Shown: piece by piece, positions 1-64,000 of the stretch
How the letters are laid out: each line of letters opens with the position of its first letter
Numbering within the stretch: position 1 is the stretch's first letter
Assembly: GCF_036373705.1 (NCBI RefSeq)
Contig: NC_089866.1
Span: 8,752,001 to 8,816,000, forward strand
Direction: 5' to 3'
From: Amia ocellicauda
Lineage: Eukaryota; Chordata; Actinopteri; Amiiformes; Amiidae
DNA: 64,000 nucleotides
Translations under genes and position numbers: made by a program
The notes under the pieces: model-generated
The model's input: only the letters and a program-made list of their open reading frames with translations
Database searches by the model: none
What the model was told of the DNA's origin: nothing

Positions 1-3000
1 AAGTTACATAAGTTATTATTCACCAGCTCTTCCACCCCTGGCTGCCTAGCGCACCGCTTGGAGATGGTGTGGATGGGTGATTCAAGATGAGCAACCACAA
101 AGCTGGGGTTTGTAGCAATTAAAACCGAGCAGATGAGGGTCTCAGAGACTGGGGTGGTCTGAGGGCTGGGGAGAGAGTGCGGCCATGTGGATAGAACTGA
201 GAAAGTGCAAACGCCATCTACACAGAGAACTTGTGAACCCTTTCTTTTGCAAGAACATCCTAATTTTATGCCACACTGCAGCCCAGCACTGAGACACTGA
301 GCTACTGAACACACTGCAGCCAAGCATTCAAGCTCCCTGCCTACCTCTTACAATGCAGTCATTAAAAGCAGCTCAAACCTGCTGCCTCCCATATGAGAGC
401 ACTGCAGTCCAACCTGTCCTCAATGCAGTATAAGAAGATCTGCCTGCTTCTGGACTTCATGCATATTTCACAAAGCAAACAAGCAAAGACCTGGCATCTA
501 ACACTCCCTAGCCAGCCTGGGAGAGCTGCGTCTGCATTGCACATAGGCCATTTCTGCCAAACCAAACTTCACTTCTCTCATTGTCTTGTTGGATATCAAC
601 ATTGTGTCATTTCTTGCACCAAATTCATCTCCAATGCTGCATCCTCTATCAAGTATATACACCCTGTCACCTCTCCTGTACCAGGGTGTGTGAGCAGGGA
701 GCCTGGTTATTGTTATACATCACAATTTTTTATGTTCTCCGTTTCGATGCAAATAAGTGAATTCAATTGCCAATCCTGCCAGCAATGAGATGGAGGTGTT
801 GAATTTGCTGGCGCTTACATTTCTCATGCAAATCTGTCTCCTCGGTTCAGCGCGGAAGCTGTCAGACTGGCTGTACTTCTACAGTGCGCGGAATCTGGCT
901 GAAAAGATACGGGCCAGCCCCTGCCATATTCTCATGTACTGCACAAAAGCAGAAAAAGAAAAAATGTACTCATTCACGTGCTAAACTGATAAATAAGTCC
1001 CTTGCTTATTTTCCTGCTCTTTCCATTTATAAACTTGACAGATAAACTGTAATAAACAGAATAGGAGCTGGCACGTGAAATTCATAGGTATTTTTTAGTA
1101 CCATAACTCAACACAGCACTTCTTGTCTGCAGGAAATGGGAATCCCCCAAAACAAGCTTCCCCCTGGCGCTCGTTTATTACACATCCATTCCATTATTAA
1201 GTACACCGTATTGAGTGTTCCTGAAGAACAATGATGCCTTCAGTGAGCCGTGTTGCTCTGCTATCACACACAGGCAGTAGTGTGCACAGCCACAGGAGTG
1301 CAGGGTGTCAGATAACCCTGGGAGGAGAGAGCCTGTCAGCGCTGGGCACGGAGACATTGTGATGACAGCTGACTCCAGCCTGGCAGGGCACTGACCCAGA
1401 CAGCAAGCCCAGCGCCAGGAGCCAGTGACAGACTGCCAGCTTGGTTTGATGTCTTGGAATGAACGGATCATCAGCTAAGACTGACAATTTATTCTCTTGA
1501 CGGCTCTGAGTGGCATGGAAGAGGCCATGCGGGCAAATGTGGTCTCATCTCATTCCACTCTATTACCAAAACTAACGATGAAATGGACCAAAAGCAAAAG
1601 ACAGCTGTTCACAGTACATTTAACAAGGTTTAGACCCAACCTTGGCCTTATTGGTGGATGCAATTCTTTTGATAGATGGTCGGAACCAATTTCTGCTAAT
1701 CCTCCCATAGCACAGTCGCACAGCACAGAGAGAAGTGGCTGCTTCCCAGCTTTATGACAGTAGTGTGTTATGCTGGTAGATGTTCAGGCTCTCTCGATAC
1801 AGGGATGGTACATTCTGGGCACAGGAAGGTCCCTTTCATGTTGTTCTACAAGGACCGAACCACCCCACCAACATGGTAGACTGGCACAAGAGAACAGTCC
1901 AAGACGGGAAAGGGATGGGAGGCACCGTGCTGAGTTCCAGGCACCGAGAGAAGAATAAAACCAGCATCGGAGACGGGAATTCTTATTTTGGCATTCCTTA
2001 TCAGTGACTGGCAGGATTCCCAGAAGAATTCCGTTCACTGCTACAAGCCCCCACCCTCGCCAGCTTCCTCTATGCCCTCTCCCACTATTAAGAGTGTCGA
2101 ACACTGTAGGCATTCACACGCTGGAGAAGGGCTCAGTGAGAGGCAAGTGTGTGTGTGTGTGTGTGTGTGTTTGTGTGTGTGACTGAGCCATAAGCACAGT
2201 ATTACAGGCTGAATTAAGCCAGAGAAAAAGAAACTGCTAGAGCTTCATCACACACTCTTTTACTGTAATCTCTCCGGCTGCGAGTCGATATCACAGAGCA
2301 TCAGAGTTGTGATAGTGAAGCTTCAGAAAAACCTTATCTGTGTTGTACATTTGGTGTGCCCTGCACCCTCTCTGTTACATTTCAGCCTGTATCAAGGCCT
2401 GGGATCTAACATGGGGGAAGCAGGCATGATTCTGGAATCAGAAACATAGGATGGCAGATTAAAATAGATACCTAAATATATAAATAAATACATCGGAGTA
2501 TTATCAATTTGAAAAATAAAGAATTCTCTTTCAAACATCACTCTCAAGAAACCCAAGGTTATTTCACAGCTTGTCCTGTATAATTGGAAGCTGTGTACTA
2601 AAGGGCTAAATAAAACAACAATGAACACAACATTATACCTTTATCACACACATATGGGATCTTTTGTGTGACGGACTGTATGCATGTGTGCATTGGGGCT
2701 GTTCATAGGGTTGGTGTAAGGTACATGGGGGGGCTCCAGTGTCTTGTAATAAATGGAGTTGAATGATACATGAAAGCTATGAGCTACTCAGACTAAAAAT
2801 AACTTACGACTGTCCCAAGCATTTCACCCTGACAGGAGTAATTCCTAACAAGACTCATCAGCAGTTCACAGACACCAAGGTGCTATTATTATTATAATTA
2901 TTATTATTATTATCTTCAGACTAGCCTGAATGAAACCGGTTACAGAGCTGGGTCTTGTTAAGGGCCTTGCTCAGACTGAGTCTACATTAAAAGTCCTTAT

Positions 3001-3601
3001 TGGGTCGCCACAGCACTGTCACAGCTGTATCAATCTTTGTTATCTTTTTATTAATACCCTAATCCCTGCATGTCCCTCCTGGAGTCTCATGCAACCGTTT
3101 TCAAGCCATAAGCAATCTTTCCTCAAATTGAATTTTTGTCCAAAGACTTGGCCCTTTATAGCTGGACTGGACCTCTTTATGAGTAATCAATTTAATTTTC
3201 CTTTGCTGTAGTACAGTGCACTATTCTGTGACAAAGCACGAACAGCCATGAAAATCATAAGCTGGTTTCCAATTATATTCTGTTGTCTTTGGCAAACTAT
3301 TGCAAAATGCATGTATGGTTATGTACTATTGCAGTTAAATATATCCTAGAAGCATTAGAGGACCACTCTCAAAGAAAATGTGAGCTACTGAGAAGCACAG
3401 GGGGGTTGTGGAATTCTCTATCCAAAAGATTTTTTTTTTTAAATCTGAAATACAGTTTAGATTGCATCTAACTCAACAGCCTTCAGGGTATGCAAATAGC
3501 AAGTCTTACATCCCAGGCCGCTGAAAGAAGATGTCAGATTGATTTTCTATCAACAAAAGCCATTTTTGCAAGCACTCTGAGTTGCTAGCTGTCGGAAAAA
3601 C

Positions 3602-3658
<57 letters not shown>

Positions 3659-5857
3659 AAAGGATTTCGTTTTTTGATTTTCTGTCTCAGGGGTCTAAAA
3701 TTAATCAAATTACCACATGATGTTCTTTGTGCTATTTGACTTGGACGTCTCATTTCTAATTTCAGAACTAGGTACTGTTAAAGACAACAAAAGCAAAACT
3801 GCTATGTTAGTGCAATGAGGACTGAAATATCAATCTCCCTCAGACCTGTAATGCAGAGCAGAAAATAAATCATAACTGTGACTGAGCTTCAGTTTTACAG
3901 TACTTTTAGGAATACTGATTTTTTGTGCATCGTTTTATTTTTCCATTCATAAACTTTAACAGTGTCATGTGTTTCTGGAAGTGCTGAGCCCAATGCAGAT
4001 GCAAATTTGTTTTTGCAAGCCAGGCAGTAACATGGAAGGGTTTCATATTTACATATGGAATTACACTCAAGTCATTTACAGGGGACAGAGCCGAAGGTGA
4101 CAAAATACAGCACAGATCACAACCACAGAGAGATGAAGAGCAGTAAGAGTAAATGCAGGTGAGACAGTAAAACAGAGTGCGAGAAACCCTAAATGGCATA
4201 GTATCAGGAAGTCATGGGTAACTATCTGGAAAATAAAATTGCAAAGCAACAGTGCCATCTCACAGCTGTGTCACTTAAAGCCCGTTGATGTTCCTCCTTT
4301 CTGATGATTTCTCATCGTTGCTCCTCCTGCTGGAACGCAAGGCTTTCGGACCAAGAGGTACAAGAGTGACACACTTTGCTGTAGCATGAGAGTCCACATC
4401 TTAACTATTAATCACTGCCTGCCACAGCGGTATAGAAGTCGTATTAAATTATATCAAATACCAAAGCCCTAGCAGGCTTCTCGGTGCAATGGGACAGAAC
4501 AGTTTGTAAAGCTTGCTAAAAATAGCAACCGGCATTTCTATTCATACTGATGTGCTGAATTCATCCATAAGAGCTGTCCTACTCTCTCTCTCAGTCGTAC
4601 TGCCACGGTTCATACGCAGCACTGCCCATTGGGGCATAAGCCTGTTTTGATTTAGTTGTGTGTTTGCATGGGGTGATCATTGGTGAGAGTTCAGTGGAGG
4701 ATTTAAAAAGGGCATTGTGCTCAAATAACTGTAGCTGGTCAGTGGAAACAATGTTGTTATGCTCCATAGCATTGCTCAGATGTACAAATGTGGATGGGGG
4801 CCAACAGATCTACACTGTAAACACCTACTTTGAGAATCATGGACAACGATTTCTACTGTGCTCACTCCGAGGTGATTTATGCATACCTCATTACAGGGGC
4901 GTAGATTTTGTTACAGAATTGGGGGGATGCTGTCAATATAGGGGGGGACGTGTTCCTTACGTCTATGGAGCTGGACATACTATTAGGGGGGGACAATTTA
5001 ATGTTCTCTCAAAACCTATGCCTATGCCTCATTAGGATTGACTTTGCAACCTAGGTGCTCGTGGAAGATAGCTGATCATTAGATGATAGATGATCATTTT
5101 TGATCAGAATCCCCCAACATGCATGTGTGTGTGTGTGTGTGTGTGTGGACCAGAGAATGCCCTGGACAGTGCAGTATTTGCAGTTCAATATCAATTGGCA
5201 GCAGGTTTTGTCAGCAGATGTTCAGGCTAGGCAAACACAGTGGTTCATAAATCAATGCGCACCTGAGGCTAGTGGACCTGGGGAGAGGAGGAGGAGGTAA
5301 AGGAAACCTGGAATTCTTCTCTATTTAATAACACTAGGTACCTGTTCGCAAGCACTGAGAGCAAAACAAATACCGTTAGTACAGCTGACTGTGCGCTGTG
5401 CAAAGACATTTCATCCAACCTGCGACACTTAGCAATGCGAAACTCCCCTCATTGCCTGGGCTACCGTAATGTATTCCCATCTGAGCACCAGTTCAAAGCC
5501 AGGCTACGCCGTGCGTTCGCCACTAGCCAGCAATAAATGCATAACATCTGCGGATAACATGCCCAAAACGACCAAAAGCAAATAACACATTGTAAGTTTA
5601 ACCAGTGAAGGGAAAATAGTCACATGACACTTTTTCCCTTTGATAACAAGAAAATAAAAATCTGGTTGATATTGTCGTGAGTGTGACGCTGTGATTGATA
5701 TTGAGTATTTTTGCAAATGCCTGTTTTTAAAAATAGCATTGATGTTTTGGTCAGGCGCCCTGCGAAACTCAGCCCAAGTCATTTGCAGCGGGTCTCCTGC
5801 CTTACAGCTTTCAGTCTAATCCACCCATAACACTGACACACCATCATAAACACTCAC
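1..5857 (-). other. BMERB1: BMERB1 intron 1 (partial, 3' side outside window)
   Basis: This stretch lies downstream, on the minus strand, of the donor site of BMERB1 exon 1 and so is read as its first intron. I found no exon with family similarity in it. It holds (TG)n near 2149-2182 and 5124-5147, a (TA)n tract near 3601-3653, and at about 2884-2990 an ATT-repeat run next to a degraded sequence resembling the tail of the SINE seen near 23.9 kb. A 125-codon open frame at 4658-5035 is not recognisable as protein and contains several G-runs. The rest is AT-rich with no clear feature. Confidence 0.7.
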
Positions 5858-5942
5858 CTTTGTCCGCTTTCCACTCCGTTTCGAGCACAGCGCCGTAGCT
5901 TTTCTGCGCTAGGTTCTCCGATAGGTTTCTTTTTAATTCCAT
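5858..5942 (-). CDS. BMERB1: BMERB1 first coding exon (bMERB domain-containing protein 1)
   Basis: The minus-strand ATG at 5942 opens a frame reading MELKRNLSENLAQKSYGAVL and on to WKADK, ending at a consensus GTGAGT donor. This matches the start of vertebrate BMERB1 (formerly C16orf45), whose human form begins MELKQSL and contains YGAVEETAWK. The exon has 28 codons plus one base. The family carries a bivalent Mical/EHBP Rab-binding domain, encoded by later exons that lie outside the window. The neighbours MPV17L, PDXDC1, NTAN1 and RRN3 are the same as in human 16p13.11, which supports the assignment. Only this exon is present. Confidence 0.85.
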
Positions 5943-6260
5943 AGCTGCTGCCGGTGTTATGCCGTATTTTTCCCGTTTATAATGATCCTTGTTATACAGG
6001 TGCCCGTTACCTTTCGTTTCTTGGTGTTTTTGTGTGTGTGGGGGGGTGTTTTTCTAGCTAAATCACTTTCGGCCAGTTCTTCGATTCCACCGACCCGAGG
6101 TGCTCAGCATCTTTCTCCTCCGCCAGGCTGAATGGGATGCACAGCGAAGCGGGTGACGTTGGGAGCGTTCTCGGAAGGATGCTGCGAGCATGCGCAGTGC
6201 GGACGGGAGGCGGAGGGACTGGGTACCAAACGGGGACGTTGTGTACAGTGAGGCAGCCGC
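5943..6260 (-). promoter_or_regulatory. BMERB1: BMERB1 CpG-rich promoter / 5' UTR
   Basis: The sequence just upstream of the BMERB1 start is GC- and CpG-rich compared with the AT-rich flanks. It contains GCATGCGCAGTGC near 6188-6200, an NRF1-type motif, and TGACGTTG near 6152, a CRE-like half site. There is no clear TATA box. The transcription start is inferred and not mapped. Confidence 0.55.
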
Positions 6261-9200
6261 ACGCTAAGTTTAAAGATTATGAAAGATGCATTTGAATTCT
6301 TTACATTTTAACATTTTTAAAAAATCTTTATATGCATCATTCTATATTTGCACTATTTTCTAAGTTTACATTTTTTATTGTATCAGTTTATATAAAATAG
6401 GTTGCTATCTCTAACAAATGCAATTGACGGTTACCCAGAGTCCGATTTAGTTTGGCGAAACTAATAGTAATGCAACATGTTTGCAAACATACATTTAATG
6501 CTAAATTAAAATGTATTAGTGCATGTATACACATACTGGTTTAAAATGTTTTAAGATTTATATGTATATACAGTGTAATGGATACTGAGAATTATATTTA
6601 GACCCACTGCCTCATATGATGTGTGATTATTATTATTATTATTATTGATAACACCCACTGTCTTTAAATACTGAATAACAACTGGGGGACAGTTGCAATG
6701 TCCTCTATCCTCAGCAGGCTCTGTTCTCAGCAGCAGCGAACAGATGGCTTACTCCTGGAAACTCTGCTGTTGGGGTTGACATGAAGCGAGGCAGAGAGGT
6801 GATCTGGAGTTAGCAAGGGGATTGGCAGCATGCCCACCAGGCATACCGCAGGTTTCCATGTCTCTGTTGCTAGATAAGGATTCTATAGTGCCATTTGTCC
6901 AAAATTATTATTATTTATAATAATAATAATAATACAAAACCATTATACAATATTCTAGATGTATGTGACCAAGAAGAGTCTTAGTGCCATTACTGGAAAT
7001 TGTATAGGCTATCTGTACATTGTTTTGCAAGGTACAACATTTTTTTTTATGCAGATTTTTAAATGATACTAAAATAAGCCTAAATGTATCAAGTGAACTA
7101 TTTAGCATTGAAGGATAATCCTCTATATGTATGTGTGTGTGTGTTTGTGTTTCCCCCTTAAAGGCTCAGTTTAAAAAAAAGAAAGTTAAAAACTCCACAT
7201 AAATTATCAGAAGTGAAAAGACAAACAACAACAGATGCTTCCCTCTGCAGTGCCTGAGGTCTGTGAAGTTACTGACTGCTGTGAGGAGCCGATGTCTGCG
7301 ACCCTGCCTACTGATGCCCAATGATTTAAGTTTGTAATATACTCAGTCCTGGAGCCAGACACACTGAGCTGTCTGCGTAAAAACTGAAAAAGCAGTAGGC
7401 AAGTGACCAAACACTAACCCCTTCTACCTTACTGTGAAATTAAGGCTTCAGATTAGCATTGTGTGCACTTTGTTCAGTTTAGGTATTAGCTGTATTCCCT
7501 TCACTCACAGCAGGCGTTCTATCATACATTTTAGTACTGAATTACTGTGTACCAATTGCATTAACTATTTACAGTTCTATTTACATTTACAGTTCCTTGT
7601 ATATTTATTATTTAGTCTTATCCTGAGTGGGATAAAGCTGTCAGGCCAATACATACATGAATGCATACATACATAAATAAATTAAACAGTTTTTTTTGTA
7701 TTGCTGTAAAACAGGCAAACTCTTATGTAGTTTGGGGAAAAAAATACAAAAATAAAAGGGATATGTAAAAGGTAAAGAGGTAAAAGGCGTCTTTATTTTA
7801 TTGAACCAGACATTCTTCATTCCCACTACCTTCAGGATATATGTCCAATGGGTTCTCAGAGCTAAAGACTGTAGTTCACAATGAAAATGTAATGTATGCC
7901 TATTATTTAGGTAGTACAACTGTGGTAGGGGATTTGTGCGTTTCAGTTCAACAGCGGTTTTAGTATCACAGCCCCAAGAGGTGAAACATACATCAAATGG
8001 GGAATTAAACAGCAATTAAACAGCAACAATTTAGAGAATTTAAATCAAAACTAATTAGTCTCAGTTTTCCTTGGGCTTTGAGTTTCCATACGTGCCTACA
8101 TTTCATTACATTTCCATAAACAAAAATACACAAATCTGAGGCTAATGCATCAGTGTTAGGGAATGATATGTTGCTTCAAATTCAATTACAAAGTAAAAAA
8201 TCACATTTAAATACAGATTGTGAAAGTATGTACTTATTTCCAACCCCCCAAACTGGTCATCTTAAAACAATACAAATAAAAACACATATATTTTTATATA
8301 CTGTCAGTCACTGGTTAGCTACCACTAGACTTTTATTAACTTCAAGAATATTCAAACAAAGCACCAAATCAAAAAGCAAATGACAAAGTTGTACCCTGTC
8401 GGGTTTTGATGAATAAATATTATAAAGTGGCTTCTAACAATAAATTAAACCGTGAAGTACAGATTTGATATGTGAAGCCAAAGTAAGCCTAACTTTATTT
8501 TCCAATGAGTTACTAATAGAAAAAATTGTTGTAACAGATTTTTTTTTTCTGCAAACAGTACAGCTTTTTGTTTGCTTACACTTTGCAAATCTTGCACTTT
8601 TCCAGGTGCCATTGACTTGGTCATTTGTCTTCATACTTTATACTACATTTATACCAACTCAGTGCAGCTAAGCTTCACCTTCCTCAATAATCTGTCTACT
8701 CTGCTGCTCTATTTTTAGTTGTATGTTGAACAATGATCCCAATTACGCACAGTCCTAAAATAATTAGGATTAAGAGGATTATTGTCCGCACAGATTGATA
8801 CTTACTTTTAAACCTTAATACTGGGCCGATTAAACAACAGCCTATTCAAATGAGGAAGACTAACAATCCAGTTTGTGCTGTGCCTTTCTTGCTTTTACAT
8901 ATATAACACACAAATACAATTCAATTAATTCAGAATTACAGTTAGTATAGTGGAGTGAATTACATACCAATGGTTGACATTCTGCAAATTTGCACCTGAT
9001 ATGAACATACTGTATACTTATAATATATAATACAATTATAATATCATAAAAAACCTTAGCACAAGAGTATGTAACATCCTTCTGCTGGTAAACCTGAGCC
9101 CATCTGACGTGATTCATGTTGTCCCAATTTCTCCAGCTGTGTCTTCATATTCTTCCTCATTAACGCCAACACTGTATAAATCATTACACACAAAACATTT

Positions 9201-9339
9201 ATAAGACATTTAGAGACACATAATCAAATTCAGTACCTATAGAAAATTATTTATAAATATCATTAAGGAGAAATGTACTAAGTCTACCCTATTCTATTGG
9301 AATAATGGCTGCTGGAGGTCAGAGGTCAAAAGGCTCAGT
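6261..9339. other. Intergenic AT-rich DNA between BMERB1 and MPV17L
   Basis: No exon, RNA gene or intact mobile element was recognised here. Short tri- and dinucleotide runs occur (ATT near 6628-6648 and 6905-6932, TG near 7130-7148). The open frames in this interval are short, lack recognisable homology and are probably chance. The 3' end of the ancestral MPV17L gene would be expected near the right edge of this region. Confidence 0.5.
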
Positions 9340-9669
9340 AGGTAGCTGATGTGCCTGCTAATTTTGAACAATATCAGAGCTGGTGTGAGAGGTTGGTGGA
9401 CTATGAATGAAAGAGTGCACCTGTTCTAAAAACTGTATGAGTATCAAATTGAGTCATAATAATGCTTTATTCTCCAATTGGTCTCTAATTTAGTTGTATT
9501 TGTTTAGATCAGTAGTTTTAATTGGAAAATTTGGAAAATGTAATTGGGAAAACAAAAAAGACAAAATGAGTATCAAATGGATACTGCCCCTTGCATATTA
9601 TACGAATTACTCCACAGACTGTGTAAGTCATCTGGTATTCACTCCCCAAGGTATAATATAAAAATTACA
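9340..9669. repeat. Left arm of a 330-bp inverted repeat flanking the inverted MPV17L segment
   Basis: This 330-bp segment is the reverse complement of 12532-12861. Only scattered mismatches are visible over the full length (for example GAATTACTCC here against AAATTACTCC in the reverse complement of the other arm), so identity looks close to 99% by eye. Matching stops abruptly at both ends and no target-site duplication is apparent outside the arms. The arms bracket 2862 bp that contain MPV17L exon 4 and a Tc1 element. Confidence 0.9.
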
Positions 9670-9945
9670 ATCACCTATACCTATAATCATCTGTAATGAG
9701 AAAGGCACAGACTTTGCATGTGAAGTGTCCTTTCAATCGTGGAATTTAGCAGAACCATAAGATGTGCCAAATAAACAAATTAAAGCAAATTATGGAATAA
9801 ACAGATAATTCACAGACCTCATTAACTCAGCTGAGGGTGTCACAGGCAGAGCTTGAGATAGATAAACAGTCATTAAAATGGCATTTGTTTTTGTACTGAC
9901 TTATAATAAAAAATATTTGTTCCTCTTTAAAAATAATATATACAG

Positions 9946-9989
<44 letters not shown>

Positions 9990-9992
<3 letters not shown>

Positions 9993-11207
9993 TCACCTAA
10001 AGGATTATTAGGAACACCATACTAATACTGTGTTTGACCCCCTTTCGCCTTCAGAACTGCCTTAATTCTACGTGGCATTGATTCAACAAGGTGCTGAAAG
10101 CATTCTTTAGAAATGTTGGCCCATATTGATAGGATAGCATCTTGCAGTTGATGGAGATTTGTGGGATGCACATCCAGGGCACGAAGCTCCCGTTCCACCA
10201 CATCCCAAAGATGCTCTATTGGGTTGAGATCTGGTGACTGTGGGGGCCAGTTTAGTACAGTGAACTCATTGTCATGTTCAAGAAACCAATTTGAAATGAT
10301 TCGACCTTTGTGACATGGTGCATTATCCTGCTGGAAGTAGCCATCAGAGGATGGGTACATGGTGGTCATAAAGGGTTGGACATGGTCAGAAACAATGCTC
10401 AGGTAGGCCGTGGCATTTAAACGATGCCCAATTGGCACTAAGGGGCCTAAAGTGTGCCAAGAAAACATCCCCCACACCATTACACCACCACCACCAGCCT
10501 GCACAGTGGCATGATGGCATGATGGATCCATGTTCTCATTCTGTTTACGCCAAGTTCTGACTCTACCATCTGAATGTCTCAACAGAAATCGAGACTCATC
10601 AGACCAGGCAACATTTTTCCAGTCTTCAACTGTCCAATTTTGGTGAGCTTGTGCAAATTGTAGCCTCTTTTTCCTATTTGTAGTGGAGATGAGTGGTACC
10701 CGGTGGGGTCTTCTGCTGTTGTAGCCCATCCGCCTCAAGGTTGTACGTGTTGTGGCTTCACAAATGCTTTGCTGCATACCTTGGTTGTAACGAGTGGTTA
10801 TTTCAGTCAAAGTTGCTCTTCTATCAGCTTGAATCAGTCGGCCCATTCTCCTCTGACCTCTAGCATCAACAAGGCATTTTCGCCCACAGGACTGCCGCAT
10901 ACTGGATGTTTTTCCCTTTTCACACCATTCTTTGTAAACCCTAGAAATGGTTGTGCGTGAAAATCCCAGTAACTGAGCAGATTGTGAAATACTCAGACCG
11001 GCCCGTCTGGCACCAACAACCATGTCACGCTCAAAATTGCTTAAATCACCTTTCTTTCCCATTCAGACATTCAGTTTGGAGTTCAGGAGATCGTCTTGAC
11101 CAGGACCACACCCCTAAATGCATTGAAGCAACTGCCATGTGATTGGTTGGTTAGATAATTGCATTAATGAGAAATTGAACAGGTGTTCCTAATAATCCTT
11201 TAGGTGA

Positions 11208-11210
<3 letters not shown>
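9990..11210 (-). mobile_element. Full-length Tc1/mariner transposon, copy 1 (1221 bp)
   Basis: The element is bounded by terminal inverted repeats: CACTCACCTAAAGGATTATT on the left and its complement ending AGGTGAGTG on the right. TA target duplications lie at 9988-9989 and 11211-11212. It inserted in a TA-rich tract. It carries one uninterrupted transposase gene and so appears structurally complete. A second copy of identical length lies at 37703-38923. Confidence 0.95.
10022..11062 (-). CDS. Tc1/mariner transposase, intact, DD36E spacing
   Basis: This 346-codon frame encodes a cut-and-paste DNA transposase. The N-terminal third (about residues 5-120) has the paired helix-turn-helix DNA-binding region, including a LLGFSRTTISRVYKEW helix. 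The catalytic triad is D155 in VAWSDESRF, D246 in FQQDNAPCH and E283 in SPDLNPIEHLW. I count 36 residues between the second D and the E, where classical Tc1 has 34, so this belongs with DD36E (Incomer-type) Tc1/mariner elements. No stop or frameshift is visible and all three acidic residues are present, so the protein could be active. It starts just inside one terminal repeat and ends just inside the other. Confidence 0.93.
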   Translation of the reverse strand: MGKKGDLSNFERDMVVGARRAGLSISQSAQLLGFSRTTISRVYKEWCEKGKTSSMRQSCGRKCLVDARGQRRMGRLIQADRRATLTEITTRYNQGMQQSICEATTRTTLRRMGYNSRRPHRVPLISTTNRKKRLQFAQAHQNWTVEDWKNVAWSDESRFLLRHSDGRVRTWRKQNENMDPSCHHATVQAGGGGVMVWGMFSWHTLGPLVPIGHRLNATAYLSIVSDHVQPFMTTMYPSSDGYFQQDNAPCHKGRIISNWFLEHDNEFTVLNWPPQSPDLNPIEHLWDVVERELRALDVHPTNLHQLQDAILSIWANISKECFQHLVESMPRRIKAVLKAKGGQTQY

Positions 11211-11212
<2 letters not shown>

Positions 11213-11260
<48 letters not shown>

Positions 11261-11264
11261 TATA

Positions 11265-11296
<32 letters not shown>

Positions 11297-11318
11297 AATA
11301 TATATGTATATGTGTGTG

Positions 11319-11354
<36 letters not shown>

Positions 11355-11410
11355 TATATGTATATGTGTGTATATATATATATATATAAATATATATGTA
11401 TATGTGTGTG

Positions 11411-11447
<37 letters not shown>

Positions 11448-11513
11448 GTGTGTATATATATATATATAAATATATATGTATATGTGTGTGTATGTAATAT
11501 ATATATATATATA
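11213..11513. repeat. Compound (TA)n/(TG)n tandem repeat
   Basis: About 300 bp of (TA)n are interrupted by a recurring unit of the form AAATATATATGTATATGTGTG, repeated roughly five times with alternating TATG insertions. It abuts the right end of the Tc1 element. Every open frame here (tyrosine/isoleucine runs) is a repeat artefact. Confidence 0.9.
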
Positions 11514-11869
11514 TTATATCATGCTATGTATACATTATGGTTATCAGAATATAGGACCTACTTCAGTATGGAAAAATAAACATTTCACTTAAGGGACAGA
11601 GTTTAGTTATGCTGATCATGTGTATGTATGTGTCACTATGACATCACTCCCCTATGTTCTCAAGAGCATATGGATCCCCTGCACTTGATGGCTAGTGTTT
11701 TTCTGTGGCAGGCTCCAGGAAACTAAACTCTAAAAGAAGAGAATGCTATGAATGCTATGACCATATTATGGCACCTAGACAGAGAAACCCCAAGTAAATA
11801 ATAGAGGCTCCTTTCCAAGCCCTGTGGTCTGAAAGCTCTCTCTGTCGGCGTCTCTCTCTCTCTCCCCAG

Positions 11870-12055
11870 TTGCTAAACTTATTGTTGGTCCCGCTGTACC
11901 TGCGCACCACCTTCACCGGGTGCTGTGCCTTCCTGTGGGCTACCTTCCTCTGCTTCTCTCGCCACAGTGGGGATGGGACAGACAGCGCCGCCCTGGTGTG
12001 GCTGATGTCACCGAGAGAGGACGCCGCCAGGATGAAGGATGACAAGCAGGAATGA
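11870..12055 (+). pseudogene. MPV17L: MPV17L last exon (exon 4), in inverted orientation
   Basis: After a good polypyrimidine-CAG acceptor (ending 11869), 61 codons and a TGA read LLNLLLVPLYLRTTFTGCCA then FLWATFLCFSRHSGDG. This is the conserved C-terminal part of MPV17-like protein (human LTNFSLVP and GVCGFLWATFICFSQQSGDG). The phase joins exactly to exon 3, which ends in YWPFVQ, yet exon 3 is on the minus strand at 13034-13063. The exon is therefore flipped relative to the rest of the gene and cannot be spliced to it in cis. The exon itself is undamaged, which suggests a recent inversion, an inversion polymorphism or an assembly orientation error. Typed as pseudogene because it cannot form part of a normal transcript as arranged. 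Confidence 0.88.
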
Positions 12056-12531
12056 ACGTCGCCTGTGTGCCCCAGAGTCAACCAAGCCGAAGCCATGAAA
12101 CAAGCGGTTGTTTTTCTTAAGGTTTTAAAATGTAGTTGTGCCTTCATGTGAGAAAGATACCTCTTGTGCACTAATATCATAGCAGGGTGTCTTGGTTCCT
12201 GGACAGAGAAGCGTTGTTAGTCATTCTCATGTTCATTTGAATCTTTGGTGTCTCTTCTGCTCTGGCTGGTGGGGGGAGAGACATGGATTCTCCCCCCTTT
12301 CTTGATTGTTTGTGAAGTAATTTTTTATGGCACATAATCCATAGTGTTTTCTGATGATAAAGGGCCTGTTTACAACCTATAGGAATCCAAACACATGAGA
12401 ACTGCAATGCCTGAGGTACTTGAATTGAAAAGTAAGTCATGTAAAGCACACCTTAGAACAGACCACAATGACCACAAGTCTACTAGTACTGTATAGTGCT
12501 TCCCCCCTGCATGAAACAGAAGCACGGTTAA

Positions 12532-12861
12532 TGTAATTTTTATATTATACCTTGGGGAGTGAATACCAGATGACTTACACAGTCTGTGGAGTAATTTGTA
12601 TAATATGCAAGGGGCAGTATCCATTTGATACTCATTTTGTCTTTTTTGTTTTCCCAATTACATTTTCCAAATTTTCAAATTAAAACTACTGATCTAAACA
12701 AATACAACTAAATTAGAGACCAATTGGAGAATAAAGCATTATTATGACTCAATTTGATACTCATACAGTTTTTAGAACAGGTGCACTCTTTCATTCATAG
12801 TCCACCAACCTCTCACACCAGCTCTGATATTGTTCAAAATTAGCAGGCACATCAGCTACCT
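12532..12861. repeat. Right arm of the 330-bp inverted repeat
   Basis: Reverse complement of 9340-9669 with only a few mismatches. It lies in what would be MPV17L intron 3, between exon 3 (13034-13063, minus) and the inverted exon 4. It has no tRNA-like boxes, poly(A) tail or coding potential and does not look like a transposon terminus. Confidence 0.9.
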
Positions 12862-13033
12862 CAGCATAACTCTCAACACTGTAACAGTGGCAGCATTTCT
12901 ACTTGTAGTTACATGTTTGTGCACTTAATTATGTAGAGGATAGAATATTTCATTATAATGTACATTTCAAACACTAGTGAACATAACAAATACAGCAAAA
13001 TATGGACAGAAAGCATTTTAGAAACTTAGGTAC

Positions 13034-13348
13034 CTGAACAAACGGCCAGTACATGAGTCCAGTCTGAAAACCAAAAACGTATACAGTCAGTTTCACTTTA
13101 CATCCCCATTACAGTTCTGTAAATAAAATAATTTAAAAATGTAAAGGAAATATAAATAGAATAGGAAAAAGGGTCTCAATGTGTGGGTTAACATGTGGAT
13201 ATGTGTGAGAGAATTATAGAGGGGAGATTGGACTGAATTATAAAACCATGACTTTTCCTCACGTGCTCCAGTCATACCTTGTAGGTGTTCAGGAATTTCT
13301 CCCTCCAGTCTTGCAGGATGTCCTCCTTGCCCTCAAGAAAACTCATCC
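13034..13348 (-). pseudogene. MPV17L: MPV17L exons 2 and 3, intact
   Basis: Exon 2 (13278-13348) reads MSFLEGKEDILQDWREKF and on to LNTYK, between a TAG acceptor and a GTATGA donor. Exon 3 (13034-13063) is a 30-base micro-exon encoding TGLMYWPFVQ, between a TTTTCAG acceptor and a GTACCT donor. Both match MPV17L, a four-helix membrane protein of the MPV17/PMP22 family linked to peroxisomal and mitochondrial reactive-oxygen metabolism. Phases agree: exon 2 needs one base from exon 1, and exons 2 to 3 and 3 to 4 join in phase 0. The exons themselves look functional. The locus is called pseudogene only because of the state of exon 1 and the orientation of exon 4. Confidence 0.88.
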
Positions 13349-14537
13349 CTACATCACAAAGATAAATATGTCACTGGCGGTCACCATCCATGGGTGACAG
13401 GATATGTCACCACTCTGTATTGGCACAAAGAGTGTTTTATTTTGCTATCTTTTGTTGCCTACATGTCTGCAGTACAGGAATACAGCCCTAAGATAGCTTG
13501 AACGGCATTCCCAATATACCCTTTTCAAAAATGACAGTGCACACATAAAGCACACAGGTGAGATAAAGCATGGAATAAACCATGGCAAACTATGGAAAAA
13601 GCCATGGAGAAGCAAAGTGAATGCCTGGAATATAGCCTACATGGTACTACTGTGCACATTTACTGAGGTAAACTTTCATAAGATTTGTTACCAGTACATA
13701 ATGATTAATTGGTGCTAAACATGTGGGCATATTCATCTTTTAATCATTTTATATTCAGGTCAAAAGTTCACCCGTCAGTGACATTTCCCTAACTGAACTA
13801 TTTTACACTGGCTGTACAGTGGCGCCCTCTACTGGCATTTATGACAGATTTTAGTATTATACAGTAATGTACTACCAGCAATCTGAGATGTTAAGCTAAT
13901 AAATGGTTATTCTTATCCTTATTCTTATTTTGCAGATGCCCTTCATCAAGATTCATGTCGAGTATTACTAGGTGGACTGGCTTTTGCTGTGTTTGTTTGT
14001 CTTTCCACCTGGTTGTCTATTGTCCTTGTCTTCCTGAAACATGACAGAGGTCAGGAAGAGAAAGCAGGAGTTAAAGCAGTCTGACCTTGTACTCCATTAA
14101 TGGTTTAAAATGGAAATGAAATGTATGTTTGATATTTCCAAACCAACTTGAATATGTTCTGCTTCAATTCAGTCGTTTGAAAGTCTTGTACGTGGGACAT
14201 GATCTGAGATATGCAATATTTAGTTATATACAGAGAGAGTTCAGAATGATGTACAATAAATATAGAGCACAACATCATGCGATTGCCGTACAATGTATCA
14301 ACATATTATAAAGCAACTAACATAGAGAATATATCATGACACTGAAGTACATTTCCCCATCTATCTCTGTGACAGAGAAAGCAAAGTACGAACATGGTAA
14401 AGAAGGTAGAGCCCCTACGCTAGTCGTGGCAGGAATCCCAGGCGTCAGGACCCCATGATGCGGCATCTGACCCCTGAGTGGAAACACTACCTGTATCCCA
14501 CCAGAGCCCAGGGTCCGAGCGAGCTGAGCTCCTCTCC

Positions 14538-14792
14538 CTGTGCAGAAGACGCTGGTGGCGGCGGTCTGGTCCAGCTGCAGTTTGCGCGTCACGGCGCCGG
14601 CGGATCTCCCGGGAAAACGCCGCTCCAGCGCGCGCATCCACACGCAGTTGAAGTTGCCGTGGAAACCGAACGCCACGAGCGGCACTTTCTGCGCGCGCGG
14701 TTCCAGTCCAGCCGGTCGCGCGCCGTCGCGCACAACAGGCAGCCGCGGAAAAGCCCTGCTCGTTTAGAAAGCCAAGGAAATGCTGTCTTTTG
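14538..14792 (-). pseudogene. MPV17L: MPV17L exon 1, degraded remnant
   Basis: The clear family match is VAFGFHGNFNCVWMRALERR followed by FPGRSAGAVTRKL, LDQ and ATSVFCTG, in one minus-strand frame. Upstream of it, PWLSKRAGLFRGCLL and DRLDWNRARR lie in a different frame, so there is a frameshift near the GC-rich CGCGCGCAGAAAG. About four codons seem missing between LDQ and ATSVF. No start codon precedes PW in frame (a TAG at 14793-14795 does). At the expected end, ACAG is followed by GGAGAG instead of a GT donor. These point to a decayed exon. A run of sequencing errors in a GC-rich exon is the main alternative. Confidence 0.7.
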
Positions 14793-14949
14793 CTATAGCA
14801 GATGGAATGAGAAAAATCGCAGTAGTCATTTAAAATGCATTTGGAAAAACACATTCCATCGAACCCGAGAATCTGCTGGAATCTCTTGGATTAAGCCGGA
14901 GACGGATCCGATTTCCCCGTAATACTGTTCGTTCTGCTTCAAAGGGGAC

Positions 14950-16255
14950 CCGCACAGCCGTCGTTCCGCTGGCATTTTGATAAATGAGTATCTTAAAAGA
15001 ATTCAATCAATCCGATGTCTGACAGTAGATGCACAGGCAGACTCCGACAGTTGCATCTCCATCCCTAGCTTTAATAAAGTGCATTAGAATGAAAAAGCAC
15101 CTGCCAGCCCCCTCTGCTGAACCAGTGACTGTAGCCCAGTGTCGGGGCAATGGAAAAAATCTGGTTTAATTATAAACTAGCCAGAAAACTACACCAAAAG
15201 AGTGTCGAAACTCTCTTCATCAACATGCAACGTGACAAACGTATACCATCACATTGCAACACAAATGCAATTTAAGTAGCCTTGTAGTATAGCATTTATA
15301 TTTATTGTATTTGCATAGATCATATATTGTAAAAGACCATTTAAAAATACATTTAACATGCAATTATAGAAGCCTAGCATTTAACTGTTGATCCCAATAC
15401 AGAACTAATGCTCTGGGCAGTGGGTTATACAGAGGATTGCCCACCTGACTAATTCTGTCCATTTACTTAATGAAGTTATTCCTTCCTGATCCTGATCGCC
15501 TGTACATAATCTCCTGAGGATTGTTCAATAACTTCATCCCCCGAGTCATTTTTATAGAGCCTTGTAGTTGTCGTGTAAGTGGTGTGAACCAACAACAAAT
15601 AGGACGAATTACAATTTTAACGACCGAGTTAATAAAAAACGCAATATTAAAACCGGGATGTAATAAGTTATAAGAAGAAAAAGCATTAAGAAAATATAAT
15701 GAAAGCAGATAATGCATTATTATTTATTGCAATATTATATGAGACTGAAAATGATCACCTGTTTGACACCCCATGTATAAGATATATATTTAATATCACA
15801 TATATACAGGGTGAAGCAAAGCCACTATACAGTGGTTGGCCTATACATTTCTTCATACAGTAAAATAAAATTAATTATTTTCAACTACATGTCAAGCTGT
15901 ATCAACAGAAAAACACAATTAGGAAAATATGAGAATTAAAATAAGGTATCATATTTATTTAACTGCACAAATATGCAGCAGTAGAGTGACTTCTGCTTCT
16001 CGCCGTATAGTAAATAACTATAACATTGTGCATATGTATGAGTCTTACATATGGGATATATGAATTGCCTTCTATGTTAATTAGTGTATTTTCTATTCTG
16101 TCCTATTCGGTGTCTTCACATGTAATGAGTATGTATTGGTCCTGAGGTGGACATTACCGGCAGTAAGAAGCAGGACATTGGACAGAAAAGGTGTAAAGCA
16201 ATATATTTACAACAACAAGAAAATCAGCTTGAATGTGGAGAAAGCGGAGCTGGGG

Positions 16256-16258
<3 letters not shown>
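14950..16258. other. Intergenic region between MPV17L and PDXDC1
   Basis: The two genes would be transcribed divergently from here. The region is mostly AT-rich and I see no exon, RNA gene or intact mobile element in it. Confidence 0.5.

Positions 16259-16324
<66 letters not shown>
16259..16324. repeat. (CT)n microsatellite at the PDXDC1 promoter
   Basis: About 33 uninterrupted CT units lie immediately upstream of the CpG-rich PDXDC1 promoter. GA/CT tracts near promoters can bind GAGA-type factors or form triplexes, but no role is shown here. The serine/leucine and arginine/glutamate open frames across it are artefacts. Confidence 0.97.
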
Positions 16325-16326
<2 letters not shown>

Positions 16327-16533
16327 GCGCTGCCCACGGTGCGCGTCGTGACGTCAGCGCTGCCAGCGTGGAAAGCGGAGCCACTTTCCAGGAAGTAAAC
16401 GGACACCGCTGGTGGAGCGCAGAGGAGTCATATTAGCGAATCGGGGGGATACATACCATCCAGATATCACAGCACCCCCCAAACAGAGGGCATCCAGCCG
16501 GGGCCGTCGACCTGCCCCTGCCTCCCGTCGCTA
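16325..16533 (+). promoter_or_regulatory. PDXDC1: PDXDC1 promoter and 5' UTR
   Basis: This is a CpG-rich segment ending at the PDXDC1 start codon. A perfect palindromic CRE, TGACGTCA, lies at 16349-16356, and CCAGGAAGT near 16387 resembles an ETS site. No TATA box is evident. The transcription start is not mapped; it is placed here by base composition and position. Confidence 0.6.
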
Positions 16534-19500
16534 ATGGAGAAGCCTGTTCACCAGGTAATGTGATTACAGGACTTCGCTTTCTCAGCTGACACGGAACTAG
16601 ATGCAGGACGTTTCCTTATCGTTACATTAGCGATAATAAAGCGTGTTGTTGTGCATCGTCTATGTACGTGGATATTAGGATTGTGATCTTACATCGGTGG
16701 TTCAATCAATGCAATGAGATACAAATAAAATGTGTGGCTTCACAATACGTTTTTATAGTCCTGCGTTGGTAAATGAAAAAATTAAAAAATCGCTGACTGT
16801 AGAGCAGGGTGAGCTGGGCTGGGGTGAGGTGTCAGAAACAGGAGAGCGCTGGACGTGCAAAAAGAGACAGACAGACATGAAACGATAGGCATACTTGTCT
16901 TAAGCGCTTTCTTTTCTTAAGAATGGTGCGCACATATGTTTTTATTATGACAAGCCGTGTGCGTAAAGATGTGTCCAGCTGTGCGCTTTAAATGGCACTA
17001 GCACTGAAGTGGCGTTGTTGTAGCGCAGATCTGCACAATCCCACCGATCCCATTGGTGGAGCAGCGCAGACCTACACGGACGCGACCTGGGTTAACTAGG
17101 ATTCAAATCCACACTTTGATCAGTCTGCGTTGTATCCTTTACGTCCCGGTTAAATAGCTGCGTGCTGTAATCCGTGTATGCCAAGACTGGGCTTTATTTG
17201 CGTGCTCGGCCATGAATCATGTGGTTTTACAAGCGCTTCTCTGAGGGGACTGTCTCTAAATGGGCACTGAACTATACAGGTTAACTGATCTGCCTGTTGT
17301 TGTCATGCAGTGCCCCCTTTTCAAACCATACCACACTTGTTCATATTAGAGGTGGGGTCCTAATTTTTGTCTGGATGTAGTAAGAGTTTTATAAGAAGGT
17401 GATATTGTATCATACAGGAGCTTGTTTCTCTTGCAACAGGGACATCTGCCAGCTGAAACAACCACTGCCCTAGTATTTGAAATCAAAAACAATTGTGCAT
17501 TTTTGTTCCATGTAATACTTGTATTTCAGGTTTGTTGCACCCATACTCCAAATCCTTTCTGGTGATTACAGTGCTCTGCTGAGCTCTATTAACCAGTTAC
17601 TATACACTCCTGTTAGTCAGGTTTTTGTTTTTTCTATTCCAGAAAGTAAGGTATGGTTCTTCAGCTGATTTTATAGGTGAAATTCAGAGCGCTTTCCAAA
17701 AATCTCGGGGGAAATTACATCACTGAATAGCAGACAGTGCTGTTCCGGATACCAGCACTGGCCACGAGATGCAGGCTGTGTGACTGCCAAACCCCCAGGT
17801 GCTGCTTTTTCACCAATAGGTAGAAATGGCATTGTAATCTCTATAATCAAATTCTACATGTATTTGGGATTGCTCCCTTATTCACATTTTAGCAGTGTTT
17901 CTTTATCCTCTGGCCTCACAATTTTGAGGGGTGAGACCATAGACTTAAATTACTATGCACACCAGAACCATATTTACTTCTTCTTATCTATTTATCTATT
18001 TTATTTATCCAGGGGGACTTACAGGTTAGACATTTACCTTGTCCTGTGTCTTTGATGAAGATTCAGATAGAAACCTTGCTTATATCAGACCTTTCAGTCA
18101 TTTGCTTACTGATACACACTTGCTTAGGGTTGAGGCCTAGGTTAGGAAAACTAGCCTTTTCCTTTCCACTAATTTCCAGGACTTTATTTGCTGCTTTATT
18201 ATTGAATCCTCTTTAATTGTTGAAGAAGCAGTGATCCAGTTAAACATGTGAGGTCCAAATTTTAAAAACTAGCCTAATTTTTTTTTTTTTTTTTTTTAAA
18301 GATCATCATCATTTAACCATCATTATCATCATAATAATATTATTACTATAGGTTCACAGATTGTCCTTTGAATGTTGATTGTTTTATCCTGTGAATGGTC
18401 TACTGATTCAGAGAGACACAATTTTCTGCTCCCAGGCTTACAGAAGGCCTCAGTTTAGTATCTAATCTTTGCAATACGTTTCACAAAGGAAAGGAGCCTG
18501 GTTATTGTTCCTGATGCTGCATGTCACTCTGCAGGCTTGAAGCTGGGAGGTAATTAGATTGACCTTTGTTGAAGTTTAAACTGCATCAACCTTTTGATCC
18601 GCCTTTGTGGGGACCACATTAGAGTGTGGCAGGATGGGGTATTGTTGTGGAAAGCTCCAGTACAAAGCAGGTGATTTGCACACAGTGGCTCTGTGTCAAC
18701 AACGCACCTTAGCACAGCTTGTTCCGGCTGGGCTGGATCAAAGGTCGACACGGCACCTCTTTCCTCACTGTACCGGAACGAGAGGGAGGCTCATTAGAGT
18801 GCAAGTGCAACGGGCATTGCCAGAGAGGACATGCTGCCTGTCCTGTAAAATCGCTTTGCATATTTATATTTGGCTGAATATATCCGAGGGACGTAAGTCT
18901 ACACTTGAGTCTGGTGTGAGCGTTTTGTTTATTAATCTCGTGTTTCCCCCCCACCAAGGGCACTCTGGGTGTTTACAAAGCAGAAAACATGCCATGAACC
19001 CGGCAGGAAAGCGACACTGGAGTGGGGATGTGAGACTCTGGGTCAATATCACATGCTTGGCAATCTCATTTCCTTAAGTAAACTCTGTTTCTTCATAATA
19101 GTCAATTTGTGCTTAATTTCCACTGGGAAGTGCAGCCACAGTAAAAGAATATTACCCCCTTGACAAATATAATATGATTGACACTGCATGGATACATTAA
19201 ATAATTCATAATCAGTTTGAGAAAATGATACAAAAGAATACAAATGTCTGGTACTACAGTGCCTATAGAAAGTCTACATCCCCTTGAACTTTTTCACATT
19301 TTGTTGTGTCAGTGCCTCAGAGTTTTATGCATTTAAATGAGGATTTTTTCCCCATTTATCTACACACCATACTCCACACTGTTATGGGGGAAAAACACTA
19401 TTGTGAAAATAAATAGGCCTATATATTAAAAATACAAAACTTAAATATCATAATTGGTTAAGTCTCCACCCTTGTGTGTTAATACGTGGTGGCTGCACCA

Positions 19501-22500
19501 TTTGCCAGAGTTAAAGCAGTCTGTTGGGATAGGTCTTTGCACACCTAGATTTGGCAATATTTCACCATTGTTCTGTAAAAAACTGTTCAAGCTGTGTCAA
19601 GTTCCTTGGGGAGCGTTAATGGACACCAATCTTCAAGTCACGTCATACATTTCCCATTGAATTTAGGTTGGGCTGAGCCACTCAAGGATATTTAGTGTAG
19701 TGTAGCTCTGGCTGTGTGCTTCGCATCATTGTCATGCTGAAAGGTGAATTTCCATCCCAGTTTCAGCTTTCTTGCAGAGTGCAGCAGGTTCTCTTCAAGG
19801 ATTTTTCTGTACTTTGCTCCATTCATTTTCCCATTATCCTGAAAAGTGCCCTGCCGATGAGAAACATCCCTATAACATGATTCTGCCAGCACCATGCTTC
19901 ACAGTAGGGATGGTGTTCTTTAGATGATGCACTGTGTTGAGTTTGTACATAAACAAACTGTTTGCCACATGGCTACAGAATCTCCTGAGTGTTGCATACT
20001 TCAAACAGGAGTTAAGGTGGACTTTGTTGGATAATGGCACACTTTGACCAGTCTTAACTATAAAAGCCTGTAGCTCTTGCAATGTTGTTGTTGGCTTCTC
20101 GGTAGCCTCTTGGTATCAGTCTCCTTCTTGCTCAGTCATCCCGTTTGGAGGGATGACCTCATCTTGGCAGGGTCTCGATGGTGCCATACACCTTCCACTT
20201 CTTAATAATCATCTTGATGGTGCTCCATGGAATATTCAAGGCCTTTGATAGGAATACAAATGTATCCCCTTGTTTATCCCTGAGCTATTTTGAAACCTCC
20301 TTGTTGCTCTTTGCTTTCAAATGCACTACCAGCAGAATGAACCTGCATGTTTTTTATTTACTTGGAAGTTGTTGGGTAGGATGTGAAGATAAAATAAATA
20401 ATAATACTATATTTTAATTACAAGTTATAAGGCAACAATAGTTGACAATTTGAAAGGGAGGTAGACTTTCTATAGGCACTGTATATTCAACTTTTGTAAT
20501 TTTTTTAAGTTTGGATAATAAGCAGAACTTTGTTTTGCTTTACAGTAGTGTCTTTAGTGAAACAAGATGTGTCCTTTCTGCTTAAGCTGACCTGTATTTC
20601 TCTGCTTTGTCCAGATGGTGGTTGACCCCACGCTCGCGGAGATGGGAAAGAATCTCAATGAGGCCATGAAGATTTTGGAGGATGGTCAAAGGTGCTCAGT
20701 TTTCTTCTGCTCAGCCCTTGTGTGATTTTATACTTGTGTATTCCTCCCTCCCTTGCTTGATTCAGTGTTGGAATATGTTAAAGTAACTTAATGATTCATT
20801 TTCTTATGCAAGTAGACCTCAAGGACAATGTCATTGCCCCCAACTTGGTGTGGAATGGTGCACTGTGAGATGTGACTTTTACCTGCTCTGGCTGGAATGA
20901 GACTTTTTCCCTCCAGTGTTGATATCCCTTTTCCTTGTTTTCTGTCTTGCTGCAGGGAAGCGGAAGAGGACAAAGACAAAAGGAGATATGGGCGGAAGGA
21001 CATCCCAGGGCCTCTTCAGGGAAGGTAAGGAGGCAGCATTCCATCGCTACCAAGACTGTGCAGAAATAACACTGACATTGTGCAGAGAGAAGACCCACAA
21101 GTGACATGTTTTTATCTGGCACTCAACGAATGTCCTTTGGTGGCATTGCACCTGACAGCTGATAGATCTCCCCTCCTTGTTAATTCTTGAATATAGACGT
21201 TTTATTAAAAACAAAGTAAATAAATCTATTTCATGTAACAAAATCAAATAACTTGCATACTTTGCATTTGCATGTCATTTAACATACCTTTTTTCGGTAA
21301 CAAATATATTTTCTTCCTTTTGTGTATCAAGATTAATGCTTTCTCCTTCTCTGTGTGTCTGCAGTGGGCAGGACATGGCCAGCATCCTCCAGCTGGTTCA
21401 GAACCTGATGCATGGGGACGAGGAGGAAGATAATCAAAGTTACCGGTAACTTTAACTTAACAACATGGCTTCTCAAAGCTGTAAAGTTGGTGGGCCAGTG
21501 GAGTGTGTCATGTCATGTCTGTCCCAATTGACATTTGGAAACTTACTCAGCCAGTCACATGGCTTTGTTTCAAGTTCCATAGCGAAAAATGCATTATAAT
21601 ATCCAATAACTAAGCTACTGAACCGCCCCGTCGCTCAGCTCCCCTGTGACTTCTCTGCCCCCGCACTGGTCTACTCCTGTGCCTGTGTCCGCCCCCTCCA
21701 CTCGCTGGGCTCCTCAGTGCTGTGACCCTGTTGGTGCCGTGTTGTTCTCCAGCAGGATGCAGAACGTGGGGGAGCAAGGGCACATGGCCTTGCTGGGACA
21801 CAGCCTGGCGGCCTACATCTCGGTGCTGGACAGGGAGCGGCTGAGGAAACTGACCACACGCATCCTGTCGGACACCACCCTCTGGCTCTGCCGCCTCTTC
21901 AGGTCTGTATGGCAGCTCTGGACTGCATCCAGGGTGCAGTGTGAAGCTGGTTGGACTCTTTAAGCCATTGCCATAGTCGCATTCTCTTCCGCCCAGCCGG
22001 ATTATCCTAACTGACCTTGTTTGTACTTGCAAAGGAATGGCCATATTGTAGGCAGACTAATGTGCTATTGGGCCTAGATGTGTCTGTGACCAGTGTTTCA
22101 AAGCATGGATTGATGGACGCTATTGCTCCAAAAGTCTGGGTTATTAACCCCCTTTCAAGTTGTCTGCATTCACATTCATTTATTTGTTTGTATAACTTGG
22201 CAAATTGAGCTTGTGGCAGAGGATATTTTGGTCTGGCGTTACATGTGTGTGTTTTTAAAGGTTTGTCTTGTCATGTTTGCCAGGTATGAGAGTGGCTCAG
22301 CCTATTACCACGAGGATGACCGGGAGGGGCTGCTCAAAGTGTGCCGTCTGGTCATCCACTCACGCTATGAGGACTACTCGACCGAGGGCTTCACTGTCCT
22401 GAACAGCAAACAGCCAATCATCTACCAGAGTGCAGCCTGCAGGCAGGGACTGGGACAACACCTCTGCAACCAGGTACTGTCCCAGTCCCTTGGAATGATA

Positions 22501-25500
22501 CACGCCTCTGTTCCTATGCAAATACATTATAATCAAAGTATAGTACAGTAAAGTACAACAAAATACAGTATAACACAATACAAATTACAAAGGCGCCATT
22601 ACATGGAACTTACTTCAAAGAAATATGCAAAGTACCTCTGTCAACCATAAAGCTTTGGCAAACAGATTTTTAGATTTTTTATGTTTTTATATGGCAATTA
22701 AAGCATTCCCAAGCAATGTGGTGAAGAATTGCATGAATTGACCTGTTTGCAAAGCGCTCTGCCTTTTGCTGTCTTCAGATGCACTTCACAGAAATTAAAG
22801 TGTCCAGAAATCAGATACGCCTCTGTCCCCGACTAGCACTCGATACTTCTATATGCACAGCTGTGGATTGTGTGGTTAGAGATGGATAGTGGGATCCGCT
22901 CTGTGTGGGCAATTTTAATTACTTAGTGTTCCCATAGCTACAGATAATTTAATGTGCTCTTTGTTGCTCTGTATAGGGCATGTCCATTAATTTTCAGTCA
23001 TAGTGGTGGTGCACTATTGTTTATGATACAGCTTGTTAAAATGTTGTGTTTCAGGTTTGTGCATACCAGCCCCGCAAACCAGATTAACATGTAGGTCCTC
23101 CTGGAGCAAAAATGTTGAGTGTAGAACAGGCACGCAAACAGATGCACAAGAGACAGTGTTTCAGTCTGAGAGGCGTTACCGCTCCTGGACCTTGGGGTGT
23201 GTGTTTGTCTCAACAGTGTCGAGAGTGATCCGAGTGGTTTAACCCGCCTTACTCAGGATTTCCCTGCTCACATCCTAGTTTGTGTCACTGTGTATATATG
23301 TTTATGTTAATCAACTTACATATCAAGTGTGCATTGCACTTGTAAAGCTCTCTCAGGCAATTACTTTATGAAAATCAATTGATTCATCTGTGTAATAAAC
23401 AAAACATGTATTTATTTTATTTTTTTAATTACTCCTGTCATTGAATATCTTCCATTTGCTGTTTTTTAATGTACTTTTGTATGGGTAGCTGACACCCTGC
23501 TTAATACTTCTATGATCTTTTTAGGTATCTGTTCACTGTAGCAGCAATACAGTAAATTGTCTGTGTGCACCTATAGGATACTGGCTGAGAAGGCTGCTAG
23601 GACACATGAAAGTGTCTATAGGACTTCGATCTGGAGAGTTGAAAGAGTAATTTTGTGTAGGGTATTGATGTGCGTTCAATATTGATGGTGTACAACAGAG
23701 CTAGAAGCCAGAGATACAGGTACAACCCCGAGTATTGAGTTGTGTGAGCTCTGGTGTGCGGGATATCGACGTCCTTTTGACCGAGTGTCTCTCTCCCCAG
23801 CTGGGTCTGCCTCTGTCCAGCCTGTGCTCAGTGCCCTGCAACACCATGTTTGGATCCCAGCACCAGATGGTAGGATTTACTTCTTGTTTGTTTGTTATTA
23901 TTACATTTCTTAACAGATGCGCTTATCCAGGAAGGCTTATAATATATCAGATTTTTACATGCAATTACCAATTTATACAGATGGGTTTTTAACTGGAGCA
24001 ATCTAGGAACAGTATCTTGCTGAAGGGTACAGCAGCAGTGTCCCCCACCTGGGATTGAACCCATACCCCTCCGCTCCAGAGTCCAGAGCCCTGACTCCAC
24101 CCTGCTGCCCTATTTAATAATTAATTCCATATTGTTTTGTTTTTGGTTGTTTTGCTATTGTTTTTTTCTTTTCATCATTTTCTCCTGTGCTCGTAATCTC
24201 ATTCATTTTGGTTAGATTCACATCGGGAGTGTACATGTACATTGCCTTAGTGTGCCGCTCAGACAGAGATAAGAGTCTTTGTCAGCACTTGACTTGACTG
24301 TGTCTGCGGCTGTGTTTTATCTGTGCAGGACGTGGCTCTTCTGGACAGACTGATTAAAGATGATGTCGACTCCGGAAAGCTCCCTTTGCTGTTGATAGCG
24401 AATGCCGGTGAGTGTTTCTATATCGGTATCTATCAAGCTCAATGTCTGGGCAAGGCAGGCCTTCTCCAAACCATACTGTGGCACTAATCCTGCTGCTGTT
24501 TGCCTCTCCCCAGGAACACCAGGTGCCGGGCACACAGACAAGCTGGGCCGCCTCAAGGAGCTGTGTGCACAGTACAGCATGTGGCTGCATGTGGAAGGGT
24601 AGGCCTGTCTACACCCCCACTCCCTGCAGACTGACCCTGTCCAGAGACACCCAAGTGAAATGCTAAATGCCAGCAGCATCCATTTCTACTGCATAATGTC
24701 TCATAGGTTATCACAGCAGTTGGTCTTGAGTATGAAACCAGTAGTAGAGAATGTAAGGATAGATATGTGAGAGAGGTTAGATATGTTTTTTTATTTATTT
24801 ATCAGACAACTGGATCATAAGATGTAATAATTCTCATGTGCAGTTCAAATATTTTTTTCAAAATAGAGAGAGACCAAAGGACCTTTCCCCATGAAGTAAA
24901 TTGATGGATGAATATCAAGCTAGTAAAAAGAATTATCTTGATGTCTGATTTACCTTTAATATGCCCTTCGTATCACAGTACAGGTTCAGAACAGACCGAT
25001 GATGGGCCACCATTGTGTACATCTTAAATAAATATATTTTAATTAAAATAGTGTTTATCCACTGTACCAATCCAAGCCATGTTATTGCCTAAATGCCTTT
25101 TGGTGCTGGTTTCTAACATTCCCCTGTTTACCCAGTTTATATTCTGTGCCGTACACCCTTCATCTTCAAATCCAACTGGAGGGAAAGATAGAAATTAGAC
25201 CCTTATAATCCCTTTGACGGACCCTTTGTGAAAACCAGTTTGGAATCGTTGTTGATGTCTTTTCCCCTCGTTGAGCCAATGCCACTGACTTGTTTGTTTC
25301 AGAGTCAACCTGGCGACCCTGGCACTGGGCTATGTCACATCCTCTGTGATGGTAAGTATCACCATCCTGTCCCATTGTCTAAAACACACAGATTCTCCAT
25401 CACATGGAGATGTGTTTCTGGCTTTATAAATGCCATCTGTCAGCTCCGATCTCCTTACACCCCCTTGTAGGCAGCCACCAAGTGTGACAGCATGACCCTG

Positions 25501-28500
25501 ACACTGGGTCCATGGCTTGGCCTGCCTGCTGTGCCCGCTGTCACTCTGTATCGACACGAAGATCCTGCCTTGGTAAGTACTATGTTCCTCACTCTCTGTA
25601 TGTAAATCGGTGGCTTACACATCCATGTATTTATTTAATCATTTATCCATTTGCTTATTTTTGCATTGAATTCAAAGCCATTAATCTGTGCATGGATGAT
25701 AATGAATACCTTATCACTTAAAGGTATGTTCTTAATAATTTTTGCTTTAACATGTTTATCAGTTGAGTCATAGTAGTTGCTCCTTCACATTTATGTTGAG
25801 ATTGTGTGGAGTTGTGGTGGGGTTAATTCACCCTCCTGCCTCTTGATGGCACTGTTCCCCGCAGTCCCTGGCAGCAGGCCTGACTTCCAGCCAGCCAGTG
25901 GAAAAGCTCCGTGCCCTGCCGCTCTGGCTGTCCCTGCAATACTTGGGGCATGATGGGATAGTGGAGAGGATCAAGCACGCCTCCCAGCTGGTGAGCATTC
26001 CACCTTTACATTTCAGTCTCTGGCAATAGAGGCAGACAGGTCACATTACTCTAATCTTAAACTGTATTGTGTCATTACAGAGTCAGAGACTGCTGGACCA
26101 TCTGAAGAACCTGGCTTCTATAAAGACCTCGGTACGTGATCGCATTGCAGACTGAATTTATTTATGTTTATTTATTTTTTACTTTGTTGTATTTCATTAA
26201 TTAATTTTCTTGATAAGGATGACTGAGGTAAGCATTTAAAAAAATGTTTAATGCAACCCTGACTGCTAATATTCTTCATCTGCAATTTTACATGGAGAGC
26301 CTCCAATAGGGAAGGTTTAAGCCATAAAGAACAGAGATGTGTGAATCACTTTTAGCTGCACTGCAATCTGAGTGATGTTTGTACCCCCTAAGTATGGGCT
26401 GCAAAGTCCTTGCTAGTACACCCTTGTCCTGTTCCAGTTCCAAAGTCAACGTTGTGCTCTGTGCTGTGATACCTGATGCTCTGGCTTTTGCCAGTGTGAG
26501 AGACATGACTGTTAGCACTGACATACATGCATGAGTGCTGCATGTGTGTGGATAAGCGTGTGACTGCAGTGTGCTAATTACTCCCGGACAAGTCTCCTGC
26601 AACGACCCACACATAGCTGGAAGTGTTGAGCCTTGTAGGGTCTGCTGAGGCCAGTCTGTGCCCGTCCTGTGAGGTGTGAATGTGAAACAAGCTTCTGTTT
26701 TCATCAGGATGACCTTGACAGGCAGATGTCTCTCCTCGAGGCTCTAAGCATGGTAAAACCATAAACAAAATAAAAACCAGATCAATTAAAAGCTTAAAAG
26801 TGAATGCAGCTATATTAACCCGTCTTCTAACTTGAGTGTGTAACCAGTAGTGAGAGCAGGTGCCTTGGTTTCAGGGTCTGGTGTCGAGGTCCCGCGTGCC
26901 CCCCATCTCGGCGGGCTCTCTGAGGGACATCCTGGGCTCTCTGATTCTGTCCATTGTAGGTGGGATCCACTGTCTGCCTGATCTCACCCCCTGTCCTTCC
27001 CTTGCTTCTCATTCCTTCACTCCTTCCACATTCCAAGGCACTGGTTGTGAGAGGACTGTGGCTGAATCCACAGGGGCCTGGGTTGTGTGACAGTGCTGGC
27101 GCTTGTTCCTGCTGTGGAGAAGCAATAGCACACCTCACACAGGTCCAGTGCAGGTAAAAGGAGCTGGATTAGTCCTAGGCCCAGGCAACATCTTTCACCT
27201 ATCCATAGTGCTGGGATCTTTCACTGTGGCACTCCACACCATTCCTGCTGGTGAACCAATTGGTGTGACACAGTGGAAATATGAAGTCTGTAATCTCCAT
27301 ACTTCTCAAACGCTCAGGTGGCCTAATAGCACAGGCTGCATTGTGAGGTGCCTCGTCCTCCTGAGTGCCTGTCATTCCTTCCAAAATCCCAAAGCTCAGA
27401 TTCACAAGAGCTCTGCCACAGCCAAACCAAATCTTCCCAGGTCTGCAGTAGCAGCGCAGACCTGTCCGAGATCCTCAATCGTGTGATTGACTCGTTAGTG
27501 GAAATGAGAGCTTCGACCCTTCCTCGGGTGTGGCTTCTCATGTCTATAGTGTGCTGCGGTCTTGGAGTGTGGCAAACCATTTTGAGCATAGAAAGTATCT
27601 TAGATAAGCCTTTATAGAGCAACTCTTAATTGGGAACAATGTAACTGAGGACTGAGATCAATGTAGTTCCCATACAAAACCTAAGAGAGCAGATAAATAC
27701 TGTTGAAGGATATGCAACCATTTCCTGGGATTACTGTGAGCCTGTTGAACATGCCAAGTGGCGTATCTAACATGTGTCTGATTAACCCAGGTCTTGGTTA
27801 AGCTGGCTCATTGAAGATGTCTGAAATGGCTGTGTGATTTAGCATTCAGTGGCATGACTTCTCCTCAGTTTTGAAGGGGAAGGAGACTTGGTCACGCCTA
27901 GCTGAAGCTCTTGTGTTTCAGAGTGTGTTTCACCCCTGCACTCATCAGTGACGTTGCACTCCTGTTCTCCTGAATGCTGTGGTCAGTGTTCATGGCCCAG
28001 TGCTGTGCTCGCCCGTGGTCAGCTCCATAGCTCACTCCGTGTGGCTGTGCTTTCTCTGATCATATCATGTTCTGCAGAGCTCTCCAGTGCGTTAGTCATG
28101 CAGTAGGACACATAACAGAGAAATTAATAAAAGATTGCAGGATTATTAGGTCACAATATCCAAGTCGGTTGAGAGGTGGATTCACATCACAACCTGTCTG
28201 TATGTAATGTGGAATGACTCTCAAACAAAACAGACCGAGTTCTACGAAAGTGTACTTACTGCATGAAATGGAGAGTGCGCAGGTTGTCGGTCCATTAAGT
28301 TTGTTTTGTAACCATTGGAATGCATGGTAATTCGGGGGACTTCCTGGGTTGGTGTTAACAAACTTCAAGATTCAACATCGACGAGGAACACTGTATAGAG
28401 GAAATACTGTATAGATAGTATTTTTTATGGAAAAATAAATCAGTTGTACTTGGTGTAATAGTATTTATATCTTAAATATTAAATATATAATGCCTTTTTT

Positions 28501-31500
28501 GTTTTTTTATAATGCTTTCATACTGATATAGGCCATTTTCAGTTACCGTTGTAGTCTGCATAATTTTATGCAAGAGAGATGCTCTGAAGTTTAATTATGC
28601 AGATGGTACTTTCTTCCTGAACTAGGTTTGGGCATCAGTAGGTCAGATATTCTGGTAAACCATAGCAATCCAGCAATATTGATTCTCCTAGTGAAGTCTG
28701 TACAGCTAAGATAGTCATCTTTGAGTGTGTGCTGTGGTTGCTCAGCGTATCGAAGGGACAACTTGAAAAATCACTGTAGCACTGGCATACAGTCCATTCA
28801 GGACTGGCTGGGGGTTTGAGATCGTGTCAGTGTGTGTCTGCTGACCTGTCCTGTCTGTCCCTCCATCTGTCAGGTGGAGGATGAGCTGAACTCTCCGGTG
28901 GTGGTGTTCCGGTTCTCCCAGGAGGGAACCAGCGGAGGTGAGTTGAGGGGGGATTGCAGCCCGCCGAGAACTCTGCATTGTTGAGGTTTTTGAGGGAGAC
29001 ATGAATATTACTGAAGCAGTTCTGGAACATAGATGGATGAGTGGATGCAATTACAACTTATTAATATTGTCATTATTAGTATTATCAATGTCTACCAATA
29101 CAGGTATCTCCCTGTGAATCTTTAATTCCTGACCTGCTGTAACTCATTGGAGTGTTATACAAGTTAGGAAGAGCTGGCTTAGGAAGAATATGGTAATTTA
29201 AAGGTGTGAGAGATACTGATCTACCTCCCCTCCTCTCCACATTTTTCCCCTCCAGCATCCAGCGGTGGCTCATTGGAGGCCCCCCTCAGTGGAGAGAGGG
29301 AGGTGCAGGACGCCCTCAACAGATGGGTAAGACTACCCTTGTTCTTGACACCACTCCTGTATGACTGTCCTCCTCCTCCACGCCTCAGACTTCCAGAAGC
29401 TAGTTACTACAATAGACACTTAACTGGTTGGTTGTTCTTCTACACCGCATAAAGTCTTAAATAGGCAGAAACATAACTAAACTGTGCCCTGTGCCCACAG
29501 CTTGGTGAGAGACTGGCACAGCTGGTGCCAGCCAGCGGGGTGGACGTGGTGGAGCTGGAGGACGAGGGCAGCTGCGTGAGGTTCAACCCACTCATGACTG
29601 CCGCGGGTAAGGACACACGCCAGGACACTGGCACACATCACACCAAAAAAACAGACTTGCAGAGTCATTTCACAATTTTTTTATCTTCAGATTATTTGTC
29701 TTTCCTTTACTTGTGAAACTTCAAAGTGTCATGACTGTAAAGCTGTAAAGCAACAACATGTGCAAACTGTGAGAGGGTCTGGATACGTTTGCAAGAACTC
29801 TGAGCTGGTACTCTGCCAGCTGTAAAAAATACTGTACGAGAATGATTGACAGGGGACAGGCTGCAATAAGTCTTGGTGAATGACGTGCTGATGGTACAGT
29901 ATCATAAAACATGGAGCCTTATTTGGACCCAGCGTGGGTGTTTTAGTCTGGAGAGGGTTGAGGAGAGAGAGGGCTGTTGAAAGGCCCAGCTGTCACCCAG
30001 GCTGGAGGCAGGACTGTGCAGTACTGTGCTATGCCTTGCTGTCGGGGGGCCTGACGGGCATGTGTTGGGTGGCAGTGCTCGGCACCCGGGAGGAGGACGT
30101 GGACATACTGGTGGACCGGCTGCAGGAGAAGGTGCCCCTGCTGAGCAGCACCCTGAAACTGCGCCAGGACTTCCAGGAGGAGGTGTACCGTACCCCCACG
30201 CTCATCTACATTGAGGACCTAAGCTGGCCCGGCCTGGGGGCTGTCAGGTACAGGAAGTAAGGGAGAGGGGGAAGGAAGGGGAGAGGTGAGGAGGGGGGAG
30301 ATAGAAAGAAGGAGGGTGTGGTGGGGATGAGGAGAATGGAAGCAGACTGCAAGACCTAATATCCACTAATCTTCTCATTAGAGCAGAATATTGTAGAAGG
30401 GAAAATCATGAAACCTGTGAATAGAGTTTCTGTAGTTCGTACCTTTACAAGCTTCCACCCTATGATTATTTTTGTAGTTAATTTGTCGATTCTGAGATCA
30501 GAACAAAATGATCTGATGAAGGGGGTCATGGGTAGGAGCTAGAACACCTGAAGGCTTGTGTCCATGATGGCTGGAGAGTGACCCCTGTGTTTACACCCTT
30601 ATTAATCATTGGGTCACAGGTATAAGTCCAGCAGCGAGGAACCCGATGTCAGTAAGAGGGAGGTGGAAGAAGAGAACATCAATAGTGCGCTGCTGAGGAA
30701 ACTCAAGGAGCTGGACTCTGACCTGAGCTTCTCCACAGGTGGGCATCTGTCTGTCCAAGTGTCTTCCATCTGTAGCCTGTAGGGGAGCCCAGGGTCCTCC
30801 ACTTTCTTTAAATTATGAAGTAGCTGCTCCCTGCCTCTGTCGCTGAGCAGCAGTTCCTAGACTCACCATTGAGAGTTTCAAGCAGAACCTCTTACTCCTT
30901 TGCTTCCCAGGCCCAGAGTTTGGCCCAGAGAAGAACTGCATTTACGTCGGCATTGCGACAGAGGACTTGGACGTGGTGGAGCTGGTGGAGACCGTCGGCG
31001 CCATGGGCCGAGAGATCGAGGAGAACTCCAAGGTGAGGGATCGGGATAGATATCCATTCACCCTCAGCAGAGCGCCCGGCTTGAGAGAGATCTGTGGAGT
31101 GGGTGCTCTGGGACATTGGAACAGGCTGCAGGTCCAGATTCTGTCTGTCGTATAGATGGACTGACCTCCTCACCTGGTCAACCTTCTGTCTTTTTTTCTT
31201 TCTCCCCAGCTGCTAGAGAATATGACTGAAGTGGTGAGGAAGGGGATCATTGAGGCAGAGTTGCAGCTTCAGAAGGCCAATGAAGAGAAGCTGTTGGAAG
31301 AGGTGAGTTTGGGGCTTGAAATCCTGGGTTATTCGTTCACACACACATGAAATCTGAAGTATGCTCAGATTATCCATTATGCTATTTTAGTCATGTTATG
31401 AAGGGATCTTACTAGAGATACAATTGAATGTAGGCATATTGTAGAAAGTCTGTAAATCTTTCCCCACACTCTCCAGTCATTGTGAATGTGGGGTTTAACA

Positions 31501-32592
31501 CATCTCCTGCTGTTCCTCCTCTCCAGGGAGTGCTGCGCCAGATCCCCGTTGTGGGCTCCGTCCTCAACTGGTTTTCCCCCGTCCAGAGCTCTGTCAAGGG
31601 CCGCACCTTCAACCTGGCAGCAGGTATGGTACCCATGGAGAGACTCGCACCACACAGTGGGAGTGTTGCTGTCCTGCCTTGTTAAAACGAGTCTTGTTCT
31701 GTAGGCATTGCCCTAGATATCCCTTATAATCAATCCAGTAATGCTTAAATATCCAACTGGAGCCCTTCGCTTCTCTGCTTCAACTTGGACAAGATGTACC
31801 AGAAATTAACAACCTAACAGCTTGTCTTACAAGTATTGCCTCCATCTGTAAAATCAAGTTGGAAATCATAATCTCGTACCAGGCAAAAATGCAGTCTTGT
31901 CAAGGTGTTGAATGTTTTATGACTCATCTGCAAGTGATGGGCTGCCTAACCCTGCCAGTGTTCAGCCACATTGCCTCCTCCCGTGACTGACCTCTCTGTG
32001 TCCCCACCAGGCTCCCTAGACTCCACAGAGCCCACCTACTCCATGAAGGCTCAGGTGGTCCAGGGCACACCACCGTCCACCCCCACGTCCTCTCACAGCA
32101 AGCAGCGGCTCCCAGGTAAGAGTAACCATCAGTGCAGATCAATAATCTTCAGATCCAGGGATGGGGATGCTGAAGAGCGTGTGGAGTGGAGAATATATTC
32201 CCTGTGATCTGAATTACATTGTTTTAAAATGAGAGGTGTATGAAATTTCATATTGTGCGACTGAGTTAAAGCAAACGATTTAAATATTACTAAACATATG
32301 GCCTGTGTGTGTGTATTTTCTCTCTCTTGTAGGTCAGAAGATGTTCCGGCGCTCTCTGGTTGGCTTGGACGCGCTCAGTGAGACTAGCTCAGTGTGTCAG
32401 GGGGAAGAGCTGGAGAGGGAGGGCCTGCAGAACCCTGCCCCCGAAGTGTCGGTCTCCGAGGCCCCGCAGCATCCAGCCCATGAGGCCGTGGAGGAGGCTG
32501 GGACCCCTGGAGATCCACAGCAGAGCGCGGTGGGCCAGCAAGAGCCAGAGGGCCAGGAGATGGAGCAAGAGCAGACAGACACTCTGAGATAG
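16534..32592 (+). CDS. PDXDC1: PDXDC1, pyridoxal-dependent decarboxylase domain-containing protein 1
   Basis: There are 25 coding exons: 16534-16554, 20615-20691, 20956-21024, 21365-21445, 21756-21902, 22284-22473, 23801-23869, 24329-24407, 24514-24598, 25303-25351, 25471-25572, 25865-25990, 26081-26131, 26708-26752, 26875-26955, 28874-28937, 29256-29326, 29501-29606, 30076-30247, 30620-30738, 30911-31032, 31210-31302, 31527-31623, 32011-32115 and 32333-32592. They total 2481 nt (826 aa; human 788). Landmarks include [11 protein letters not shown] near the start, [67 protein letters not shown] and a C-terminus with ALSETSSV. The fold is that of group II PLP decarboxylases. Where those enzymes have NPHKW with the PLP lysine, this protein has [15 protein letters not shown] and no lysine, so catalysis is doubtful. 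Exons 14-15 add a segment absent from the human isoform I know. All introns are GT..AG. Confidence 0.96.
19257..20481 (-). mobile_element. Degenerate Tc1/mariner element in PDXDC1 intron 1
   Basis: Terminal inverted repeats CAGTGCCTATAGAAAGTCTA on the left and its complement ending TATAGGCACTG on the right define a 1225-bp element with flanking TA. Minus-strand transposase fragments are readable: [13 protein letters not shown] (the second catalytic D block) and, upstream, [15 protein letters not shown]. Frames are broken in several places, so it cannot make a transposase. Its ends differ from those of the two 1221-bp copies, so it is a different Tc1 family. Confidence 0.9.
23885..24112 (-). 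mobile_element. tRNA-derived SINE in PDXDC1 intron 7
   Basis: Read on the minus strand, the sequence starts near 24112 with a GGGCAGCAGGGTGGAGT head, contains a pol III B box (GGTTCAATCCC) and continues through ACACTGCTGCTGTACCCTT. It ends with a GGATAAGCGCATCTGTTAAG tail followed by ATT repeats near 23895. This is the layout of a fish tRNA-derived SINE. Diverged tails of the same kind occur near 2.9 kb and possibly 18.0 kb. It has no coding content. Confidence 0.8.
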
Positions 32593-35149
32593 GGATCCCT
32601 GGGAGATGAGAGGTGCTGGGAGAGGGGGAGAGGGGGAGGGGGGTGTGGAGGGGTGGTTTGCAGATGACCATATGGTTAATCACTGGCTGAAAAATTCTCG
32701 TGGGTAGATGACCGTCTGAACTGCGCTGGGTGGTTTGAAATCCACTTCCCTTGTTCCGCAGAACTTTTTCACGGGATAAATGAGGCTTGTGAAGTTGTGA
32801 ATAAGCAAATCATGGGGTGGGAGAAAAGAACATCAGAATTTTCAACTTACTTTATTTATAGAAATATGTTTTCCTTAGTAGTCTTTTTTTTGTCCACCTG
32901 AATTTACAGTACATGGATATGACCCCCTCACATAATGCATTATACAAGCAGAGAAATACATGATTTGATAAGCTTTTCATCCTTTAAAAAAATAATAATA
33001 AAAAAAAAATATATATATATATATATATAATGCGTGAAATGTAGTACACACACCAGTAGTCTACAAGCTCAGAGACCATCGGGCCACTGTGCTAGAAGCT
33101 GTACACTAAGTATTTGGTTGTTCAGGGGACAGTACACAGAAACCCAGGAGAGGATCCTGTATTAAGAGTTGATAGGCTACCCAGGACCATCTCTCAGCTG
33201 GCAGTATCCCCCAAAGCAGGACAGTACAGCTACAGGCCAGAGTGATGGGGAGGGAATGTGCTGGCATAGAACTGGGTTAATGTGAATCAAGGAACCTAGA
33301 AGTGCTTACAGATTCATATGGGAGAACTGGAAAATGTTATTACAGAACACTTTAAACTTGTAGAACCTCTGTAACACCATACTACTGCTGCTCCTTTGTG
33401 ACGTCACCCTCGTATATAATTGATCAGTAGTCTACACACCCTTTCCCCTGAAGAGCAAGGAACGTTTCTCTGTATCTCAACGCCTGGTTCACAGGCTGTT
33501 TGAACTGTTGTTTCCTTTAGATCTTGTTTTATTTATTTTATTTTTTTCCAAAGGAAAAAAAGAAAACTAACTCACAAGAGCCTTGGTTAGTTGATGTAAA
33601 AAATAATATAATTTAAAAAAAAAGGCTAGCTAACATTAACGTAAAGATCCTAATAGATAGATAACACTAATTGCATTGTAATTCCTTTCGCAAGATAGGC
33701 TGCAAACTGTGACTCAGGCTCAATCGGAGGATTTAACATCGGGAGTGTAAAGGCAGGTTCTCCATGAAAGCTGATGTGTCATGAAGGTCAAGTTACGTAG
33801 GAATACTGCTTTGTGTGTTTACAGCAAAGGCGGGTTTTGCAATGAAGCTCCAGTTACTGGGCTGCTGAGCTGTAGGGTTTGCAATGACTGATCGCACCGC
33901 CCCCAGCGTGATGAGGTCAATCCTCCCAGTAACCCAGGGACCAGAGCACCACTAACACTGAATGCTTATCGAGAGACAATGGGGCCAATTTGCAAACATC
34001 TTATCACCAAAGTGCAACTATTATTAAGCTTTGTTTAAAAAAAAAAAAATGAAGGGATGCACTGTAGATGTAGCAGGGTGTTATTGATAAAGCAACTCGT
34101 TGAAACTGAAAAGAAGGTAAAAATGGTAATCCAGTTTAATAGGTGCTGGGAATGAGTAGAACCATACCAAAAAAAAAAAAAAAAAAATTGAAATCTGTTT
34201 TTAGAAATCTCTAATTAGAATTAATCTTCAATATGAAAACATCCATCGCTGGCTAGTATGTTCAGGTTTCCTTAGTGTTTGTATGAAGCATGTGTCTCGC
34301 AACACCCTAGTTAGATTTTTGTGTGATCTACATTTTTTTTTTTTTTAATATAACAGATTAAATTATTTTACATCAAAACCTATATATATATATATATATA
34401 TATATATAATGTCCGTACCAGATATAGGTAACTTTTTTCCCTGATGCACAAAAATCCAAACCGTCCAGGTGCTACTGAAAGGATGTAACACTTAACCCCT
34501 CCAATTACTCACGAGCTCCAGCACAATGTGTAGCACTGTTAGTGTCCCCTAGCAGTTGGACACTTTGATGTGGGATAGATTTTCCATTGCAATTCACACA
34601 TGACATATAGTGCACACATGCATACAGTATATCAGTGCAATATGATTTTTTTAAGTGCACATCCAACACGTGAATTTACTTTTTAGGTAATTTTTATTTT
34701 TGTATGATTCCCCTCCCCCCTCTACAACACCAGCTCATGCAGAGTTTAGTATAGAGCAACATGTAATACAGCCTTGAAATCAAAACCATGCTCGTTTCAG
34801 ATAAGCTTTGAAACCATACAAAAGGCTTGAAGAAACAATACAGAGAGGCCACTCATGTTTCAGGGTTAGTCTTGCCCACATTCACTGCGGTCATACTGAC
34901 AGCACTGTGCTCTCAGGCTACACAATGCCAAACCCAGAGAGTGGAGATTTCTGCAAGGGTGGTGTTGAAGGGGGTGACATTTTTACCTTCTAGAAAGTGC
35001 AATTTTTGTTCGCTGTGTTTTAAGTGCTCAGATCTATTTGTCTTCCTCCTTTATTATAACATGGTTCTTTTTGTAATTTTTGGTGCAATGAAGAATATTG
35101 ATTTATAGAGACGGAGGGGGGGTAATCTGGTGTCTAATTTTAATATCTA

Positions 35150-35185
<36 letters not shown>

Positions 35186-35455
35186 GGGGATGGGAGGGGC
35201 TTTATTTTATTATTTTTTTAAATTTCTTTTTGCCATTTACATAAATTTTGTGGTTTGAAGACAATATTGTATTAAAAAAAAACTTTAAAAGCAAAAGAAG
35301 ACATTCAGATTGTTGTTGATATAGTCTTGTCTAGGTGATTGTTTCCTCTTTTTTTTTTTTTTTTGTTTAAAAAATAAATCTCCAAGCTGTGAGGCAGATT
35401 TCCTTTTGAAAGAAAAAAAGCCCTGTTTGAATCCTGACTACTTTATTAAACTTGA
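32593..35455 (+). other. PDXDC1: PDXDC1 3' untranslated region
   Basis: After the TAG stop there is about 2.9 kb of AT-rich sequence with many poly-T and (TA)n tracts (33009-33029, 34381-34408, 35152-35180) and no exon signature. Candidate polyadenylation signals are AATAAA near 35372 and ATTAAA near 35446. NTAN1 converges from the other side, so this UTR ends close to the NTAN1 3' end. The exact end is not determined. Confidence 0.55.
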
Positions 35456-36234
35456 TTCATATTGTTTCCACTATGTCTTTTTCTTTTTCTTACTTTTACC
35501 CCTGGGCCTCCAGTTCTGATTTCCCCAACACATTGTAGGAAAGTCATCCCTCTGACTGTTACTGCAGAGACCAATGCACATTTACATACGTTACTTTAAA
35601 TGAATATTTTTTTTCTCACAATCATCTGCCGTGGATCTTGCTTCTTCCTTTGAAAGTCTTTCCTTTGCTCTAAAATGTTCTTATGCTAAACCAGAGGGCG
35701 GCCTGCGAGAGCCCTGAGGTAATCCACGTCCCCTTAGAGGCTGCGATTCCTGGCACGACAACACACCCACTTGGGGGAATAAACAAGGGGATTCGAGGGG
35801 AATGAAGGGCAGCTCTGCAGCGTTATGGGACTGTAATTCACTCTCCTGTTGTGCTGCATAACATATTGTTCCCAGGCTTACAGTGTAAGTACAGTGAGAG
35901 CCTGCCGAGAGTAGTCTCAACAGACTCAACAGGATTGTACAGTGTGAAGTCATGCCAACCCCAGTCTTCATCAATGGGAGTCTTGACAGAGATGAGCTGG
36001 ACACCTCAATCACCTCAAACACTCAGAGATCAGAGATCAGAGATCTCAAAAGACATCGACAAAGGGCTCGGTCACTTCAGTCAGGTAAAATCAGTACATT
36101 ATCAAATGAGGAGGCTAAATGGGACACGGCAGAGGAACCGGAAAGCTTGGGGTAAGGCGTGGCATGGCTCTTGACGCTGGGGAGGAGGATACCTCCGTTC
36201 TCAGTACGTACAGTGGGAAGAGGACATGAGATCA
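35456..36234. other. Convergent gap between PDXDC1 and NTAN1 3' ends
   Basis: This interval separates two genes pointing towards each other and probably contains the NTAN1 3' UTR. A short tandem of AGAGATC units lies near 36024-36047. The open frames here have no recognisable similarity. Confidence 0.45.
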
Positions 36235-39200
36235 TTACTGCTGCTCGCTTGGAGTCACCCTCTCCCAGCTTCCCTGCTCCGTCCTGTGGAAGAGCTGGGC
36301 CTGTCCCCCTGGAAACAGGCTGTCAGGGCTGGGATGGTCCAGCAGGAACTGGATGGTGCTCTTGATGTGCTGTATGAAGTGTGGAGGTTCCACCTGAGGC
36401 GATGTGGACAGGTACTGGAAACGGTTAGAGAAACACTTAACACCCAAGGGTCTAAACATGTCCTCCTAGCTCAGGTTCTCTCTCCTTCTAAGACTTGAAT
36501 TCTTATCTAGCTACCTAACACAAATCTCTATAAATAAACATTACAAATAGGATAATTGTTCATATTGTCTTTATCTAGGAACATGGAGTGAATGGTAGAG
36601 TGCAAATTACTGTTCTGAAAACAGACTGCCAATTTTTTGAAGTAAAAATAAATATCAAGGACAAGCAAATATGCCCCCCAAGCTGATAGCTGATAGCTGA
36701 TAGCTGATAGTGATCTTGTATAAATCGCGCCAGGAATAGATTCTCCGATAAGAACTCAGCCCCTCGTACCTTTAATATAGTGTCATCGTCCTGCATCAAC
36801 CAGAAGCCGATGTCCATGTTGGGCGACCATTTGCAGGGCCCGACCTTCACCAGCTCTTTACTGGAATCGTAGATGTTGGCCATCTGGAAAAACAGGCCCA
36901 GATCTCCTAAGACAGACAACAAATCCAGTCCCTGCAGGTACTAAGCTACACTAGGGGCCAAACCTGGTCAAATATTTACTAAAAAGTCAGGGTATTACGT
37001 ATGTTTATTGTAGTTACTGTAACAAACTTACAGCTTCTCAGACAAAATGGTGGCAACAAGCCCCCATAAAACATTTTGAAAGAAAAAAAAAAAACAATGT
37101 CAAACTGAATTAAAAATGCTGGTGTTACATGTGAGAAAATGTACCAACTTTGGAAAATCGAGCCCTAGGTCACAGCTCCCAAATATCAGCCACCACTGCA
37201 AACTTCCTCCCATCCCCCATTCACTCCACATCCTGCCCTCTTGGTCCCTCATCTCTAACTAAATCTCCACATCTGTACTTCTTCAGGTGGCCCCACTGCT
37301 CACCTGACACCTGGTGTGTAGCCCTCATCCTGAAGAAACACAATGTCTGATTTTTTTATTTAATTTATTCTGTCCAATATGGACTTGAGGGGACAAGATA
37401 CTCTCTATTTATATATAAGCTATATTGCATAACCCTGGCTGCTGCCTTGGTACCTGTCCTCCAGTGAAGGTCCGCGCTGATCGCAGCTCCTCGGCCGGGC
37501 CTCTGCTGGGGAAGGACCCTGGGAACACCTCCCCACTTTTTACGTTGATTCCTGGACACACAAAGCAAAGTCTCACATATTGATTGGGCATTCATGCATG
37601 TATACACCTATATATTTTTTTAAACCATAAAACCTGGAATTATTTTATCATATATCATCATGATTGAATCAAACCACTAACAATATCTATGTTATTAATA
37701 TACACTCACCTAAAGTATTATTAGGAACACCTGTTCAATTTCTCATGAATGCAATTATCTAACCAACCAATCACATGGCAGTTGCTTCAATGCATTTAGG
37801 GGTGTGGTCCTGGTCAAGACAATCTCCTGAACTCCAAACTGAATGTCTGAATGGGAAAGAAAGGTGATTTAAGCAATTTTGAGCGTGGCATGGTTGTTGG
37901 TGCCAGACGGGCCAGTCTGAGTATTTCACAATCTGCTCAGTTACTGGGATTTTCACGCACAACCTTTTCTAGGGTTTACAAAGAATGGTGTGAAAAGGGA
38001 AAAACATCCAGTATGCGGCAGTCCTGTGGGCGAAAATGCCTTGTTGATGCTAGAGGTCAGAGGAGAATGGGCTGACTGATTCAAGCTGATAGAAGAGCAA
38101 CTTTGACTGAAATAACCACTCGTTACAACCGAGGTATGCAGCAAAGCATTTGTGAAGCCACAACACGTACAACCTTGAGGCAGATGGGCTACAACAGCAG
38201 AAGACCCCACCGGGTACCACTCATCTCCACTACAAATAGGAAAACGAGGCTACAATTTGCACAAGCTCACCAAAATTGGACAGCTGAAGACTGGAAAAAT
38301 GTTGCCTGGTCTGATGAGTCTCGATTTCTGTTGAGACATTCAGATGGTAGAGTCAGAATTTGGCGTAAACAGAATGAGAACATGGATCCATCATGCCTTG
38401 TTACCACTGTGCAGGCTGGTGGTGGTGGTGTAATGGTGTGGGGGATGTTTTCTTGGCACACTTTAGGCCCCTTAGTGCCAATTGGGCATCGTTTAAATGC
38501 CACGGCCTACCTGAGCATTGTTTCTGACCATTTCCATCCCTTTATGACCACCATGTACCCATCCTCTGATGGCTACTTCCAGCAGGAAAATGCACCATGT
38601 CACAAAGGTCGAATCATTTCAAATTGGTTTCTTGAACATGACAATGAGTTCACTGTACTAAACTGGCCCCCACAGTCACCAGATCTCAACCCAATAGAGC
38701 ATCTTTGGGATGTGGTGGAATGGGAGCTTCGTGCCCTGGATGTGCATCCCACAAATCTCCATCAACTGCAAGATGCTATCCTATCAATATGGGCCAACAT
38801 TTCTAAAGAATGCTTTCAGCAACTTGTTGAATTAATGCCACGTAGAATTAAGGCAGTTCTGAAGGCGAAAGGGGGTCAAACACATTATTAGTATGGTGTT
38901 CCTAATAATCCTTTAGGTGAGTGTATATATATATATATATATAATATTTCAGATTGTTAACATTTCAATACAATTAAATATAATACAGGCAATTCAGTGT
39001 ATTCCCATGTATCATTATTGTTTTAATGAAACTGCAGCGCTTCACTGTCCCTGGGCCACAGTACCTATTCCATACACCGCAGGTCTGTGGATCCCTTCAG
39101 ACACGACATCATTCAGCTCTGGAAAAAATAAAAAACAGGTCTTCTTGACCAGAGGTTTGGCAGCTTCTACACGTATATGCCATTGCTACAATTTGCTCCA

Positions 39201-42200
39201 GACAATTCTAAATTATTGAAGGGTCCCACCCACAGCTTCAAGCCAATGAGAAGTTCAGCCATGTACTCTGTTCCAATTAAGAGTTTCAAGCCTTTATCCT
39301 GTTTTGATATGGAGGAATGGGGGAAGGGGAAGGAGAAGGAAAAGGAGGAGAAGGACTCCAGAACACACAGGGGAGCTTACACAAGCACCTGAATGGAATG
39401 AAATAACAGAATGTTATTGGATCAGAAGTCCTTGGAAATCTAATTTAAAACCAGATAAAAAGACCACAATGTGGCTTCCTGCCGCTCACCTGTGATGCAG
39501 CACGTCACCAGGTGAATATCCTCTTTCTGACTGTGGAAGGTGGCTGGCACAGCAACACGAGATTTCAAAACAAAAAGTAGTACAACATCAGCCAACAGTC
39601 CTCCAAGCGGTCAGCACTCAGAGAGCAGAGCCTGGAAACACAATTCTACTTTCTTTTGTACACTATTCAGATTCGAAATGAGGCAGGAAAACACCAGGAG
39701 GAACAGAAACAACCTGAACCTCTTTCAGAGTCTGTGGCTCTGTTCAACGCTGGCCTCTACCACCGGCTCCCTTTTTAAGTGCTTTGCATTTTAACCCTTC
39801 ACCTCACTGGTTGAAACTGGGTACGTCAGAGCGCTGCCCTGCTCACCTAGAAGGCTGAGGCTGAGTTTCTGGGATGTTTTCATGTCATCATCGAAACCAC
39901 CAACGAGATGCAGCTCCAACCTAAACCAGATACGAGAGTCGATTTGGGGGGGGGGGGGGCAGCAGAGGGAGAACAATGGGGGTTGGGATGTACATTTATT
40001 TAATACGTGAAAAGAGAACGATCAGGAGCTAGCACAAAACTCCCATTTCATCCTAAGGGAGTGGATCGAGGGAGAAGGCCAAGTAGCTGAGTTTGCTCTT
40101 GAACTACACCTCTCTCCTTTACAATTATTTGCACTATATAGATGTCAACATCCAGTACTATATACATGTGTAGTGATATACATTAACATTCTGGGGACAC
40201 GACTGGCTTTATTGTCTTGCCACACAGGTCAGTCTCACAACACTGCTTATTCTTACTTAGTCAGTGTGTGCACATGTGCGTGCCTGCCAGGAATTCATAA
40301 CTTGCCTTCCTTCCTGAGTGTGGCTGCTGAGTGATGTCACTGCCTCAACGAACAGTGGGACCTCACTCCAGGTGCTGGAGTCATCACAGTGCGCCAGGCA
40401 AGAAGCACCACTTCCTGCAGGCGCAGAAGCAGAGGGCATACTCAAGACACAGGTCAAGGGCATTGCTCTCGACAACCGCACACTGGCCCTGAACTGAGAC
40501 ATTGGGACTGTCCGCTCAATCTCATCCAGAGATCTCTCTCTCACACACACACACAATACAAAAACCCAAAGCCAGCCCAGGCGGTTACCCGTGTGTCGCA
40601 ATACCACCAGGTGGCAGGTGGTGGCGTCATCAGATGCAAGTACAGTGACGGACTCTAGGAAGAAAAAAAACAAAACACAAAGGCACATTCAATACCGGAC
40701 AACTGGCTGAAGCAGGTCAAGATCAACATAGCCTGAGGAATGTTTGTGCCTTCACAAAAAAGCAGCCAATGGGAGGGGTGAATAACCTTGTATGGGAACA
40801 CTTGGTCCAAAAAGCACATCCGAGTCATTCAGAACCAACCAGCACTGCAGCTAATCACAAGGCAGATTTAATACTGCACTGCAGCCAGCCAACCGTTTCT
40901 GTTAAACAGATGCCATGAGAAGTGCTATGTGTACAGATCAGTGGTTCTCAAACTGTGGTACACGTACCACTGGTGGTCCACGGAGCGCACCCAGGTGGTA
41001 CACCAGACTACCCTGTAATTTATTGTGTGCACAAAAAAATTAGTAAAAATCTATGTAAATTCTTAATTTGTAATGTATTGAATTTGTTTAACAAAGCTTG
41101 AGATGGGTTTTCATATTTTCTATTTTAATACAAAATGTTTATTATGTCTATTAAGTTCCTGTGGGACTGCGCACGCTAATAATTGAGTGTTTATACCGCT
41201 CTCAAGAGCTTTCAGAGAGACAGTTTAGTGCCACATTCGCCAATAGAACAATCGAAAATAAATACCTCGCAAAAATCAACTGTTATATCATGGCTGAAAG
41301 GACAAGACTCCCAAGAGGACTGATCCCTGCTCAGATAGATCAGACACACGTTGAGAACGAGGAGAATAATAAATCGGTCGCTGACACTAGCTCTGCTGCT
41401 GAACTCGATAAAGACTGCACTGCTGGTGTTAGCAAGTGCTGGAAAACGGCAACAAGGCGGTACGATCCAAATTATCTAAGTTTGGCATTTACTTACACCT
41501 GGAAGGAGGAAGAGCTAAGACCACAGTGTGTCGTGTGCTGTGATGCTCAGCAATGAGAGCATGAAGCCAGCACACTTAACAACGAAACATGCGATCTTGA
41601 AGGATAAGCCTGTTGAGGAAACTTAAAGATCTGAAGCAGCTATGAAGAAAAAGCTGCTGCTTTTGGATAATAAAATCAAGGCAGGCAATGTCTCTGTTTT
41701 CCCAACTCTGGAGAACCATCTGCACACACATGGTGTGGCACTTGATGCTGCAGTTTGTGCAACTTTTGTCATTTGAAGAACAGTTATCAGAGTTTTTTCC
41801 AGTAGAGGCAACACCAAAGTGGATCAGGAGCCCCTTTACTGTTGATGTCACGGGAATACCTGAGGACCTAACCTGCATTGAACAGGAGAAGTTGCTTTGT
41901 CAGAATTGAAACAACTGTCACTGTTGAACTTCTGGATCCAAAGAAGAGTGACTACCCAGCCCTCTCAATACCGTGTGCAGTTTTTGATGCCTTTTGCTAC
42001 TCCCCATCTTTGCAAGAAAGGTTTCTCTGATCTCACTGCAATCAAGACAAAGTATCGCAACAAAATGAATGCTGAGCCAGATCTGCGTTTGAAGCTCACT
42101 GCCCTCACTCAGTGTTGGTCATTGAGATTTTATGTGGTTCCTATGACAAGGTGACTTGTAGGTGGTACTTGGATGCTTTGGTTTAAAAAGTTTGAGAACC

Positions 42201-42831
42201 ACTGGTATAGATCATCATGTTTCTGTAGACACCAGTGCTACTCACGGTCTGCTGGGGTGGTCGCAGCGAACTCTCTCTGCTGCACGTACAGCAGCCCCGC
42301 GGGGTCCACACTGCCCGCCGTCTTCACCCGAAAGGCCCTGGCGCTGTCCTGCGGGAAGCCACCGCAGTGTTACCCATTGCAGCAGCATGTGGTGCATCAC
42401 GAACTAATGACTCTTTGCAGCTCTCATACAGCACTGACCACGATGCGGAATAAAACACGTCCCTCATTTACGACCGATTGCTAATTATTATTATAGATTT
42501 CAATCATACGGTGTGTCACTCATTGCAACATCACATTTCAAAGAAGCATAAGCAGCTTTAAAATGCATAATGCATAAAGGCTAACTAAATGCAAATGCAA
42601 TGCTATTGATAACTTTTTAATTTCAGCGACAATATATTTCATGCCATAATAAACATAACTAATTATATCTGTATTTAATAATATCCGCTGTTTTCTACCC
42701 GTTCCAGCTTGCTAAGGGATAGCGAAAAAAAATAGCAGCAGCCCTAGTACCTGTAGATGTGGGTACTTTTTGAAGAATTCAGCGGTCGTGTGAGGACGTT
42801 CAATTTTACAGCTGTTAATTAGAAGAGGCAT
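36235..42831 (-). CDS. NTAN1: NTAN1, protein N-terminal asparagine amidohydrolase
   Basis: There are ten exons in transcript order: 42751-42831, 42246-42348, 40589-40654, 40306-40414, 39847-39920, 39490-39543, 39065-39118, 37454-37551, 36770-36883 and 36235-36414. They total 933 nt and encode 310 aa, the same length as human. The enzyme deamidates N-terminal Asn, exposed by Met removal, to Asp, feeding proteins into the Arg/N-degron pathway. The protein starts MPLLINS. It keeps GLLYVQQRE, the active-site block SDDATTCHLVVLRHTG with Cys75 at the human position, LHLVGGF and the C-terminal STSPQVEPPHFIQHI. Intron 4 begins with GC instead of GT. Introns carry a Tc1 copy (intron 7) and a deleted hAT element (intron 2). 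It is transcribed towards PDXDC1 and lies head-to-tail downstream of RRN3. Confidence 0.96.
37703..38923 (+). mobile_element. Tc1/mariner transposon, copy 2 (1221 bp) in NTAN1 intron 7
   Basis: It has the same terminal repeats (CACTCACCTAAAG with one change nearby), the same 1221-bp length and TA duplications at 37701-37702 and 38924-38925. It is closely similar to copy 1 throughout and lies antisense to NTAN1. It therefore inserted as a full-length element, and its damage is by point mutation. Confidence 0.95.
37851..38891 (+). pseudogene. Inactive Tc1 transposase (nonsense codon, catalytic D to E)
   Basis: The frame matches the copy 1 transposase codon for codon, but a TGA at 38073-38075 replaces the CGA of copy 1 in RRMGRLIQAD. 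A second change turns the catalytic block FQQDN into FQQEN, so the second acidic residue is E instead of D. Other residues (DESRF, NPIEHLW) are kept. Either lesion should abolish activity. The element keeps intact ends and could still be moved by a transposase supplied elsewhere. Confidence 0.92.
40939..42204 (+). mobile_element. Internally deleted hAT (Charlie-like) element in NTAN1 intron 2
   Basis: Terminal inverted repeats CAGTGGTTCTCAAACT and AGTTTGAGAACCACTG bound 1266 bp. Flanking 8-bp duplications are GTACAGAT (40931-40938) and GTATAGAT (42205-42212), differing at one base. Inside, 41281-41556 reads MAERTRLPRGLIP and RRYDPNYLSLAFTY then CVVCCDAQQ, and in a shifted frame ESMKPAHLTTKHAILKDKP: a BED zinc finger. 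Near the right end FLMPFATPHLCKKGFSDLTA and NKMNAEPDLRLKL match the C-terminal dimerisation region of SCAND3/ZBED-type hAT transposases. The catalytic core is missing, so the element is non-autonomous. Confidence 0.92.
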
Positions 42832-44487
42832 TTTTTTTTAAATGAAAGATGCAAGTAATTCAATCACAACGTCCTCTCTGCTACACGCTTTACGACTCCC
42901 CAACACACAAGGACTTCCTCAAACCTAGCTCCGCCTCTTGCAACGTCACAGGTCTGCGCTGGGGTTTCTGGGAAATGATGTTCTAATCGCCTGTCAATCG
43001 GGTCCTGCATACAGAGGGGAAGATTTGTTTTTCTAATCCACTCGAAACGATGCAACAAACAGTGCATCTTAATGCTTTTTACTACAGTGACGTGCCATGT
43101 TATAAATTATGCACAATCCAAAAAAGTTAATGGAAGACGTTTAAAATGTATTATCAGCTTTGAATGAAACATGCTGTAGAGTTGCATAAAATTAATACAC
43201 TTGCCATAAGAGTCAGGTTGTTAAATTTGGATCCTCGCATAGTATATTAGAGTATAGATCTGTACTGTACTAACTATCCCACGAATAATATATGTAGATA
43301 TGCTTATTAAACACAATACTTTGTTATATAGGTCAAATTAATACATACAAATAAATCATTGCTCTAGTTTGGCACGGTTTTGTTTTTGAAGACAATTTTT
43401 CAATTTTTAAAACCTAAAAAAATATTTTAATTTAAAATAATGTGAACATGACAACAGGTGAATTTAAAAATGCATTTCCCCGTTCAGAAAAAACAAACTA
43501 ATAATGTGATGTGGCTTTCACTTTCAAGTCACTGCATAACACATTTCCCATGAAAGACAAAATCATTTTTTTCTTTGAAAATGTATTTATCTTACTGAAT
43601 GACATTTTTACATTTTAGAGAAACTACGCTGCTTCAGAGTGATTTAGTTTAGCTTTGAGAATCCATAAAACTATCAATTTTGCCTGCCTAACTTTTATAA
43701 TCCCTCTTGATGAAATTCCCTTTCACTTTCATTTTTTTCTGCACAAGATAATGCAATAAAGCCCGTCACAAATTAGGGAAAACTTGAACGAAGATACCAA
43801 CAATCTATTGTTTTAAATCATATTTCACTTTTCTTTCTCCGATGCAGAATCTAGTGGATCTAGTATAAACTGTGATTAAAAAAAAAAAAAAAAAAAAAAA
43901 AATCATAAGACATCCACCGACAGACATTAAAAAATGTCAAACAGACTGCTACAAATATATATAGATACATTTACATATACACACATTTACATAGATGCAG
44001 AGAGAGACTCAATCCATGTGATGATCCTCTTGCTGAAAAGAATGGCCTCTGTAAATTTGGACAAATAATTTGTGATAACTGAAAGCTGGTAAGTCTGCTT
44101 TGGGCCTTGCATCGAGGCCTGCTTTCAGAGGAGATTTTCCCCATTCCCCCCTTGAACCTGGCAGGTAGCTCCTCTCTCCCCTGCTCACCAACACACTCCC
44201 AGACTCCCAGAATCAGGAACTGGGGCAGCATATCATCGCTGTGAAAGGTGATCTCATTCAGAGATAGGAGAAAGAAGAGAATGGCACTGACAGATTATCA
44301 GGGCGCCCCAGAGCTGGTGATAAAAGGGACAGTTTTGTGGCAACCCGATACTGCAGCGCCTTTTTTGTTTTCGGATGCACCTGGCCTTGTGGCCTCCATC
44401 TACAGCTGCCGTTTTGGTGAACAAAGCCTGACTGAGGTTAGGAAGAAGCTCACTGGCAGATTACTGTAGAGTGTCCTACAAGGGTGG
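42832..44487. other. Intergenic region between RRN3 and NTAN1
   Basis: This holds the NTAN1 promoter (CpG-containing sequence near 42880-43000) and the presumed RRN3 3' UTR. A poly-A run lies near 43878-43902. No further exon or RNA gene was recognised. Confidence 0.5.
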
Positions 44488-47400
44488 TCAGAAGCGGCGC
44501 TGCAGGAAAGCCACGGGGGGAGAGCCCACGCTGCTGGGGCTCTGCAGAGAAGACTCGTATGAGCCGGGGGTCATGCCCACTACCCCGTCGCTTTGGGGTG
44601 TCTCTCCCAGCAGGAAGTCATCCTCCTCCTCTGCGGTGGAGCCCTGCAAGAGAACCAGAGAGAACACCGTCAATCACAATCACACCGAGGTCAGAGTAGG
44701 ACATGGAAAGATTAATCTCACAGATTACCATAAAGCTAAAACTGATCATTTTATAGCAACCCCACCCATGACGTGTAACAGCACTGCTCAGCAGCCTTTA
44801 CAGAAAGGGGGCTTCCCTTGGGATGGTGTTGTGTGCTATTAAGTTGGACAAATCACCTGTTTGACTAGCTTCTTTGGTCCATCCACCTCACACTCGCTGG
44901 GCTCTTCCCATGCCTGGTAGTGGGGCTCAATCAGCTTCCCCGACCTGGAGTCCAACAAGAGAGAACAGGGTCAGTAACAAGTCATTAACTGCTTGAACAA
45001 AACCATTGGTGTCTGCCATCAGGATCCAATTAAAGCATACTGGGAACTGGGGTCGTATAGAACCAAACTTCACTGGGACTTATAGATCCCAAACCTGAAG
45101 TAAAACATGAACATTAAGACAGCAAAACTGATTCTGCTGGAGAGGAAATCTCTCCGAATTGCAAGAAACATAAATAAATGAAAATATGCCGCGGCCCAGG
45201 CAATGCTGCCAGTGACAGCCCCTTTCTCCCGAGATCACAGCGGTCACCTCTTGAGCAGGTAGGGGTCGAAAGGGAAGAAGCTGTCCAGGGGGTTGGTGTT
45301 GGTAGGCATGGAGTCGCCCCCTTGGCCGCTCCGCACAGTGGGCAGCATCAGCCGGTTGTTGCGCTCGATGATAGTGTAGCAGAACACCAGCTGGTACTTC
45401 CTGCAGGAGGAGACACATGGAGGGTGAGGGGACACCGACATCAGTCACACGTTCCGCACAGATATGAGATCTAAATATACTTCATATATGAAAACTAAGA
45501 TGATCCTAACTCAGTACCTGGTGATGGCAGCGAAGATATTGGTGACGGCGGGCAGGCAAACCTTCAGGGGGTTGAGCTGGCACATCACGATGCGCTCCAA
45601 ATTCAGCATCTGGAGGTACGCCAGGCCTGAGAATACACACAACTCATCTTAACCCGACAGTAAATATGCAGCATGATGAAGGTCACAGTACCAGAGCACT
45701 GCTGCAATTGATATCCTTAAGAGAAAATGTTACATTTACAAACATGTCTCAGTGTTCCACCCTCACTTTCAATAATTTTCAGCAGATCAATATTTCTGTT
45801 TCTGTATCACCCCTCCAGCTGCCCTATACTCACCCTTGCGCATGTTGCCTTCCACGATCATCCGGTGCCTGAAGATCAGTGTGTAGAAGACGGCCTGGCA
45901 GGCGGCGTAGAAGGGGCCGTGCAGCGCCACGTCACAGTAGGCCCGAGAGCCGGCGTCCTGGTTGTCGATGTACAGGTGCAGCCAGGGCACCAGCAGGTCC
46001 AGACAGGCCTTCACTGTGCTGAGGAACAAACACGCACAGCCTGTCAGAGGGACGGCAGGGGGACAGCGGGACGATGAGAGGGAGGGAAAGAAGGAAGGAC
46101 CAGAAAAGGTGGTATACAAAATATGATAAAAAGAGAAATGAAGAAAAAGGAAAAAACAGAACGGTCAAGAACAGAGAAAAGAAGGGAAAAATGAAAGAAA
46201 AAGGAAAAACAGAAAAGAAAGTGCCACAACACTTAAAGAAAGGAGATCATGTGAATAATAAAGGGTCAAAACTATTATAATATGAATAACACTATTATAA
46301 TAATAATAATAATAATAAAAAGGAGACTACTCACGCGGTGGGGAGGAAGTTGGCCCGTGCCAGGAAGCTGCCAATGTACGATGCGGCAGCCTGGCGCAGG
46401 ACAGCAGGGAGACCGGGGTCCTGCAGGCTCTTCCACAGATGCTCCAGGAACGCCTCGGCCAGGCCCTGCAAAAGCCACAGCCCTCACACTCTGACCGAGC
46501 AGTAGCACACAGCTGTCACACACGGCCACTGAGACGGCACGGCCAACACACTCACTGCGACGACACTAACACTACGGGCAGGTGTTCATATGCATATTAA
46601 AAAAAAAAAAAAAGAATAATAAATATATATATAAATAAACAGTGTAGAAAATGGCACTGGCCTCAGAAGCAGAGGAGTGGAAATAGAAGAGAACAACGTT
46701 TCTTTTCTTTACAAGCGGGTGCTGGAGAGCGGTGTGCGGCAGTGGAGCAGTGAGGAGTCTCACCAGGCGGAAGCTGCAGAGGTAGAAGATGGCGTACTGG
46801 ACGTGGTAGGAGGCGTGGGTGGGCAGAATCAGCTTGTCGAAGACACACATTAAGTCGCGGTACAGCTCCTTGGTGCACGGAAGATCCAGGACTCCTGCAC
46901 AGCGGGAGAACATGGAGAAAATCATGTTGCTCTTTTTATGGACTATGGTACCCAAATATACAGTAGCAAAACTGTCCTGTACATGTATCAGTTAACACCT
47001 CCAGCCCTCACCGTTCACAAAGCACACGTCCTTGATGTAGGCCATGAGGACGGCCATGAGGGTGTCCAGTCTCTCTGCCACTGGGTGTGCCATCGCCTCA
47101 CCCCCATCCTGGAAGGAAGGATCTGGCGCCAAACTCTGATCTTCATCCTTTCATATAAAGATTACATCCAGCAAACATGTCAGAGCCTTTCTAAAAATAC
47201 ATGTAAATAAATCAATAAATACTGTAATTTACAGAAGAACAAACTAAATTCATAATACTCCCTGCCCATCCTCATCTACCAGTGATTCTACAACTGACAC
47301 TGTATATAATTTCTAGTAAACCTGGTTAACAATTTAAGACTATGAGAATACCAGAATCAAGATGAGGACAAAGTCTAGTTATTTCTTTAACACAGTTCAG

Positions 47401-50046
47401 ACTGCCATGCGTACCCGTCGTGTGATGTAACCAAATGAGTTTCCATGTTTTAATGATGCTGATGGCTAGATAGGTCATGACTGGCCGTGTTTAGGACTCA
47501 AAACCTTATTAGGCAACGCATCATATGAGTGTGTTGCCTTCCTGTAAAGGGTCTCCTGCCCCCTCAATCCTGATTACCATGTGAAAGAGACCCTCCTCCT
47601 GCAGCCCCTCGTTCTCTCTGGCCTGCTGTGCCGCGGTCTCCTCCGATTCCTCGATCTCAGCCCGGGGTGCGGTCACCTACACGAAACGGCCAGACACTCA
47701 AAACTGGGGGCTCTCCCCAAGAAGAAAGCATGCAAAACATCTTCTCTTGCCCTCAATATTCAACTCACTAGCCTCATCCAATGGCCTCCCCAGAATTAAT
47801 TATTGAACAATCCATCTTGGGAAGGGGACACTCCAAGCTAGTGTGTCCTCTGCTTTTCATTCCACCCCAGATGTAAATTACTTAATTGATCTAATTATTT
47901 GGATCAGAAGTACAATCTGCTGTCATTTTCAGGAGTTAAGCAGCTGCTAATTGAAAGGTACATGCAGGATACATTTCCATGCTCAGCCTCCCCAGGCCCC
48001 TCACACTCCCTCAGCGACACTCACGTCCAGCTTGAGCATCTTGCTGAAGACCAGCTCCAGCACATCCCTGCGCAGCGCGGGCAGGTACACGGTCACCCGC
48101 AGGAGGTTGTGCACGTAGCACTCCTGTACACAACACAGAGCCCACTGTCATAGCAGAGTCAACTCTCAACACTGTACCTGTCAGCAGGCAGTGCATTATC
48201 AACAAAAGACCTACAGAGCAGTGGTCAACTCCAGTCCTGGGCCCCCCATTGTCAAGCTGCCTTTTGGTTGCAACCGATTATGATTAGCTCACTTAAGGGT
48301 TCAATTAAGTAATGGAGGCCTCATTGCAAACAGGACCAGGGATGAGAACCACTGCTAAAGACCAAGTCCAGTGATTCCCAGTGCTAGTCCTGAGGAGCCA
48401 CCAGGAGCCCAACAGTCAGTTTGTTACAGAAGTTGTGTTTTCAAATGTAGCATAAGGAATACATGACCAGGTTCTGACAGAATTGGGACAAATCAGTTAG
48501 TGTCACGGCTAATGACTCTCTAATGCTGTTCACCAACCTTACCAGAGTTCGGGGGGATTTCTGGACAAAAGGGAAGTTGTCAGACAGGATGGGCATGAGG
48601 AACCGGGAGGTCCTGGAATACAAGAGAGAGACTTGGTGAGTCTGTGCTGCCGTGTCCATTGCCAGCTAAACAACAGGATCAGGGATTCTGGGGGACACTT
48701 ACGAAGGTACATAGTTGCTGATGACTTTCAGGGCTCGATGACACAAGTCAAAGTTTCTGGGTAGGTCTGTAAAAAAAGGAATGCCACAAGAAAGGAAAAA
48801 AAGCAACTTAAGTGACCAAAAAAAACAGACATTCATATTTGTGGCATTGTCATTTCACTCTGTCAGTTGTGAGTTAAGGTTTGCCAGGGAATTACCTTCG
48901 TCGTCATCATCCGAGTCAGAAATATCGACATCCCCCTCTCGGATACGGACTCTCCCTGTGTACGAGACCACAAACAAACGCAGTTAGGCACCCAAGGGTC
49001 AAACCGGATGACCAGAAGAGCTGTCCGGATACAGAAAGGTAAGGGAAAGTCTGGAGCGCTCACCTGGTGTGAAGTTGGAGACCACCATTTTGAGGCATGA
49101 CCTGAGATAAACGGTCTGAGCGGAGACCAGGTTGCCCAGAAAGGCCAAGTACTCCTCCACAACAACAGGGCTCCGTCCCAACCAGGGTAGTTTCTAACCA
49201 CACACATACAGAGACACACATAAATAGCTTCAGTTATGATGTAACACACACACACACACACACACAGACACTACTCAGCTCAGACCAGCTCTATAGGAAT
49301 GTCCAAAGCCAACGAGGACGTATGAAAACGTTCCTCACCAGGATTACAGAGACTAACTGCTCGTTGTCCTTGGTCAACTGGGTCACACAGTTGCGGAACT
49401 CCATGAGCCAGTTGACAATCTGAGCATCCTGTCAAGAGAAGAGAGAATATGATTTACGGGGAGAGGGGGGGCTAAAGACATCAACAGCATGATCCAGATC
49501 TCTGCTTGGCCACCCATAAACCATTATCAACAGCATGTTGTTTCTTCAGAAAGACCAATATCAGATCACAGGGACCTTTTGTTTAAGTATTTGTATTACT
49601 ATACACTCTCTATTGAAGTTTTACATTTGTAATCTAACTTCATTTGTTTACTTTCTGTTATTTCATACTATTTTATGATTCCTTTGCTAGATTTTTTGAT
49701 GTATGTATTTTAATCTGAAAACAGGATCTAACAGAAGCAATGCAGGTGCTGCTATAACAGTAAACATAAGATATAGTCCTTACCTTTATGTCAGGGTCTG
49801 ACAGCTGGTGTTTCAGAAGTTCATAATCACTGGCGTCACCCTTAAACACAGACATACATACCAAAAATCACAACGGTTGCATTCCTGTACAGTGTACGTT
49901 GACACAGTGTTGCTAATAAGTATTACTCTGAAATGTACAGCATGTCTCACCCGTTTGAATTTGTCCAGCATGTCGACAACGCTGCCCCCGAACCGCACTG
50001 TCTTCATCGGCGGGGTGCTAATGAATTCTCCCCCGTCCACCTCCAT
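44488..50046 (-). CDS. RRN3: RRN3, RNA polymerase I-specific initiation factor (TIF-IA)
   Basis: There are seventeen coding exons in transcript order: 49951-50046 (coding part), 49784-49840, 49339-49428, 49064-49193, 48896-48955, 48703-48766, 48543-48612, 48025-48123, 47578-47676, 47012-47108, 46764-46894, 46335-46465, 45834-46018, 45518-45626, 45248-45400, 44857-44944 and 44488-44643. They total 1815 nt (604 aa; human 651). RRN3 is a HEAT-repeat protein that bridges RNA polymerase I to SL1 at rDNA promoters. Matches include STPPMKTVRFGG, LPWLGRSPVVVEEYLAFLGN, the acidic loop GDVDISDSDDDEG, RFLMPILSDNFPFVQKSPRT, DVALHGPFYAACQAVFYT, YQLVFCYTIIERNNR and a C-terminus with SPSSVGSPP. The N-terminus (MEVDGGEF) is shorter than in human. 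An open frame continues upstream across a possible 5' exon, so the true start is uncertain. Confidence 0.95.
48219..48354. mobile_element. Short hAT-type MITE in an RRN3 intron
   Basis: This is a 136-bp sequence with ends CAGTGGTCAACTCCAG and GAGAACCACTG, flanked by CTACAGAG and CTAAAGAC (6 of 8 positions equal), consistent with an old hAT target duplication. It has no coding capacity. A fragment resembling a related repeat (ACTTAATTGATCTAATTATT) occurs near 47880. Confidence 0.6.
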
Positions 50047-50645
50047 GCCCCCACACTGTCGGAACAGCACGTTATTACACAGCCATTGCAATCGGACTAT
50101 CAGTCCCAACAGAAAAAAGCAAGATCGGCTGCCTATAAAAAGACAAACTTGTAAAAGTGGCTAAAGAAATGACAAGCGTGTGTCTGTAAAGAATGACGCT
50201 GATCCAGAATTTCGAATTTTAGGAGCTAGCGCATGATTCTATTTGCAGTATGGCGACACACATGAAACACTCACCCTGTTCAAACGCAGGGAAATATGAC
50301 AAGATGTGTCTTTATAATAATGTATAATGATATATATACTGAAGTACAGTCACTCGCTCTTGCTTGCCGCAGCAGCACGCAAGTCCCGGCATGTTCCCTG
50401 TAAACCCGGAAGCGCGGCCCGGCTCCTGCTCTCTAACCTGGATGTGGTTCTTGGGCAGCTGTGGTAGCAGTTCTTCTTGTTGATGTGCTAGGTCTTCAAA
50501 TACTTCCCAAAGTACATGTACGACTGATATTAATAAGGAGTTAATGCTGATTATATAAGCTCTTTCGTCACGTCTTGTATAACTGTAAATCAAGTATAAT
50601 GGAAACAGGACAGATATAGCTATTCCGCATGCGGACACTAGGGGC
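50047..50645 (-). promoter_or_regulatory. RRN3: RRN3 5' region and possible upstream exon
   Basis: The first recognised coding exon begins at 50055 after a GACAG acceptor. A minus-strand segment ending at 50441 with CCACATCCAG before GTTAGAG could be an upstream exon. Joined to 50055 it stays in frame (..LLPQLPKNHIQ then CGGMEVDG). An ETS-like CCGGAAGCG at 50406-50414 alternatively suggests a promoter close to 50400. The two readings cannot be separated without transcript data. Confidence 0.4.
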
Positions 50646-53600
50646 AGTGGCGTACTGTTCTCAATTCAAGCGGATTTTCTGCCAAATTGGTAGCTCTCCC
50701 AGATCCTCTTCCTGCTTGTGGGAAGACTTTTGAAAGTGGCTGCTGTTTGTTTGGTATGATGAGGTTATTTTTTCATGCATTCATTTAAAACCATTATACT
50801 ATCAGATGCACGAATTGTACACATATTTCCATGCCATTGCATTATTTGTGCACAATCTCATTTGCACAGTGCATCTTTACAATGCCATCATATTGCTTTT
50901 TTTGTTGTTCTGTGCAATCCGCTTGGGTAAAGGTGGCAACCAAATAAATGCATACGAAGTTTGGAACAAGGATGTGTCTGCTATAGCCATTGACAAGGCT
51001 AATGAAATAAACAATGGCAGTCGAGGGAGTGAGCAGTGCAATCAGGTACAGTAGACAGGTAATTATTTCGCCAATATTTTTTCCTTTGATTTAACGTCCG
51101 AGGAGCTCAGGCTCAGCCCCTCTGGGATGAGAGCCTTTACGCTCAGAGCAGCTGAGCTCATCGCTGAGGGAAATACAGGTATTTTAATTACATATACTTC
51201 CCTGGCAACGGCAGTCATGTGACGCACCTGGTCCTGCTACTTCTGTTTGCTCTCACCTTGAACAAACAGGGGGGCATTAGACATGACAATGGTCTGTTCC
51301 ATCACAAAGTAGATTCAATAGATAGAGAGAGATACATAGACAGATTGGTGCAAGATGAGGTCCTATTAATACATAGTCTTAGAAAATGCAGTTGGATTGT
51401 ACTCTATGGGCCACCTGTAGGCTATATAAGGATGCTTGTGTCCTGTCCAAAGCAAGTGTAAGGAAGGTACCAGAGCACCTGCCCCTTCATTTATAGATTG
51501 TATAAAGTCTGAATCTGGCACAAAGTGAAGCCTAACCCCTCACTTGTAGTCTATTCACCAGGGAGACGTTTAAGCCACCAATATTGGATCAACCATCTGG
51601 ATGCAAACCGTCCTGGCCAAATCTCTCATAAAATATTATTTTCTAATCTGACCTCCTTCAATGGAAAACAAATCCAAGACAGCTTTGGACAATAAAGGCT
51701 ACCCAGCTGTCCAGATGGGTCAGAAAGGCAAAGTCTGAATTCCGATCTACTGATTGAAAATGCCAATTCGGTCCCCAATTATAGGTAAGGCATAATCATT
51801 CAAACATTGTATTATTAAAATGTCATTTCACTTTGATAAAAAAACAAAAAGCATGCCAATCTGTGTACATTAACCTTCGATTAAATTCTGTATCTTTATT
51901 TTTATTAACGACGTTTCATAAATGAGATAACATGTGAATACTGACACCTGAAAGACAAGACCTCAGTTCTCAGTCTGCAGATTATAGGATCTTTAAATAT
52001 AAAAAGTACAGGTGTAAGGTACTCTTAGTGTTACCTGAACAGGTGGTTACTGTATTATTATTATTATTATTGTTGTTGTTGTTGTTGTAGTTGTTGTTGT
52101 AGTTGTTAGTTAGTTACTCCCATGGTGACGTAGAAACACATGGCTTTCACAAACCACTGCAGTTCTGTAATTCCCCGTCGTGCGTATCTGTCTGCACAAA
52201 GACACTTTCCACATATACATATAATCTCTCAGTGCAAACAGAGATATGCCGGATAAATACTATTGCTGGAAAACTCAGTTTACAGCGTACAAAGGTCGAG
52301 TGTACAGAGTCTTATCATGGGTACAGGAGGTGTGCAGAGTTAGCTGTGTTGAGACAGTTTTCTCTTATGCAACCAACAGCACATTTGAGATATTATTTTA
52401 ATCACATCGCTTCAATGCGAGTACAAATTCCGTCATGTCGTATAAAGTATAAAGTAGTACGCACTGTGAAAATCTGTCTTGAGATACATACTTTGTAGTA
52501 ATTGTTTCTCCTTAATCACATTATAATTCTATAACTTGAATTGCTTTCAACATTTTATGACAAAGATGGCGAAGCCTTGGTACATATATTAAAAAAGATT
52601 GCCCCATTGTATTTAAGCAGAGAACTACATGTTGATCATATGTACACCATTTTCTATTTAATAGAAATATACAGCACACATGCGCATTGAACATGGTTTT
52701 CCTACAACGGAGTCAGTCAGTGCGCACACGCCTTTCTTTTCATTTGAATAAAAATAACCAGAATAAAATCAGAGCCGTCCTTCCATAGTCTTTGATCCAG
52801 CTGCACACACCTGCACACAGACAGTGTAAACTTTGAAAAACAGAACAAAAAGAGCAACAGAAAAGAAAAAACAACCAAAACATAAAAATGCAAGTGGCTT
52901 CAGAGCTCCACTGATAAAAACTGCAAACTGTTTCCACTTTGGCAGGGGGTTGATATGCGACATGGACTTTCTTCTCCTATTCCCCTGTTGAAGACAATAT
53001 GTTCTCATTAGCTTCTCGTTTATAATATCATAATAACTATCGAGTAAAACATCTAACCATTGTTAATCTTCCAACAAAGAATTGGATTCAACATAACAAA
53101 GGAATTAATCATTATGCATAGGCCTACATATAAATATAGTTATTAATTGACCAGTTGTCAGTGTCAACAAACAAATACAAACATAATCACACAACGGTGT
53201 TATATGCAGGTGTTTTCCTTTCCCATTCACCCTTGAAAAAATAACTTCTCCAACAGGTCATGCGTTTTATAGGCCAGTGCTGGGAGGCATTTGAGCTTTT
53301 ATTGTTTGGTTTAGTGCAAGGCCAGAAAACGTACTGAATGAGCATTACTTCCCTAGCCTGGCCATTTTATTCTCTGTCTCCCTCTCTAAATACAATCTGA
53401 TGACCTCAGTCTCTGTGGCTCTAGGGCTGAATATTTGCCACATTCTTGCACAAATCTATCGACTTCATTAGCATCGACGGTTAATATTTAACATAAAGGT
53501 AAATATCCGCATTTTCAGAAATGGCATTGGTTTAGTAAAATAAAGGGAAAGGATAGCCTATCTATAAAACTATTCAGCACAAACCCAGTGCACGTAAGAA

Positions 53601-53800
53601 GAGCTTATTAGTGAGTTTTCAAAATAATACTCTATCATATCCCCCATGTACGTTAGCTCGCTTAGTTATCATTTAAAAATACACCCCTAAAACATTATAA
53701 TTCTACAGCACTTCAATAAGAAATGAAAAAGCATGAGACAAAGACAAAACATTTGAAAGTAATAATAATAATAATAATAATAATAATACCCTTTCTTGGA
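50646..53800. other. Intergenic region between RRN3 and the TMEM238-like gene
   Basis: This is about 3.1 kb without a recognised exon. An (ATT)n/(GTT)n tract lies near 52052-52110 and an (ATA)n tract near 53761-53789. The 131-codon open frame at 52103-52498 has no family resemblance. The right end is the presumed 3' UTR of the TMEM238-like gene. Confidence 0.5.
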
Positions 53801-54322
53801 TTATATGGCCGATGTCTCTGTAGCTGTGGGTGGGTTAGTTGCCACCTCACTGTCTATGGTGGCAGAAACGGTTTGTAAGCTGGACCCTGCTGCAGCCATG
53901 GGCAGTGCCACAGGGACCGGCTGCTCGGAGTCCCGGCCTGTGCCCGTTTGATGGGGCAGGGTGCCCCCCAGCACCCCGCCCTGCCAGTTGGCCCGCTTGG
54001 TTCTTCTGAAGGAGTTCCTGATGCCGTTGGACAGGCGGCTGGACAGCCTCCTCACCAGCCCGGAGATGCCCCTGTTCCTCTTCAGCAGCCCGACGTCGTC
54101 CTCTAGCTCCTCGGGTGGCACCTCGATGTTGCCCGTGTACCAGAACACCCACCAAATGAGGCTGAGGAAGATGACGATGGCGCCGGCGTAGATGAGAAAG
54201 TCGTAGAAGAACAAGTCCCCGAACACCCCCAGCATCAGAACCACCAGCCCGAAGACGTCGAAGGCGATCGCCAGCCAGAAAGCGCAGGAGCAGCGCCCCA
54301 GTCCCGGGAAGCCCTTCTCCAT
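53801..54322 (-). CDS. TMEM238L: TMEM238-like small membrane protein
   Basis: This single-exon frame of 173 aa begins [20 protein letters not shown]. It has two hydrophobic segments, about residues 10-34 ([22 protein letters not shown]) and 38-62 ([20 protein letters not shown]). These are followed by the family signature [13 protein letters not shown] and a basic, Ser/Arg-rich tail ([20 protein letters not shown]). TMEM238 and TMEM238L share this layout, and their function is unknown. PIRT is its neighbour, as on human 17p, which favours TMEM238L over TMEM238. An upstream in-frame ATG at 54367 would add 15 residues translated largely from a TG repeat. I chose 54322 because family members start just before the Arg-Cys segment. 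Confidence 0.8.
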
Positions 54323-54407
54323 GTCGGGACAGGTGTGTGTGTGTGTGTGACAAAGACAATTGTCCACCTCCTTCTCAGACGATCATTCGCTGCCGTTTAG
54401 CGGGTTT

Positions 54408-54409
<2 letters not shown>

Positions 54410-54498
<89 letters not shown>
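54410..54498. repeat. (TG)n microsatellite upstream of the TMEM238-like gene
   Basis: About 44 TG units lie roughly 90 bp upstream of the start codon. Alternating purine-pyrimidine tracts of this length can adopt Z-DNA and are highly mutable. All open frames across it (Cys-Val or His-Thr runs) are artefacts. Confidence 0.97.
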
Positions 54499-54501
<3 letters not shown>

Positions 54502-54639
54502 AGGTAAGCCGACCCGGTGGCGCTGGCGAGACTCACCTGCAGAAGCACCCAGAACAGAGTGCGGGGGGCGGGAGGCGACACAGGTAGCCGTGCCCACTCA
54601 GGTAGCTGTCGTTCAAAGCACTGCAGGTTAACCTTTGCT

Positions 54640-55696
54640 CAAGGTGTGGAGATTTTAATCATATATATAAGTCTGTATATAAACGTCATTAGACGTGGCT
54701 GTTACTGAGTTATATAGTCTATAGCTAGTTTACATTAGTATGCATATCCGACATCAGCCTCTACATGAAGTATTATTGATATGTTTAATCATATGCTTTG
54801 TTTTCTTTTACAATGAGCAGAGGGCAGTTTTCCCTTAACTTAAACTCAGACTGATAACACACTGATGGATCGGGGGGGGGGTATTTTCTCTGGGCAGGGC
54901 TCACTAACGCCCTCTCCTCTTCTGCTACCCCTTTAAAGCATCTCCAAAGTATCGCAGGGAGTAAAGTAATACCGCTATATTGACTCTTTGTCATGATGCT
55001 CATAACATTATTTTACATTTTACAAAGTTCTGTAAGTGTTAAATTATCTCAGGAATCCCCTGTTAATTGATTTGGATTCAATTTTCAACCTATTTCCACC
55101 GTGTTACCCTTTTGAAAGCACACTGCTGTATGGAACTGGCACTCATTTTGCAGGTCCTTTGCTTTCTTGAATTCTGGGGATTTACAACATTTGACTCTAC
55201 TGTATTCCACACTGAAAAGAAATACTACTACTCAACATAATTGGATTTAAATAGTATTAAAACTAATCAGGAGGTAATCTATTCACATCAAACACAGCTT
55301 CATGTGAGACACCAACTCCATCTGCTGGCATTAATGTAGAAAGTCAAAATAATTCTTTTGAAAACACTTTAGTTGTTAATAGTTTTTGATCCAGCGTTTC
55401 TCATACAAAAATAATAAAAAATCGTAAGTACAGATGTTGTGCAATTTTATCATATAGCCAGGTGAAAGAAAGAAAGCTTACAGCATAATAAAACTGAATA
55501 TAAAATATTATAATTTGAGGATTTGGAAATACGCAGATTAAAAATATAATACAAGTTTAAATGTATTATATAATTAACACACACACAGCAAATACTGAAA
55601 TATGATATATAAAAATGTTCATATTAATATCATAGTCATCAGTTTTTCAGAACCATGGCCTTCTCAAAAACACCAACTGACATTGTAGATAAGAAG

Positions 55697-55758
<62 letters not shown>

Positions 55759-56399
55759 ATATTGGAACCAATGCACAAGGTGTTGCAGTGATCATGTTAA
55801 AAACGAAAATATAAACCATATATAACACATTGCCCCCCTCCATTTCCCATCCCCCATCATTTAATTTTTTTGCAAAGACCCTCAAATCTCAGCCTGCCAC
55901 GTGGTTCATCTTTAGATGAACAGTTGACATTTGAACACCCCCATGAAGCCATAGGATTCTGAGAAAAAGTCAGTAGCATTTTCTGCCATGTTAATCCTGT
56001 TGACGAAGGATTTGCAAATCCCTTTTCTATAATGACGAGGACGAAAACAACAGTAGCTTATAATAAAAGCTCCTATAGAGTTCAAACAGGGAGCCAGATG
56101 GGGTACCATTCTGTCGTAGTTTGCAGTATATGACTGTATGGCTTAATGGATTCTAAATATTTATGTTCACATCTTTACACATACAGTATATGTTCAGTCT
56201 ATGCATATATTCTATACATATGCAATGTATATACATTAGAAAAGCATTAGGACACATACAGAAATACCCTAGGCTTCCGGTTTTGGACGTGAAAGGAATT
56301 AAAACAGGACCCTTCTGTTCCGTCCATGTGTTTAACCAAAAACAAAACTCTCCAATCCTAATAAGGGACAGCTGGCATCACTGCATTGGCATCCCGTGC
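54640..56399. other. Intergenic region between the TMEM238-like gene and PIRT
   Basis: This AT-rich stretch has a (TA)n tract at about 55699-55753. No exon was recognised. The right part is probably the PIRT 3' UTR. Confidence 0.5.
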
Positions 56400-56750
56400 C
56401 TAGCGTACGGAGGACCTGGCATGCATCTTCCTGATAAGTCCCTTGTGTCGCAGTTTCTGCTTGATGATGGGCACCCAGACCAGCCCTGTCACCAGAAACA
56501 TGAGTCCGATGGACAGGCAGACAGGTCCTAGGGCGTAGGGCACTTTGCCCACCTTGGAGAAGTACAGGAAGGCCAACACAGTGCCCGTACCAAACAGCAG
56601 CCCCCCAATCACCATGATGATGATTGGCTTGTGGAAGTAGGTCCAGCGAGGTGGCTCGGGCCTCAGCAGGTCTGGGTCGGGGCTCAGCGCCCGGCGCACT
56701 GGGCTAACAGTGTCTGGGTTCCCCGTCCTGCTGTCACCACTGGAGGCCAT
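56400..56750 (-). CDS. PIRT: PIRT, phosphoinositide-interacting regulator of TRP channels
   Basis: This frame of 116 aa starts MASSGDSRTGNP. It has two membrane spans: about residues 42-66 (KPIIIMVIGGLLFGTGTVLAF) and 71-96 (ALGPVCLSIGLMFLVTGLVW), followed by the conserved VPIIKQK and a basic tail. Human PIRT has RKPIVIMSVGG and GLMMLVCGLVWVPIIKKK at matching places. PIRT is a sensory-neuron membrane protein that binds phosphoinositides through the basic C-terminus and modulates TRPV1 and TRPM8. An acceptor (CCCCCCAG) lies at 56778-56785 and a second in-frame ATG at 56768 would add six residues, so a 5' non-coding exon upstream is likely. The adjacent TMEM238-like gene is its neighbour in human too. 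Confidence 0.88.
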   Translation of the reverse strand: MASSGDSRTGNPDTVSPVRRALSPDPDLLRPEPPRWTYFHKPIIIMVIGGLLFGTGTVLAFLYFSKVGKVPYALGPVCLSIGLMFLVTGLVWVPIIKQKLRHKGLIRKMHARSSVR

Positions 56751-56785
56751 GACCCCCGTGGAGAGCATCAGTACTACCTGGGGGG

Positions 56786-59700
56786 TAGGGACAGCGGCGG
56801 CAGGGTTAGGGCAGGAGATCATATTTCCCACATACTAACATCTCCAACATCTCTAGGGTTCGGCCAGAGGGGTGTATTATTCTGAGATTTACTGTGCACC
56901 AAAACATTCAGAGTGGACAGGCAAACATGCATATGAGCCCTGATTTTTTTTAACGACCTTTCTTAATTATTTCATAAAACAAATACATATACATAAATAA
57001 AGATAATGTTAGCATCTAAATGTTAATTAATTAGTTTGCTATGCAGTGAATTCACCTCGATGCCATTGGTGGATCAGCGCAGAACTGCGGAAATCTGCGC
57101 TACACGAACGCAACATATAATCAGTGCTTGGCCCATAGGAAGCGCTCGCACAGGTCTGAGAGGCGGAGGAGACCCTACAACGATAGAGAACAGGGATATG
57201 GTATTTGTCCCCCCGACTAAATCATGCAAAAACTTTAACTTTATCGTGTTTATTTAACACAAATAACATCCCCAAATATCTGATGTTATTTTTCAAATCG
57301 AGTTTTTTTGTTTTGTTTTTTTTCATATCCAAAGCGCAAGCAAATGCGTTTTAGAATAGACCAAACCCGGGTTAGAAAATGAAGTGCAATGAAACAGGCA
57401 TAGGCTACTTTAAAATAAGCATCGCCCACTTGAGCTGATAGCCCATTACAAGTCACTCATGCATGTCCAAGCTAATAGAGCAATAACTCAGTAATGAGTA
57501 GCTACTACAGGACGTGCCAGGAGCCTGTCCACACTAAATGTCTTCAATGCATTAGTCAGAAGAATGCGCGATGTTGTCCCACAATGTCCTCATGTGTTTA
57601 ACAATGGAAGTAAATACAAATCCATAGGTGAGCAACTAGAAAGTTTTCATAACAATGGTAACATTGATCAGTGATTATAAGGAGCCTGTTGCCTATAAGC
57701 CTACATACCCAAATGCGGAGACTGTCCCTCTCTCGGTGCGTCTCCCCGGCTGCCAGCTGCTGCTCTACGGTCCGGGGCAGCGTGAGGAGAGCCAGGGCCC
57801 CCGGCCACACCCTGGAGGAGGGGCAGCCGTCCCATCCGCCTACTGTCTGCCCGGGCACAGGATGGGGGGATGATGGTGAAGATGATGCTGATAATGATTA
57901 TTAGGCTATTATAATAATCAGATTTTTTAAAAAATTTTAACGTTATTGTGGTAGTGGGCAATTTGGGCAGTGATAAATGTTAATTTTTTGATGTTTGTGT
58001 GTGTGTGTGTGTGTGTGTGTGGTTTGTCTCTCTACTTGTGACTTGACAATCTTTGATGAATTTCAATGTACTGCGGAAAGATTGTGGAGTATGTAATGAG
58101 AATAGACCCTGGTGCGACTGGGGACATTATGACCTATCCTCTTATATTCTCTGGCAGCGTAATTTAGCTTTAGGTTTAATTACTCCACTACCATTCTGCA
58201 TATGCATCATCTTTAAAATACAGCCTATAACTTGCATTTTTTCTTACATGGTATTATGCATTGGAATGTCAAGAAGAAAATGTGGCATTATGGGGGAAAT
58301 AAGTAAATGTGCAAACAAGATTGCAGAACGAATTAAAAGTAAACATTGGGCTGATGCAGATGGTTGTGTAGATGACAATGGATGGGAAAAAACACAATAC
58401 ACACAAAGTGTGCAGGAAACCAACTAAAACCTTGCATTATGCAGCTTATATACACTATGTAATTAACAGAATACTATGGGAGGTTCATAAATGTTGCTTG
58501 TTTTAAGGCTCAGTCAAGATCAATCCTTCTTAATGTACTAAGGTGGACAATTCATAACTCACACTGCTGTGTAACTGAAAGGGATCTCCGATGCTCCAGT
58601 TTGACTTGCCACAAAAAAGTCCAGAATGTATATCCAGTTGCTGCTTCTATGGACACTACAGAAATGCTAAGCTAGCTGCCTGTTGCACCTACCCAGCATC
58701 TCCTCCTCATTTACTTGGTCAAGACTGTGTGTGTTTCTTTCTTTTGGTGGGGGACATTGTAAAAGGTCTGTTCAGTCTCCACAATGCTTTAATATATACA
58801 CACAGACACGACGGAAAAATACTGCAGCAGCCTCGCAAAGCTTGAATGATGAGGTAGCTCATGGAATGGCCAATGGCTGACAACCTCTAAGCTACCTCTC
58901 TCCATTATAAACAAACAAGCAACAAGTGTGAAGCTTTGCAGATACAGTGGCAGGCTAATGTGGTCTTTACGTTTCAACACTGTTTATGAAGACTCCCTTT
59001 GTAATTGAAGTGAAGCGAGAGGGGGGTGGGGAGTAATAACCTGCAATAAGGCTAGTAGGGCTGTCACAAACAAAGGCAAAGTGGACACTACACATACATA
59101 CAGGGATGATGGTGGAAGAGGTGGCGAGACATGAATAACTGGGAGGTGGTATTTAGTACTGCCACTGTACTCATTAATACAAGAGAGATTTACAGGCTGG
59201 ATTTCACTCTCACTTCTCATGGTGTGGCAAATTTAAAAGTAGCTCTGGCAGAGACAACCAAAAACTACATTAACAACCTGAACGAAAAGCACTGTTGATG
59301 AAAAACACTAAGATGGAGAACATATCAAGTGCAATGATTTGGAGCACATAATTTGGGATCTTACAACCTTTTGCAAACACCCAAGAGTTACTCACATGAA
59401 AGCCTTTAAGAGTGGCTGTCTATCAAATCAGTAGAAAGAAAAACAATTAAGAATAAGAAAACGGTGAAGTAAATTACTCCAAACGACAGCAATGCCAAAA
59501 TAATTTACGATCGACTACTGCACATTAAAGTATATTTCTTGCACAAGCACATTCCAATCTAACAAGTTAGAGGGAGTCCATGCTTCTGCAATATAAAATA
59601 CATTTTACAACTTGGATTTTACAGAACAGGAAACTAACAAATAGTTAAATGGACAACATTTATTTGCATCTTTCAATGGATAGCTTTTTTTTCTCCTTAA

Positions 59701-60306
59701 CCCTGCTGTGGTACCATGGGGTCTCTGTGACCCCACCCCAATGGTACTGTCAATGTCACTTTTTTCATGGTTCCAGAGCAGGGTTAAACAAGTAGAAATG
59801 TTAGTCAAATCCTGAATCAAAGCTGGTACTGCCTAGTGAGAGATGGTATCAGCTCTGCCTATGAAGGTTTCTAACTGCACAACCTTCCCAGCCACAGTTA
59901 ACAGTGCATTAGTAGACCGGTACATAACTCTTATCTAAACACCTTCCTAGAGCAGAGCACATTTTCAGTTGCTATAGGAACTCAAACTAGTCATGTACAA
60001 AAACAAGAATACATCAGGCTTAACTGTTACTAAAACATTACCGTATCGTTTATGCAAGAATGAAGAATCTTGGATATATAAAAGGGTTTATTTCTTTCGA
60101 GTCCTGCATATTTCAGGTGCCGTCCCCTGCTTTACAATTTCTAAAGCACACGGCCCTGCTCTCCTGTGCTTTGCCTGTCAAATCATCATGTTGCTAAATG
60201 CAAGAGGGGAGGTTGCTTGTGTACAGAGGTTTGCATTTTTTAAAACCTCCTTCCTCAGCCCTTATCCCAGCTGGGTTAGGAGTTCATGGGAAGCCTGTCG
60301 GTAATA
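56786..60306. other. PIRT upstream region and intergenic DNA before RSL1D1
   Basis: A GC-rich patch at about 57715-57870 may be a PIRT 5' exon or promoter, but nothing in it is recognisable as protein. A (TG)n tract lies at 57995-58021. A motif near 57063-57112 resembles one at 17049-17095. A small piggyBac-type MITE is listed separately. The right end is the presumed RSL1D1 3' UTR. No other gene was recognised. Confidence 0.45.
59701..59783. mobile_element. Miniature piggyBac-type element (83 bp)
   Basis: The sequence CCCTGCTGTGG to CCAGAGCAGGG is flanked on both sides by TTAA (59697-59700 and 59784-59787). Terminal CCCTGCT/AGCAGGG inverted repeats and a TTAA duplication are the hallmark of piggyBac superfamily elements. 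The interior also contains a GGGGTC/GACCCC palindrome. There is no coding content. Confidence 0.7.
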
Positions 60307-63300
60307 TTAACACGACTGGGGGATTTTTCTCTTCAGTCTCTGCGCAGGAGTTTTGGGTGCTTTCTTGGCGGACTTGGCCAGTGTGGTTTTTGCCAGGGCT
60401 CCCTTCTTTTTCCTCGCGGGTGTCTTGACAGTTGTTGCCTCCTCTGCCAGAGCTTTCTTTGGAGTCTTCACGGTTTTCGCTTTCTTGCCTGGTGTCCTCA
60501 GCACCCTGCCCTCCTTGGGGGTCTCGGGAGGGGCCCCTGCAGACAACCGGGCACTCTTATTTCTAACTGGAGTCTTTGGTGCACTCTCAAATGCTTTCTT
60601 TGCTGGGGTCTGCAAGAGAGGCGGACAGAGACATAAGAACCAGCACCATTTCGTACACCAAAACCCAATCAGCAATGTCAAATTTGACCATGCTAGTTAT
60701 TCTCTCCATTTCCTGTCTGACGCTCTCACCTGAAGCTTGGCCTTCTTGGAGGGCGTTTGTATAGTAACCAACTGTGGAACCTCCTCCACTTCCTGTCCAG
60801 GCTCTGCCTTTGCAACCTTTCCCTTTTTGCCCTTCTGCTTGCCTACCTTCTTCATTTTCTGCAATTCCCACAACAAGGGGAAAAAAGGAGAAAAACATTA
60901 GCCTTTTTACAGACACAACATCAAGTCAACATCTAATCAAGAGCTTTCGGACGAGTGACGAGGGCCCACCTGTGGACTGGAGCTCCCCACATCACTGGCT
61001 TGCAGCGACAGGCGTTTCAGGCTGGAAGTGTAGATGGGCAGAGCCACCGAAGTCTGGCTCTTCAGGTGGATGATTTTGATTCCCTTTCCTTTCTGCCCCA
61101 AGAGAGAGAGAGACCTTAGAGTTCAAGAAACCTGCATCTTTGTCAAATTCAAACCACTAAATAAATAGGAATCACTGAACAAACATGGACAGCTGTTAGC
61201 AGTATCAAAAGGGAACCGCTGTATTTTTGCATTTACCACAACGCAGCTTGACACCAAATATGTGAGTGCATCCATATAAAGCACATAAGAAAAGCCTTTT
61301 CAAACATGTATCTGTTGCAGTGGACTGACGAGGTCCTAATGCAGCAGCGAGAATGCTTTCATGGTGCTCACCTCGGGCAGTTTCTCCGCTATGGTGCTGA
61401 CGGCCGCAGAGATGTTCTCCACAACCTCGTCCACAGACATCCCGGAGTGCGCCACGCGAGCCATGCTGCAACACAGGACAGACGCCTGGACTGAGTGCCC
61501 AGCCACACAGACACCCCTCACCCCCTCTCCCTGTACTGGGCATGAGCACGACTTACATCACCACAGGCTCTTATGGAGCTAGATAATGACTCTAAAACCA
61601 TTATTTTAAAATGTACCAATACTAAAGGTGGGGGGGGGGGTTTGGGGGGGATCCATGGACAGCAAAGCACATGGTGTGAAACAGCTACAGGGGAGAGCGT
61701 TCTGCACAGTGCTATGTTTGTCAATCACATGGCATTGTGTAACAAAGCTGTAGAGACGAGCCCCAACAGAGAAAGGAGGCCTATCTGGATATACTTTGCG
61801 TTGCTGTGGCACTGCCAGTGTCCTGTCCCAGCACAGACACAGGAGGGCAGGGTGTGCTGGAGGTGCCAGATGCAGCTGACAAGGACAGCCTTCAGTATGG
61901 CATTTATGATACAAAACATTGGCTATTAGTTTAACAATTATAGTTTATGTATTTTTTAATCCCCAATTACAAGTTCCACTTTCATCCCATTCCAACTTGC
62001 ATCAGAAAGGCAGGTAGTCTGATATCACTGCCCAGAACGATCCACTCTCTTAGACACAAATATCCTTAGCAGTACAATCTCCTCTGTCCCTCCCCCATGC
62101 CGCTGGGCAGGAACACCAGTTTTGGATGTGAGGTGGCATGTGCATGGCAGGGGCGGTCTCACCAGCAGGAGCCCTTGTTGGAGATGCTCAGAGTGGTGCC
62201 CTGGATGAGGCGCTCCAGGTCTCGGGCCAGCTGCTTGGCCTGCAGGTTCACAGAGAGAGGAGCCCTGTAGAGAAACCCAGCTGTTAGGAAAGTGGGGATG
62301 CTATACACAAGCACAACAAACCAGCTGCTTGTAGCTCATTAACCAACAACTAAATAAAACAAGTAGATTTGATCACTCAAGTCTTAGCACTAATAATCTA
62401 AGCATTTTGAACCTCATGTGCACTTCCATGTGCTGGGGAGAAGAAAAAAACTACTAGATGTATAATTACAAAAATGTTACTAATCCACACTTGGAAGTGT
62501 CAATCTTACAAGTGATTTGAATTGAAATGTATATTACTGCAAATTTAGCAGACGTGAAAGGTTTAACAAACTAACATGCAATTAACTACATACACACATC
62601 ACAAAGGCAGTGCCCCTCAAACACAATAACAAATCATATTAGAGTATAATAGATTGAAGTCTAAATCTAAAAGGAAACATAAGTGATATTTTTAAAGGCT
62701 GCCCCTACTTCTTGCTCAGGTAGAAGTGCTTCCCGATGTGAGAGGGCAGGAGCCGGCGAATGCGAGAGTCGGACAGGAAGAGGTCGAAGTTTCCCAGCAG
62801 CCTCCTCTTGGCTTCAAAGGGCTTGTATTCCTTCTTTAGGATGTTGAAAGGGATGATCTGGAAAAGGAGGGAAGGAGGACACAGCACTCCAGTCACCTAT
62901 ACAGCTCTTGAAGTTGCAAACATGACATTCAGGTATTGAAAACGCTGTGCAAACAAAGAGGAAAACATTATGCCAATTCACAAACAGGACCTTTTAAAAC
63001 CAAACTTTACAGTACACAAGCAATGGAGCACAGTCTGGGTATTTAACTTGCATACCAATGTTTTATGCCAATGCTCAGTCACTTGGCGTTGTGTAACAAA
63101 GCTGTAGAGACGAGCCCCAACAGAGAAAGGAGGCCTATCTGGATATACTTTGCGTTGCTGTGGCACTGCCAGTGTCCTGTCCCAGCACAGACACAGGAGG
63201 GCAGGGTGTGCTGGAGGTGCCAGATGCAGCTGACAAGGACAGTTTGAGCACTGACTTGCATAGCCCATTCTACCAACGCTCCACTATATAGGGGAGGCCA

Positions 63301-64000
63301 GTGCCCTCTGGTGGCTAAACTGGGCAGTACCTGTGTGATGCCCTTCACTCCTTTCTCAGTGAGCAATTTCCTGTAGAACCTCTCCGTCTGATCGGTGGTC
63401 ATGTTGGGCTCGTCCTTGACAAAGAGACAGACGTCCCCGTTGTCCGAACGTAGGCCATGAGGCAAGGGGCTGAGAGAGGAAGCAGGGTGCGAGGATTAGA
63501 ATCACTGAACAGTCTCGCGTCACAGGAGCAACAGAGGTAAACAACTGGCAATCAAGACAAGCATGTGGCACACCATTCACAGCTCATTCAAAAGTTGTTA
63601 GTCTGGGTCAGGCATGGAGGCAAATATACATTAAATACATTTTCATGGTTTCCACTGGAGTTACATGAAAATGCTTCATTAAATGAATTAAAACCATAAC
63701 AAAATTGACAATTTATAGATCTATTCCTGCCAATTTAATCCATCATATACTCCACTATCACAGAATTTGGGCAGTGTACGCTCGAGTAGCTTGAGTACAA
63801 ATGTACCGTTCTTCACTTTGCCCTGAATCAGGACGATTACTGCCCAGCGACCTGATCACGGGCACCCCTGCCCCCACGTCAATCAGTCTAATGTGGGGGG
63901 AGAGACTGTGGCTGAAACTCACATCCGGATGGTCTGCTCGGTCTTGGAGATCTTCCAGAGGGTGAAGAGCAGGGAGATGTGCTTGCTGTCATTGAGGAGG
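60307..64000 (-). CDS. RSL1D1: RSL1D1 (ribosomal L1 domain-containing protein 1), 3' part, 5' end outside window
   Basis: Exons in transcript order are 63923-64000 (cut by the window), 63331-63469, 62709-62857, 62163-62264, 61372-61465, 60970-61092, 60730-60858 and 60307-60609. The protein is nucleolar, with a ribosomal L1-like fold, and acts in rRNA processing, nucleolar organisation and senescence control. Matches to human include [66 protein letters not shown] and a block ending in GSCC. Downstream come [19 protein letters not shown] and a Lys/Pro/Thr-rich tail with repeated KTPxKK motifs, typical of chromatin or nucleolar binding. The basic linker after the L1 domain is shorter than in human. 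All introns seen are GT..AG. Two introns hold the snoRNA-like repeats. Confidence 0.95.
61735..61888 (-). ncRNA. Putative intronic H/ACA snoRNA, copy 1
   Basis: This 154-nt segment in an RSL1D1 intron is repeated almost unchanged at 63089-63242. Read in the sense of the host gene, a 5' stem pairs TGGCAC with GTGCCA (outer GCTG/CAGC) and encloses CCAGCACA paired with TGTGCTGG. It is followed by AAAGTA, which fits the ANANNA H box. A second stem pairs GCCTC with GGGGC, and the segment ends TTACACAA, i.e. ACA plus three bases. Similarity between the copies stops at that point, as expected of a mature 3' end. The guide target was not worked out. A short interspersed repeat is the alternative. Confidence 0.5.
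63089..63242 (-). ncRNA. Putative intronic H/ACA snoRNA, copy 2
   Basis: The second copy of the 154-nt element lies in a different RSL1D1 intron (between the exons at 63331 and 62857), in the same orientation as the host gene. By eye it is identical to copy 1 across the stems, H-box candidate and ACA box. Differences appear only outside the proposed mature ends. One snoRNA per intron in a nucleolar-protein gene is the usual vertebrate arrangement. Confidence 0.5.

Follow-up and report, generated by a model that had tools for sequence, protein, structure and literature searches.

On balance, MPV17L of Amia ocellicauda is probably a unitary pseudogene, or near-pseudogene, at its ancestral locus, in which a real and fairly recent inversion of 2.86 kb, most likely involving a staggered break, has turned the last coding exon against the rest of the gene. 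The arrangement itself is plain in the assembly: exons 2 and 3 lie on the minus strand and the phase-matched exon 4 on the plus strand, within a segment bounded by two near-identical inverted arms. The initial annotation had placed these features at coordinates that proved exact, and the domain match and the splice sites agree with them. It was also right that cis splicing cannot join exon 3 to exon 4 in the assembled sequence, since exon 4 lies on the opposite strand. Its suggestion of a gene-breaking inversion stands as far as the orientation of exon 4 as assembled is concerned, but the otherwise sound gene that such an inversion would have broken does not: exon 1 lacks an upstream in-frame ATG, contains a frameshift and has no GT at the expected donor, damage that makes the gene look defective quite apart from the inversion.

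The window, by which we mean the whole 64-kb stretch of DNA analysed, lies within a contig of 29.8 Mb, where it spans 8.752-8.816 Mb; the assembly comprises 988 Mb in 385 contigs. The Tc1 elements and the genes of the window suggest a ray-finned fish. When exons 2-4 are joined, their product fills 62 of the 62 positions of the Pfam profile PF04117 (Mpv17_PMP22) with 71.4 bits (profile search, cut-off 27), as against 23.7 bits, below the cut-off, for exon 4 alone, and the plus-strand exon 4 therefore belongs with the minus-strand exons 2 and 3. Pfam assigns the family Mpv17/PMP22 only; the choice of MPV17L over other family members is presumed from the C-terminal motif and from synteny, and the names MPV17L2 and PXMP2 for the family members on contigs C28 and C23, respectively, are likewise presumed. 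In a Pfam scan of window frames, four of the ten had a match (Table 1). PDXDC1 and RRN3 are neighbours of MPV17L in the human genome as well, so that the window is probably the true, ancestral MPV17L locus. A search for a solved structure of the family gave a single match at E up to 1, to an unrelated designed protein (E 0.49). On contig C23, three copies of a short exon (18879328-18879390, 18886907-18886969 and 18894449-18894511), spaced at about 7.5 kb, match the end of the Mpv17_PMP22 profile with 22.4, 23.3 and 23.3 bits, all below the cut-off; part of a PXMP2-like gene has possibly been duplicated in tandem there.

Table 1. Features of the MPV17L locus and its neighbourhood (positions in the window unless a contig is named).
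Feature	Position	Strand	Remarks
Left arm	9340-9669	-	minus strand equals right arm; 330 bp, 2 mismatches
Inverted segment	9670-12531		2862 bp between the arms; holds Tc1 element, AT-rich repeat and exon 4
Tc1-type transposon	9970-11215	-	inside the inverted segment; 98% identical to 37698-38943
AT-rich, microsatellite-like stretch	11211-11510		adjoins the Tc1 element; about 300 bases
MPV17L exon 4, last coding	11870-12055	+	CCCCAG acceptor, TGA stop; strand opposite to exons 1-3
Right arm	12532-12861	+	carries the first poly(A) signals 3' of exon 4
MPV17L exon 3	13034-13063	-	30 nt; AG acceptor, GT donor
MPV17L exon 2	13278-13348	-	71 nt; AG acceptor, GT donor; internal ATG
Exon 1 conserved block	14536-14688	-	open; no upstream in-frame ATG; GG at expected donor
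Upstream exon 1 piece	14703-14729	-	frame differs from the conserved block (frameshift between)
PDXDC1-like	two window frames		Pfam 28.8 bits (just below cut-off 29) and 39.3 bits
RRN3	window frame		Pfam 27.9 bits, cut-off 25
TMEM238	window frame		Pfam 101.6 bits
MPV17L-like paralog	contig C1, ~64112.2-64114.3 kb	one strand	four exons, three introns with GT/AG edges; apparently intact

The state of exon 1 was judged against the MPV17L-like gene on contig C1, which has the same exon order and serves as a paralog, not as the fish ortholog. In the window, tblastn with the exons of this paralog recovered two minus-strand pieces, the exon 1 block (E 9e-9) and exon 3 (E 0.11), together with a plus-strand exon 4 (E 9e-5); exon 2 was absent from these matches. 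The frame of the exon 1 block runs 5' into a stop codon without an ATG, and at the expected donor position GG is read instead of GT, with in-phase candidate GTs 36 and 66 bases beyond it. A frameshift-tolerant alignment of residues 54-121 of the paralog, from its exon 1, to the window takes a four-residue gap as well as a frameshift, the latter within a CG-rich run; the same residues aligned to the C28 gene or to the paralog itself give no frameshift. The first 53 residues of the paralog had no partner in this alignment to the window. A copy of the missing N-terminal part elsewhere in the window was sought with the first 73 residues of the paralog (matches at E up to 20), and the best match (22375-22458, plus strand, E 0.12) was judged to be due to chance. 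When 54 residues of the C28 gene serve as query, the frameshift falls at a different place and the CG run outside the alignment, and milder penalties place two further frameshifts upstream; the number of lesions counted in exon 1 thus depends on both the query and the penalties. In the shifted frame, the 14 residues directly next to the block give a score of 31; when the 200 upstream bases were shuffled base by base 20,000 times, no score reached this value (mean 4.8, largest 27). Searched alone across the window, this 14-residue piece has an E of only 10, and its weight therefore derives from its position. The frameshift in the CG-rich run may be a consensus error, and a 5' exon unlike that of the paralog may provide the start codon; such an error, such a hidden exon or a later GT may each cancel one of the exon 1 lesions. 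As sequenced, the coding exons are neither all on one strand, exon 4 being opposite, nor in a frame intact from an ATG, exon 1 being damaged, and disabling lesions are found in the only copy, with the provisos that the frameshift may be a consensus error and that a related paralog exists on C1. Within intron 1 of MPV17L, an open stretch on the plus strand (13935-14084) follows an AG and encodes a single probable membrane span, followed by a short tail and a stop; a genome search at E up to 10 gave a single match, the stretch itself, and Pfam offered no convincing family (best E 0.2). The stretch is possibly the last exon of another gene.

Exons 2-4 are in a different condition. They are open, without a stop codon or frameshift, and have kept their splice sites as in a living gene, which speaks against a pseudogene. 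Their product carries leucine at a site that is tryptophan in all three aligned paralogs, and again at a site that is phenylalanine in two of the three and isoleucine in the third, in an alignment for which the exon joins were made by eye in two of three rows; these substitutions at paralog-conserved sites hint weakly at relaxed constraint. The contrast with exon 1 would be expected if the split gene were still used, by trans-splicing or as a short form of exons 2-4 made from a haplotype in normal orientation, with selection on the C-terminal half while exon 1 decays. The internal ATG of exon 2 would suit such a form; set against it are the two substitutions, and the fact that no plus-strand 5' exon has been shown for exon 4, and we hold this reading to be extremely unlikely. 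Only slightly more credible, and still very unlikely, is a last-exon segment that flips repeatedly and so provides on and off orientations for an exon 2-4 short form during the decay of exon 1.

Over 330 positions, each arm is the reverse complement of the other but for 2 mismatches (9524 and 9604; 0.6% divergence); as extended by a repeat tool, the arms are 336 bp long and have 4 mismatches. Self-comparison of the 64-kb window (blastn, word 16, E 1e-10, low-complexity filter on) yielded three inverted pairs in total: two Tc1 copies, the arms, and the ends of a Tc1 element. Searched against the animal's own assembly, the arm sequence has two matches, which are the two arms; genome searches of this kind omit very common words, and their match counts are lower bounds. 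With two genome matches only in a search that skips such words, an origin of the arms from a dispersed transposon family or another multi-copy element is unsupported. In the 945 bases 3' of exon 4 (12056-13000), the poly(A) signals ATTAAA (12679) and AATAAA (12730) both lie within the right arm. The arm is thus probably native to the 3' end of the gene, and the symmetry of the arms lets exon 4 retain an arm-borne 3' end whichever way it faces. Inspection by eye of the arm edges revealed neither target-site duplications nor microhomology. The Tc1 element inside the segment has a transposase frame (10022-11062, minus strand) open over 346 codons, with matches to HTH_Tnp_Tc3_2 (63 bits) and DDE_3 (51.9 bits). 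Its near-identical copy elsewhere in the window is in the opposite orientation, and the two could in principle recombine, which would invert about 26 kb.

Further copies of the displaced sequence were sought in the genome. A translated search with the exon 4 protein gave three matches, of which the one in the window is strong (E 5e-37) and the others are weak (E 0.29 and E 1.4). At the DNA level, 11540-12525 and 12862-14000, the latter covering the region of exons 2 and 3, each had a single match. A second or relocated exon 4 can therefore be set aside, with one strong genome match and none on the minus strand nearby; the initial annotation had noted that an intact minus-strand exon 4 close by would make the present one a duplicate, and none was found in the window or in the genome. 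Searches with the arm, exon 4 and exons 2-3 likewise returned no alternative haplotig from the assembly. This bears on the possibility that the arms are older than the inversion and that the segment is turned again and again by homologous recombination between them; the two orientations would then segregate, with a working gene on one haplotype. Near-identical inverted repeats are a known setting of recurrent inversion (PMC3961182), and the intact exons 2-4 with their splice sites would fit a gene in use. We nevertheless consider this unlikely, because the assembly yielded no second haplotype, the haplotype at hand has a damaged exon 1 irrespective of the direction of exon 4, and the arms, at 330 bp, are shorter than the repeats of 1.6-24 kb in a panel of human inversions (PMC3961182).

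Inverted repeats at the edges of a segment are also a typical place for assembly errors, and exon 4 might truly lie on the minus strand, with the assembly in error across the arms. Against this, the 64-kb window contains no N, the contig is 29.8 Mb long, the arms measure only 330 bp, and the AT-rich repeat of about 300 bases inside the segment has been resolved, which together suggest long reads spanning an arm and the whole 3.5-kb unit; in addition, no N occurs in 107,367 bases of 24 partly overlapping loci from the same genome. A misassembly is thus less likely than a real inversion, and we would call it improbable.

A real inversion by staggered breakage would have required two breaks, of which one was staggered. 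The 330 bp between its offset ends would have been copied and placed, inverted, at both sides, and the segment, comprising intron-3 sequence, the Tc1 element, exon 4 and its 3' end, would have been rejoined in the opposite direction, after which transcripts of exons 1-3 would no longer reach exon 4 in cis. As the arms do not resemble a repeat family, one such event, which both inverts and duplicates, is the simplest course, whereas recombination between older arms would require a prior inverted duplication of the same sequence. The edges bear out what a staggered break should leave, namely inverted duplicates of an otherwise single-copy sequence on both sides (very common words having been skipped), and no junction scar that would tell the two courses apart was found. 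The damage to exon 1 would be a separate matter that probably rendered the inversion harmless. Arm divergence is small relative to the several lesions of exon 1, from which we infer that the gene was damaged first, provided that the inversion made the arms and that they have not been homogenised since. A recent date is itself open to the objection that gene conversion between the arms may make them seem young, and fixation of the inverted state in the species would be a further supposition.

Inversions formed via staggered double-strand breaks in Drosophila leave inverted duplicates (PMC4965816), and the present case resembles them in having a short, apparently single-copy sequence inverted at both edges of the segment. 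It differs in measuring only 2.86 kb, in lying within one vertebrate gene and in being known here from the inverted, two-armed state alone. Human inversions between near-identical repeats are described as often recurrent (PMC6748972, PMC3961182). HsInv0030 shares with MPV17L the inverted repeats at the edges and the movement of exon sequence to the opposite side, but both of its orientations have been genotyped in populations, whereas a single haplotype is known here. The excerpted text of PMC6451431 names zebrafish mpv17l and mpv17l2 and does not mention gene structure. Among the matches listed, titles and abstract openings contained no report of the present inversion or of MPV17L loss in fish, the listed papers on Mpv17-like protein isoforms did not contain the term M-LPS, and a literature search for an inverted exon or intragenic inversion between inverted repeats in a pseudogene returned no matching paper. 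In the intron-22 inversion of factor VIII, a cause of haemophilia A, a gene is likewise split by inversion between inverted repeats and cis splicing fails; that, however, is a disease allele, and its repeats are much longer and far apart. With unitary pseudogenes, MPV17L shares lesions of frame and splicing in the sole copy found at its locus, and it differs from them in also having an inverted exon.

MPV17L of A. ocellicauda gives no sign of a novel mechanism and would be a clear, small case of an exon-scale inversion whose repeats look self-made. Annotation pipelines will probably cut the gene short or give it a wrong name. The intact-looking paralog on C1 might make the loss of the MPV17L in the window tolerable, and setting the locus beside that of related species would show when, and by what sequence of events, MPV17L was lost in one lineage of fish.
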